Origin: Scleroderma bovista
Lineage: Eukaryota; Basidiomycota; Agaricomycetes; Boletales; Sclerodermataceae
NCBI GenBank assembly: GCA_037178675.1
Contig: JAYMGJ010000093.1
Coordinates: 1-64,000 of the forward strand
Direction: 5' to 3'
Length of the DNA stretch: 64,000 nucleotides
The position numbers and the translations under genes were made by a program. How positions within the stretch are numbered: the stretch's first letter is position 1; every line of letters starts with the position of its first letter. Of this stretch, positions 1 to 64,000 are shown piece after piece. Below the pieces are notes generated by a model. It ran no database searches, was not told the DNA's origin, and saw nothing but the letters and a program-made list of their open reading frames with translations.

Positions 1-1248
1 TACTCCCTACTCCCGCTCCCTCTGAAGCGATGGTACTTGAGGACCAGAACACCCTCCACGGTATATTCGCACAGTATGCCGATTTCACGGAACCAGCTTC
101 GTCTGTATCGCAGATGGGAAAAGTACCGGACCAGACTGTGTCACATGAAGCCACGAGAGGACGACTGGTCCTCGTAGATGATAATACAGGCGAGATAGTC
201 GGAGAGCTCGATCACAAGTTACGGATATATGAAGATTCCTCACTGGGCACTCCAGGAGCAGAAGGTGCTCCTGTAGTCATCGAGATTGCGGGTGATAATG
301 CACAAGAAGTGTTTGCACGCGTGATCCCCTCAGAAGAACGGGACTGGATCACCAACTCGGCGTCACTTGTCAGGTATGTCCTTCTATACACACAGACGGG
401 TGTCTGGATACGGTGTTATGTAGCCGCGTCATTTCTGGAACGACAGAACTTCTCCTGACCACGATCACTTCCGCGGCAGATTACTACATCGCCAACAGCA
501 CGCCACTCGCTTCTGCAAATGGAGCACCGGCACCAGCACCTCCCCGTGCACTGATGTTCCTCACCTCCGAGAACGCACAAAAGGGACTCTCAACAGTCCA
601 TGCACTGAGTGTACAAGCAGCCACGACCAGCTCCAAGACAGTCGGGCTCATCCACAGCATGATCGAACGTGCCGTTCAGAAAACCACGCCTGCACCGGTC
701 CAATCAACTCCTCACCTTTTTCGCCCCATCCTCCTTCATCGTCTGCGTCTGCGACCTCACTCACACCTCCCCTCTCTCCTCGCACGCCATCACCGTTATC
801 GAGTACATTCAGCTACAGCAGGCCCACTAATCCACCGCCGCGCCAGAGCGCGCCGTCCACACCATCGCCACAACCAGCCCCTGTGCCAGGAACATCCGCC
901 AGGGGCTCACCACCTCCGCCGCCACTGCTTGCTACTCTCGGCGGATCTGATACTGGAAACTATGGATTCGTCCGTGAAGCGGATCGTTTCTGTGGGCGGG
1001 GATAATCTCGCCCGGGCTGTCGAACACAAGTGCGTCCTTCGTTCTTTGATGAATAGGTGTATGGTGTTGATGTGTGAATTATGTGGTGCAGATACGGCCC
1101 GGAAGCTGTACGTAGGGCTGGGTTTGTGGTCGGGACAGCAAAGAATATCGTTGCTATTTATATCGACATGAGAGGTTTCGGAAGGCTGGCTATTATTAAG
1201 AGGGTGGGGAAGGAGTATGCCAAGGCGAGGTTGAGCAGTCGCCTGTAA
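1..1248 (+). CDS. Spartin/senescence-domain protein, 3' part (partial at window start)
   Basis: The window opens inside this gene. Three exons are visible: up to 373, 424-1029 and 1092-1248, joined by GT..AG introns of 50 and 62 nt. The conceptual protein contains GRLVLVDDNTGEIVGELD near the start, a SGTTELLLTTITSAADYYI segment after the first intron, and a C-terminus with KRIVSVGGDNLA and, after the second intron, YGPEAVRRAGFVVGTAKNIV. This order is what I know from fungal members of the spartin/plant-senescence family (PF06911-like), which act in membrane or lipid-droplet association in other eukaryotes; the role here is inferred. Between about 700 and 930 the frame stays open, but a proline/serine-rich linker reads better in a different frame (see findings). 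The stop is at 1246-1248. The true start lies upstream of the window or in the first 30 bases. Confidence 0.75.
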
Positions 1249-1445
1249 GTGGATGGCAGATGTACCCTGCGCCTATTGGAGTGGTATGCAACGGTTGGAG
1301 CATTTTATGCCCATCCCTACATGACTACCTTTCAGTTGTATTTTCTGGTTGGACGCTATACTATATGGAGGGACTTTTGTTTCGTCCGATCTCACTCAAT
1401 CTGTGCCACTCGTCGGATACCCTCAGCGGTATGGCAAGAGAGGAT

Positions 1446-1469
1446 CCACACTGGCTAGTACCAGTGTGG
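1446..1469. repeat. Perfect 9-bp hairpin
   Basis: ccacactgg (1446-1454) and ccagtgtgg (1461-1469) are exact reverse complements separated by six bases. Confidence 0.6.
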
Positions 1470-1723
1470 TGCTGCACGGGGACGAGAAAAGTGCTGGCGT
1501 GCTCCTGAAAGGGACATTCTCGCCCGGCTGGCCTGTGGGAACAGCCTCGAGTGCTGTTGGCTTCGCTGACAAAGAAGCCTCCTTGTCCCCACCCGCTTTC
1601 ACCCAGTTTTTCAGACCATCCTTGTGTTGGGTCGCTGCCAGCTCACACGCTTCGGCCTACTCCCCTCGTATGTGGTAGATGGTAATTCACCTAAACAGCC
1701 CTGGAAGGGCGGCGGTCGGGGTA

Positions 1724-1768
1724 GCGGTTTAAGTCCCCTGACGAGAGCTTTCGCAGGCTCGAAACCGC
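1724..1768. repeat. Stem-loop with 7-bp outer stem
   Basis: gcggttt (1724-1730) pairs with aaaccgc (1762-1768), and cgag (1742-1745) pairs with ctcg (1758-1761) inside it. It resembles no complete tRNA cloverleaf. Confidence 0.4.
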
Positions 1769-1879
1769 ACACCCTAACCCGCCCCTTTACCTGTCCCTGT
1801 GTGTACTGTACGCGGCCTCGATCTTAGGAGAGGCGCGTCCGACGGACACGACAAACAGATTGACCGCCCGGGATACCTC

Positions 1880-1940
1880 TCTTCGCACACAGATTATAGA
1901 CTACCCCCCTTCGGGGGTAGTCTGGGCAACTATGCGAAGA
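1880..1940. ncRNA. Candidate structured RNA hairpin (two-part stem)
   Basis: An 11-bp perfect stem (agactaccccc 1898-1908 with gggggtagtct 1913-1923, loop CTTC) sits inside a second perfect 8-bp stem (tcttcgca 1880-1887 with tgcgaaga 1933-1940), with an internal loop of 10 and 9 nt. Stem, internal loop, stem is the layout of an H/ACA snoRNA hairpin, and the bases just after it (AGATAA) fit the box H pattern ANANNA. I could not identify a convincing second hairpin or ACA box, so the class is a guess. Transcription on either strand is possible. Confidence 0.3.
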
Positions 1941-2073
1941 TAAATCAACACCTTATGGAGAAGGAACCGAACGATGACTGAAAACGCGTCTGTCAAGCAC
2001 AATGGTCATTGATTTCAGCAGTCGCGTGGCAAGGCATCTTACGTAAAGTCTACCGTAGGGCTTGGCCTTGAGG

Positions 2074-2081
2074 ACTATAAA
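2074..2081 (+). promoter_or_regulatory. TATA-like element upstream of HET gene
   Basis: The string ctataaa occurs about 225 bp upstream of the chosen HET start codon. It is the only TATA-like element I see between the two genes. Confidence 0.3.
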
Positions 2082-2304
2082 TGCTGATTCGAAAAAAAGA
2101 CATCTTACTTGATAATATGCCGTTGAGCGCTCAGTTGCTGGCTGTGTTAAGTACGGGCCGCAGCCTCATAAGCTCCGGGAAAAAAAGATGCTAACCAACC
2201 AAAGAGAACGACCTAGTTGTATCACCATATTTTCAACAATTCATTTAGAGGAGGTATGGATACCATCTACAGCTGATGCCAAGATTGACATGCACTTGTG
2301 CAGC

Positions 2305-4630
2305 ATGCGTTTGATCAATGTAAAAGCGTTTCTTGAAAGGGGGGTATTGATTAGAGAGGGAAAGAGACTTGACCGTCGAGCCAAAGTCCTCGAGTTTGGT
2401 GATGACGAAGTAACAGATTACGCGATCCTATCCCATCGGTGGACCGAGCAAGAAGTGGATTATAACGAGGTAGTCGGGCTCGCGAAGATGGACAAGGAGG
2501 AGAGAACTGAAATTCGCCAGCGTGGTGGCTATCAAAAGATCCTCCAGAGCTGCGAGCAGGCGAAGAAGGACGGGTACAAGTGGTTGTGGGTTGACACTTG
2601 CTGTATCGACAAGCGAAGCAGCGCAGAGCTATCGGAGGCTATCAATTCCATGTACCGGTGGTACGAAAACTCAAGGATATGTTATGCGTACCTCCACGAC
2701 CTTCACGGTCCCTTTCCCATTGTGATGGATGATGGAAGGTATCCCGAGTCAAAGGGCTGGCCAGAGTGGTTCTCGCGTGGGTGGACACTGCAAGAGATGA
2801 TAGCGCCGAATAATGTCCAGTTCTTCAACAGGGATTGGCGTCCCATCGGTGACAAGAGGTCACTTTCACCTATCTTGGAAAAGATCACTCGAGTTCCACA
2901 GCACATACTGAAGGAAGGACTTTCCTCAAACCGTCCGTGCGTTGCCCAAATCATGTCATGGGCTGCTAATCGGACGACGACTCGAGTGGAGGACAGGGCT
3001 TATTCGCTGATGGGTCTGCTGGACGTGAACATGCCGATGTTGTATGGGGAGGGGAAGAAGGCCTTTCAGCGTCTTCAGCTGGAAATCATTCGCACGTTGA
3101 ACGACCACAGCGTCTTTGCGTGGGGTTGCAACTCAAATGTGCGGACTGGCAGCATCCTTGCGGATGACCCGAGCTTCTTCGAGGATTGCGATAAGATCAA
3201 ACTCATGAATCGAGATGAATGCGTCGAACATCTCAAACATGATATCCCAGAAGAAGAACTCCCACAGGTTGGGGATGATCGACTTAGCACATTCCCGATC
3301 ACGAATCGCGGCATCCAAATCTGGCTGTTCCTCCGTCCCCGTGTTGGCTCTGACTCAGTCTTCGAAGCCCTGCTGCCATGTCGCTCTCATCCATCGGATC
3401 CACCAGTGGCCATCGATTTGGTTTGTTGGGAATCCAATTACTATCGATACCCAAGGTCTCTACGTCATGAAGGGGGGGCTCTAGAATTGCGTCGCGTCTT
3501 TCTCGGATACCAAACGCCGCGTCGCAACTCATTCGAAATCGATGACAGTGCGATCACCGAGAATGGCTTCACCTGCAGTAATAGTGTCACAGGAAACGTG
3601 CTCACTTTGAGCAGCACCGATCTTGACATCAAAATCTATTCCGAGGGTCAAGGGAATCGTTTCGCAGTGGGCTTTGGACACTGGTTCGGCCAGGACTGGA
3701 TACATGTCGATTGCGAGGAACCTGGAGCAATTGTTTTGATCCCCTATGACTTAATGCTGAAGAGAGCGCCAGAGTGTGCACAGTCCATGAATAAAGCACG
3801 CTCTGGAGCTGCAAGCTGTCGGGTCTGCATTATGGAAACCCCTCTCCCTCAATCAACCTGGATCCTGCAGACTTCTTGCGTCATCTGGAACAGTTCAAGA
3901 ATGTGTGGAGTTAAGCTTGAATTATTTCAGGATCCCGCATTCGGTAATGTATCGGGTGAATGGACAGGCTTCGATGTTGATGTAAGTAGATTCTTTTTTG
4001 TGCACCTACATTACTATCTCATTAAGATTGATATTGCGAATAGGGAACAGACGATCACGACCGTGACTGGCGGGGTCTTATGATACGCCATTGTCCGAGT
4101 AAGCAGCATAGCTGCGAGTTACTTGTGGATGGGGTCTCCATGAAGTTCTCATACACACCCAATGATATAAATGTGAGTACACATAGCTTTTAAACACTGT
4201 TTGAGTCTGAGGAGAACAGCTGGGAGACTATGGTCACTTTACGGACTCCGAGGACTTCTGCTGCGAAGGAAACCTCTTTACTGACCTCAAGTCACTTTCT
4301 TTAAAGGCAAACATCACTCCTAGGTACCACCAAATATCTGAAAGGGGTGGGCACCACAGAGAGAGCGGCGTTGTGACGGCATGCCACTACCCTGATGGTT
4401 TTACCAAACTATACAAACCACTTGGCCTGTCGCTTCCGAGTAACGATGACTTGAAATCATTATTGGTTTCCCTCGCTACTCGACTCACCAACAGATATCT
4501 CATCACTAGGGTCATACAGTGTCCCCCTGACCCACGCCAGCCTGGTTCGGGCATCAGAACACGTTGGTACAACATTGCAAAGCCATTCGTTTGGCACCGA
4601 AATCAAGGCGTTGGCCCCGTGGTGGGGTGA
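2305..4630 (+). CDS. HET-domain (heterokaryon incompatibility-type) protein
   Basis: Three exons are read: 2305-3981, 4044-4172 and 4220-4630 (introns 62 and 47 nt, GT..AG, all in phase), giving about 738 residues. I start at the Met of MRLINVKAFL because basidiomycete HET proteins usually begin this way; an in-frame Met exists at 2188. HET-domain landmarks are in the canonical order: DYAILSHRW (residues 38-46), WVDTCCIDK (95-103), WFSRGWTLQE (155-164), then a VEDRAYSLMGLLDVNMPMLYGEG block. In ascomycetes HET domains trigger cell death on allorecognition; in Agaricomycetes the family is large and mostly uncharacterised, so the role here is inferred. No NACHT, WD40 or ankyrin repeats follow. 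The C-terminal ~300 residues match nothing I know. Joining across both introns adds about 180 residues beyond the first exon, which supports the model. Confidence 0.85.
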
Positions 4631-4978
4631 GCGGTGGGGTGAATCTCAGGGTTGCCAAGCCAGTGTTAATGGCATAGGTGAGGTGGAGCTGTGAGGCGCC
4701 GTTTTTTCATCCGTTGTTCTATGGGTAGTAGATTTGGCGGTCCATCTATGGATTACATGCATATCATATCCACCAAGGATATGCATGCTAGTACTTACAA
4801 CACTCAACCACTCTTTTTGTTCCCCATTTCATATTCACATACATCTCACGACTCAATCGACTGAGGCACAGAGATAACCTGACAGAATGATGCTGTATTC
4901 TCGACCCAGAACAAAACTCACTTGGTCACTTACCTACAAGACTCCACCAGCACAGTGGAGTCCCAGTGTGAGTACAGA
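4631..4978. other. Intergenic, with 10-bp inverted repeat
   Basis: No gene is seen. The stretch contains an inverted repeat, catgcatatc (4756-4765) and gatatgcatg (4778-4787), which could act as a 3'-end structure for the HET gene. The outer satellite element begins directly after it. Confidence 0.5.
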
Positions 4979-4986
4979 GTATTGCG

Positions 4987-5195
4987 AGCCCATGTACCTG
5001 GTTAGGCCATATTTTACGGCCAGCTGGGGTTGACAATCGGCCATATCTTATGGGCCAGCGGGGGTCAGGCCGGACTACAGGGTGTTGCCATGATATATGG
5101 CCTGGCCTGTGTGTGAAATTGTCACCATAATATATGGTCCAGCCTGGGGGTGGGTTGTCACCATAATAAGGGTCGGGCCAGGATGCAGGTATCAC
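4987..5195. repeat. Satellite A, left arm tip (35-bp units)
   Basis: Units of the type tcaccataatatatggtc..gcctgggtgtgggtg repeat with a ~35-bp period. The segment is the outer tip of the left arm and is cut by the hAT insertion at 5196. Confidence 0.7.
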
Positions 5196-8100
5196 TAGGG
5201 TTCGTCACGGGTATACCCATGGGTGGGAATAGCTCAACCCGTACCCACACCCGCACTACATACCCACACCCGCCAAGCGGGTACGGGTATGGTCAACGGG
5301 TATCACGGGTACCATACCCGTTGGCATACCCACAATGGGTATGAACGAGTATACCCGCGGGTCTGAGTACAATGTAGGTACAGTCTGGGCAAAGCATAGA
5401 TACATGTGCAATGTAGATGTAGGTGTACTACTAACTAATCTAAGTTCGTGCCACCCTCAGTCTCATCTTCATCATCGACTTCTGGTAGCGCGCCAACCTT
5501 GAGGACGTCTTCATTCTTGACAAGCCCAAGGTGGCTCCATGCACCGAGGCATAGCAATGCCCTGGTTGAATCAACAGACAGACGAGAGCGAACATGTGAA
5601 AGAAGTAGCCGGCCACGGCTAAAGAGGCGCTCAACATTGATTGAAGTAGCTAGCGGAGATGTCAGTAAAAGAAATAATGCGAGGCCAACTGTGCAGTGCA
5701 CACCTGGGACAGAAAGGTAATTGAGTGCCATCCTCGAAAGGCAAGGATATGTGGCACGGTGCTCATGCCACCATGCAATGGCATCTGTGACGTGCTCAAC
5801 GTCAGTGGTAAGGTAGCGGTCGAGCTCCGTATGATGATCGGAGGATCGGGGAGGAGGTAAAGCATCAAGACGGTCGAACATGTTGGGCACAGCAGCACTC
5901 TGCATGGCATCTGTTGAAGTGCCAGCGTCCAGTATCTCGACATCAGAGTCTTCTTCGGGCACAGAATATGACTGCTCAAAGGTATCGCGTACGAGTTTTT
6001 CTGTATTCCTGATCCAGGTGGGCAATCGGTGAGTGTTCTTGAAGTATGTTAATTTGTAGCGTGGGTGAAGAACTAGTATAATGTATGAATGTCCGAGACC
6101 AGATTCAGAAAACAAAGGATAACTTACCCATCGCGATGCGGTAAAGCACTGACTTGTCTGTTGATGAGTAGTAACGACTTAATGTTTTCTGTGCAAGCTC
6201 CATGGAAGCACGGATTGGGGCAGAATAAGATTGACTGTGAGCATAGCCGGTAAATTCCCTGTCCATGAGATCCATGGCAGGGATGACGGATGCGAGATTG
6301 GGGATGCAAACTGGTTGTTCTTTCGTAGCTTTCGTTGGGATGTATGTACTGCCGCGCGAGAAGTAGAGCGTAGCGTCTTTGAGAATCTGCAAACGTGTCA
6401 TTTGTTTGTTTGTTTGACGGAACACATGACCAACATGCGGCCACTACTGACCTTCAAAACATCGCGCAGCTCCCCCAGCACTTCCCACTCATGGTCACTC
6501 AACTCAAACGCCCTCAACCCCAAGTCCCTACGCTGGGTAACTCCATCCACTGCATCCCGGTAGTCAACGCCAACATCAACCATATCGCAACACGAATTCC
6601 AGCGAGTGGAAACATCACGCGGTATCAGGCGGGGCTCCAGCTCAAGATCGCGGCAGATTTCTCTCCAAGCAGGGAGAACAATGGTCGTCGAATGAACAAC
6701 CTTGAAGGCCAGCTTGCGCAGCTGTTCCAGGCAATTAACAGCTTGTCTCAGGTAAGTGTTTTCGCTCACCTTGCCAACTGCTAATCTGATCGGACGAATC
6801 GATGCCTGTAGCTGACGCCGCTCAACATCACTCAATGCTTCAACTTCATCCACCCATCCTTCAGCATTGTCATTCTCGACTGCCTGTCCATCAACTTCAC
6901 CGCTTGTCTGAGCAATCATTGTCGCATCCTCTTCCTCCAACTCTGTCTCAAGCTCAGCCAGTTCAACGTCCCCCAAATCTTTTTTCTTTGGATCAAACAG
7001 CCGCATCAGCGACTTGGCCACAAGGTTCGTTATATGCAAGAAGCAGCGCAATCGTGCGGTTGCCCCATTAAAGCTGGGTACCTTTTCTTCCAGCTTGCGG
7101 ACCATCACATCGTTGTTTGATGCGTTATCGCATGTCACGGCGAGTATCTACTGTTGTTAGTCGAAGGTAAGTCATCAAGCTTATAATATGTACCTTATTT
7201 GATATGTTAAACTCATCCAGAACCTGAGCAAAGACGTTTGCAAGTTCGTCCCCTGTGTGGGACTGTAATCCAATTGTCATCAGTCTTATTACATGATAGG
7301 TAAGTTATTCTTACCCTAGCAACTTCGACAATATCTAACGGAATGCTCTGCAGTGAGCCATTATTTTCAAAGTGGACGCCAAATGCTATATATGCATGAT
7401 GGTTGGGTGATGTCCACCCATCTGTCGTGAAATTGAGTTTTCCTGGGTACTCCTAGTAAGTTTTTCAGTGTCATCACACTGTCAGTCCTCAAAGATACTG
7501 ACCATCATCATTGTAGCCATCCGCTTCCGTGTTTGAATGAAGACCGCATGAACGTCTCGAGCAATTGTGCTCACAGATGGTAAGTAGTATGCTGGTCTAC
7601 CTGTCTTCATCAAGCACTGAAAAGCACGGTCTTCGACAATATGAAATGGCCGCAGGCTTTTGGCCACCCAGCGTACAATTTCTGCCCTTCATAGGTGCTC
7701 CATGTCAGTCAATACACTTGTAGGTTGGCCGGCAATGTTACCTGGTTTCTGCGGGCGTGTGTGGTCGAGTGGAGTGAGTAGGCTTTCCCTTTCCCTTCCT
7801 TTCAAAAGCCTCCGTAATTGACCCGTTGTGCAGAATCCCGTTGACAATCTTTGTTTGGACATCATTAACATCCTTTGCATCGTCAGCGGTGTTCATCACG
7901 TCTTCACCCCAGCAGCTCTTGACATGCTTGCGCAGGTTACTTGTAGACTTGGAATCTTTGGTGTCGAGAAACCTCCGGATCTTGACACTGCAACGAAGCC
8001 CGCGGCAGCGGAATTGATGCGCATGGCGCCCATCACTATAAATCACTTCGGCCTTAAAAAATGTATAAACCGGTGAGGACCACTCCTTCAGCATACGCTC

Positions 8101-8776
8101 TACAAAATAAATTAGAAATAATGTGAATTTACAGATCCTTGAACGTACCCAACTCATCTTCGGGGCTCTCTGCTGGTTCAGCTGCAGGGCTCGAGTTGCG
8201 TGTGGACTCTTCATGGATCGGGACATCCTCGTCAACATTGGTCGTTGCACGTGCCTTCTTTCCGACTACATCACCACTATCAGTGTTCTTACGCTTTGTT
8301 GGTAGCTTCGTGGAGGCAACCTCTGGAGTCTCCCTTTCGTTGGGAGTGTCTGCATTGCTGTCTGGTGGTTTATTCAGCAATGCATGCCTCTCCTCAACAG
8401 CTGCTTTGGCTTTCTCGGTCAATTTTTGGCACCCGTTTGCTTGTTGTGGTGGACATGGTGGGGAATATGGCTGTGTAAGACAAATTTCACTTTCTCATTC
8501 AGTAATGCCACAGTCTGTCACCGGAGTTTGGAAGCTTGACATTTGTCCATTGCAAGTTAGTTCGTGTACTTGGAAATTTGAAATACACTGCTTGGTCTGA
8601 CATACCCAGGTACCCGCACACCTGCATACCCGTGGTAAAACCCACAGCGCGGGTACGGGTATGGGTACCAAATTTCACGGGTGGCTAGATTGGCAACCTG
8701 TACCCGTATCCGTGTGGTACCCGTACCCGCATACCCGTGCGGGTCAGCCATACCCGTGACAAACCCTAGGTATCAC
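5188..8776. mobile_element. hAT DNA transposon with 8-bp target duplication
   Basis: The element runs from 5196 to 8768 (3573 bp). Direct repeats ggtatcac lie at 5188-5195 and 8769-8776. The terminal inverted repeats begin TAGGGTT(C/T)GTCACGGGTAT at both ends, and the subterminal ~150 bp at each side are full of acccgtaccc/gggtacgggt motifs, a common site type for hAT transposase binding. The reverse complement of 40311-40358 reads caggatgcaggtatcaccat without interruption, which is the empty site in the opposite arm of the outer element. Confidence 0.9.
5435..8470 (-). CDS. hAT-family transposase (zinc finger, RNase H-like, hATC)
   Basis: The coding parts lie on the minus strand in several exons between about 8470 and 5435. 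In order: a low-complexity N-terminus (8129-8470); a C2HC zinc finger (about 8007-7912) with the CxxxxC..STSNLRKHVKSCW arrangement typical of basidiomycete hATs; a catalytic-domain segment with FTTDGWTSP (Asp codon at 7420-7422); TCDNASNNDVM (second Asp near 7127) followed by RCFLHITNLVAKS; and a C-terminal hATC dimerisation region (6115-5435) containing YPCLSRMALNYLSVP and INVERLFSRGR. The protein would bind its terminal repeats and excise the element. Each long open segment is joined to the next by plausible GT..AG introns, but I could not verify every junction; the start codon is uncertain. The key motifs are intact, so the gene may still be functional. Confidence 0.8.
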
Positions 8777-9360
8777 CATAGTGTATGGTCCGGCCAGGGT
8801 GTGTAGTTTAACCATAGTATACAGTCTGGCCTGGGTGTGGGTGTCACCATAGTTTATGGTCGGGCCAGGGTACCAGTGTCACCATCATATAGGGCCTGGC
8901 CTGGGTGCAGGTGTCACCATAGTTTACAGTCAGGCCAGGGTACTGGTGTCACCATAATATACAGTCCAGCCTCAGTGTAGGTGTCACCATAGTTTATGGT
9001 CGGGCCAGGGTACTGGTGTCACCATAGTGTATGGTCCAGCCAGGGTACCAGTGTCACCGTAATATACAGTCTGGCCTGGGTGTGGGTGTCACCATAATGT
9101 ATGGTCGGGCCAGGGTACCAGTGTCACCGTAATATATAATCCGGCCTGGGTGTGGGTGTCACCATAGTTTATGGTTGGGCCAGGGTACTGGTGTCACCAT
9201 AATATACAGTCCGGCCTCAGTGTAGGTGTCACCATAGTTTATGGTCGGGCCAGGGTACCAGTGTCACCATAGTGTACGGTCCGGCCAGGGTACCAGTGTC
9301 ACTGTAATATACACTCTGGCCTGGGTGTGGGTATCACCATAGTTTATGGTTGGGCCAGGG
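8777..9360. repeat. Satellite A array (35-bp units)
   Basis: About 16 units alternate between a gtttatggtcgggccagggtac type and a atatacagtccggcctgggtg type, so a 70-bp dimer structure is visible. Each unit contains an imperfect dyad accata..tatggt. The array continues from 4987-5195 across the hAT insertion and is cut at 9361 by the KDZ element. Confidence 0.85.
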
Positions 9361-9911
9361 TCACCCTTGGCAGCAGTTTTTTTGTGTTCCCACGGTCTTT
9401 AGATATAATTATTGTGTATGTAACAATGTATCTAATAGATCACCTTCCCTGTGGGAGGTTCCTACCAATTCCCGCAAAGGTTGTGAATCCACTGTGAGCT
9501 CTTGACGACGGTCCATTACACTACAACAACATCGCGATGAAGGTGCGCCGAGCGTGTTACGTCCCTCCTGTGAGGTTCTGCGAGTAGATCAACATCGTCA
9601 GAGGGTTTCCTGAGCACGTTACATCCCTCCCGCGAGGTTCTTGCTGGTTCATCCGGCAAGAGTTGCGATGTTGTAGGTAGCATTATCTGATGTTTGACGA
9701 TCTCCAGGGCTTTTTTATAGGCATCTGTCAGAGGTACTCCCAAGGGTTTTGTTCCACAAATTTCCGAATTCACCACATAACCGCCATTATATTTAGCGCT
9801 GAAAAACAGATTGTATTGGGGTATATAGGGCGCTCAAACGAGCGTTGACAAGCAATACAAAACTACGCGACATTATGACAAGCAAGAACGAGCAATGTAT
9901 CAACAGGAATG
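9361..9911. other. KDZ left subterminal region
   Basis: This stretch holds the left terminal inverted repeat and several near-repeats of the form gttacgtccctcc..gaggttct (9556-9580 and 9619-9643). No protein is recognised. Confidence 0.5.
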
Positions 9912-12900
9912 CTACTTATCAGTGGACTCCGATGTTGGGGAGCCAGCTGGACGAGAGGGAGGAGTAGGATTGCCTGTGGCAACGGCAGGGAGGGCGTTGG
10001 TTCGTGAATGGGATGTTGGGGCGCAATGGGAGTGGGGATGCTCTTCGTAACCTCCATGAGCTGTACCACCGAAATAAAAATCTGGTCCATGGGCAACGGC
10101 ACCCTGGCTGCAGTAGTTCGGGTGACCCACGCCATGGTTCTGCATGGTGGACGGGACGCGTAAAGCGCCCTCTGCGTACGGTCCGTGGAAGGATGGATGG
10201 TTGGACGGTGGGTATGCGGGAGGGTAAGGCGCGGCCGGATGGTTGTACCACCCTCCAGGAAAGCCGCCGCTGTATTCATAGGGCGCACCTGGCATATTCC
10301 ATGGCGGCATTCCTGGCCCAGGGAGCCATTCAATGAAAGGATGTTGCTGAGATGGGTGGATGGATGAATCTTGACGAGAAACAGGGCGAGGAACCTGGTA
10401 AGGGTGGGGTGGACGAATAGTATTGCGAACGATGGAATGCGAGCTGAGTTCTTGAAGGTCCTGGCCTTTCGTTGTGGATAGCCGTCCCTCCTCAGCAGCG
10501 AGGAGCCTTGCAGACACCGCAGGCGATGCCTCGCTAGATGGCCCCATATTGTCCGTATGGTTAGGGAATACCCGAGCCCGAAGGTTGAAGGGTTCACCCT
10601 CACTTCCTGCGCGGGTTTCGCCTTGCACAAGACGGGGTCGCGGGCGCTCAGCTTGATCTGCTTTTGGCAGGTCGAATGCAGAGGGTTCCGGGTGAGACAG
10701 CTGTGGAAAAGGAAACCCTGGGCCAGCTGTAGCATCACCAGTAGTACCAGAGAAGAATGCAACATCAGACCGCCAGGGAGCTAGGCTGTCACCCTGACCA
10801 ACGAAAAGGTCAGCAGCAGGACGGATGCCCGGACTCCCAGGAGCTGGCACGGGCGATTGCAGGACTGGACGGAAATACTAATTAGTATTGTGCATACAAA
10901 GTTAATCTTACGGACCTTGATCCTGTTTGGCATCACGTTTGTTGTCCAGGGCTTCGTGTGCGGGTGCACCATGAGACAGAATCAAAGTATGGTCAGAAGC
11001 CGAGCCCAGATCGCTACCACGAACAGCAGAAACGAGAGGAGTAGAAGCACGGTCCATAATTCCATCAGGTAGACAAGGTAACTGGATATTTTTGGAAACG
11101 CCGGCCAAATTTCCAGGAGCATCAGGTGAACGGGCGTTGTCGGAAACCATAGAGTCAATAGCATTATTAACAGCAGCACGCATATTATCAGAGTCGATGG
11201 GGGCGATAGTGGAATGAGCAGGAGCGGGGATAATAGGAACGAGCACCTGAGCAGTGTTAGTAGACTTCTTGTGAGGATCTGGAGCGTCTGAACGACCAGC
11301 TTTCTGAGTAGAACGAGAGGGGACAGAGTGATGGGTAGAGTCGATGAGCGCCTTTGCAGTGTTTGACTTCTTGCGAGGGTCTGGAACATCAAACCGAACA
11401 GCTTTCTGCGTAGAACCAGAGGGAACAGAGCGATGAGTAGTGTCAGAGATAACAGGAGTAAGGGCCTTGGCAGTGTCTGGAACTTCAGACCGTTTCTGCT
11501 CTCGATGTATATCCTCCTCCGATGAAACATACATTGGTGACGAGGGAAGGCGATGACGCTTGGTACCAGTGGTATGGGCCTTCAGATCTTTGAAGGCCAC
11601 CGTCTTGCTCCGTTTGGATGTCTGGCCCCTGCTATCCAAAGGTGGGACGCCGCTTTTCTGCTTTGCACCGCCTACTACTGGACCTTTCGCTTTGCACTTG
11701 CGTGTAGAAGGTTCTTGTTCGTACTCAGAGTCAACATCCCCAATAGTGTTCATCCTGCCGGCAACCTCACCATCTTCCATATCTACGTCACTGTCGACAC
11801 TGCGTGATTCTTGATCGGGCACGTAGTCATCGCCGGTTAACTCCTCGGACATCGAGCCGCTTGAGAGGGTGATGACACTGGAAGTTGCCACGGCCTTCTT
11901 CTTGGAGAACCGTTGTGGAGGGAACACACCAAGCAACTTCGTTGCAGAAGTGGTGGCAGATTTAGAGTACTTGCCACCGGGAACCTCTTCAATGCCGTCG
12001 GAATCGTTGACGCCCGATTCTCCAATGTCGACATCTATCGAGGGAAGCTTTCGGCTTTTAGTCTTCTTGATACGCGTAGCAGACGGGTTGGACAATCGAC
12101 TTGGTCCAAGATAGTCAATCGCTAGATTACAGAAAATGTGCTTGCCCTTTGAGAGTGCAGAGTCATGCGGTGGTGGTGCACTAATGACGACCTCGCCAGA
12201 TGACTGAGGAGAGACTTCCAAGGAAACAATTTTTGCGATGATAGTTTGAAACCATATCTCTCTTAGAGAACCGTTAGATTTTTATCGAAGCCGAGACATG
12301 ATACACCCACCAAAAAGCTTCCTGAGATGTTCCTTGACTTGCTCGCGAACTGGTCGCTCAGTTATTTCGACGATGTCGTCATCGTCGTCATCGTCCTTCT
12401 TTTCCTTGGCAGCGCGTTCTTTCCCTTTCCCTCCCTCAATGATGATTCCTTTGGCTGCATCAGCGGTGCCTTCGAAAGCATCTGTCATGCCAAATTACTC
12501 ACGTTCGTCCTTCTTCTCCTTCACAGCGCGTTCTTTTCCTTTTCCTTTTCCTCCATCGGTGATGATTGGTTTGGCTGCATCAGCAGTGCCTTCGAAGGCA
12601 TCTGTCAGGCCATCCAGAGATACCTTGTTGCTAAATAGAACGTCAGGCAATGGCACATGTAGATACACAATATTGACTTACTATACATGTGCTTTAAAAT
12701 GACCAATAATCTCATCTGTATCTGCACGACAACGGTGAAGAAAGAACTATAAAAATGAGCATTAACAAATGTTAAACATTGCGTGGAGACATACCCCTTC
12801 GGCACCAGGTGTAGTAAAAGCATGGCCTAATCCACCATCTTGATTGATGACCTTACCAGCCAAGATGTAACTGCCCTCGATTCCATGTGCCTTTGAAAGT

Positions 12901-14890
12901 GCAGTGAACTACAGCAAAGGTATTGGGTACGCGTCGCAGATGGAAAACCTGGCAAATATGTACCGTGTGATCTAGATTCCTTACGGCCTTGCCAAAAAGT
13001 TGCTGGCGCTGGGCAACCGTTTCGCCTATATCTTCGAGGTCGTCGTACTCCTTCCATGTTTCCAGAATTTCAACATACTTGTCAGGATACTCTTCTTTGA
13101 AACGTTGGTAGCACTCCTTCCTGATCTCTGTAGAGGGGTTACCATCAACTTTCCGATCTCCAGGGAGCCGAGCAAGTTCAGTTTCTGTGTGCTTCGTGAA
13201 ATAGGCGGAGTAGCGGTTCCAAAGGTTTGGTGCGTTGGAGCGCGAATACTGACGGTTATAATGGTCCTTGACCTGTTGCCACGGCATCCCTCGACTGGCC
13301 CCTAGTTTGGTAAATATGGCGTTGACCTCTTGAAAGCCCTCATTAAACCCATCTATGAGTGCATCTGGCAATCGCCCGCGAGTATACGAGGGGCTATCAC
13401 CAAATCCTTCACTTTCCGCTTTGAGGGTGTGTTCTCGAGAGGTCGGAAGTGGTCCTAAATCAGGTCCTTGGGACAGACGAGGGCTAGTACAACGGCGAGG
13501 AGTGGGCGTCTCAGGGCAGGAAACCGACGTAGGAGATGGTGGAATGATGTTTGTTGAAGGTACAGTCTAATTATATAATTAGTCAAATGTTTGCCTGCGG
13601 GTAAAGCAAGCGCTTACATTGTTAATAATATTCTCGGCACCTTCAGCGGGCCCAAAGCCCAATCTATCGAGGGCTGAACCAGGAGCTAAACCACGGGTGC
13701 GAGTCAATTTTGTCGAAGGTAGCGCCTAATTATATGATTAATCAAATGTTTGCCTGCAGGTAATGCAAATACTTACATCGGCAATGTTCCCAAAATTTGC
13801 GGGTTCAAAACCCAACCTATTGAGGGTCGGCGCCAACCCAGAACGTGGCTTGGCCAAGTTCGGGCACTCTGAGGATGGCGCTCTCGTGAGGGTGTCGAGA
13901 GGTTGGACGGATGGCGCCCTCGTGATGGTATCAAGGGGGTGAACAGATGACGCCCTCGTGAGGGTATCGAGAGGGCGGACAGAGGGTTCAGGTTTCTGAG
14001 CAACAGGTGTAGGTCGTGGAGTGTCATCACCCTCAGCAACTATGTTCACTTTAAACAGGAGGATCTTCATAAAAAGCAGGCGACTTACTTGTACTTGTAG
14101 CAAGAGATGTATCTGTTTGAACTTTCGCGGCAGCCTGGATGACAGGTTCTGAAAGGAATGGGTTGTCGTCGTCGGCGGCTTGAAAGTCCCCAGGCTCGAT
14201 TGGGGACATATGGCTTCGGCGGCGAGACGCTGCACGAACTAGACCAGTGTCTCGTGTAGTTGCCTTGATTTTCTGGCGGAGTCGAGTTGGAGTCGTCGCC
14301 AGAGCAGGCGAAGGTTCACGGCGACCACCTCCAACCTGGACGATGACAAAGTCATCTTGAGTGCTTGTAGATTTTTCAGGATGCGTTGAATGAGCTTCTG
14401 AGCATGTTGATGGAGATGGTAAGCGGTTGCCCGGAGGGTCGGGCATTCCTGGCTCATTGGAACCGTGCATCTTTTTCTAAAAGAAAAATAAATTACAGAT
14501 AGTGCGAGACATGGGAAGGATAGTACTACCCACCGTGGCCATGGAATTTTTCAGGTGCACAGAGGCGGATAAACAGGAGATGATTGCAACCAGCACTGCT
14601 GGGGCATCTTTAAGTCGGATGCCCATCGACGGGGATCTACTGAGGATCGCAATGCGCATCTGAGGAGTAAGGTAGGCCCAAACTTCCAAAGAAGCAGAAA
14701 TTCCAATCCGAAGAGTCAGCTTGAGATGGTGACGGCAAACTTCGAATGGAGAGGATGGAGAGGGTGCGGAGAGCCTCTGGGTGAGTCTAGGGACATTTGC
14801 TATAGTTCTGCGACTTGAATAGATGATAGAGTCGAACCTTTGCATCGTTTCATAAGCCAGATCTGCAGTGAAGTGGTCATCGCAAGTCAT
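9912..14890 (-). CDS. KDZ companion protein, multi-exon, low complexity (function unknown)
   Basis: A minus-strand gene is read from about 14890 down to 9912. Segments in order: MTCDDHFTADLAYETMQRF.. (14890-14477); a Ser/Pro-rich exon (14470-14051); an exon with the repeated phrase PLDTLTRA.S (about 13980-13860); a better-conserved block (13371-12853) with WNRYSAYFTKHTETELARLPGD and CYQRFKEEYPDKYVEILETW; an acidic/basic exon with a run of eight Asp (12488-12282); a 437-codon Ser/Lys-rich exon (12221-10908); and a Pro/Gly/His-rich tail (10850-9912). The WN.Y..YF block resembles uncharacterised proteins I associate with basidiomycete KDZ elements, but I know no function. Exon joins are inferred. 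Two tandem exon duplications are visible inside it. Confidence 0.5.
12411..12610. repeat. 114-bp tandem duplication inside the KDZ companion gene
   Basis: agcgcgttctttcc..ttcctttggctgcatcagc..gcatctgtca starts at 12411 and recurs at about 12525 with a few substitutions. It duplicates a coding segment ending TDAFEGTADAAK. Confidence 0.7.
13568..13860. repeat. ~160-bp exon-plus-intron tandem duplication
   Basis: taattatat(a/g)att followed by agtcaaatgtttgcctgc, a short spacer, cttacat and a segment ending in ccca(a)tctat(c)gaggg occurs at about 13568 and again at about 13728. Each copy includes a splice-acceptor/donor-like flank, so an exon with part of its intron was duplicated. Confidence 0.6.
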
Positions 14891-15214
14891 CTACGTGGTC
14901 AACTGGTCAGCAGTACATCGTGGTTAAGTAGTGCTGGAGTAGTCACGTTGCCAGAGGAGTCCGACCACAACAGCCAATCACGGGCCGAATAAACTTCCTA
15001 CTGAAAGGAAAATATAGCCAGAGCATCGAGGAATACGTTTTCACCTACAAAACTAGTTGGAACTAATCTACTACTCTCCCCCCTGTTGGATTTTATCAAA
15101 ATCAATAGGTATTACACTGTTAACAACCTGGGAGCGTGTATTTGCCTTGCATCTTTGTAGTTTTGTATGTGGTATCTTGTCCCTTATTGAGGTTAGCCTA
15201 AACGTTGCAACACT

Positions 15215-15956
15215 ATGGGGCGCACAGCTAAATACTTCACTCTCCACGACAGACAGGCCGCCGAACGCAAACAGAAGGCCATCTATGCATCCACTAGGTG
15301 ATTAATCTTGTTTGTCTAAAGTTCATTAAATAACTCAGGTACGTTTCAGAGGAAAGGAATTCCGGTCCATTCAGAATCGTCGTGCATACAGCAAACGTAC
15401 TGGTCGTCACCATGCTATCTATATGCCTGAATCCAAAGCCGTCCAATCCACCACCATCTCCTCTGCTCCGCCCTTATCACCAGCACTTATTGCTCACGCA
15501 ACGAAGTCTCTACCTTCATCGCCCCTATTTCTGGAAGCGGCTCAGAGCGCTGAGGCTCTAGATGAATCGGACCTCCCTCAATGGGAGGGGGAGCCCCCCT
15601 ATTCCTATGCCGAGCCTGATTCGACGCCACAGGAAGAAAGGTTCACTCACAATCTTGTTGAGGTCATGCTCGGCCGCCGGATCAGGCTGTCAAACGAAGC
15701 GAACGCTCAATGAGGGAGGCACTTTGAAAATGGCGATCATGAACTGATCTTGACAGAACTTATCCACAACATCACGGAGCAGATGGTAAGATGGTTGGCT
15801 ATATATGATGCTGTTGGAGAGGGTGTGTCTGGAGGCCGCAATGACCAAATGGCTGCATGTTGGCTGCAGTGGAAAGCTCGAGAGATATACAGTAGCACAC
15901 AAGAGGTATTGATATTGGAAAAGGGCGGCAATCCCTACGACGATAGTCCAATGTAA
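15215..15956 (+). pseudogene. Small KDZ-associated basic-region protein with in-frame TGA
   Basis: An ATG at 15215 opens MGRTAKYFTLHDRQAAERKQ; a 52-nt intron (15298-15349) joins it in phase to GKEFRSIQNRRAYSKRTGRHH and on through 15710. A TGA at 15711-15713 interrupts the frame, but the same frame continues as GRHFENGDHELILTELIHNITEQMVRW to a TAA at 15954-15956. The N-terminus (MGR..KY.T, then a basic, Arg/Lys-rich stretch) resembles short proteins that often accompany KDZ transposases in mushrooms and may bind DNA; this is inference. The sequence around the TGA looks like intact coding sequence on both sides, so this is a recent lesion or a codon that is read through. The gene ends one base before the convergent transposase gene ends. 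Confidence 0.6.
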
Positions 15957-18900
15957 CTACGTGTCAAGTGCTGGTATACTAAGTATAAGGGATTGCAGAT
16001 AACGACGAAATTCACACATGTCCATCTCACGCAGATTGGTAAAGTCGCAGCCACGAAGAACCGCTGCAACCTGAGCTAACACCCAAAGTCCACAGTCGTA
16101 ACCATTTGATTGCAGAGGTTTCAGCTAAAAGGAATTTTGAGCGACAACGTTTGCATAGATTCTGCAGTACTTACTACGACTGGGTGTGCAGACCAGCATC
16201 CCGGAGTATCACAAGAGATTCCAAGCCTCTTGGAGGCAACAAGAGAGAAGCGAGCAATTAGGTGGATAATGTCCTGTGAATAGTTAGCAACCACAACAAC
16301 AGAGAAACATCATGTTACCTTTATGTCATGCTTCCATGGCTTTTGCTCTGCGAGGCTGTCAAAGAGAAGAAGTTGCTTAGAAGTAAGCTTGACAACACAA
16401 ACGACCCAGTGGCCAGCCGGGGATGGCCGGTGAATAGGGAGTATCCATATCGACTTTTCCCAGTAACGAGTCCACGAGACATTGCGCCACAAGACATCGT
16501 CTTGAGCGTGATAACGGATGCGGGGGAGGTCGTGGGTTGACAGCACTGCACATTGCGCAGCGCTTGCAGCCAGAAATTTTGAATACAGAAGAGCAGAGCA
16601 ACCGTTGATGCAAGCGTCGTTCAGTCGACCAGTTGGGGATGCGAGGCGCTCGTAGTCGTCGGTCTCGAATGTCTGACGAGGGAATCCATCCTGCGATTGT
16701 CGGACGCGCCTTGCATAAACGCCACGGACAATGAGCGTCTCACTGTAGATGTTGATCGTGTCAACCGCAAGGGTCTGCAGGAACAATGTTTCTAAATAGA
16801 AAGGGATATACTTGAACGGAACTTACGGATGGGATGGTCCAAATAAGTTCGGCACTATGAATGTTCTTCTCAGCTTCGATATCACACGGGTCATCTCCGT
16901 CGGCATTGGAATGTTCTTCGAGAACGTCTTCCAAGGCAATTTGATCCGCATCCAAGATTGGTTCAACTGGATCAAAGTCCACAAGCGGTAATCCCGGATC
17001 TTCAGTGAAGGTGTCCACAGAGACGTCGCACAGAACTGGAGGTAGCCACTGCACCTCAAGCGGGGCCGCGGTACCTGCAAGGGATGAAGCAGTAATCAGG
17101 GCAGTGCGCGCATGACTGGCGTAATGAATGGTCGAAGCAAGCGGAGTAGGCCACCTTTCCTGCAGCTTGGCGAGGGATTCTCGATGTTGTTGAAGAAGCA
17201 GATAATACATAGAGTCTGGAGAGTATCAGTGCTTGAAGTCAATGAACTCTGAAGACTTACTTTCAGGCTGTCGTATTGCGAGTTCAAGAGCACATAATTC
17301 GTGGCCAAACCAGCGGCACATATTGTCAGCCTCCATTCCAAGCCGCCGTTGCTCTTCGAGACAGCAGTCAATTTTGAGGACCGCTCTAATGCCTTCCCTT
17401 ACATCAGCGTCTTCCAGCCACCGCGGGATTTCCCCAACAGAAGGAGTAACCCAAACATCTTCTAGAAGACTTTGGTCATTCCGTAAATCTGCCAGCTTCG
17501 TGGGGAGTGGTGAAGGAAGAGGGATACAGGATGATGCGTCGTATAACTCCGCAAGGCGTTCACAATACGTATTGAATTTACGAATGGCGGCCATAAGAGC
17601 TGGCTGTCGCTTGGCGATTGCTTTCCGGGTCTGTTGGTGGAGTTTTGTGCCTAGAAACCAATGGTCAACACTACCGCAAGGAATTCAAGGTTCAATGTCA
17701 CTTACCTAAGGTTTTCTGCTTACCGCCTACGGCACAATCAAGCTTATCCCATTCAAAAAAACTACCAATCGCTCGCTGTCGAATGTTCATCTTCAGATCG
17801 CGTGCCAATAACAGGATGCGGACAAACTCCAAATTGACGCCGTGGAGTTCTGGAAACCTATCATGGATGTTGAGGGAGGTATACAGGACATCAACCTTGT
17901 TCAGAAGGCGATCGTGGCCCCGTTCCAAGCTCTTGAGGGCTTGGAGGGTGTCCTGCGTCGCATCCTTCTCGATTATTGTGCGTGCAGTTTGTAGGGCTCT
18001 GTCAGAAGCCTCTAAGTCCGCCTGTAGCCCGAGAACCGTGTCTAATTCTTTCTTCAACCGAGCGGGCGCATCTAAATACTGATAAGCCGAGAACTTTAGT
18101 AACAACACACAAAGGCTTACGCGCCCGGAGAGAAAGTTGTGCACTGCATTGGTCAGACCATTGCTTCCGTAATTCCGGGATACCAACGCCACAAGCGCTG
18201 AGAATGCATTGTGCTTCATTACCTTGTTCAGTAACTCCCTTCTTCAGCTGCCGTCGAATCCAGTCTCCCAGGTCGGTTCGCATCTCCCATCCTATTGCCG
18301 TAGCATGACGATCAATGAGCCAGATGCGCCGCTGACGCTAAACAGGTATTTCAACTACTAAGTTAGTTGCTACAATGAAATAAACTTACTGATGAGGCTC
18401 GCTCAATGCCAATGAGCTTGATGAAGCATGACCAAAGTCGTTCCGTCCCTTCTCCATCTGAAAGACCTAGTCCCCTAATGATGCGCGGATTGTAAACGAG
18501 TTGGCACGACCACGCATGGCCGTAGGCATGCATCACGGTCATGGCAAAGCGGATGCGACGAACAATTTTATCATCAAGCATGTCAAACTTATCAAAATTA
18601 GTAGAAGTATATGAAAATACAAATGGCATACCTTTTCTAATGAACGAGCAAGAACACAACCAACGTCATACAACACAACAACAGTGGCCATAGATGGCAA
18701 ATAGGAAAAGAGGTGTTCAAGAAGTGCGACACTATACTTTTGTTGCTCACCAGGGCTGTCGATGTTGGCAAAGAAAAGGGGAATATCATGACGGCATATC
18801 AATGCCATGATGCCGGTGTCGTCGAAGCAGTCCATCGCTGCCTTCTGTTTGTTACCGTCAGCAGCTTCATACGAAGACTCACATTGATCAATTGCCTCAT

Positions 18901-20209
18901 CTGGAACTTCAGCATGGTGATGCCTCGGTGTCCGCTTACGTGCTCGTTGAATTCGCCGTCCGACCTCATCCACTTGAGCTTTTGGAATGAAGTACGCAGG
19001 ATCATAGAACGGGGGACAACTTCCCGCCGAACGTTGATGGCGATGGTGAAAGTTTCCGTCAGTGGCCACGTGAATATCACCACCATCGCTTAATGACCGC
19101 CCGAAGGTGTGACCTGCAAAGCAGGCAGGGCATCGTTGTATAAGAATGGATGCGCACGAGCCCGGGTGCCATTGTTCAGAGGACGTCGAGATGGGGGTCA
19201 GCAGGCGTTGCTCGGTAGACTGAGCGTGATTGAGATGGTTCAGCACAGATTGGCGACAACATTCTATGATACTTTCCACGCGGCGTTCGACCTGCACTTG
19301 CAAAACATCATACCATTGCACAGCATTGCCAATGCTACGACGAAACGGTTCTTGAATGACACCACCCTATGTGCCAAGCCTGTAAACGAGTGCAGAAGGT
19401 AATAGACATAGCACTTACCTCTTGTGTGGTCATCCGAAAGCCTCGGCGCTCATAGTGAGTAGTAAGCGCAGAGGCAAGAGCATTGATGGAGTCGCACGAT
19501 CGCTCAAATAATGAGCGGTAGAATCCGAGGAGGTCCACGGAAATGGCCAGGCGCGGTTGAGAGGGGGCAGTGGGGAAAAGGCCCGAACGCAGGAGCAATT
19601 GAGGAAGCGATGTGCAGGAGCAACTTTGAACTGTCACAGTGGCAAAACCTGAAATGAGATCAGTCTTCATGTAGGGGAAGGAAAATGTCACGCACGGTCG
19701 AAATATAAGCAGAGCAGGGAAGAGCGTTTGGGCTCACAAATTCCAGTCCCATGACAGCCGAAGAGCAGGTTGTCATGGTTTGTGAGTGGTTTTCTGATGG
19801 TTTCCGTTAGATACTGGAGAAACGGCTCGATGATGGTGGGGATAACTGCCATCCAGCTGTCATACAACCGGCCGACAGCCATACTTGGCGCAGAGTAGTT
19901 ACTGGCAACATCTTCAAGCGTGGGTTCATCAGCTGGGTGCTGGATCGTTTGAGTACCGTCTAATGCGTCTACAACATTTTCCTCCGGGGGAGGAGAGTTT
20001 GTACCAGATGGTGGAGGAGAGGATGAATTGTGATCGAAGAGATCGTTCAACTGTTGAAGGAGTCGTTGCCGTTTCGCACTTTGACCTGGAATGGTGACAT
20101 TAGTTTGATTTTTTCTCTTGTCATGCCGTTTTTTGGGACTGGAAAATTGCTGGCCCATGCCAAGCGTGGTGCTGGGCAATGCACGGCGGGTCCCAGGCCG
20201 GGGATGCAT
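15957..20209 (-). CDS. KDZ transposase fused to Ulp1/C48-type protease
   Basis: Many-exon minus-strand gene; stop at 15957-15959. N-terminal exon (20209-19688) begins MHPRPGTRRALPSTTLGMGQ. The next exon has a CSC cluster and LFPTAPSQPRLAISVDLLGFY. The catalytic region carries CPACFAGHTFG (about 19132), ATDGNFHHRH (Asp near 19060), ANIDSPGEQQKYS, VVLYDVGC (Asp near 18667) and YGHAWSCQ..LGLSDGEGTERLWS (Glu near 18452/18443), which fits a complete D-D-E set. Downstream is a helical region (18219-16761). The C-terminus is a C48 cysteine protease: LNDACINGCSALLY, GHWVVCVV (His 16411-16409), LFDSLAEQ (Asp 16360-16358) and QSNGYDCGLWV (Cys 16094-16092). KDZ transposases with C-terminal Ulp1 domains are known in Agaricomycetes. 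All catalytic landmarks are present, so the copy may be active. Exon boundaries and start codon are approximate. Confidence 0.85.
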
Positions 20210-20346
20210 ATTTCAGAGGTGAAGTGAAGAGGAAAAAACGCACCACGGACGTGCGATATCCGCAAGCATAACCAAGCGTAAAGTTCTCCAAAGAGGCTCG
20301 CCGAGAGCATCCCAGCGAGCTCTTGAGATGGTATGGCAAGGGTTGA

Positions 20347-20588
20347 GGACGCATGCGATGCTCTGAAGAGGGTGGGATGAGGGCTGCAGAATGGTGAGGC
20401 GAAGGTGAAGCAGAGGGAGGACGGAAAGTAAGCGCACCAAAGTGGTAAGGGTTCTTAACATGATTCAGGACGCGTGCGATGCTCTGAAGAGGGTGGGATG
20501 AGGGCTGCAGAACGGTGAGGCGAAGGTGAAGCGGGGGGAGGACGGAAAGTAAGCGCACCAAAGTGGTAAGGGTTCTTAACATGATTCG
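20347..20588. repeat. 121-bp tandem duplication upstream of KDZ transposase
   Basis: ggacgc(a/g)tgcgatgctctg..gttcttaacatgattc occurs twice in direct tandem (20347-20467 and 20468-20588) with three or four substitutions. It lies in the 5' flank of the transposase and could double a promoter or transposase-binding segment. Confidence 0.8.
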
Positions 20589-20714
20589 CCAACCTATTCT
20601 TAGCACTGGTCGGGAGATGCCGATGCGGATGGTTGATCTATTAGATAAATTGTTTTGGTCACAAAATATATATCTAACAGACCGCTATTGCTTCCGAAAA
20701 GTGGTGCCTAAGGT

Positions 20715-21415
20715 GGCCAGGGTACCGGTGTCACCGTAATATATAATCTGGCCTGGGTGTGGGTGTCACCATAGTTTATGGTTGGGCCAGGGTACCGGTG
20801 TCACCATAGTTTACAGTCAGGCCAGAGTACTGGTGTCACCATAATATACAGTCCGGCCTCGGTGTAGGTGTCACCATAGTTTATGGTCGGGCCAGGGTAC
20901 CGGTGTCACTGTAATATACACTCTGGCCTGGGTGTGGGTATCACCATAGTTTATGGTTGGGCCAGGGTACTGGTGTCACCATAATATATAATCCGGCCTG
21001 GGTGTGGGTGTCACCATAGTGTACAGTCCAGCCAGGGGACCAGTGTCACCATATTGTATGGTCCGGCCAGGGTACCAGTGTCACCATAATGTACAATCCG
21101 GCCTGGGTGTGGGTGTCACCATAATGTATGGTCGGGCCAGGGTACCGGTGTCACCGTAATATATAATCCAGCCTTGGTGTGGGTGTCACCATAGTTTATG
21201 GTTGGGCCAGGGTACTGGTGTCACCATAGTTTACAGTCAGGCCAGGGTACCGGTGTCACCATAGTATACAGTCCAGCCAGGGTACCGGTGTCACCATAAT
21301 ATACAATCCGGCCTGGGTGTGGGTGTCACCATATTTTATGGTCGGGCCAGGGTACCAGTGTCACCATAATATATAATCTGGCCTTGGTGTGGGTGTCACC
21401 ATAGTGTATGGTCAG
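20715..21415. repeat. Satellite A array (35-bp units)
   Basis: This continues the array at 8777-9360 across the KDZ insertion, same orientation, about 20 units. It ends at the solo LTR. Confidence 0.85.
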
Positions 21416-21808
21416 TGTAACGGACTAACTTTTTATCTTATCTAATCTGCGATTAGATGACATCTTATCTTATCGTACCGTAGTATCTTATCTAGTGCAT
21501 CTTATCTGTAGGTCTGTCTAGACTACAGCCTCGTGCTGTACATGCTGTATCCCTTGATGTCATTAGCATAGCCTTACCACAGGACGGCAGCTGTGCTCAC
21601 TGCCTCGTACAGCATACAGCCTCATGGGTAGCCTCGCACAGGACACGTGTAGTGTAGTATATATACTGCTGCAATCCAGCACCCAGAGGCTCTCCATTCG
21701 AGCTCTCTTTGGGTTTTCGCTCTAAGACGCTTGATTCCTATTTCCTCCTCAGAGTCTCAACGTGTGGTAGTTCTTTGGGTTGTTTGCCCTTAGGGTTGTC
21801 TCAGTCAG
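21411..21808 (+). mobile_element. Solo LTR of the chromodomain gypsy family
   Basis: The LTR spans 21416-21803 (388 bp), begins TGTAACGG, ends TTGTCTCA and is flanked by gtcag at 21411-21415 and 21804-21808. It matches the two LTRs of the full element at 32981-39328, in the same orientation. Internal recombination between two LTRs is the usual origin. Its putative transcript start region attcgagctct (21696-21706) matches the self-priming site of the full element exactly. Confidence 0.9.
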
Positions 21809-22793
21809 GCCAGGGTGCTAGTCTCATAGGCACTGGAATACATATCTGATTCCATTAAGTGATTGTTTTGAGTTATGGTGCATATCTGTGAGTTTGGGAT
21901 CATTCCTCCGGCCTATGGGACATGAAACTGGTCCCTGGCATATGCAACTGGCCCCTGGAACATTACACCAGCCTCTGGAATGTTACACTGGCCACAGGAA
22001 CATCACATCGGGCTCTGTAACACACACTGGAAGCCATTGAATGATGTTATTAAATTATGGTGCATGTCTGTGAGTTTAGGATCATTCCTCCGGCCTATGG
22101 CACATGAAACCAGTCCCTAAGACATGCAACCAGTCCCTGGCACATTACACCGGTCACAGGAACATCACATCGGGCTCTGTAACACACACCTGTAGCTATT
22201 GAGTGATGTTATTAAATTATGGTGCATGTCTGTGCATTTAGGATCATTCCTCCGGCCTATGGCACATGTAACCGGTCACTAGTACATGCAACCAGTCCCT
22301 AGTACATGCAACCAGTCCCTGGCACATTACACCGGTCACAGGAACATCACATCGGGCTCTGTAACACACTGGTAGCTATTGAGTGATGTTATTAAATTAT
22401 AGTGCATGTCTGTGAGTGTAGGATCATTCCTCCGGCCTATGGCACATGTAACTGGTTGCTAGTACATGCAACTGGTCCCTGGCAGATTACACCGGTCACA
22501 GGAACATCACATTGGGCTGTGTAACATACACCGGTAGCTATTGAGTGATATTATTGAATTATGGTGCATGTCTGTGAGTTTAGGATCATTCCTCCGGCCT
22601 ATGGCACATGTAACCGGTCCCTAGTAGATTCAACCGGTCCCTGGCACATTACACCGGTCACAGGAACATCACATTGGGCTCTGTAACACACACCTGTAGC
22701 TATTGAGTGATGTTATTAAATTATGGTGCATGTCTGTGCATTTAGGATCATTCCTCTGGCCTATGGCACATGTAACCGGTCACTAGTACATGC
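21809..22793. repeat. Satellite B array (~162-bp units), left part
   Basis: After a short remainder of satellite A (to about 21830), units containing taaattatggtgcatgtctgtgag and aggatcattcctccggcctatggcacatg recur with spacings of 162, 180, 162 and 162 bp (near 22051, 22213, 22393, 22555, 22717). The 180-bp unit has one extra copy of a ctagtacatgcaaccagtcc subrepeat. The array is cut by the palindromic element at 22794 and resumes at 30291 in the same orientation. Confidence 0.85.
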
Positions 22794-22895
22794 CAGGTAG
22801 TTCAGTCACAAACCCTCGCAAAAGTGGGTCATCGGACATGTACATTTGCCTGTAAAGGTGGGACTAGCTGACGCCGGCCGATGCTCGCAGAACCG

Positions 22896-23450
22896 GGCCA
22901 GGCCGATGTTTTCTATTATTGCAAATCTAGTACAGGCCTGAGGGACATTAATCACTGCAAAACTGGGATGGGCTGATGTTTGATAAAAATTGCAGAACTG
23001 GGACTGGTGGGAGCATTGTAAAACTAGGTCAGGCCTGTTGAACAAAAAAATTGACAAGTGTTGCAAAGCTGGGACTGGCCGATGTTGTAGATACATTGCA
23101 AAACTGGGTCAGGCCTGTTGAGAAAAAAGTTGTCAATTACTGCAAAACTGGGTCAGGCTGACATGGCAGAATGGGGTCAGGCCTTTTGAGGAAAAAATTG
23201 TCAAGCATTGCAAAACTGGGTCAGGCTGACATTGTATATACATTGCAGAACTGGATCAGGCCTGTTGAGAAAAAAAGTTGTCAAGCATTGCAAAACTGGG
23301 TCAGGCTGACATTGCAGAACTGGGTCAGGCCTGTTGAGAAACAAAGTTGTCAAGTACTGCAAAACTGGGTCAGGCCTGTTGAGCAAAAAAGTTGTCAACC
23401 ATTGCAAAACTGGGTCAGACCCAAAATTGATACACATTGCAGAATTAAAT
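22896..23450. repeat. Palindrome arm: actgggtcaggcctgttgag repeats
   Basis: Variable-length direct repeats containing attgcaaaactgggtcaggcc and tgttgagaaaaaagttgtcaa occur about ten times. The mirror copy is at 29627-30181. Open frames across them only reflect the repeat period. Confidence 0.75.
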
Positions 23451-23460
23451 TACTGTGCTG

Positions 23461-25650
23461 ACTACCAAAAATGTGGACCATTGATTAGGCAATATTGTGT
23501 ACTGTTGGTGTGATAGTGTTGACTACCAAAGATGTGCAGCTTGGATTATCTAATGTTGTGTTCTATTGGTGTGGTAGTGCTGATTACCAAAAATGCGGAC
23601 TATTGATTAGCCAATGTTGTGTAGTGTTGTTGTTGTAGTGTACTACCAAAAATGTGTAGTATTGATTACCTAATGTTGGGTACTCTTGGTGTGGTAGTGC
23701 TGATTACCAAAAATGCGGACTATTGATTGGCCAATGTTGTGTAGTGTTGTTGTTGTAGTGTACTACCAAAAATGTGTAGTATTGATTACCTAATGTTGGG
23801 TACTCTTGGTGTGGTAGTGCTGATTACCAAAAATGCGGACTATTGATTGGCCAATGTTGTGTAGTGTTGTTGTTGTAGTGTACTACCAAAAATGTGTAGT
23901 ATTGATTACCTAATGTTGGGTACTCTTGGTGTGGTAGTGCTGATTACCAAAAATGCGGACTATTGATCAACCAATATTGTGTGGTGTTGTTGTAGTGTAC
24001 TACCAAAAAAAGTGTAGTACTGATTACCTAATGTTGTGTAGTATTGATGTGATAGTGTTCATTACCAAAAATGCGGACTGTTGATTAGCCAATATTGTGT
24101 AGTGTTGTTGTTGTAGTGTACTACCAAAGATGTGTAGTATTGATTATCTAATGTTTTGTACTGTTGGTGTGGTAGTGTTGATTACCAAAAATGTGTAGCT
24201 TGGATTACCTAATGTTGTGTACTGTTGGTGTGGTAGTGCTGATTACCAAAAATGCGAACCATTAGCCAATGTTGTGCAGTGTTGTTGTTGTGCAGTGTTG
24301 TTGTTTAGTGTTGATTACCAAAAATGTGTAGCTTGGATTACCTAATGTTGTGTACTGTTGGTGTGGTAGTGCTGATTACCAAAAATGCGAACCATTAGCC
24401 AATGTTGTGCAGTGTTGTTGTTGTAGTGTTGATTACCAAAAATGTGTAGCTTGGATTACCTAATGTTGTGTACTGTTGGTGTGGTAGTGCTGATTACCAA
24501 AAATGCGAACCATTAGCCAATATTGTGTAGTGTTGTTGTTGTAGTGTACTACCAGAAATGTGTAGTATTAATTACCTAATGTTGTGTACTATTGATGTGG
24601 TAGTGTTGATTACCAAAAATGCGAACTATTGATCAACCAATGTTGTGTAGTGTCATTGTTGTAGTGTTGATTACCAAAAATGTGTAGCTTGGATTACCTA
24701 ATGTTGTGTACTGTTGGTGTGGTAGTGTTGATTACCAAAAATGCGGACTATTGATTAGTCAATATTGTGTAGTGTTGATTACCAAAAATGTGTAGTTTGG
24801 ATTACCTAATGTTGTGTACTGTTGGTGTGGTAGTACTGATTATCAAAAATGCGGACTATTGATTAGTTGTTGTAGTGTACTAACAAAAATGTGTAGTATT
24901 GATTATCTAATGTTGTGTACTGTTGGTGTAGTAGTACTGATCATCAAAAATGCGGACTATTGATTAGTTGTTGTAGTGTACTACCAAAAATGTGTAGTTT
25001 GGATGACCTAATGTTGTGTACTGTTGGTGTGGTAGTGTTGATTATCAAAAGTGCGGACTATTGGTTAGTCAATATTGTGTAGTGTTAATTACCAAAAATG
25101 TGTAGTTTGGATTACCTAATGTTGTGTATTGTTGGTGTGGTAGTGTTGATTATCAAAAATGCGGACTATTGATTAGCCAATATTGTGTAGTTTGGATTAC
25201 CTAATGTTGTGTACTGTTGGTGTAGTAGTGCTGATTATCAAAAATGCGGACTATTGATTAGCCAATATTGTGTAGTGTTGTTGTTGTAGTGTACTACCAA
25301 AAATGTGTAGTATTGATTACCTAATGTTGGGTACTCTTGGTGTGGTAGTGCTGATTACCAAAAATGCGGACTATTGATCAACCAATATTGTGTGGTGTTG
25401 TTGTAGTGTACTACCAAAAATGTGTAGTACTGATTACCTAATGTTGTGTAGTGTTGATGTGATAGTGTTCATTACCAAAAATGCGGACTGTTGATTAGCC
25501 ATTATTGTGTAGTATTGTATTGTTTAGTGTTGATTACCAAAAATGCGGACTATTGATTAGGAAATGTAGTGTAGTGTTTGTGTATTGGAGTTGATTACCA
25601 ACATTGTGTAGTTTTCATTAACTAAATTCAGTAGTGTCAACACTTGATTA
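23461..25650. repeat. Palindrome arm: 60/120-bp taccaaaaatg minisatellite
   Basis: Units alternate between a accaaaaatgcggactattgatta type and a accaaaaatgtgtagtattgatta type, giving a ~120-bp dimer. Three successive dimers at 23581-23940 are almost exact copies. The reverse complement fills 27427-29616 in the other arm. Confidence 0.8.
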
Positions 25651-26490
25651 CATAAGCTCTCCAAGCGCCACTACTCCCAAAACATTACCATATTTGGTCA
25701 ATAGTTGACTTCAAATATTCCCACCTTTGTTCTGGTACTTTTCTTCCCCTTCTGTGCTTCATCCCTGGTCCAAATGTACTGTAAAAATGATTCTGTATCC
25801 CATATTACCCTATAGGATCACCATTGGACCCTCATCTAAATGTGCAAGGGGCTCTGTATCCCCAGAGAGTAGTGCAGGCTTAAAAACACCAAAAATGTTC
25901 GCATTTTTGATACATTCAACATATCAACTTAAAGAATGCATCCCCATACAGGGGATATATGTACCTACAACATATTTACAGTCCACAGCATGGGATCCAT
26001 GTCCTGGTGCGATGTTTTATGTTTTTCCTTTGCAAACATATCACCATGGCAGGCAATTACTAGGAGGTATGGTGGCTACTGGATGGTCTCCAATGGTATT
26101 ACTATGCTATACCAAAGTCCCAATACAATCTAGTGAGCAGCTGACCACTCCAAGAGGAGCAGCATAGAAAACAGCACTTTCATAACAATAGGTGCTGTAT
26201 GATCCTCCAGATCAGGTATGCACAATATGACTATCTCAAAAGCTGGGGGATACCATACAGTAGTGGATACAATTTACTCAAGTCAATACCGCTTGATGTG
26301 GGGGAGGGAAGGGCACAATAACATACAGAAGGCGTGGGAAAATACCCCACAAAATGCGGAGATATGCAAAAACATTACATATCACACAACACATAACATC
26401 TACTGACCTAGAAATGCTACCAACAGCCTACTAATATCACATAATGCTTATACTCAGCTGTTCCTGACATGCTTAGAGGCACAAATCATT
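25651..26490. other. Palindrome arm: inner single-copy segment with mirrored ORF
   Basis: This is the only non-repetitive part of the arm, present once in each arm (mirror 26587-27426). It contains a 146-codon open frame at 25727-26167 (mirror 27350-26910), beginning MFWYFSSPSVLHPW, and a 62-codon frame at 26218-26406. Neither resembles a protein family I know, and there is no zinc finger, DDE or helicase motif. The frame could be fortuitous. Confidence 0.4.
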
Positions 26491-26586
26491 CAAGGTTTGA
26501 AAAATGCGGAAATGTGCTACATCATATCAGTACTGCAGGTGCAAAGCTGCAGTGTATATGGACAGTAACAACATGTTCTTGGTTCA
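26491..26586. other. Spacer at palindrome centre
   Basis: About 96 bp that do not pair with each other separate the two arms. This would be the loop of a hairpin or cruciform. Confidence 0.7.
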
Positions 26587-29500
26587 AATGATTTGTGCCT
26601 CTAAGCATGTCAGGAACAGCTGAGTATAAGCATTATGTGATATTAGTAGGCTGTTGGTAGCATTTCTAGGTCAGTAGATGTTATGTGTTGTGTGATATGT
26701 AATGTTTTTGCATATCTCCGCATTTTGTGGGGTATTTTCCCACGCCTTCTGTATGTTATTGTGCCCTTCCCTCCCCCACATCAAGCGGTATTGACTTGAG
26801 TAAATTGTATCCACTACTGTATGGTATCCCCCAGCTTTTGAGATAGTCATATTGTGCATACCTGATCTGGAGGATCATACAGCACCTATTGTTATGAAAG
26901 TGCTGTTTTCTATGCTGCTCCTCTTGGAGTGGTCAGCTGCTCACTAGATTGTATTGGGACTTTGGTATAGCATAGTAATACCATTGGAGACCATCCAGTA
27001 GCCACCATACCTCCTAGTAATTGCCTGCCATGGTGATATGTTTGCAAAGGAAAAACATAAAACATCGCACCAGGACATGGATCCCATGCTGTGGACTGTA
27101 AATATGTTGTAGGTACATATATCCCCTGTATGGGGATGCATTCTTTAAGTTGATATGTTGAATGTATCAAAAATGCGAACATTTTTGGTGTTTTTAAGCC
27201 TGCACTACTCTCTGGGGATACAGAGCCCCTTGCACATTTAGATGAGGGTCCAATGGTGATCCTATAGGGTAATATGGGATACAGAATCATTTTTACAGTA
27301 CATTTGGACCAGGGATGAAGCACAGAAGGGGAAGAAAAGTACCAGAACAAAGGTGGGAATATTTGAAGTCAACTATTGACCAAATATGGTAATGTTTTGG
27401 GAGTAGTGGCGCTTGGAGAGCTTATGTAATCAAGTGTTGACACTACTGAATTTAGTTAATGAAAACTACACAATGTTGGTAATCAACTCCAATACACAAA
27501 CACTACACTACATTTCCTAATCAATAGTCCGCATTTTTGGTAATCAACACTAAACAATACAATACTACACAATAATGGCTAATCAACAGTCCGCATTTTT
27601 GGTAATGAACACTATCACATCAACACTACACAACATTAGGTAATCAGTACTACACATTTTTGGTAGTACACTACAACAACACCACACAATATTGGTTGAT
27701 CAATAGTCCGCATTTTTGGTAATCAGCACTACCACACCAAGAGTACCCAACATTAGGTAATCAATACTACACATTTTTGGTAGTACACTACAACAACAAC
27801 ACTACACAATATTGGCTAATCAATAGTCCGCATTTTTGATAATCAGCACTACTACACCAACAGTACACAACATTAGGTAATCCAAACTACACAATATTGG
27901 CTAATCAATAGTCCGCATTTTTGATAATCAACACTACCACACCAACAATACACAACATTAGGTAATCCAAACTACACATTTTTGGTAATTAACACTACAC
28001 AATATTGACTAACCAATAGTCCGCACTTTTGATAATCAACACTACCACACCAACAGTACACAACATTAGGTCATCCAAACTACACATTTTTGGTAGTACA
28101 CTACAACAACTAATCAATAGTCCGCATTTTTGATGATCAGTACTACTACACCAACAGTACACAACATTAGATAATCAATACTACACATTTTTGTTAGTAC
28201 ACTACAACAACTAATCAATAGTCCGCATTTTTGATAATCAGTACTACCACACCAACAGTACACAACATTAGGTAATCCAAACTACACATTTTTGGTAATC
28301 AACACTACACAATATTGACTAATCAATAGTCCGCATTTTTGGTAATCAACACTACCACACCAACAGTACACAACATTAGGTAATCCAAGCTACACATTTT
28401 TGGTAATCAACACTACAACAATGACACTACACAACATTGGTTGATCAATAGTTCGCATTTTTGGTAATCAACACTACCACATCAATAGTACACAACATTA
28501 GGTAATTAATACTACACATTTCTGGTAGTACACTACAACAACAACACTACACAATATTGGCTAATGGTTCGCATTTTTGGTAATCAGCACTACCACACCA
28601 ACAGTACACAACATTAGGTAATCCAAGCTACACATTTTTGGTAATCAACACTACAACAACAACACTGCACAACATTGGCTAATGGTTCGCATTTTTGGTA
28701 ATCAGCACTACCACACCAACAGTACACAACATTAGGTAATCCAAGCTACACATTTTTGGTAATCAACACTAAACAACAACACTGCACAACAACAACACTG
28801 CACAACATTGGCTAATGGTTCGCATTTTTGGTAATCAGCACTACCACACCAACAGTACACAACATTAGGTAATCCAAGCTACACATTTTTGGTAATCAAC
28901 ACTACCACACCAACAGTACAAAACATTAGATAATCAATACTACACATCTTTGGTAGTACACTACAACAACAACACTACACAATATTGGCTAATCAACAGT
29001 CCGCATTTTTGGTAATGAACACTATCACATCAATACTACACAACATTAGGTAATCAGTACTACACTTTTTTTGGTAGTACACTACAACAACACCACACAA
29101 TATTGGTTGATCAATAGTCCGCATTTTTGGTAATCAGCACTACCACACCAAGAGTACCCAACATTAGGTAATCAATACTACACATTTTTGGTAGTACACT
29201 ACAACAACAACACTACACAACATTGGCCAATCAATAGTCCGCATTTTTGGTAATCAGCACTACCACACCAAGAGTACCCAACATTAGGTAATCAATACTA
29301 CACATTTTTGGTAGTACACTACAACAACAACACTACACAACATTGGCCAATCAATAGTCCGCATTTTTGGTAATCAGCACTACCACACCAAGAGTACCCA
29401 ACATTAGGTAATCAATACTACACATTTTTGGTAGTACACTACAACAACAACACTACACAACATTGGCTAATCAATAGTCCGCATTTTTGGTAATCAGCAC

Positions 29501-30290
29501 TACCACACCAATAGAACACAACATTAGATAATCCAAGCTGCACATCTTTGGTAGTCAACACTATCACACCAACAGTACACAATATTGCCTAATCAATGGT
29601 CCACATTTTTGGTAGTCAGCACAGTAATTTAATTCTGCAATGTGTATCAATTTTGGGTCTGACCCAGTTTTGCAATGGTTGACAACTTTTTTGCTCAACA
29701 GGCCTGACCCAGTTTTGCAGTACTTGACAACTTTGTTTCTCAACAGGCCTGACCCAGTTCTGCAATGTCAGCCTGACCCAGTTTTGCAATGCTTGACAAC
29801 TTTTTTTCTCAACAGGCCTGATCCAGTTCTGCAATGTATATACAATGTCAGCCTGACCCAGTTTTGCAATGCTTGACAATTTTTTCCTCAAAAGGCCTGA
29901 CCCCATTCTGCCATGTCAGCCTGACCCAGTTTTGCAGTAATTGACAACTTTTTTCTCAACAGGCCTGACCCAGTTTTGCAATGTATCTACAACATCGGCC
30001 AGTCCCAGCTTTGCAACACTTGTCAATTTTTTTGTTCAACAGGCCTGACCTAGTTTTACAATGCTCCCACCAGTCCCAGTTCTGCAATTTTTATCAAACA
30101 TCAGCCCATCCCAGTTTTGCAGTGATTAATGTCCCTCAGGCCTGTACTAGATTTGCAATAATAGAAAACATCGGCCTGGCCTGGTTCTGCGAGCATCGGC
30201 CGGCGTCGGCTAGTCCCACCTTTACAGGCAAATGTACATGTCCGATGACCCACTTTTGCGAGGGCTTTTGACTGAACTATGTGTACATGC

Positions 30291-30770
30291 AACTGGTCCC
30301 TAGTACATTACACCGGTCACAGAAACATCACATCGGGCTCTGTAACACACACTGGTAGCTATTGAGTGATGTTATTAAATCATGGTGCATGTCTGTGAGT
30401 GTAGGATCATTCCTCCGGCCTATGGGACATGTAACCAGTCCCTAGTCCATGCAACCGGTCCCTGGCAGATTACACCGGTCACAGGAACATCACATCGGGC
30501 CGTGTAACACACACCGGTAGCTATTGAGTGATATTATTGAATTATGGTGCATGTCTGTGAGTTTAGGATCATTCCTCCGGCCTATGGCACATGTAATCGG
30601 TCCCTAGTACATGCAACCGGTCCCTGGCACATTACACCAGTCACAGGAACATCACATCGGGCCGTGTAACACACACCGGTAGCTATTGAGTGATGTTATT
30701 AAATTATGGTGCATGTCTGTGAGTTTAGGATCATTCATCTGGCCTATGGCACATGCAACCAGTCCAGGCA
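30291..30770. repeat. Satellite B array, continuation after the palindrome
   Basis: About three units in the same orientation as 21809-22793, ending in caaccagtccaggc, after which the repeat stops. Confidence 0.8.
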
Positions 30771-31399
30771 TATATGTTATGAGTTTTTGTTTCTTGGTCT
30801 GTGCACACTGGGTAGCTAATATCAAATTGCATTCATTATATGCACATGTCAACACCCTTTATCCCTTTCTTCCCTAACATTGACCTTGTCTGTTTAGGTA
30901 TTGTTGTATGTCATCTCCATTCATCAGTGAATTGGTCTCTGTTCCAGTATTCAAAGCCCTGTGGGTCATGGTGAATATTGGAGTTTTGACAATATCCAAC
31001 CAACCTCTTGAACATCACATGGATATCTGGAACATGCTCCAAAATTCATTAAGTGATGATATTGTGTCATAGTGTCTATCCATGATTTCAGGATCTTTCC
31101 ACTATCACAAGACACATCCAACCAGTCTCTGGAAAATCACCCAATTTCCAGAACATGCATCTGATGCTTCGAAGCCAGCATGGACAATGATGGCAGTGAT
31201 GTCATTGATTCACAATTTGTGGTGTTTGCAGTGTATTGTATCATATTTGTCCCCTTGAATGATTGCGATGGATTTCACATAACACATGGTCAGTGCATAG
31301 TACACAACAATTATATGACTATTGTGTTACATAGTGATATGTTCTAAACACCATTTGAATATCCATATTACAATGTCATGTTACAAAGACAGGTTGAAT
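30771..31399. other. Single-copy centre of the outer element
   Basis: AT-rich, no open frame with recognisable motifs. It lies between satellite B in plus orientation (left) and satellite B in inverted orientation (right), so it is the ancestral centre of the outer element once insertions are removed. Weak satellite-B-like fragments (catgcatctgatg, aacatcacatgg) are scattered in it. Confidence 0.5.
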
Positions 31400-32160
31400 A
31401 TGCCATACTAGGCTGGAGGAATAATCCTGAAGGCATAGACATGCACCATAACTCACAACCATCATTGAATTGCTTTGGATGTTTGTTCCAGAGCCTGATC
31501 CAATGTTCCAGTGGCTGGTGTAATGTTCCAGAGGCCAGTGGACTGTTCCAGGGACCGGGTTGCATGTTCCAGGGACCGGTTACATGTGCCATAGGCCGGA
31601 GGGTTGATTGTAAACTCACAGACATGCACCATAATGTAATAACATTACTCAATAGCTTCTGGTGTGTGTTGCAGAACCCGATGTGATGTTCCTGTGACTG
31701 GTGTAATGTGCCAGGGACCAGTTGCATGTGCCAGGGACCGGTTACATGTGCCATAGGCTGGAGGAATGATCCTAAACTCACAGACATGCACCATGATTTA
31801 ATAACATCACTCAATAGCTACCGGTGTGTGTTACACGGCCTGATGTGATGTTCCTGTGACCGGTGTAATGTGCCAGGGACCAGTTGCATGTACAAGGGAC
31901 TGGTTACATGTCCCATAGTCCGGAGGAATGATCCTACACTCACACAGACATGCACCATAATTTAATAACATCACTCAATAGCTACCGGTGTGTGTTACAG
32001 AGCCTGATGTGATGTTCCTGTGACCGGTGTAATGTGCCAGGGACCGGTTGCATGTACTAGGGACCGGTTACATGTGCCATAGGCCGGAGGAATGATCCTA
32101 AACTCACAGACATGCACCATAACTCAAAACAATCACTTAATGGCATCAGATATGTGTTCC
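31400..32160. repeat. Satellite B array, inverted right arm
   Basis: About four to five units are the reverse complement of the left array (ggccggaggaatgatcctaa, cagacatgcaccataa). At 32113-32200 the transition into satellite A matches the reverse complement of the left-arm transition at 21804-21890. Confidence 0.85.
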
Positions 32161-32980
32161 AGTGCCCATGATGCCAGCACCCCGGCCTGACCATACACTA
32201 TGATGACACCAGTACCCTGGCTGGGCCATATATGATGGTGATGCCAGTACCCTGGCCAGACTGCACACTATGGTGACACCAGCATCCTGGCCAGATTGTA
32301 TATTATTGTGACACTGGTAACCTGGTCAAACTGTAAACTATGACATGGGTACCCTGGCCCGACTGTAAACTATGGTGACACCTGCACCCAGGCCAGGTCC
32401 TATATGATGATGACACTGGTACCCTTGCCGGACCATACACTATGGTGACACCCACACCCAGGCCGGATTGTATATTATGGTGACCGGTACCCTGGCCGGA
32501 CCGTACACTATGGTGACACTGGTACCCTGGCCTGACCATAAATTATGGTGACACCCACACCCAGGCTGGATTGTATATTATGGTTACACCAGTATCCTGG
32601 CCTGACCATAAACTATGGTGACACCCACACCCAGGCCGGACTGTATATTATTATCACACCGGTACCCTGGCCGGACCATACACTATGGTGACACTGGTAC
32701 CCTGGCCCGACCATAAATTATGGTGACACCCACACCCAGGCTGGATTGTATATTATGGTGACACCAGTATCCTGGCCCGACCATACACTATGGTGACACT
32801 GGTACCCTGGCCCAACCATAAATTATGGTGACACCCACACCCAGGCTGGATTGTATATTACAGTGACACCGGTACCCTGGCCTGACCATAAATTATGGTG
32901 ACACCCACACCCAGGCCAGATTGTATATTACGGTGACACCAGTACCCTGGCCAGACCGTACACTATGGTGACACCGGTAC
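32161..32980. repeat. Satellite A array, inverted right arm
   Basis: About 23 units of 35 bp (accctggcc..gaccatacactatggtgacac) run opposite to the left-arm arrays. The array is cut at 32981 by the gypsy element and resumes at 39329. Confidence 0.85.
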
Positions 32981-33362
32981 TGTAACGGTCTAACTTTTTA
33001 TCTTATCTAATCTGTGATTAGATGACATCTTATCTTATCATAGCATAGTATCTTATCTAGTGCATCTTATCTATAGGTCTGTCTAGACTACAGCCTTGTG
33101 CTGTACATGCTGTATCCCTTGATGTCATTAGCATAGCCTTACCACAGGATGGCAGCTGTGCTCACTGCCTCATACAGCATACAGCCTCATGGATAGCCTC
33201 GCACAGGACACGTGTAGTGTAGTATATATACTGCTGCAATCCAGCACCCAGAGGCTCTCCATTTGAGCTCTCTTTGGGTCTTTGCTCTAAGATGCTTGCA
33301 TCCTTTCCTCTCAGAGTTTGTTGTGTGGTAGTTCTTTGGGTTTTGCCCTTAGGGTTGTCTCA
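32981..33362 (+). repeat. Gypsy 5' LTR
   Basis: 382 bp, TGTAACGG..TTGTCTCA. A TATA box (tatatata, 33223-33230) lies 38 bp upstream of atttgagctct (33261-33271), the likely transcript start. Confidence 0.9.
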
Positions 33363-33376
33363 CTAGAGCTCGAATC
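33363..33376 (+). promoter_or_regulatory. Primer binding site, Tf1-like self-priming
   Basis: Two bases after the LTR, agagctcgaat (33365-33375) is the exact reverse complement of attcgagctct in the 3' LTR (39221-39231) and in the solo LTR (21696-21706); the 5' LTR has one change. That 11-mer sits where transcription would start after the TATA box. Tf1 of fission yeast primes reverse transcription by folding the first 11 nt of its own RNA onto the binding site; the same layout is inferred here. I see no match to a tRNA 3' end. Confidence 0.7.
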
Positions 33377-34167
33377 TACCCATCTACTACTTGTTTACCA
33401 CGCGCTGTTCCCCAGCCTTATAAAGGGAAACTATACCCGGACTGCAGGGTTAAGGAGCTTTGATTCAAACCTTTCACGTTCGTCCACAGCCAGCCTTTAG
33501 TGCCGTTCCCATAGTGCTTCGGCATTGGGAGTTTTTAGCACCGCATCCTTTATGTACTGTACACCAGCCCAGGGTCGTGCCTGGTGTCTGAAGGTCGGTG
33601 CCCGTTCAAGAGAGGTTCACAGCCTCAAGGTGATTGAGACATAGTTACCCCATAGTTCCTGCGTCCGTGCAGAGGTAGACCCGTGATCTGCAGCCAGTGA
33701 CTGTTTGTTTCTGCATAGCTGTGCCACTGCCCTGACCCGGCGAGCGCGACAGGCGAACAGGAGCTTACACTTAGTTTATTGGAACACCTGTGGGGATCTA
33801 GTCCCGATATATCATTACTCCTACGTTACCCCGCTACCTAGTCACCATACCTCCCTACGAGTACTCCTTTAGTCAGGCAGGTCGCCTGACAGTCACCTAT
33901 GATACCTGTTACCCCCTTCCTCTTACGCCCACTCAAGAAGCTGCCAGAGAAGCAGACTTCAAAAGGGTTGAGCAGACATACACCGCCTTCCGTCGCTACA
34001 ACCTCGTTGTCGACACCCTTGCAGACCTCTTCCTCGGTGACCCCCGCTTCTGTGTCAAAGCCGAACCCGACCTCCCACTTGCGTGCCACCGTACGTTTCG
34101 CGCTTCCCATCTCCACCCCGCACGTCCCCGAGGAGCCCCCTACTCCCACTATCACCCATATTAAGCG

Positions 34168-35160
34168 ATGGATCCACACCAGGATGCCCTCCAAAATCTT
34201 TTCCTTCAACTCGCGCAGGGCCAGATCGACCTGCAGAACAGTATCCAGGCCCTTGCCGATGCGCAGCAGGGTCTTGGTGCCCCCGCCGAGGGTGAAGCAC
34301 AAGGTGCTAAAAAGATTGTCGCTGAACCTGGGAACTACGACGGCTCCCCCCAGACGTTCAGGGTGTGGTGGAGCAAGATGAAACTGTGGGTTCTCATGAA
34401 CCAGAGGGCTGGTCTCCTTAGAAAGAATAGTGAGATCATGGCGGCTGTCCTCTCTTGGTTCGAGGGACCTAAAGCTGGGCATTGGGCCCAGGTCAAGTTG
34501 GAATACTACATGGGCCCAAATGTCCAGTATCCAACTTGGGACAAGTTACAGGCCGAGATAACCAGTTATTTTGTGCCTGGCAACAATGCCGACTGGGCCA
34601 GGTCCCAGTTGTTAAAGTTGCACCAAGGACCTCATCAACGAGTAGATGAGTTCCTCGTGGCCTTTGAGTCACTAAGGATAGAGAGCAACTGTCCCAACAC
34701 TTACGCTAGGGACTTGCTGGAAAGAGCGGTGCAGAAGCAGGTCCTCCAGCAGGTATACCTGCTTGGCAAAGCTCGGTCAAACTACGCCGAGCTAACCGCT
34801 TCAGTCCGCACTGTTGGAAGGGCCCAGGAGCTCTTCTTAATTAATATGCAGGGTAATACCCGCTATTTCCAACAGGGCAGAAGCTCTTCTCCTTATGGAG
34901 TAACCCCGGGCGCTGGCGCCCCTATGGATATTGGTGCTGCACAGCAGCAGAACCAGCAGTGGAGTAAAGGGCTCCAGTGCTACAATTGTCAGGGGTTCGG
35001 ACACATCACTCACGAGTGTTCTCAGCCGCGTTGCCCACGTCGAGGGCAACCCCAACAAACCTGGGCTGCACAGCCCCAACCTGACGACAAACGCGTCAAT
35101 GCTGTTCACGGCATGTCCTTCTCCGAAATGAGGGACTATTTCAAGAGTTTAAAAGATTAG
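34168..35160 (+). CDS. Gypsy Gag (capsid and CCHC zinc knuckle)
   Basis: 330 residues beginning MDPHQDALQNLFLQ. The middle part has the retrotransposon Gag pattern (YDGSPQTFRVWWSKMKLW, then a W..L..EI..YF segment), and the nucleocapsid part has one CCHC knuckle, CYNCQGFGHITHEC (34978-35019). It would form virus-like particles and bind the element RNA. The frame is intact. The stop at 35158-35160 is preceded by an in-phase T TTA AAA heptamer (35148-35154), after which the -1 frame continues with plausible coding sequence. Confidence 0.9.
   Translation: MDPHQDALQNLFLQLAQGQIDLQNSIQALADAQQGLGAPAEGEAQGAKKIVAEPGNYDGSPQTFRVWWSKMKLWVLMNQRAGLLRKNSEIMAAVLSWFEGPKAGHWAQVKLEYYMGPNVQYPTWDKLQAEITSYFVPGNNADWARSQLLKLHQGPHQRVDEFLVAFESLRIESNCPNTYARDLLERAVQKQVLQQVYLLGKARSNYAELTASVRTVGRAQELFLINMQGNTRYFQQGRSSSPYGVTPGAGAPMDIGAAQQQNQQWSKGLQCYNCQGFGHITHECSQPRCPRRGQPQQTWAAQPQPDDKRVNAVHGMSFSEMRDYFKSLKD
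35148..35154 (+). promoter_or_regulatory. Candidate -1 ribosomal frameshift site (TTTAAAA)
   Basis: In the gag frame the codons are agt-tta-aaa-gat-tag, so the heptamer is in the X XXY YYZ phase. Slipping by -1 gives ttt-aaa-aga-tta-gag.., an open frame to 35495 (RLESEDTTGTLALESELD..). Confidence 0.5.
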
Positions 35161-38100
35161 AGAGTGAGGATACAACGGGCACCCTCGCTCTCGAGTCTGA
35201 ATTGGACAGTGCAGTAAGAATCTTGAACTATCGCCTCTCCTGTGCTAAATCCCCTGAAGCACAGGATATTTATAAATACTGCATCTCTCTTCTCTCTCGT
35301 AAAATACAGAAAACACACAAAAAATTACCTTCTGTAGTCCCTCCTGTCTCCGTTTCTTTCAACAAGTACTCTGTTTTGACTGTAGACAGTATGGACTGTA
35401 GTGACTCGCCTGTATTTATTACTTACCCTCTAAGGGAGTCCCTGCAAAGGGCTCGGCACCGGAGGTTAAATTGTGTGTGCTTAATTCCCTGTTGAATACT
35501 ACTGTTTCTCCTTTAGCATCTGAGGAACTGGAAAGCCCCGCCGGAACCGAAGAAGTTTCTTTCTTGGACTTACGAAGGTCCTTCACCTTGGAACGTGAAG
35601 TGACGGTACCTGTCCGAATTCGTGGACCCCTTAATGTTATTGAAGTAGATGCCCTGCTAGACAGTGGTGCTACCAGATGCTTTGTTGACAAGAGCTGGGC
35701 TCTTGATAGACGCTTGCAGTTATCTAAGCTGGTAAAGCCTGTTCCAGTGCTTAACATAGATGGCACCAGGAACCAGGAAGGCGATATCACACACTATGTA
35801 TTACTTACAGTCGGTATTGGGAAACACGCTGAAAAGCTTTGGTGTGCAGTCACTTGCCTTGGAAAGGTCCCCCTTATCCTCGGCCACACCTGGCTTAGAA
35901 AGCATAACCCCGATATCGATTGGGTAACCGGACAAGTTAATTTAACTAGGTGTCCTCCCGAGTGCAAGTCACTTCTGGAAACACGCTTTGCTAAGTTATT
36001 ATGTCAGAACGAATCTCAGGAAACTTGGATTCAGGCTTTGAAGGCTCACGAGTCAAAGGTTGCTATCGATGAGACAACCCTTGAAGAAGCCCAGAAGCTT
36101 GTGCCCCAGGAGTACTGGGAATATCTAGATGTCTTCTTGAAGAAATCGTCTGAATGCATGCCGCTTAGAAAGCCGTGGGATCATGGCATAGATCTCAGGG
36201 AGGATTTCCCACCTAAGAAAGGGCGTTTGATACCCCTGTTGGTGGATGAACAAAAGGAAGTTGAGGACTTTGTTGATGATCAGCTTGCGAAAGGATATAT
36301 TCGCCCATCCATTTCCCCTCAGACTTCTCCTGTTTTCTTCGTCCCCAAAAAGGACGGCAAAAAGCGCATGGTTCAGGACTATCGGTATTTAAACGAGTGG
36401 ACCGTTAAAAATAACTACCCGCTGCCCTTGATCAGTCAGCTTGTCGACAAGCTGAAAGGATGTAAACTCTTCACGAAGATGGATCTTTGCTGGGGATATA
36501 ACAATGTCCGTATCAAAGAAGGCGATGAGTGGAAAGCTGCATTTGTAACGCACAAAGGGGCTTTCGAGCCAGTTGTTATGTATTTCAGTCTATGTAATTC
36601 ACCCGCGACATTCCAGAAGATGATGAACGAAATCTTCCACGATATGTCAGATGTCTGCGTGGTGTATATTGACGACCTAATGATATTTACAAATACGGAC
36701 AATCAGGATAAGCATGACAGGATCGTGCTTGAAGTCTTAAAATGTTTACGTGATAATGACTTGTTTGTCAAACCCGAGAAGTGTCACTTCCGCGTTACCA
36801 AAGTCGACTTCCTTGGAATGATAGTCTCACGTGACGGGATAAAGATGGACCCTGAAAAGGTTAATGCTATTTTGAAGTGGCCTGAGCCAACGAATGTCAA
36901 ACAGGTTCGAGCATTCTTAGGCCTCGGCAACTTCTATAGACGCTTTATTAAGGACTATGTGATCATGGCTAGGCCATTGACGGACTTAACGTGTAAGGAT
37001 GTTGCCTTCCACTTCGGTGATAAGGAACACGCTGTGTTTGAAGCCTTAAAGGCTGCATTTACTCATGCACCAGTACTTCAGTACCCCGACCAGGACAGGG
37101 AATTCCTCCTTGAAACTGATGCATCTGAGTTCGCCGTCGGGGGAGTGATATCCATTAAGTGCGAGGACAGCGAATTCAGACCAGTAGCATACATGTCGCA
37201 CTCTATGATGCCACCGGAATGCAACTATCCTATTCACGACAAAGAAATGCTGGCCATTATAAAAGCGACAGAGGCCTGGCGCCATTATCTCGAGGCCACT
37301 CCTTATGCCTTTGAGATCTACACGGACCATCATAACTTAACGTACTTCACGAAGTCACAGAATCTCTCCAAGCGCCAAGCGCACTGGCAGATGTGGATGA
37401 CGCGCTTCAACTACTCGTTAATTTATAAAAGAGGAACCCAGATGCACGTTGCAGATCCACTTAGTAGGTGATCGGACTATTATGTCTCTAGTTCCGACGA
37501 TAACAAGGATCAGACCTTGTTAAACCGCGTATCTATTAAGTCGATCGACGTCACTGATCAGACTTACGAAGAGCGCCAGTTGCTGATTACGGACTTTCAT
37601 GACACACCTGTCGCAGGACATAAGGGTGTCAAAGCTACATTTAATGCGCTCAGGAAGCACTCTTCCTGGAAAGGGATGAAGGAGCAGATCCAAACCTACG
37701 TAAAGCACTGTCAAAAGTGTCAGCAGTCAAAGGTTTCGAATCAAAAGACTTCTGGAAGTCTCCTTCCCCTCCCTGTCCCAGAAGGACCGTGGCTTGATGT
37801 CACAATGGACTTTACCGAGATGCCGGAATCCCTTGGTTATAACTATATATTAGTAGTCTTTGACCGGTTCTCCAAAGAGGTGGTCTTTGTACCATGCACT
37901 AAGGAGGAAACCGCCCTCTCGACTGCCGAATTATTTAGAGATCACGTTTGGTGCCAACATGGACTCCCGAGCACCGTGATATCTGACCGTGGATCGGTCT
38001 TTGCAAGCAACTTCCTGGGGGAGTTGTACAGACTTTTAGGCATAAAGCGCAAGATGTCTACTGCCTTTCACCCGCAAACTGACGGACAGACGGAGCGGTT

Positions 38101-38938
38101 GAACCACGAAATCAATCAGTACCTTCGAACCTACATTAGCGATCATCAAGGCGATTGGGCTAAATAGATCAAGATTGCCCAGTTTGTCTGGAACAACACG
38201 GTCTCGGAGGTCACTACCGATTCCCCGTTTGGAATTACCTGGAGTTATTCCCCGCGCATGGGTGTAGAGCCAGTGCAGACAATAGCCCCAGCGGCTAAAG
38301 ACTTCGCTGCCATATTTAATAAAGTCGTTGAATCTTCTGAGAAGGCTAAACGCAACATGAAGCTTCAGGCGGATAAGCATAGAAATCCCGCCCCGGACTA
38401 TACTGTCAGTCAGCAAGTCTGGCTTTCAACAGACAACCTTTGTATGTTAAATCACGCTTCTAAGAAGCTTACAGAAAAATGGATCGGTCCCTATGAGGTC
38501 ACTCGAGTAACCCCGAACGCGGTCGAGCTTAAGCTCCCAAAAACTCTTTGCATCCACCCGGTAGTGAATGTCTCTCGAGTTAAACCTTACTTAGGTCCAC
38601 TCCCTGGACAACCTGTTTCCCGGCCTGGACCAGTACTCGTTTCTGAAGAATGCGATGAAGAGTACGAAGTGGACTATATTGTAGTGTCCTGTATTTATAG
38701 ACGCCAACTCCAGTACTTGGTACATTGGAAAGGGTACAAGGAACACGAAAGAACGTGGGAACCCTTGTCAAATTTGAAGAATTCTCCTCTGGTAGTCGAG
38801 CGTTTTTATAGGGAAAATCCTTCTGCCCCTCGAAAACTTTGTATGGTGCAGTCGGACTTCAATTTGTTATTTACTCGGATTCCCGAAAATCTTACTGTTT
38901 GCGAACCAACCTTTTGCAGTCTGGAATCCTGCACCTAA
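35151..38938 (+). pseudogene. Gypsy Pol (protease, RT, RNase H, integrase, chromodomain), interrupted
   Basis: Domains in order: a linker in the -1 frame (35151-35495); protease with LLDSGATRCFVD (about 35660); reverse transcriptase with YIDDLMIF (36664-36690); RNase H with LLETDASEFAVGG and EIYTDHHNL; integrase with an HHCC finger (HDTPVAGHKG..CQKCQQ), catalytic MDF, SDRGSVF and TERLN motifs; and a C-terminal chromodomain (about 38650-38840, EVDYIVVSCIYRRQLQYLVHW). Lesions: a frame change near 35465-35480 between the linker and protease frames, a TGA at 37469-37471 just before integrase, and a TAG at 38165-38167 in a position usually Trp. The copy is therefore probably unable to move by itself. 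The chromodomain is thought to direct such elements to heterochromatin, matching its insertion in satellite A. Confidence 0.85.
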
Positions 38939-38949
38939 GGGGGGAGTAG
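38937..38949 (+). promoter_or_regulatory. Polypurine tract
   Basis: aaggggggagtag lies immediately before the 3' LTR, the expected primer for second-strand synthesis. Confidence 0.8.
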
Positions 38950-39328
38950 TGTAACGGTCTAACTTTTTATCTTATCTAATCTGCGATTAGATGACGTCTT
39001 ATCTTATCATACCATAGTGTCTTATCTAGTGCATCTTATCTGTAGGTCTGTCTAGACTACAGCCTTGTGCTGTATCCCTTGATGTCATTAGCATAGCCTT
39101 ACCACAGGATGGCAGCTGTGTTCACTGCCTCGTACGGCATACAGCCTCATGGATAGCCTCGCACAGGACATGTGTAGTATAGTATATATACCGTTGCAAT
39201 CCAGCACCCAGAGGCTCTCCATTCGAGCTCTCTTTGGGTTTTTGCTCTAAGACGCTTGGTTCCTACTTCCTCCTCAGAGTCTCAACGTGTGGTAGTTCTT
39301 TGGGTTGTTTGCCCTTAGGGTTGTCTCA
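38950..39328 (+). repeat. Gypsy 3' LTR
   Basis: 379 bp, TGTAACGG..TTGTCTCA. It lacks a 9-bp acatgctgt segment present in the 5' LTR and keeps the exact self-priming complement at 39221-39231. Confidence 0.9.
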
Positions 39329-39705
39329 GGTACCCTGGCCCGACCATAAATTATGGTGACACCCCCACCCAGGCCGGATTGTATATTACGGTGACACTGG
39401 TACCCTGGCCCAACCGTACACTATGCCGGTACCCTGGCCCGACCATAAATTATGGTGACACCCACACCCAGGCCAGATTGTATATTACGGTGACGCTGGT
39501 ACCCTGGCCAGACCATACACTATGGTAACACCCACACCCAGGCCGGATTGTATATTATGGTGACACCAGTACCCTGGCCTGACCGTACACTATGGTGACA
39601 CTGGTACCCTGGCCCGACCATAAATTATGGTGACACCCACACCCAGGCCGGATTGTATATTACGGTGACACTGGTACCCTGGCCGGACCATACACTATGG
39701 TGACA
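39329..39705. repeat. Satellite A array, right arm continuation
   Basis: About ten 35-bp units in the same orientation as 32161-32980. It is cut at 39706 by a second LTR. Confidence 0.85.
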
Positions 39706-40300
39706 TGTTACGACCATGCCCAACTCCGGGCCTTATCCGGTCACTCCGGTTGCATCGCAGCTCTACAGCTCTACTCCGGTTGCTCGTCTCCTACTCCGGT
39801 TGCGCTCACGCAGATAACCTTCCGTTAAGCACGACCCTTGGTCTATGCTCCATTCGCTCGTTACCACACTTCGCTGTTTACCCTGTCTTGACGTGAGTTC
39901 TCCGTGAACTCGATATATCCTATACCTTGTAGCATTTTCACCGGACCTGACCTAGTCCTAACTCCGGTCATCCCTTGTCCGCTATTAGGTTGTTTACTTG
40001 TCACCGTATCTACTCGACCCTAGTTCTACTTAGTATAAGTACCCTCTAGTTTACCTTGTACACCTCAGTCTGAAATCATCTAAGTTACTACTCCTGTCCC
40101 CTTGTCTGTCTCCGTCTCCATCTCCACCTGACCGGAACCTACGCAAGGGATCAACGCTTGTTGTCCTTGTCGTTGAATCCAATCGGTCGCAACTCCGGCC
40201 CGGGCTAACCTCTGCCCAAACCTCTGACCTCTGCCCTCGTCTGTTTTCATCCGGACTTGACCGGACGTCCTACTGGAGTAGACCTGGACTTGACATGACA
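39701..40300 (-). mobile_element. Solo LTR of a second retrotransposon family
   Basis: 590 bp (39706-40295) start TGTTACGACC, end ACTTGACA, and are flanked by tgaca at 39701-39705 and 40296-40300. Satellite A resumes exactly after it. On the minus strand it shares a segment (gaactagggt.gagta.atacggtgacaagtaaac) with the insertion at 47065-48347, so both belong to one family and I orient it minus. No coding sequence. Confidence 0.75.
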
Positions 40301-40539
40301 CCGGTACCCTGGCCTGACCATAAACTATGGTGATACCTGCATCCTGGCCCGACCCTATATTATGGGTGACCCACCCCCAGACTGGACCATGTATTATGGT
40401 GACAATTCCACACACAGGCCGGACCATATATCATGGCAACACCCTGTAGTCCAGCCTGACCCCCGCTGGCCCATAAGATATGGCCGATTGTCAACCACCG
40501 CTGGCCGTAAAGTATGGTACAATGTAGGTTCATTATGTG
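40296..40539. repeat. Satellite A, right arm tip
   Basis: This is the reverse complement of the left arm tip at 4987-5195. It includes the uninterrupted counterpart of the hAT target site. Confidence 0.8.
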
Positions 40540-40547
40540 GTATTGCG

Positions 40548-40983
40548 GGGTTCGTTAACCGATGCCACCTGCAGATGACGGTGAGAAAAACCAGTCATAC
40601 ATCCATACTCACCAAATGCATGGTTGCCTCTTGGTTTCTGTCATCCTGTGGACGAGACACGACAGAGGACACTCGAAATGACATCACTGAGACTAAGATA
40701 TCGTGCAATAGCGTTGTTGCACTGCCAAACAAGCCCCCAAAATAGTGTTTATTACTCTGTGTTAGAATGCGTGGTGTTCAAAGTCACTCTGGTCCACTCT
40801 GTTCCGCTTTGTTTCTGGCTCTGTTCCGACTCTGGAAGCTCCAGGTTTCTACATGAAATTTAAACTCCGGAGTGACAAATGCAGTGCTCGGCATTGACTG
40901 GGACCATCCGCTCCATCACACACAACTTTTATTCATAGAATCAAGTAGATTTTCATAGAATGAAATAGATTCCAATCAGATAT
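40548..40983. other. Spacer between the two nests
   Basis: No protein or repeat is recognised. It should be contiguous with 4631-4978 in an ancestor lacking the outer element. Confidence 0.4.
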
Positions 40984-41050
40984 TGTTGAAGTTGCACGTG
41001 CACCTGGTGTAAACCGTCGACGAAGTGCGCACAAGACTGCGACCCATATT
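40984..41050 (+). repeat. Copia-2 5' LTR, first part
   Basis: It starts TGTTGAAGTTGCACGTG and is joined in the ancestor to 46221-46439. The total LTR would be about 286 bp. Confidence 0.7.
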
Positions 41051-41295
41051 TTTTGTGAGGTGAACTGGCAAAACTCGACACTAGACAAGAGTCAGAACAG
41101 ACTACATGGGTCAGTATGATAGTAAAAGAGTGTGTAGGATAGTCTTACCTCAGTACTTCTGTGCAAACAGAGACTGAGGTATGAAACGAAAGAAAACATA
41201 CCATAAAGAATGACCATGATTATGTAAGGAATGCTCGGTGTGTCCATACTAAGAATAAGGAAAAGATAGTACTGTAGGGACTGGGAATTTCAACA
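41051..41295 (-). repeat. Copia-1 3' LTR
   Basis: 245 bp, near-identical to 45910-46215 apart from the 61-bp duplication and a few substitutions. Confidence 0.85.
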
Positions 41296-41319
41296 CACCC
41301 ACTCGACGAGATAGTCCTT

Positions 41320-44300
41320 TTAAATAATCAAACCCATACCTTCTATAAAATGAATGTGTTTCTCTCGACTGAGAGGTTTCGTGAGTACATTGGCAACCTG
41401 CTCTGCAGTTGGAAGGTACTCCAGAACGATTTCTCCCTTGTCTACCTTCTCCCTGATGTAATGGTGACGAATCGCAATGTGCTTCGTCCGATCATGGAAA
41501 GTGGCATTTTTTGCGAGAGACATTGCCGACTGATTGTCAATTAATAGCTTGACGGGCATGCGTGTGAGTGATGGCTCGATCTCCGAAAATAATAATTTTA
41601 GCCAGGTGGCTTCCTTCGTGGCGGCGGCAGCAGCCATATACTCAGCTTCCATGCTCAAGAGAGCAACAGATGGTTGCTTCTTCGATGACCAGCTGATAGC
41701 TGCTCCGGCTGTAACAAAAGTGTAGCCAGAAATTGAGCGGCGGTCATTGACATCACCAGCCCAGTCCGTGTCGACGTAGCCCAGTAGGGACATTTCCGAT
41801 GTCTTCCTGTAAATGAGATGGGTGTCTGTTGTTCCACGTAGGTAGCGGTAAACTCATTTTAAAGCTGAAAAATGTGCCTGTCTGGGGCAAGCTGCGTGTT
41901 TGCTCAACGCACCCACTGCATATGCCAGGTCTGGGCGGGTTGCCAGCATGGCATACATGAGTCCACTGAGCGCGCTTTGATATGTCTTAGCATTGACTTT
42001 GGGGACATCAATTTTGACGAGCTTCGCATTGGTCTCAAGTGGGGTGGAGATGGATCGTCCATCCTTTAAGCCGAAACGATCTAAGATCGTCTCAACATAG
42101 TGGCGTTGGGACAAGGTAATGGTTCCTTGTTGGCGGTCGTGGATGACCTCCATGCCGAGAATCCACCGTGCTTCGCCTAAGTCCGTTATTTCGAAGTGGT
42201 CCGACAGCTGTGACTTGAGGTGTTTGATGGCGTCGAGGTTCTTTGAGAAAATCAACTTGTCGTCAACGTAGACAGCAACAATCAATAGGTCACCATCCTC
42301 GTCCTTGTAAAAAAGACTGTGGTCAGCCTCGCTGTGTGTGAATCCAAGGGACTCAAACGTTTTTCATAGCATGTCGTACCATACCTTCGAGGCTTGTTTG
42401 AGACCGTAAAGGGTGCACTGTAAGCGCCAAATGACCTTTGAGTTGTCGCGGAAGCCAGGTGGAGGACAGAGATAAAGCTCCTCCTCCAATTCGCTGTTCA
42501 GAAAGGCGGCTTTGACATCTACTTGATGTACTTCGAGATCATGCTGTGCGGCAAGTGCAAGTAGGGAATGAATAGTAGTGAACTTTGTGACGGGCGCGAA
42601 TGTATCCGTATAGTCAAGTCCTTCTATTTGAGTGTACCCCTTCGCAACAAGACGAGCCTTGTACTTGTCGATTTCACCGTTTGGCCCGCGCTTGATTTTA
42701 AAAACCCATTTTGAGTTGATTATCTTGTGATCGGGTGGTGCTTCGCCTTCCTGGTACAGGCCGATCTCTTTAAATGTATTTAGTTCGACTCCCATGGCGT
42801 CCAGCCATAGATCGGCATCACTGTAGGTGAGTGGTTCGCTGTCCAGAGGCGTTGCAGTGGCAGCGCGGCGAGCACTTTGCGTGAGTGTGTCACGGTGTGA
42901 CTCGTCACAGTCCACCATATCTGCACATGCGTCTGTCTCTCCTCTGTTGTCAACACCCTCAATGCGACGTGGTAAGTCATCCATTCCACCGTCGCTAAGT
43001 TGAATTTCCTCTTCTAGGGTGGTCCTGTCATAGGCGTTGATGAAGAAACACTGATCATCATCGCGGATCGGCGCTTTCCGGGCGTGAGAAGACCTTCTCA
43101 CTGCTGGAGCGGGGATAGGAACCGGATACAGCAATGGTGGAGCGAACGGATGGCCTGAGCGTCCATCAGAGGTATGTTCAAGATGTTTACCTTGTCGTTG
43201 GCCCCTACTGACTTGCTGTTCAACAGGAACTTCAACTCTTGCGATTTGGCGGCTCAAAACGCCATCTGGAGATGATCCAGCAGGATCAGATGAAACGGGT
43301 GCGTGTATCAACACATTTTCAATATCACTGACCCTTTCTGAAGGTGTCCCGTTGATGGATTCGCCATCCGAGTCCTCGTTGGCACTGGCTGCCTCCCCAT
43401 CCCCAACAGGTGAGTATGGGCTCATTTGTATGGCTTCAGGAGTCGTTCCAGATGCTGACCATTTCGTTTCTTCAACATTTAGGTACTGATCGTTGATCTT
43501 AACGCAGGAGGGGGCATTGGCGCTCCCCTCATCGAAGACAACATCCCTGGACTCAAAAATGTGGCCACTCACATGGTGCATGCACACATAGGCCTTCCAA
43601 CTTTCCGCGAAGCCCAAGAAGGTGCATTCGACGGACTTAGCATCAAGTTTGCAACATTTTTCGTCAGGTACGTGGACATGCGCTTTACACCCGAAAATTC
43701 TCAAGTGTGCAACTGATGGCCTGTTTCCAGTGAACGCTTCGTGCGGCATTAGATTCTCGGCGATAGCGCGGGTAGGGACACGATTTAGGACATGTGTAGC
43801 ATAGAGGATCGCGTCCCCCCAGTACGCGTTGGGCAATCCAGCGTTGCTGAGCATTGCACGAGCCATTTCGACCAAAGTGCGGTTCATCCACTCAGAAACT
43901 CCATTCTCCTGCAGTGTGTACGCGTTCATCATTTCATGATGAACTCCCTTTGATTTTAAATAGTCTTGTAGGGCTGTGGATCCGTACTCTCTGCCTCCAT
44001 CGCTGCGAAAATAATTTGCACGTTCGCCCATCTCTGCCTCCGCTCACTCAAGGTACTCCTTGGTAAGCTTTGGCACTTCGTTTTTAAACTTTATTAACTT
44101 GATGACAAGATGGTGCAAGTAGCCGTCGATGAAGGTAATGAAATAATGGTAGCCCTTTCGCGCTGTCGTTTCCATGGGTCCACAGACATCCGAGTATGTT
44201 CTGTGTAGTACCCTTGGACTTTCGACATTGGATTCAGAGGGAATCACAGTGCGATGCTGTTTGCCTTCAAGACAAGGTATGCATTGGTCTTTGTGCGGTT

Positions 44301-45852
44301 CCTTCAAGTCACTGATGGCTATTCCGTTGACCATTCCTTTCTTTAGCAATTTCAAAATTGATTGAACATTTACATGTCCAAGTCGACGGTGCCAGACATC
44401 AATGTTGGCTTCCGAAGATGTCTTTCGAGACGCGAGAGCCGTAAGAGGAAGTTCGGGGTCAAGGGAGGATGAAGGACCATGGACAATGTAGGCCATTTGG
44501 TCTCGAGGCAGGGTGTTGCAGCTAACAGGTATAACAAGTTTCGTTTGTAGCCTTTGCCCACCACCTGATTTCCGTCTAGGATTTGACAGGAGTTGCGGCC
44601 AAAAGTGACTTCGAGATTGAATTCAGCTAAATATGAGACGGAAAGGAGATTCCCATCAAGATCGGGCACGTAGTAGACATTGCGTATGACGGTGGTCGCT
44701 GTGTGCCCACCATCCAATTTAAGGTTGATGCGGATGCATCCTATACCCACCACAGGGATAGACATTCTGTTTCCAACAGTGACGGATTGGGGTGGTACAA
44801 GCCGACAATATGTCGTGAACCACTTGTGCTGGCACGACATGTGGGCTGATGCGCCTGAATCTATGATCCAGTCACGAGCAGTGGCCTTGTCTGTCTGGTT
44901 TCGAGCAACAAACAGACAGAGAGGTGGGGGTGAGTTTCCATCCACCTGTGCGACACGAGCCGCTAACTCAGTCTTTTCCTCCTTAGGCTTTTCTTTTGAC
45001 TTGTCTGTTCCATCCTTCGCGGCTATGTCGTGCTTTTTCTTATAGCAGACGTCTTCCGTATGGCCATCCTTCGAGCAGTAGGTACAGGTGCCCTTCTTCT
45101 TCTGACCCTTTTTACCAGATTTGGCTTTTCCCTTGCCCTTCATTTGGCTCGTCACCTTCGCACTAAGGGCCATCTGCCCAGGCGATTTCTGTGACATCTC
45201 TTCGATGAGAACTTGGTTTATAACCATGTCCGTTGTGAGTTTGTCATCCGCAGCCATTAAAATGGTGTGGAGGGTCAAATAGGATGTCGGGAGGGATATT
45301 ACCATAGCTATGGCTATGAGCGAGTCATAAAGTGGCTGGCCAATGGTTTTTAAGACATTAGCCTTTTGCTGCATCAGATTCAACTGGGATTCCATGGCAG
45401 TGTCGTCTGAGAGTGTGCTCCGAAAAAGTTCGCTTATAAGGTATGCAATAGATTGTTTCCCACGGCCTTCGTATCGCTCACTGAGCTTTTTCCAGACTTC
45501 GGTGGATGTTGTGGAATAAAGGACTCCGCTGAGGGGTTCGTCCTTCAGTGTGAGCATTAGTTGGGCGTGAGCCTCTTTGTCCTTCGTGAGCCATTCCTCA
45601 AATTCATCTGGCTGCGTGGCTGCGTCCGGTTTCAGATCTTCTCTGCTAACAACTGACCAAAGGTGTCGGACACCTAGGACCGTTTGGACACAAAATTTCT
45701 ACATGTGAAAATTTGTCCCGTCGTTGTCAAGAGAGGGAATGTTGTATAAACGACTCGAGCCAGATGTGGCCTTGTTCGACACTGTAGAAAGTGTGGTTGC
45801 AGACTTCGAGGATTTTCCAGCCGCGGAGGCTGAGGTACCAGGAGCAGACATT
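41320..45852 (-). pseudogene. Copia-1 Gag-Pol polyprotein with four nonsense codons and a frameshift
   Basis: Reading from 45852: Gag with CTYCSKDGHTEDVC zinc knuckle; protease (WIIDSGASAHMS); GAG-pre-integrase (WHRRLGHVN); integrase (FRSDGGREY, then ENGVSEWMNRT); reverse transcriptase (KWVFKIKRGPNG.., VAVYVDDKLIF near 42275); and RNase H (GYVDTDWAGDVNDRRS, ending KHIHFIEGMGLII). Lesions: TAG at 45699-45701 (expected Trp), a one-base loss near 44496-44500, TGA at 44044-44046, TGA at 42364-42366 and TGA at 41854-41856. Sequence on both sides of every lesion is otherwise normal, so the decay is mostly by point mutation. Copia polyproteins of this type are about 1,400-1,500 residues, and the length fits. 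Confidence 0.9.
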
Positions 45853-45897
45853 GTGCGGGAGTTGTAGTACTATGTCGTCTAGTGTTCTAAGAGCTCG

Positions 45898-45909
45898 GGG
45901 CTCATAACC
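45898..45909 (-). promoter_or_regulatory. Copia-1 primer binding site (initiator-tRNA anticodon type)
   Basis: Minus-strand ggttatgagccc abuts the LTR. It complements the anticodon stem-loop (ggg-CUCAUAA-cc) of initiator tRNA-Met rather than a tRNA 3' end, the half-tRNA mode described for Drosophila copia. Confidence 0.65.
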
Positions 45910-46215
45910 TTTTGTGAGGTGAACTGGCAAAACTTGACACTAGACAAGAGTCAGAACAGACTCAGTACTTCTGTGCAAACAGAGACTATATTTAACTAAC
46001 CTAGACAAGAGTCAGAACAGACTACATGGGTCAGTATGATAGTAAAAGAGTGTGTAGGATAGTCTTACCTCAGTACTTCTGTGCAAACAGAGACTGAGGT
46101 ACGAAACAAAAGAAAACATCCTATAAAGAATGACCGTGATTATGTAAGGAATGCTCGGCGTGTCCATACTAAGAATAAGGAAAAGATAGTACTGTAGGGA
46201 CCGGGAATTTCAACA
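45910..46215 (-). repeat. Copia-1 5' LTR
   Basis: 306 bp with an internal partial duplication of gacaagagtcagaacagac..gcaaacagagact. Confidence 0.85.
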
Positions 46216-46220
46216 ATATT

Positions 46221-46439
46221 AGTGTAGACTTAGTAATAGTTCTCTTTAGAGTAGATGTTACATGTCACACGTCACGCATCACAGTCATGTCACACTATTT
46301 GTTGTATATAAACAGTGTTCATCGCTTATATAATATAACAGCTCTTGACCAGCTACCACTACCATCTCTGGTTGTGCACTCCACCCAACAGGTGAGTTGG
46401 AGTAGCAGTTCCTCTATGTATATAGGTATTGCTTCAACA
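46221..46439 (+). repeat. Copia-2 5' LTR, second part
   Basis: Contains a TATA-like ttgtatataaacag (about 46302-46315) and ends GCTTCAACA. Confidence 0.7.
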
Positions 46440-46451
46440 GGTTATGAGCCC
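46440..46451 (+). promoter_or_regulatory. Copia-2 primer binding site
   Basis: ggttatgagccc directly follows the LTR and is identical to the copia-1 site, which again points to initiator tRNA-Met. Confidence 0.65.
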
Positions 46452-47059
46452 TGTGAGCACACTGTGTGCAGCAATGCACCAGACAGCGCTCCAGCTCCCT
46501 GAGCGTCGCTTTAACTAGCTTGATGCTGTGGACCACAGTGAGCTCCTAGCTGAGCCCCTGCACAGCCACAAGGCGAAGTCGGTCGACGACTTGTGCCAGA
46601 CAGTGAGCTCCTAGTTGAGCACCTGTATTGCCACAGGCGAAGTTCATCGATGACTTGTGCCAACCATGGCGAACATCGTTGACAACTTGTGCTGGCATGA
46701 CCTAGTCATGAGTTAGCTGTTGACAGAAGTGCCTTCACTGGCACTCAGGTGTTTCTTGCTTGTCCATTGTTGCATTCACTTGCTGACTCCATTGACAACC
46801 AACAGAATATCACCATGTCCAGCACTCTTGACAAGATAGTTCCCATGTTCACTGGCTCCAACTGGCAGCAGTGGCACACTTCTATGCAGGCCTACCTTCG
46901 GGCACAAGGCCAATGGTATGTCTATTTGATGACACAACCTGCTGACGGTCACGATGACCGAAAGGAATGGGATGACAACACCGAGAGAGCACTCAGTAAT
47001 ATCACCTTGCGCCTCGCCCCCTCTATCCAGGTCGCCGTCTCGAATCTCGATAGCGTTAA

Positions 47060-48352
47060 GGACGTGTCAAAACCGGTTCTCCTCAACGATCTTACTAGGA
47101 GGTCCAGGGGTGCAGGGAACTAATGAGGAGGTAAGTCCTGGCACTAGTATGTGCTAGTTAGTGCGGAGAGTCAAGTCCGGGTCAAACGGACGAAGTCCGG
47201 GCACTAGAGAAGCACAGGGAGTAAGTCTGGGTTTTTGCGGAGTAAGTCCGGACCGCGGGAAAGTGGACCGGAGTAAAGCGCAGTTTGTCCGGACGAAGGA
47301 CATCCCAGAGGTGGGATAAGTCCTGAGAGGTCTAGCGTCGAGTCTGGGACAGAGGTGGCTTTTGCCCTCGTGCAAGTAGGAGACTTGCTAGGATCGGACA
47401 TAGGACCAAGGGGACGAGATAGGACGGAGGCCAGAGTTGGCCGGAGTTCAGGAGTTCAGATGAACAGATGGATTAGGAGAGCATAATGGGTAGTACAGAG
47501 TGGGGAGTATCTTAGTCGAGATTTGATCTCAGGAAACTACTAGGCCGGAGTATAGTAGTTTATATAGTAAACGAGAACTAGGGTGAGTATATACGGTGAC
47601 AAGTAAACACCTTAGTTGGGACAAGGGACAGAGCAGAAACGGACAGGAAAATAAAGCAGGTACAGGAAAATAAACCGGAGCGGGAGCAGACATGGGGAAC
47701 TAGAGATACAGGGACGACGGAGGAAAAGCAGGGACAGTGAAGTAAAGGGAACTAGGTCGGAAGAGGACAGGTAAGGGTTGGAGGTGGACTTAACTAATGT
47801 TAAGTCCGGAGCGATGTCCAGGACCGGAGGAAGTGGGACCGGAGGAAGTGCACGACCGGAGGAAGTGCACGACCGGAGGAAGTGCAAGAGCGGAGGGAGT
47901 GCACGAGCGGAGGGAGTGCACAGGTGGAGGAAGGGCAGAGTAGCCGGAGGAAGGTCCGGAGTTGGACATGGAAATGTCCTAAGCCTTTGGTGGACCTGAC
48001 AGAGGAAGTGGAGCAGGAGCAGGAGCAGAACTGAGCCGGAGTTGGATGTACCAGCCGGAGTTGGGCTACGTCGCAGACAAGGCTAAGGGAGTGGCCGGAC
48101 TGAAACCGGAGTAGCGACTAGTGGTAGGTACAGGTCCGACACGGAGGAGTTAGACCGCGGATCTGTCTGTAAGAAGACAGGGGTTAGTCCTGAGGCGGAG
48201 ATGGACGTAGTGACCGGAGTTGAGCTGGAGTGCAGCTATAGGGCTGGAGATGGCCGGACTAGATCCGGAGTTGCATCTATGCCTAAGGAGAGGTCAGGCG
48301 GGCCATGGTTAGACCGGAGTTGTGACTGGAAAAGTATGGATATGACAGGACG
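47060..48352 (+). mobile_element. LTR-type insertion inside copia-2 gag
   Basis: 1283 bp (47065-48347) start TGTCAAAACC, end ATATGACA, and are flanked by ggacg at 47060-47064 and 48348-48352. The body is purine-rich with many (a)gtccgga and ggaggaagtgca repeats and has no coding sequence. It shares a segment near 47570-47640 with the solo LTR at 39706-40295. It is either a long solo LTR or a small non-autonomous LTR element. Confidence 0.75.
47816..47930. repeat. Minisatellite: 15-bp accggaggaagtgc units
   Basis: About six tandem units of (g/c)accggaggaagtgcac with variants inside the LTR insertion. Confidence 0.7.
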
Positions 48353-48769
48353 TCTGGGACCACCTGAAGAAGAACTTTGGCGCCCCCAGTATTGGCTCTG
48401 CCTATGCTGAGCTTAGCAAGCTCCTGGCGACTACCATTCCTGCTGGCTCCCATCCCACTCTGGCAATCACCAAAGTGCTTAGCCACTTCGCATATCTCAA
48501 GGATGCCGGCTTCGAGTTCCCTGCCCCCATGCAGGCAATGATTATCCTTTGCAAGCTCCCTCCCACTATGGAGGTTGTAGCTCAAATCCTCAGCCAGACA
48601 TCACTGGACGAGATCAAGAATCTGAAGCCCGACATGATTGTCAAGGCCGCCACTCTCATTCGAGCAGAAAGGCACCTCTTCCCATGCTGGTGGTAAGGGC
48701 CCCCAAGCCAACAAGCTTAGCGCTGTGAAGCGCAAGCTGGCTGACCCCAAGTTCGCCCAGCAGCAGCAG

Positions 48770-51700
48770 CAAGGTGGGTCCAATGGCAGTACGAGTGGAA
48801 ACGCTCCTGCCCAAGGACAGGGAGGCCGCACTTGATGTGGCAGCAAGAAGGCTCGTGCTTGCCACGAAAATGCCCAACAGGCAGCCTTCGCCACATACGT
48901 CCACTATGATGGACCAGAACCCACCATCGACCCTCGCGCCCTGGCTCACACCCCCGGTGCTACCAACTATGGTCCCCCCGCATTCAATAATACTATTCGG
49001 GCCTTCGACTTGGCACACCGTCTGGGGGTAGAGCCCTCCTGCCAGACCATCCACACCCTCGACCAAGTTGTGTCGTTGGCAAGTGTGAACCTGGACCAGC
49101 CTGAGGCTGGTCCCTCCTCGCTGAAGCACCCTCGCCTTGAGGAGCGCATCACGATGTATGAGGAGGATGCCATTTCCCTTGGGGATGATGAACCCTTCGC
49201 CCATGAGCCCTTCGCTGACGATGAGTTCAACGAAATCGATGCGATGGTCCTCGACCGCTACAACGCGACGTCAATGGTGATGGGCGCAGAGGCCAGCCTC
49301 TTCAGGCAAGTACCTTCTGCACGCATGCTGATCGACACTGACATGCTCCCTTTACATGTGTGCTATACACCGTCACTGTATATAGCGAGTAGTCACTACA
49401 ATATGTCATGTCGTATCTCGAGTAAAGCATATATCTGTTCGTGTTTGAATGATGCGCGCTGTGCTGGCTGTAAGGGAAAAATGGTTGATGATAGCGAACT
49501 ATCTGGTGCCTTCTGGCTCCTAGACTCTGGCGCATCACACCATTTCACCAGTGACATAGGCGATTTCGCCTCCTACAACGCGCTAAAGCGAGCACACTAG
49601 GCTAATGGTGTAGCACTGATTGCTGGCATTGGCACAGTATTACTCCGGTGCCTAGACCACAACTCTGGGGATGAGAAAGTTATTACACTCACCCAAGTGC
49701 TCCATATGCCAGGCACTACTGCACACCTTATTTCTATGGGTGAAATGCTCCAGCGTAACTACAAAGTCACTGGCGATAAGTGAGGCATTAGCCTCATCTA
49801 TAAAACTGAACGCCTATGGTTTGGGCCAGACCCAGAAGACGATCACAACATCATTTTCAGGATTAGATCTATCCCGATAATTAGATCTAACTATATTGCC
49901 TCCGTGAGCAAAGTTGATTATGACATTATGCACCGGAGATTCAGGCACCCCTCGAAGGAAGTACTCTGACGCACACAAAAGCATACACAGTGTTTTCCGG
50001 AGATTCACTTTCCTACTGAGGATTGTGTTTGCCCTGGATGTGCTCTTGGCAAGATGCCCAATCGAGCTTTCCCAGAGAACAAAAGACGTGCTTCCAAGCC
50101 CTTCGAGCTGGTGCACTCTGACCTGAAATCCTTCCCGGTTACGTCATACTGGAAGTTTAAATATGTTATCACCTTCTACGATGACTATACTTCTCACACC
50201 TGGACTATGCCTCTTCACTCCAAAGCTGCAGCGATTACAGCTGCCAAAGATTTCCTCAAAATGGTGTGCATCCAACATGATATGCATGACATTGGATGGA
50301 TGTCTGATGCCGGCGGAGAGTATAAATCCGATCTATTTGATTGAGCACTCCTTGAAAAAGGAATAAAAATATATCAAAGTGCTCCAAGAACCCCCATGCA
50401 GAATGGCCATGCCAAGCGTCTAGGGTGCACTCTCATGGATAAAGCCGAGTCTATGCGGCATCAAGCCTGCATTCCTGACTCCTGGTGGGAATTTGCGTTC
50501 GCTCACGCAACCCACATTTACAACCGTACTCCGGTAGCTCACCTGTGATGGCGCACCCCCCATGAAATGCTTAAGGGGGAGATGCCTAACATCGACCACC
50601 TCCGTGTATTTGGCTGTGGAGCCTTTGTCTACCTCCCAGCCTCGGCTCAAGCAAATAAGATGGCTCCCAAGTCGGAGCTCATGACTTATATTGGTGTTGC
50701 CCCTGGCAATGAGCGCAACTTTTTGTTTATGCACTCCACCAATGCAGTATTTACCGCTGCTCACGCCGTCTTTGATGAGCATCATTTCCCTCACTGCCCC
50801 AAAAACAGGTGTGAACCTCTTGAGAACCCTTTCGGAAGGGCAAATCCGAAACCAGCCACTGATCGACCAGGGAATCCCCCTGATGATGCCGACAGTGATG
50901 ACAATGTGGAACATGACCATGGCTACCCACATCCCCAAGCGCAGGATGACGATCCAAAGCATGAGGAACCCCAGGCTCCTGAGGAAGAGCCTAACCAAAT
51001 AAATCCTCCCCGTATGCCATCTCCAGTGCCTCCACCGGCACCGAGAACGCCTTCACCGGCAAGAAACCCACCACCTCCAGCACCGCAGCACCCTGGCTGA
51101 GCTGAACGCCGCGATCCCCTGCAGTGAATACCCCTGCCCACCCCCAACGTGAATGTAGAGCACCATTGTGCCCCGGTAATGTATATGGTGAGCGGCGACA
51201 TCCCGTCGAGCAACTCCGGGATATCGAAAGTGCCTCTCAATGGCGAGAAACAGTGGGTGAGGCCCCTAGGCCCCCACAACCGGACACACCAGACCATATC
51301 CCTGGTGGTTTCCCCGACACCTCTGCAATGCCCAGTGAGGAAGATGTACAAAAGATGTGCAAGGAAGGGGGAGCAAACCTAGTCCGTTTCCTGATGGGCA
51401 AAGCCCTCACAACCAGCGAGCCTCAATATGAGAGCGTCTGCAACTGGTCCTATAAGGACATTGCTCGCTTACCCCAAGCTGAGCAGAAACTCTGGCGACT
51501 TGCTTGCCAAGAAGAGCTCGATGTGCTGTGAAAGCGCAAAGTCTTTGAGCTAGTTGACCGTCCCAGAGACCGGAAGGTCATTAAAAATTGATGGGTCTTT
51601 GACGTGAAGTCGGATGGCCACAAGAAAGCCCGCTTAGTAGCGAAAGGCTTCTCCCAGGTTGAGGGATTAGATTTCGACCAGGTCTTCTCACCAGTTGTGC

Positions 51701-52226
51701 GCTTTGAAACAGTGCGCCTCATGCTTGTGCTTGCTGCACTTGAGAATTGGTATATTACTGGACTCGACGTTTGGAGTGCCTACTTGTATGGCAAGCTCAA
51801 TGAAGAGCACACTCGATGAGTCTCTCAAAGAGCTCGGGTTTGAGCGCCTTAAGTCTGAAGCAGGCATCTTCTTCTATAAGAAGAAAGGCACCAACATCGT
51901 CATTGGTATTATCTACATTGACGACACACTATTCTGTGGCCCTAACAAGGCTGTTGTTGATGCCATCAAAGCGCAATTCATGTGCAAATGGGAGTGCAGA
52001 GACCTTGGAGAACCTAAAGAGTTCCTCCGAATGCGAATCACTTGCAAAGGTCGTGCTATCCACCTGGATCAATGCGCATACCTCCAAAAGGTCATTGAAC
52101 GCTGTGGCATGCTCAATGCAAAGTCCGCAAGCACCCCACTGCCGGCTGGCTACTATGCCACCAAGAATACAGAGCCTGTTGATGCGGAACTCCGCTCCCG
52201 TTTCCAGACGGTTATTGGGTCCCTTC
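48770..52226 (+). pseudogene. Copia-2 Pol with many TGA codons and an RT deletion
   Basis: Domains: protease (FWLLDSGASHHF, about 49510), GAG-pre-integrase (IMHRRFRHPSKEVL and CPGCALGKMPN), integrase (FYDDYTSHTWTM, MSDAGGEY, PMQNGHAKRL), a Pro-rich linker (50800-51100), reverse transcriptase (WVFDVKSDGHKKARLVAKGFSQ; then IGIIYIDDTLFCGPN) and the start of the RT/RNase H connection, ending at VIGSLL. Nonsense codons: TAG 49598-49600; TGA 49781-49783, 49967-49969, 50342-50344, 50546-50548, 51529-51531 and 51589-51591. A deletion of about 40 codons or more in RT joins GKLNEEH to LDESLKELGF near 51812. Pol is broken at 52229 by copia-3. Confidence 0.85.
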
Positions 52227-52799
52227 TGTGTAGCAACAAAACTGGGGCAACAGCAACGGGTAGCGCAAGTGTACCTTTGATAGCTAGTAGCTGGTTCTTG
52301 AAGTTGAGTTGTTTTTATGAAGTGGTGAGTAATGAGAGAACAGTTGAACTGTATTGAACTAGGTGTTAGACACTGAGTTCGTTCTTTTATTACATGGGAT
52401 ATCCTACAGGGTATATATACCTGTGGTACATGGTCTGTGCATAGATAAGTATTATTCTTGCCTATTTCACCATAGTCCCATATGTAGTAGGTGCAGTTTC
52501 CATAAACGTAGTTATCTGGAAATGTGCCTGTAACATGCATCAGCATGTGTTATACACGTGCCTTGCATCATCAGCAAACCAACCCTAATGGGTAGCTGAG
52601 CTGACAGCACTTGACAGCACTTAGCTGAGCACCCAGTCTGTCCGACTCTGTCCGACTCTGCACCAGTCTGGTCCAGCCTGACAGTCACTCCATTGTATCC
52701 AGTAGTAGAGTAAAAAAAAAAAAAAGTTTATTAAAATAGAACTAGTACTACGAATACAAAGTAAATAATATATATGTTCATACGGCGAGGGGTGAACGG

Positions 52800-53290
52800 G
52801 GATCGTCGTCGTGCAGGTGACCATCGTTGAAGGCTGGGTGTCGCCATCGTTCCTGGTGGTGATTGCCATGTTGTCGATGCAGGTGGTGGAGTTGTCGTTG
52901 TCATCGCTGGTGGACGCGTCGTCGACGCAGGTGGAGTCGTTGTCGTCATTCTCGTTGTCGTTGTTGTCATTGTCGCTGGTGGACGCGTCATTGACGCAGG
53001 TGGTGGTCATTGTCGTCGTCGGGTCGCGACAACGATGCTGGTGGTGGTATGGTGGCCATGTCGTCGGGTACCGTCGCTGGTAGCTGTTGTTGTCGTGTTG
53101 GTGCTGGCCGTCGCTGTTGTTGTCGTCATCTGGTCGACAACGCGGGTGGTGGTGGTCACGTCAACGATGCTGGTGGTGGCTGGTGTCGTCGCCATTGTCC
53201 GTCATTGGGGTCGTCGTCGTCGCTGATGGTGGTGGTCACATCGACGACGTTGGTGGTGGTGATGGTCGGTGGTGGCTGTGGGCGAGGTGC
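52800..53290. repeat. GTC/GGT trinucleotide-rich minisatellite (left fold-back arm)
   Basis: Dense gtcgtc, ggtggt and gtcgacgatg units; apparent open frames on both strands are low complexity. Confidence 0.8.
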
Positions 53291-53409
53291 GTAGTGAAGT
53301 CGTAAATACTATTAGAAAATATTGGTAGTTCAATATGCTGATATAATCATTACACAAACACAGGCACACACACACAATTGAAAAATTTCTCTAAGTCTCT
53401 TATTCTCTT

Positions 53410-53930
53410 CATCTTCCACCACCACCACACCACACGTCGACCACCACCTGACAGCCACCACCACTGTCGACGATGACGACGACGCGACCACCACCACCCC
53501 AGTACCGTCGACGAAGACGACGACGACGATGGGGCCACCACCACCCACTACCGTCGACAACGACAACAACGACCCACCACCACCGTCGACGCGACCACCA
53601 CCACTGTCGATGACAACAACAACGACCCACCACCGTCAACGCAACCACCACCACCCCACTACCCTCGACGAAGACAACAACGACCCACCATCCCACCACC
53701 GTCGACGGAACCACCACCACCCCACTACCATTGATGACAATGACAACGACTACCACCACCACCCGACAGCCACCACCACTACCGACAACGACAACGACCA
53801 CAACCACCTCGATGACGACACGACCACCACCCCACTACTAGCGATGACAATGACGACACCACCCCCTGCCTGTGCTGATGGCCACCCCACCACCATCGTT
53901 GACGATGACACGGCCACCACCTCGATGACC
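53410..53930. repeat. ACC/GAC trinucleotide-rich minisatellite (right fold-back arm)
   Basis: accaccacc, gacgacgac and gtcgacgacg units; antisense of the left arm. The poly-Val/Gly and poly-Thr/Pro frames here are not genes. Confidence 0.8.
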
Positions 53931-54306
53931 GCCATTAGTATATAGTATATAATATTTATTCTCTGTACTGTACACAATTAATACAAATTGATTAACCTGA
54001 ACACTGAGTGAATTAAGATGGACAAAAACTAAGTACAGGCAATAAGGATATTGGTACTGTTGGCTTGTACAAGGCCTTCTGGGACAGTCTGGGACAGCTG
54101 GAACAGCCTGGGACAAGTACTGGAACAGTCTGTCCAGTTCTAGCCAGTTAGGTACCTTGTTGGGAGAGCTGGGGTTCTGGGAGAGCTGTCCAGTACTGGA
54201 CAATACTGGACAGGGGAGGGTTGGTTTGCTGATGATGTGATAGTTCCGGCTATCTTGTGAAGCCGGTCATGTGATCTACCGGTAATCCAGTTGACACTAC
54301 TCTGAA

Positions 54307-54600
54307 TCACATGTAACTGTGATCTCTGGAAATCTCCAAGATTAGATTAAGATAAGATATAATCATACTTTCTTGTCTCCACTCCTCGCAATTGTCTTGG
54401 AATTTCTGCCATGTCAGATTCTTTGTCATCATATCAGCTTTCTGCTGATCAGTAGGAACATAGTCAAGCAAGAAAGTATTCTTCTCAATGCATTCGCGAA
54501 GGAAATAATACTTGATATTGATGTGCTTTGACCGTCCTTCCATTACTGGATTCTGCGCGATATGTATAGCGCTGTCACGCACCAAACGTGTTTGGTACTG
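54307..54600 (-). pseudogene. Copia-3 RNase H C-terminus, fragment
   Basis: About 92 residues end in a copia-type terminus: IHIAQNPVMEGRSKHINIKYYFLRE, then DYVPTDQQKADMMTKNLTWQKF. It stops just before its 3' LTR. The upstream part is missing beyond about 54600. Confidence 0.8.
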
Positions 54601-55084
54601 TGGACATGGAGAAAGTTAGCCGATGAAACTAATGTGAAGAACGCACCCAAGATCTGTTGAAAGATTGTCCCGACTTGAGGGATACAGACAGCCCTCGCTA
54701 TCCATATCACGCAAAGTCAAGACTATCCTTATGCGAAGAATGAATACAAGCTTGTCATAGCCATCTATCGCACAAGAATGACTATCCTGGAGCAAGAGAT
54801 GAATGCCATCGTCTGGCAGTCATCCCTCGCACAAGAACCGCCAAGAAGCAGAAGAATCCAAGGATTGATGATCATTTCAGTATGAGAGAGGAATGCAACC
54901 TACTGCAGTCCAACTCCCATACCAGAACAACCAAAGAAGCAGAAGAAACGATAGAGAAATGAAGGAGAAAAGGAAGAATCATTTTTAGCGCCCAAATGTC
55001 AAATTTAGGTGCCCAGTGCCGGCATTCCGATATTTTGAATAGCTCTGCCATTTTTGAAGCTATCAATCATGTGACTATACCATC
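54601..55084. other. Unassigned stretch right of copia-3 fragment
   Basis: Purine-rich, with repeated agaagcagaagaa motifs. I see no gene and no clear element boundary. Confidence 0.4.
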
Positions 55085-55582
55085 ATGGAGCCTAAACCAT
55101 GGTCTATCTGCCTGTCAAGTTCCGACGTAAATCCATTCATTTCCCATGGAGATATTCCACCCGCAATCCAGACACCCGCTTCATCACTCACTATGGAGTC
55201 CACATTTTCTCTGGAACGTTTCTCCACTATTGCAGCAGACCTCAATTATGTCCTGCTTTTGGAACAGCCTCTCCCTGAGCTCCTGTGTACTGTCTGGTAC
55301 ATATCTTCCCAGCCTGCTCCCCCAGTCCCTCTCGTTCTTGGTCAGCGCGTTCTCCTCGTCAGTCCTGCATCACGCACATACTTTGGTCGTCTCAAGTCTA
55401 TTGTTAGACTTGAAAATTCATACCTGGTCGTCTCTGTGTCTCCTGAGTCCTCTGCATATGGTCCTTTTATCCCAGAGTCTTGTCACATCCATCTCCCTCT
55501 ATCATTCATCTCGCTTCCCTGGACACATCGAATCCGCTATTCACATTTCACTTCCCTGCTATCCCACAACAAACACGAATGA
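55085..55582 (+). CDS. Hypothetical protein, 165 codons
   Basis: An open frame beginning MEPKPWSICLSSSDVN and containing VLLEQPLPELLCTVWYISSQP, YFGRLKSIVRLENSYLVVSVS and a C-terminal CHIHLPLSFISLPWTHRI. The alternation of hydrophobic and polar residues looks like a real globular domain, but I do not recognise it. It sits upstream of an LTR-like promoter, so it may be the last ORF of a retroelement. Confidence 0.35.
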   Translation: MEPKPWSICLSSSDVNPFISHGDIPPAIQTPASSLTMESTFSLERFSTIAADLNYVLLLEQPLPELLCTVWYISSQPAPPVPLVLGQRVLLVSPASRTYFGRLKSIVRLENSYLVVSVSPESSAYGPFIPESCHIHLPLSFISLPWTHRIRYSHFTSLLSHNKHE

Positions 55583-56570
55583 AACAGTGCTCTAGAACCC
55601 TTCTTAGGAGCCCTAATAGAGTACAGAACCTTCCCCTTACTGCTCAAGGGAAGACTGCACTTCGGGAGCACCAAATTTCGTGTTTTTGCTCTACAGAAGC
55701 TCAATCCAAGGGATTTGTGACACTCTGTGACCAGCTGTGACTCTACTTGTCATTCCAGGCCCCCTGACACTGCTCTTCTGGTCAGATCAATTCTTTTATT
55801 ATCCCCCAGCCACTCCCATCAGTGGCACTGCTTCAGAAGCTCATCTCCAGATCTAAAGTTCAATCAATCACAGGTTGTGCTTCCCTTCTGTCTGAGTCAC
55901 ACAGAGTCACTCTGGCTCACTCTGACTCACTCTGCTGCGCATTATTCATCCCCTCTTGGCATTACTAATCCCCATTACTCCCCTTACCAATCACTTACCA
56001 ATCATCCTTCAAATCATGCTTATCATGCTGCTTATCAATTCATGACTCATGCCCCTATGATTCATATGCATTATGTCATCGCATATGCTCATTTAGCTTG
56101 GATCTACTCATCCCATGCTTTCCCCCCCTCTCTTTTGGGCCCCATGCAATGATTTTTCCATATTCTTGGTTATACACCCCTTTTTACCTATGTTTTTGCT
56201 CTTTCCCTTGGCTCAGCAGCTTGTTCAGGCTCTCCCCATTGATGACTCAGCCTGATTACACTGCTTATCAATCGCTTACCAATCTCTTACCAAGCACTTA
56301 GTCATTTGTGCTTACAGGGCCACAGCCCCTCCTGTATATAAACCAGCAGCCAAAGGCTGCAAGGAAGTGTCTGCTTCCCCCTCAATAAAGCGACCACATT
56401 CACTCTCCCTCTCTGTCTATAAGCTCTATCTCTGTCTTTGGACTTGTAGGTCACTCAGTGCTGGCCTAAAGCTCCTATATTGTTGTTTATCAGATATATC
56501 TTGTATCTGATCATTTCTCTAGGCTGAAGCGCAGTCTAGCATCACTGTCCACTCCATCCCATCACTGTTC
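55583..56570 (+). other. LTR-like region with TATA and polyadenylation signals
   Basis: cctgtatataaacc (TATA at 56335-56340) is followed 45 bp later by aataaag (56384-56390), an arrangement typical of a short R region. Upstream are several direct repeats of cttaccaatca. I could not find paired TG..CA ends or a target duplication, so element identity is uncertain. Confidence 0.35.
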
Positions 56571-56924
56571 ATCGCATTTTTGAAGCAGGAACCCTGTCCC
56601 CTTGCTTCCCCTCTGCTCCATCACTGCTGTATCACCCCTATCATCAATCTATCATCGCTCTTCAATCCCAGGACTCTTCCTAACCACTGTGGTAGGCTGA
56701 AGAAGAGTCAATACCATCCCCAGTCGCATCCCATCCCCATCAGAAGCCCTTCCCTTCCCTCCTGCATCCTGCCTGAAGGCGTGCAGCACATCCCCCTGAG
56801 GAGATTAAATACCAGAAACACAAAGGAAGACCACCACTCGCATATTGCTGTCATTTGGTGTTGGTTGTTGATTGTTCTGACCTCTTCCCTCACTTAGGCG
56901 CACACTGCGGTAGTTACTGACACA
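56571..56924. other. Upstream flank of the Harbinger accessory gene
   Basis: C/T-rich (ccccatcc, ccatcac) with no recognisable protein. Confidence 0.3.
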
Positions 56925-59817
56925 CTGGATAGATACCACTACTGACGATCAAGAGGATGAGGAATATAGCGAGGAAGATGAAGAAGCAGATACTGAACCC
57001 AGAAACCATGTTGGCAAGGCACCTGCAGGTCCAGTGAAATTCAAGGTCGGCCCACCAAAGAATGCATGTCGGACAGATGGGAATAGTGGTGGTATGTAAT
57101 ACATAGGGTCAGGTATTATTGACTAAACATTATTCAGACCAGGGAAGAAGTAGTGGACCCACAGGTAAAAAGCCCACGGGTGCCCAGTCCAAGCAATGTG
57201 CAGGAGGTTATATATTGGCTAGTTCTAACAACAATTTCTGATGGATTGAACAGATACCACTACTGATGAAGAGGACCCACAGCATAGCGAGGAAGACCAG
57301 GAGGCAGATACTGAAGCCAGAAACGATATTGGCAAGGCACCCACAGGTCCCACAACATTCAAGGTAGGCCCGCCAAAGAAAGCATGGCAGATAGATGGCA
57401 ACGGAGGTGGTAAGTAATACATATATACAGGTATTATAAGCTAAATGTTATTAAGACCAGGGGCCTAGTAGTTGACCCGTGGGTAACAAGCCCATGGGTG
57501 CCATGCCCAGTGGTTCTGCACCAGCATCAATTCCCATGGATGGTATGTGATACATGTAGACAGATATTATCCACTAAACATTATTCAGGCCAAGGAAAAA
57601 ATTGCGGCTCCTCCATTGGACATCCATCAAATGCAATGGCTGCGGGTGCCAAGTCCAATGGTGCTGCACTGGGATCAATTCCTGTGGATAGTATGTGATA
57701 CAGGTAAACAGATATTATCCACTAAATATTATTCAGATCATGGCGAAAGTTGTGGCTCCTCTGGTGGACATCCTGCAGATAATATGGCCGCAGGTATCAG
57801 GCCAGTGGGAGCCAAGTCCTCTCGTTCTACATTAGGATTGGTTCCTGCGGGTACTGCTTCAGCAGGTCAGTGTACCCGCAATGTTGGGAAAGTTGGCCAG
57901 CCAAAGAAAGTCAGCAACGTGAATGGGAGTAAGTAACACATTTGAAAATAATCCATCAGCTAATAGTGGCGCTCAAGCTGACTTTGGAATTGCTATGTGA
58001 GGCTATGCTACACTCTGGACATCCAGAAATATCTGACACATGCCCTGCAGAGTTCAAAAAACATGCCTGCTGCAAGGCCATCCTGTTGACGCTCTGCATG
58101 TCTACAGGTCCTCTACAACAAGCCTATACTACCAGAAAACAAGGTTCAAAAGCCAAAGAAACCGTCCATGAAGTCAGCAGCCAGTCTTCCACCTGAAGCC
58201 CCCTCTGCACTGCCAAGGGCATGGGTGCCTGCCACTGCCAGCAAGAAGAGAGGTGGGAAAGCAGGGGGAAAAGTTGTAGCATCGGGCATGGCAGCAACAC
58301 CTACCATGAAGGGTCCCTCTGTGCAATGGGATACCGATCCCACACACACAGATAAGCTTGTCTCTTGGATTCTCAACCATCCTGCTGATCATAATATCCT
58401 ATTTCATGATCGCTTATCAAACTCTCCTGCCCCCGCACTTTCTCCAGAGGAGAGGCCATCCGGAAAGAACAAGAAGGATATTACAGCAGTTATAGCCAAG
58501 CATATTTTCAAAGATGATCCGGCATACTCCGCACTATATGCGTCTGACCCAGGCAAGTTTGCATTGTCGGTCACAAATCGACTGGGGATGTAAGTATTTC
58601 TTTATTTAATATTTTTTTACCTCTGATCTACCCACTCCCTCAAGGTTGAAGAGCAAGTATCGTGAGCAACGCGGCCGTCTCACCAGCACAGGAGGCGGTG
58701 TTACACCTCAAGGTCCATCAGATAATTTATTAGGTATGATTTTAGTCTATGTGATCACTATTTCTGTAAGCTGATTTTCATGCAGCTGATGTCCTCTGTA
58801 TATTCCCGCACTACTCTGATCTTGACTTGATCTGGCGTCACATCCCTTCTTTTGATAGCGACCTTGTTACATCTCATTTCAAGGCCTCTCATGAGGACCA
58901 TTTATTGGACCTGTTGCAAAACAGGTCTGCAAAGGACTCAGCTGAAGCAGTGGAGGAAGACACTGGTGATCAAGACAATCAGCATGGACTTGAAGGCAAT
59001 GATGGCAAGATGCCAGCCAATGAAGATGTTGTGATGGACTCTACAAGAGACAACGATACTGCAATGGACTTTGCTGTTGAAAATGTGGGGGAGATGGCGA
59101 TATTGGCTTGCATGATGATGGAGATGAGGAGATGGATGGCACAGCACTTGAAGACCAGGTATGCAATGTGATCGTAATACAGTGTATCCTAATGCTAATA
59201 ATTGTTTATCAAAGGGAAATCATGCCTCTCGCTCCAAAGGAAATTCCAAGTCTCATTTGGGCCACTCGAAAGCATCAGCATCATCCAACCTCAAGGAGAA
59301 GTCGAAGACAACAGCTTGGGATTCATGCAGTGCATTTTCAAGGCATTCCCCCTATTCTCGCCCCCCGAATTTAGGTATCTCATCCTCAAGCTGGAGGTCA
59401 GGCAGCTGTACAACGGACACATCTTCCACCAAGGCCATCTCTTCGGGCAACCTGCTTTTAAAGAAGATTGAAGATTTGGATAAAGAAACAGATATCTTTG
59501 CTGATGAAGTGGACGACTCTTGCACTCGTTGTGCTACTTTACGGTACAATTACGCCTTACAAAGCAAGGAGCTAGATCTCCAGCGCAAGGAGCACAGTGC
59601 CCAGGTGGCCAATGCAGAGGCCGCATTTCGCTGTGAGCATGATCTGAAGGTACTCGACCTCGAGATGAAGAAGGTCGAGGACAATACGGTCTCTCAGCAA
59701 ATTGAACTGTTATGCCTCCAAATCCAGTTACAAGGCATGAATCAGCCTTCGTCATTGTCTTCTGCATTCCCCTCTGGTCCCCCTTCTAACTTGCCTGCCA
59801 ATCAACCTGGTGCCTAG
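56925..59817 (+). CDS. Harbinger-associated SANT/Myb-like DNA-binding protein
   Basis: Plus-strand gene with many short exons. The 5' part contains duplicated acidic exons (TTTDDQEDEEYSEEDEEAD..KVGPPK). The core (58168-58593 plus the next exon at 58645) has WDTDPTHTDKLVSWILNHPAD, SGKNKKDITAVIAKHIF, then after an intron (58591-58644) LKSKYREQRGRLTSTGGGV and FPHYSDLDLIWRHIPSF. This is the arrangement of the Myb/SANT-like partner protein that PIF/Harbinger transposases need for nuclear import and end recognition. The C-terminus (to the stop at 59815-59817) is a coiled coil (SKELDLQRKEHSAQVANAEA) followed by a Ser/Pro tail. It converges on the transposase gene 186 bp away. The start codon and first exons are not certain. 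Confidence 0.7.
56929..57785. repeat. Tandem exon-intron duplications in the accessory gene
   Basis: A ~310-bp module (gataccactactgatg .. ggtggta(t/a)gtaata .. cccacgggtgcc) at 56929 recurs at 57252, and a shorter ~120-bp module (gtatgtgatacatgtagacagatattatccactaaa .. attattcag) occurs at 57543 and 57691. Each copy contains an exon plus the following intron, so protein length grew by whole-exon duplication. Confidence 0.75.
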
Positions 59818-60003
59818 GCACCCTGCTTATCTGGACGCTTTCTTCTCTTTCCCCCCACATTGCACTGCACTTTCCCCTCATCCCCCCATTTATTCTTGCA
59901 TTTCCTTGTACCTAGTGTACCTAGTAGTTGTTTGGGGGACATACTTTGGCTAGTTTGTATGTTGTACACAAACATGTTTAGTAAATGCTACACTCTACTG
60001 CGT

Positions 60004-61516
60004 TCACTGAAATCCGCACAAGCCAAGCTCACTAAATAGATCTTCCATCAAGCACTTTCGGAAGCGCTGGCCTGGTGTGCCTTCTTCTACCTGCACTGCC
60101 ACTTGTCCAACTCCTCCCTCGTCAACATCCTCCTGAATTGCCCAAGACTCTGTTGACTGCAATTGAAGCTTTTCCTCAAATCTAATCGTCATATTGTGCA
60201 AGATAAGACAGCACTGTACCCAATAAACTGTGATTCTGAGGTCTTTCAGGGAATGGATTCGAAGACGAAGTTCACAAAGCGACTGAAAGTGCCCCTTTAA
60301 CGCTGCAAACGCATGTTCCACACGGACACGGACCTGATGGAAAGGTCACATAGATTGGAATATAAGGGAAAAAGGTGTGTACTTTTGACAAATGCCGATT
60401 GTATGTTTTCTGTTCTCTTGATAGCAGCGATGACTTCGTTGCCTTGAAGGGAACAACACACCAAGTTCGCGTTGGGTAAGCGCTATCCACCCATATCCAG
60501 TGATCCTCAGGGATGAGCTCTGCCAGGTTCTGTGTGAGTAGAGTCCCCTGGAATGCATAGGCATCATGAACGCTTCCTGGGTGGCCCAGGCCATAGTCAA
60601 CCATGATAAGGTTATGCGGCATCACTACCAGCTGCTGTGCATCAGCAACATACACACAAAAAGGTACTTTAATTTACCTGACAGTTCAACGAGTATCTTG
60701 ATTTTCTATCATAGAACGTCTCGCCATAAATTGATGGCTTTGCAAATAGGTTGATTGTTGATCCGTCCACTACAAATATGCCATTCTGCGAAGTGTTACA
60801 AGAATAGGTTGCCACCCATTGGCAAGACTGCTCCACATCCTCCGCAGGAACCCCCATGAAGGCATCATGCTGGGCAAGGATTGCCACCATAACACGGTTT
60901 GTACAGTTTATCACCGATCCAACACTGACTCCCACCCACTGGCTCACATCTTCTGGCGAGCATGCGTTACCGTAGTGGCCAGCATGGTTCAAAAGAATTG
61001 CGAGCTGGACCGCCACCGGCAGCTGTGGGTTGTTGGACCTTGACTGAAAAATCAAGTGGTCGCTGATTTGATCCAGAATACAATCAAAAATCTGTGGGTC
61101 GACGCGGAGTTTTTTTCGGAACAAATGTGGACGGTCATCTGCAAAATGTTCCAGAAGATGGAGCTGAGGGGCACACATCGGTCGGTCCACAATGTGATTT
61201 ATAACCTGAGCTTTTTGGACTTCATCATATAGGGCACAGATTGCATGAAGAAAGCGGCAATAGTGTGTGTCTCTCAATTCCAGCGAGGTTGTCGAGTGAT
61301 CGCTGATGTCTGATTCCACATCAGACAGAAGAGGGCTTATGGGACTTGGGGGTGTGATGAGCAGTGCGCTCTCGCCACTGGAGGAGTCCGTCTCACTGTC
61401 ATGTTCCAACCAGTCATGGCATTGTATGTATTTCTGCCTTGCCTGTGAGGTTTTGTTCGCTAATTCTTCGATTTTTTGTAATAGTTCAGCTTTCTTTGAT
61501 GTTTGAGGTATTGCAG
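60004..61516 (-). CDS. PIF/Harbinger-type DDE transposase
   Basis: Exons on the minus strand: an N-terminal coiled coil and acidic region (61516-61300); a helix-turn-helix-like part with LAILLNHAGHYGNACSPEDVSQWVGVS; the catalytic domain with FVVDGS (first Asp); an exon with MVDYGLGHPGSVHDAYAF (second Asp) and DHWIWVDSAYP; and a final exon with VRVEHAFAALKGHF (Glu) and VYWVQCCLILHNM. This is the standard DDE_Tnp_4 order. The catalytic triad is complete. An in-frame ATG is not visible upstream of 61409, so the first exon may lie further right. Harbinger elements duplicate 3 bp (TWA); I did not find the terminal repeats. Confidence 0.8.
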
Positions 61517-62379
61517 ATGATCATAGGGTGGATAGGATGTTTATTCCATGTACCCCATGCCCAACTCTTGTTGATATTACCGCTTTTACTGTTCCTTAGG
61601 TGTTTGACAAAGTTCCATTACATAAAAGTCCTTATCAAATAGTTTAATGGTTATCTTATCTATGCTTGGGTTTCGGCATGACATATGGCACCATTCGGAG
61701 TTTCAAAGGCATTGGAGTTCAAGGATTCTCATGCCTGTCCATTGCTAGTCCATAGTCATTCCAGAGTGATTCCAGAACACTGTATGGTCAACTTGAGTGC
61801 CACTAATAAAATCCAGACCAACCGATGTCTGGAGGAGGAACCGTGGGAACTGGTCAACTACAGCCCGCTCCAGCATGGAGAAAGAAAATAGGTAACATAA
61901 ATAAATCAAATTCCAGGAGAAAGTCTAACTTATAGCTAGGCAATGGCCCTAATGGCACTGTGCAAACCAGACCTAAGCCGCAGGTAAAGAGAAAAGGTGC
62001 AGAATACTAGTCCTGAAAATATAACAGGATAAATACTTTATAGCCACAGATGCAAGTGTTGCAATTACCCAGGATGTCATACCACACGACCAGATGGGTG
62101 AGCTGCAGTGTCAAAGTGATTGCAAACCTTTGCTTATGGAACTATCCGCAGCACTATCTGATCCCAATGAATTGCGCAATGGACATGCCGGAGGTGGAAG
62201 CAATCCAGAAAAGAAGAGATGTTCCACATGGGAAAGAAAAGTGCCCCCAAGACCAGATGCAGATATCCCCACTCCAAGCACAAGAAAGAGACATAAATAA
62301 TTTTTGTACTGGCCAGCGCTTTCCATACCATGAAACATATATTTTTGGCACATAACAATGTACAGGGAATGAAATGTGT
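61517..62379. other. Non-coding, right of the Harbinger transposase
   Basis: AT-rich with no recognisable protein; short plus-strand frames at 61685-61891 and 62050-62355 have no motifs. It likely contains the Harbinger right end and the 3' UTR of the next gene. Confidence 0.35.
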
Positions 62380-63974
62380 TTACAATGCATCGGGGTCCAG
62401 GTCTATCAATCCATCAAGGTCCTGCCCATCACCTATTGAGTCATCTGACTCTCCCGTCCCAAGCTCTGACCCGCGGCGGAGCCCATCGCAGAAATGTGCC
62501 AATGTTGCCCGATGTGTAAGTAACTGGCGCCACTGCTGCGTCTCTGCAATAAGCATGTTTGCATATGTATTATACATCGAAAACAAAGGTTGATCCAAGT
62601 CCTTCCTTGTGGGCAATGGCCACCAGCAGCCTTTGTAAAATCGGAGTCTGACTCCACGCGCAGCCTCAACTAGGTCTTTGTAAGTAATATGTTGCAAAAA
62701 GGGACTGTAGCACTCACATTCGTCCCACAGTGTATCAAATTCCACTGTTACAGTGTCCATATGAGCCAGCATATACATATGCCACCACCAATCATCTAAA
62801 CAGATTTGATACCGAGAGCAGCCAGATGAAATATTGACTTACCTTTGCTGCAGGAGCCAGTATCATCATGATCCCAATACCTCTGCCACTGCTCTGTAAA
62901 ATGGTTAGAAATGTTGGATGCATGACAGGGTGTACTTACCTTGAGCTTGAACATGGGTTTGATGAGCCATTTCTTCATCACCCTGAGACAATGACACAAG
63001 GGGAGGGGATGGATATTGTGGCCTGCGGTCAGGCCCATAGTGTGGTCCATCAACACTGATGTCGATAACATCATAATCACATAACTCATTTGTGGGCAGT
63101 GGCATGGTTTGTTCATAATCTTCAGTGGTACTGGTGGGGGAACACAGGAATTGTCCCACAGATGATGGATTGTGCGGGACTGCGGATGACTCTACCACAT
63201 CCCGTGTATTCTCTGTTCAGGATGCTAATGTGCGTGACTGCTGTGGAGGATTTTCTGGAACTGTCAGACCAGGTGAATCCGTGGACATTGAGTGATCTGC
63301 TGAGTTGACTAAGATCAGGGTGTTAACAGTGGAGTGTGTGAAAGCTGGGCTATGCCTACTGTTTCCTGGGGTATGTTTGGGAGAGAACTGTTGTGGGCAG
63401 ATCATTTCATCTGGGGAGGTTACCAGATGTGTGGGTGCCTGGCCTGGTCGGAGTGAAGGTGGTGGGTTTGGAGGCAGAGTCCAACCGTTGCCCTGTGCGC
63501 AAGACAATGTCCCCGAAAACATCATGGCACTCACTGCATTGAATTGCAGTAGTTGTGCTGGGGGTGTCCAGCCTTCCTCACATACCCAAGGCGGACACAA
63601 GGTTGGTGGCTTCCATTCATTGAGACAAGACTCTGGCAATGTAGTGGGGTGTCCCGCATTGTTGCCATCAACATCCATGGAATCATTCACCACTGGGGGT
63701 TTTGCAGGTGGCAACCAGCCAGGCCCTTCAAGCAGGCCTGGAACGAACGAAATCTTGGGAACGCCCTCAAGAGGCACAACGACCCAGACCAGAAGAGTTC
63801 TTTTACTTTGATCAAGAAGCCCGAGATTCCCCAATTCCAGCATTCAGAGTTCCTAATATACCTAATCCAATCTGTTGCAATCCCCCTCGCATTTGCAATC
63901 CACCTCTGAGACCAGACAATGTTTACGGTCAAAGGAGTCCTGTGGATATAGAACAAGAAATTGCAAGAGAACAA
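62380..63974 (-). CDS. Hypothetical Pro-rich protein, partial at window end
   Basis: Minus-strand exons: 63974-63217 (Pro-rich; WLPPAKPPVVNDSMDVDGN), 63198-62905 (LCSPTSTTEDYEQTMPLPTNELCDYD) and 62778-62380 (MYMLAHMDTVTVEFDTLWDECECYSPF.. WPLPTRKDLDQPLFSMYNTYANML, ending in an acidic tail). The last exon looks like a folded helical domain with conserved Trp/Tyr/Cys residues; the rest is disordered. I recognise no family. The gene continues beyond the window. It may be a further Harbinger-linked gene or a host gene. Confidence 0.4.
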
Positions 63975-64000
63975 GAATGGACTAGAACAGTTTTAGGAAG

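What the first reader, a model, noticed from the sequence alone, without database searches (positions are those of the whole stretch)
22786..30290. 7.5-kb near-perfect palindrome inserted in a satellite, with arm divergence only at the tips
Arms of about 3.7 kb mirror each other about 26538.5 in perfect register. The six differences I found by eye all fall in the outer ~100 bp (22796, 22797, 22809, 22812, 22869, 22895 against their partners), while the other stretches compared were identical. The flanking satellite keeps one orientation and gtacatgc repeats on both sides. The arms are themselves built of two minisatellites and a single-copy core. Ordinary fold-back elements drift evenly; a gradient that spares the inside suggests the inner arms were copied from each other, for instance by hairpin fill-in or gene conversion, or that the element moves as a hairpin. 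I know of no described fungal element of this form.
Basis: partly seen in the sequence, partly recalled or inferred. Interest (0 to 1): 0.9.

Follow-up and report, generated by a model that had tools for sequence, protein, structure and literature searches.

The report
Palindromic fold-back transposon family in fungus
This is one of roughly fifty copies of a mirror-image jumping element, here 7.5 kb long, in a fungal genome; its two halves are kept nearly identical while its two extreme tips stay different in a fixed way, and it probably borrows its moving enzyme from other elements.

Summary
The palindrome is real: 22794-30283, 3697-bp arms around a 96-bp asymmetric spacer, all six arm mismatches within 102 bp of the tips. 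Its direct repeat is 7 bp (TACATGC), not 8. It belongs to a fold-back transposon family; the 51.8-Mb assembly holds 48 left-type and 53 right-type tips. Four of the six mismatches are not decay but a fixed left/right signature. Exact 7-bp duplications join left to right ends in 17 of 1020 pairs, and left-left or right-right in 0 of 996. Arms are homogenised within elements: the window copy has eight private changes in both arms and two in one arm. The spacer occurs in both orientations relative to the tips. Best reading: a non-autonomous fold-back element moved in trans through two unlike ends, its arms re-equalised by inter-arm recombination. Its tip is 87-88% identical over 103-107 bp to one terminus found 2.9-9.4 kb from CxC2+KDZ genes in 4 of 4 cases, so a KDZ driver is plausible, though 7 bp is unusual for KDZ. 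Some full-length copies are chimeric (duplication mates on different contigs), so arm identity and loop orientation need long-read confirmation. New variant of a known kind.

The parts
22787..22793 (+). left target-site duplication TACATGC
22794..26490 (+). left arm (3697 bp), tip type L (CAGGTAGTTCAGTCACAAACCC)
22794..22812 (+). L-end signature: bases 3=G, 4=G, 16=C, 19=A from the tip
23014..23418 (+). minisatellite 1 of the left arm (rows of 45, 68, 69, 79 and 148-bp period)
23455..25625 (+). minisatellite 2 of the left arm (about 61/120-bp units); most A/B subfamily differences lie here
25640..26490 (+). inner core of the left arm, outside the tandem arrays; the 146-aa ORF 25727-26167 has a single near-identical database hit and no Pfam match
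26491..26586 (.). 96-bp asymmetric spacer (loop), found in both orientations relative to the tips in other copies
26587..30283 (-). right arm (3697 bp), reverse complement of the left arm
30265..30283 (-). R-end signature: bases 3=C, 4=A, 16=A, 19=G from the tip (CACATAGTTCAGTCAAAAGCCC)
30284..30290 (+). right target-site duplication TACATGC
21854..22793 (+). host satellite (about 162-bp unit) left of the insertion
30284..30765 (+). the same satellite, same orientation, right of the insertion

Best explanation
A non-autonomous fold-back DNA transposon. A transposase supplied in trans (most likely of a KDZ element with a related tip) cuts at two unlike ends, L (CAGG...) and R (CACA...), and inserts with a 7-bp staggered cut. 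The element shows no known gene; it is two long arms of minisatellites plus a core around a 96-bp loop. The arms are inverted homologues, so homologous recombination inside one element (gene conversion, with crossovers that flip the loop) keeps re-equalising them. The last ~20 bp are not equalised, because exchange cannot run into the unlike flanks and because an element with two equal ends would probably not be propagated. Shown: family, boundaries, 7-bp duplication, L/R pairing of ends, arm-shared private changes (as assembled), both loop orientations (as assembled), tip homology to a terminus near KDZ genes. Inferred: trans-mobilisation by KDZ, recombination as the copying process, and the need for unlike ends.
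For: Family: 48 L and 53 R tips at up to 2 mismatches, reversed-pattern control 0 (C826 is in both lists). Target duplication: 34 L x 30 R end flanks give 17 exact 7-bp matches in 1020 pairs (0.06 expected), 13 of them at one copy, none at 6, 8 or 9 bp or shifted by 1-3. Control for end type: 0 of 561 L-L and 0 of 435 R-R pairs match. Signature: four bases the same in 7 of 7 aligned elements with both tips intact (four of the seven lack a duplication). Homogenisation: among three duplication-bearing elements, 79 of 93 variable columns agree between both arms of each element, and 4 of the 14 exceptions are the signature. Window element: 3 substitutions, 3 deletions and 2 insertions (as aligned) private and in both arms, against 2 substitutions in one arm. 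Loop orientation relative to the L tip: 10 as in the window, 16 reversed of 26; among the 12 of these with a duplication (C717 with 6 of 7 included) 3 and 9. KDZ link: 4 of 4 tips of one related type (C127, C252, C324, C491; four different flanks) lie 2.9-9.4 kb from a CxC2+KDZ gene that points towards the tip, at 6415 and 6413 bp in two copies. No known coding.
Against: The 7-bp duplication is not the 8 bp reported for Zisupton (PMC12730594) or KDZ1 (PMC12810828). No copy with both family ends was seen to encode KDZ: the far end of the KDZ-linked copies was not found (listings capped), and C472 (12.5 kb, both ends, exact duplication) has no listed KDZ or CxC2 hit (both scored only the best 150 candidates). 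A hAT domain lies inside two tips (C466 at 3.2 kb, C1 at 8.2 kb). C21 has 11 substitutions and 3-5 indels between its arms, so homogenisation is incomplete. Eight L-R and three R-R same-contig copies lack a duplication, and four duplications pair ends on different contigs, so the assembly or the genome has exchanged palindrome halves. At 5 bp, four cross-contig pairs match where one is expected.
Confidence: 0.7

Rival explanations
1. The perfect inner identity of this copy and the mixed loop orientation are assembly products: both arms were built from pooled reads, and only reads anchored in the unique flanks kept the arm differences, hence differences only within ~100 bp of the flanks.
For: The extent of the differences (102 bp) is about a short read length. 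Palindrome halves are scrambled elsewhere: 4 duplications pair ends on different contigs, and the three R-R copies have no duplication of their own. Four fetched contigs (C541, C800, C278, C848) end within 0.8-3.4 kb of a tip, inside the arm.
Against: Arms are not collapsed in other copies: C21 and C483 keep arm-specific changes deep inside. The window copy has its own duplication, and the satellite continues on both sides. Its private changes are in none of the 14 other aligned arms. Short copies (C712 2.95 kb, C211 2.8 kb, C438 4.7 kb), each with its duplication, still show both loop orientations.
Confidence: 0.2
2. The second arm is regenerated by a hairpin intermediate: a single strand folds back, or a broken end primes on itself, and one whole arm is copied into the other during transposition.
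For: Would explain arms sharing dozens of changes and private indels, and the short, internally rearranged copies.
Against: Whole-arm copying should give elements with two equal tips. All 17 exact duplications join an L to an R end, and none joins equal ends (0 of 996 pairs). The three R-R copies have no duplication of their own; four of their six ends, on all three contigs, have duplication mates at L ends elsewhere.
Confidence: 0.1
3. The driving transposase is not KDZ but a hAT of the 7-bp type (hAT7) or a P/Galileo-like enzyme, and the KDZ genes only carry a related end by chance or nesting.
For: hAT7 in rust fungi makes 7-bp duplications (PMC12730594). Galileo, itself fold-back-like, makes 7-bp duplications (PMC4168063). 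The genome has many hAT domains (81 matches), and two lie within 10 kb inside a tip (C466 3.2 kb, C1 8.2 kb).
Against: The two hAT cases differ in distance, and a hAT match of the same frame length as that of C466 occurs at C265 and C607 where no tip was listed. CxC2+KDZ genes accompany 4 of 4 tips of the KDZ-linked type, two at almost the same distance.
Confidence: 0.25
4. The two arm types (A, B) each arose by an independent inverted duplication of a one-armed ancestor, so no continuing arm-to-arm exchange is needed.
For: A and B elements differ by about 80 substitutions and 10 indels shared by both arms.
Against: The spacer is 100% identical in complete copies of both types (C393 has a rearranged and C717 a cut spacer), so the palindrome was probably formed once. 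Private double-arm changes also exist inside type A (window) and type B (C483, 3350).
Confidence: 0.05

Closest known systems
Foldback (FB) and Tetris-type elements of Drosophila (PMC4079207, PMC4022104, passages read)
   Same: Long inverted arms containing tandem repeats around a middle loop, no conserved ORF in Tetris, target duplication, Tetris shares its outermost ends with another family
   Different: Arms here are 3.7 kb and near-perfect with a 96-bp loop; 7-bp instead of the 8-10-bp duplication of Tetris; fungal host; fixed unlike ends
Galileo, P superfamily, Drosophila (PMC4168063, passages read)
   Same: Fold-back-like long terminal repeats with tandem repeats, 7-bp duplication, ectopic exchange between copies
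   Different: Galileo relatives encode a P-type transposase; none was sought here and no sequence comparison was made
KDZ elements (Kyakuja-Dileera-Zisupton) of fungi (PMC12730594, PMC12810828, passages read)
   Same: Outer 103-107 bp is 87-88% identical to a terminus accompanying CxC2+KDZ genes in this genome; TIRs of Cryptococcus KDZ1-3 are of that order (139-241 bp)
   Different: 7-bp duplication (8 bp for Zisupton and KDZ1, 4-8 bp for KDZ2/3); no transposase found inside; multi-kilobase arms
Sea urchin TU elements (recalled; the sea urchin element is named as a foldback in PMC4079207)
   Same: Long inverted repeats with an outer tandem-repeat domain and an inner unique domain (recalled)
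   Different: Not compared here; metazoan; 8-bp duplication as recalled

Membership tests
Fold-back transposon | long inverted arms with tandem repeats flanking a loop | tested here: met
Fold-back transposon | dispersed copies with precise ends and target-site duplication | tested here: met
Fold-back transposon | shares its outermost sequence with a possible autonomous element | tested here: inconclusive
   one end shared with KDZ-gene-accompanied copies, 87-88% over 103-107 bp; their other end not found
KDZ superfamily | encodes a KDZ-domain transposase | tested here: not met
   no Pfam match in the 146-aa arm ORF; none of the KDZ matches listed lies in the window element (capped list). It could only be a non-autonomous derivative
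KDZ superfamily | 8-bp target duplication (4-8 bp reported for some fungal members) | tested here: inconclusive
   7 bp exactly in 13 copies
hAT7 | 7-bp target duplication | tested here: met
hAT7 | tips shared with an element encoding a hAT transposase | tested here: inconclusive
   two tips (C466, C1) with a hAT domain within 10 kb inside, sequences not read
P superfamily / Galileo | 7-bp target duplication | tested here: met
P superfamily / Galileo | related P/THAP-type transposase and matching tip sequence | not tested
   no search was made

The most novel reading that the evidence does not exclude
A transposon that lives as a self-healing palindrome: the host's recombination keeps re-symmetrising 3.7-kb arms and flipping the loop, the transposase requires two unlike ends and so purges fully symmetrised copies, and the family is a fold-back radiation tied to KDZ transposases, possibly with a hairpin stage in its cycle.
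Probability: 0.25. Interest if true: 0.75.

Novelty: new variant of a known kind. Interest (0 to 1): 0.55.

Why it matters
Long near-perfect palindromes are usually unstable (recalled), yet this fungus carries dozens of copies of one as a mobile element. The family gives natural replicates in which arm-to-arm copying, loop inversion and the limit of copying near the ends can be measured, and it can show whether a transposase needs unlike ends. It would also tie fold-back elements to the KDZ group. In the open library, 'Zisupton' plus 'foldback' gave one paper, in whose main text Zisupton is not named, and 'foldback', 'fungi', 'transposable element' and 'palindrom' together gave eight, none describing such an element by title and start of abstract; subscription papers are not covered. 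Practically, palindrome halves with swapped duplications are a warning for assemblies of such genomes.

Tried and rejected
hAT as driver: 81 domain matches, two within 10 kb inside a tip (C466, C1), not followed up for want of letters, so not excluded. Treating the three R-R copies (C137, C92, C364) as products of conversion that ran to the tip: dropped after target duplications showed that four of their six ends match L ends on other contigs. Treating C459's A/B arm difference as natural: dropped for the same reason. Coding potential of the arm ORF: one 99% hit on a 922-bp contig, no Pfam match. C472 and C199 as two-ended autonomous copies (12.5 and 11.5 kb): no KDZ or CxC2 hit listed there; interiors not read. 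Rfam and tRNA scans of the window were empty. Papers: passages read of PMC12730594, PMC12810828, PMC4079207, PMC4168063, PMC4022104, PMC9674265; all others only as search listings. Statements on TU elements and on palindrome instability are recalled. Loop-orientation counts leave out C393 (both orientations), C624 (centre 12 kb from its tip), the three R-R copies and five R-only copies (by eye 2 as in the window, 3 reversed); strands were copied by hand into. The nearest-domain table was likewise typed from contigs that I picked by eye from capped lists.
Full report
Observation. A position-by-position comparison confirms the palindrome: arms 22794-26490 and 26587-30283 pair about 26538.5, with six mismatches, all within 102 bp of the outer ends, and a 96-bp spacer in the centre that is not palindromic. 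Both arms contain minisatellites and an 851-bp core next to the spacer, outside the arrays. The flanking 162-bp satellite runs on in one orientation on both sides.

Host. Ten window ORFs scanned against Pfam gave HET, KDZ, copia-type and RT/RNase H domains. The own assembly has 51.8 Mb in 850 contigs with 166 KDZ and 143 CxC2 matches. From recalled knowledge this points to a basidiomycete; the species is unknown.

Family. The outer 707 bp match 136 places in the assembly, 40 of 137 candidates being scored. The L tip pattern occurs 48 times and the R tip pattern 53 times at up to two mismatches, with none for the reversed pattern. The 220-bp centre is present at 100% identity in 20 places (40 of 43 candidates scored). 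Comparing copies places the ends at CAGGTAGTTCAG... and, on the other strand, CACATAGTTCAG....

Target duplication. I compared 34 L-end flanks with 30 R-end flanks, not all tips of the family. Seventeen of 1020 pairs agree exactly over 7 bp against 0.06 expected. Thirteen are the two ends of one copy: C93 (the window), C21, C211, C233, C271, C375, C384, C438, C449, C472, C483, C712 and C837. No pair fits at 6, 8 or 9 bp or in frames shifted by 1-3; at 5 bp four cross-contig pairs match, one being expected. As a control, no L-L pair (of 561) and no R-R pair (of 435) matches over 7 bp. C717 agrees at 6 of 7. Eight L-R copies (C459, C254, C68, C50, C504, C327, C31 at 52.6-60.0 kb, C361) and three R-R copies (C137, C92, C364) have no duplication between their own ends; C244, whose right end is interrupted, has none either. 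The C199 pair (11.5 kb apart) was not examined.

Chimeric copies. The other four exact matches pair an L end on one contig with an R end on another: C350 with C364 right, C393 with C92 right, C459 with C137 left, C651 with C137 right. So C459 and the R-R copies are made of halves of different insertions, by misjoining in the assembly or by ectopic exchange in the fungus; I cannot tell which. I therefore rest the arm argument on duplication-bearing copies.

End signature. Sixteen arms of eight elements were aligned. At bases 3, 4, 16 and 19 from the tip, every element with both tips intact (7 of 7: C93, C21, C483, C459, C254, C68, C50; the last four lack a duplication) has G, G, C, A on the L arm and C, A, A, G on the R arm. 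Thus four of the window's six differences are inherited end identity. The remaining two (76 and 102 from the tip) are private to this copy, one in each arm. All 13 copies with their own exact duplication have one CAGG end and one CACA end; were end types drawn at random, the chance would be about 1e-4. A few tips vary at base 16 or 19 (C504, C472, C826).

Arm homogenisation. C93, C21 and C483 are full-length and carry their duplication. Of 93 variable columns, 79 have both arms of each element in agreement; 14 differ within an element, four being the signature. Across all eight elements, the window copy has three substitutions (101, 936, 3300), three deletions and two insertions (as aligned) that occur in both its arms and in none of the 14 other arms, against one substitution private to each arm. 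A change arises in one arm; its presence in both needs copying. The copying reached within about 100 bp of the tip. C21 is less equal: 11 substitutions and 3-5 indels, by way of counting, between its arms.

Loop orientation. Relative to the L tip the spacer has the window's orientation in 10 of 26 copies and the reverse in 16; in those with a duplication (C717 included) 3 and 9. Short copies, where misjoining is less likely, show both states: C438 as in the window, C712 and C211 reversed. This is what crossovers between the arms would give, but full-length copies could be mis-oriented by assembly.

Driver. No protein of known kind was found in the palindrome: the 146-aa arm ORF has no Pfam match and one database hit on a 922-bp contig. 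Four tips of a related type (C127, C252, C324, C491), with four different flanks but one 121-bp tip at 96-100%, are 87-88% identical to the palindrome's outer 103-107 bp. Each lies 2.9-9.4 kb from a CxC2+KDZ gene pointing towards the tip, at 6415 and 6413 bp in two copies. Five places carry this pair of domains over the same profile ranges: these four and C74, where a palindrome R tip lies 7.8 kb away; C292 shows only the KDZ and C672 only the CxC2 match. The far ends of these copies were not found with CANNTAGTTCAGTCA. I give KDZ mobilisation about 60%. Against it stand the 7-bp duplication, since Zisupton and KDZ1 make 8 bp, KDZ2 and KDZ3 4-8 bp and hAT7 7 bp (passages of PMC12730594 and PMC12810828), and hAT domains inside two tips (C466, C1).

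Conclusion. The finding is a real, high-copy fold-back transposon. The 'tip divergence' is mostly a fixed polarity of the ends, while the inner arms evolve in concert. It works like Foldback, Tetris or Galileo elements (passages) and differs by near-perfect multi-kilobase arms, a tiny invertible loop, fixed unlike ends and a probable KDZ tie. Open: long-read proof of arm identity and loop state, and the autonomous partner.

Noticed in passing
window 20714-22793 and 31519-32980: The palindrome sits inside a larger inverted arrangement: a 35-bp-unit array plus the 162-bp satellite on the left recur inverted on the right (best matches about 79-87% identity), as if a second fold-back-like element had been the target.
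   Followed up: partly
window 21414-21804, 32977-33362, 38946-39329: Three direct copies of a ~390-bp sequence (91-94% identity) next to the 35-bp arrays.
   Followed up: no
G000 C472:224686-237230 and C199:18337-29797: Two inward-facing tip pairs 12.5 and 11.5 kb apart; C472 has an exact 7-bp duplication AAGACTT. Possible larger or autonomous relatives, interiors unread.
   Followed up: partly
L036 (C244) 9050-9159: The right end of this copy is interrupted close to its tip by roughly 90 bp of other sequence; the outermost bases mix R (3, 4) and L (16) states.
   Followed up: no
G000 C137, C92, C364: R-R palindromes; four of their six ends have target-duplication mates at L ends on other contigs: likely misjoins or ectopic exchange.
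   Followed up: partly
window 18539-19321 (-): A KDZ transposase fragment lies 3.5 kb outside the element; with a CxC2 match below cut-off at 19497-19655 it may be a decayed KDZ gene.
   Followed up: no
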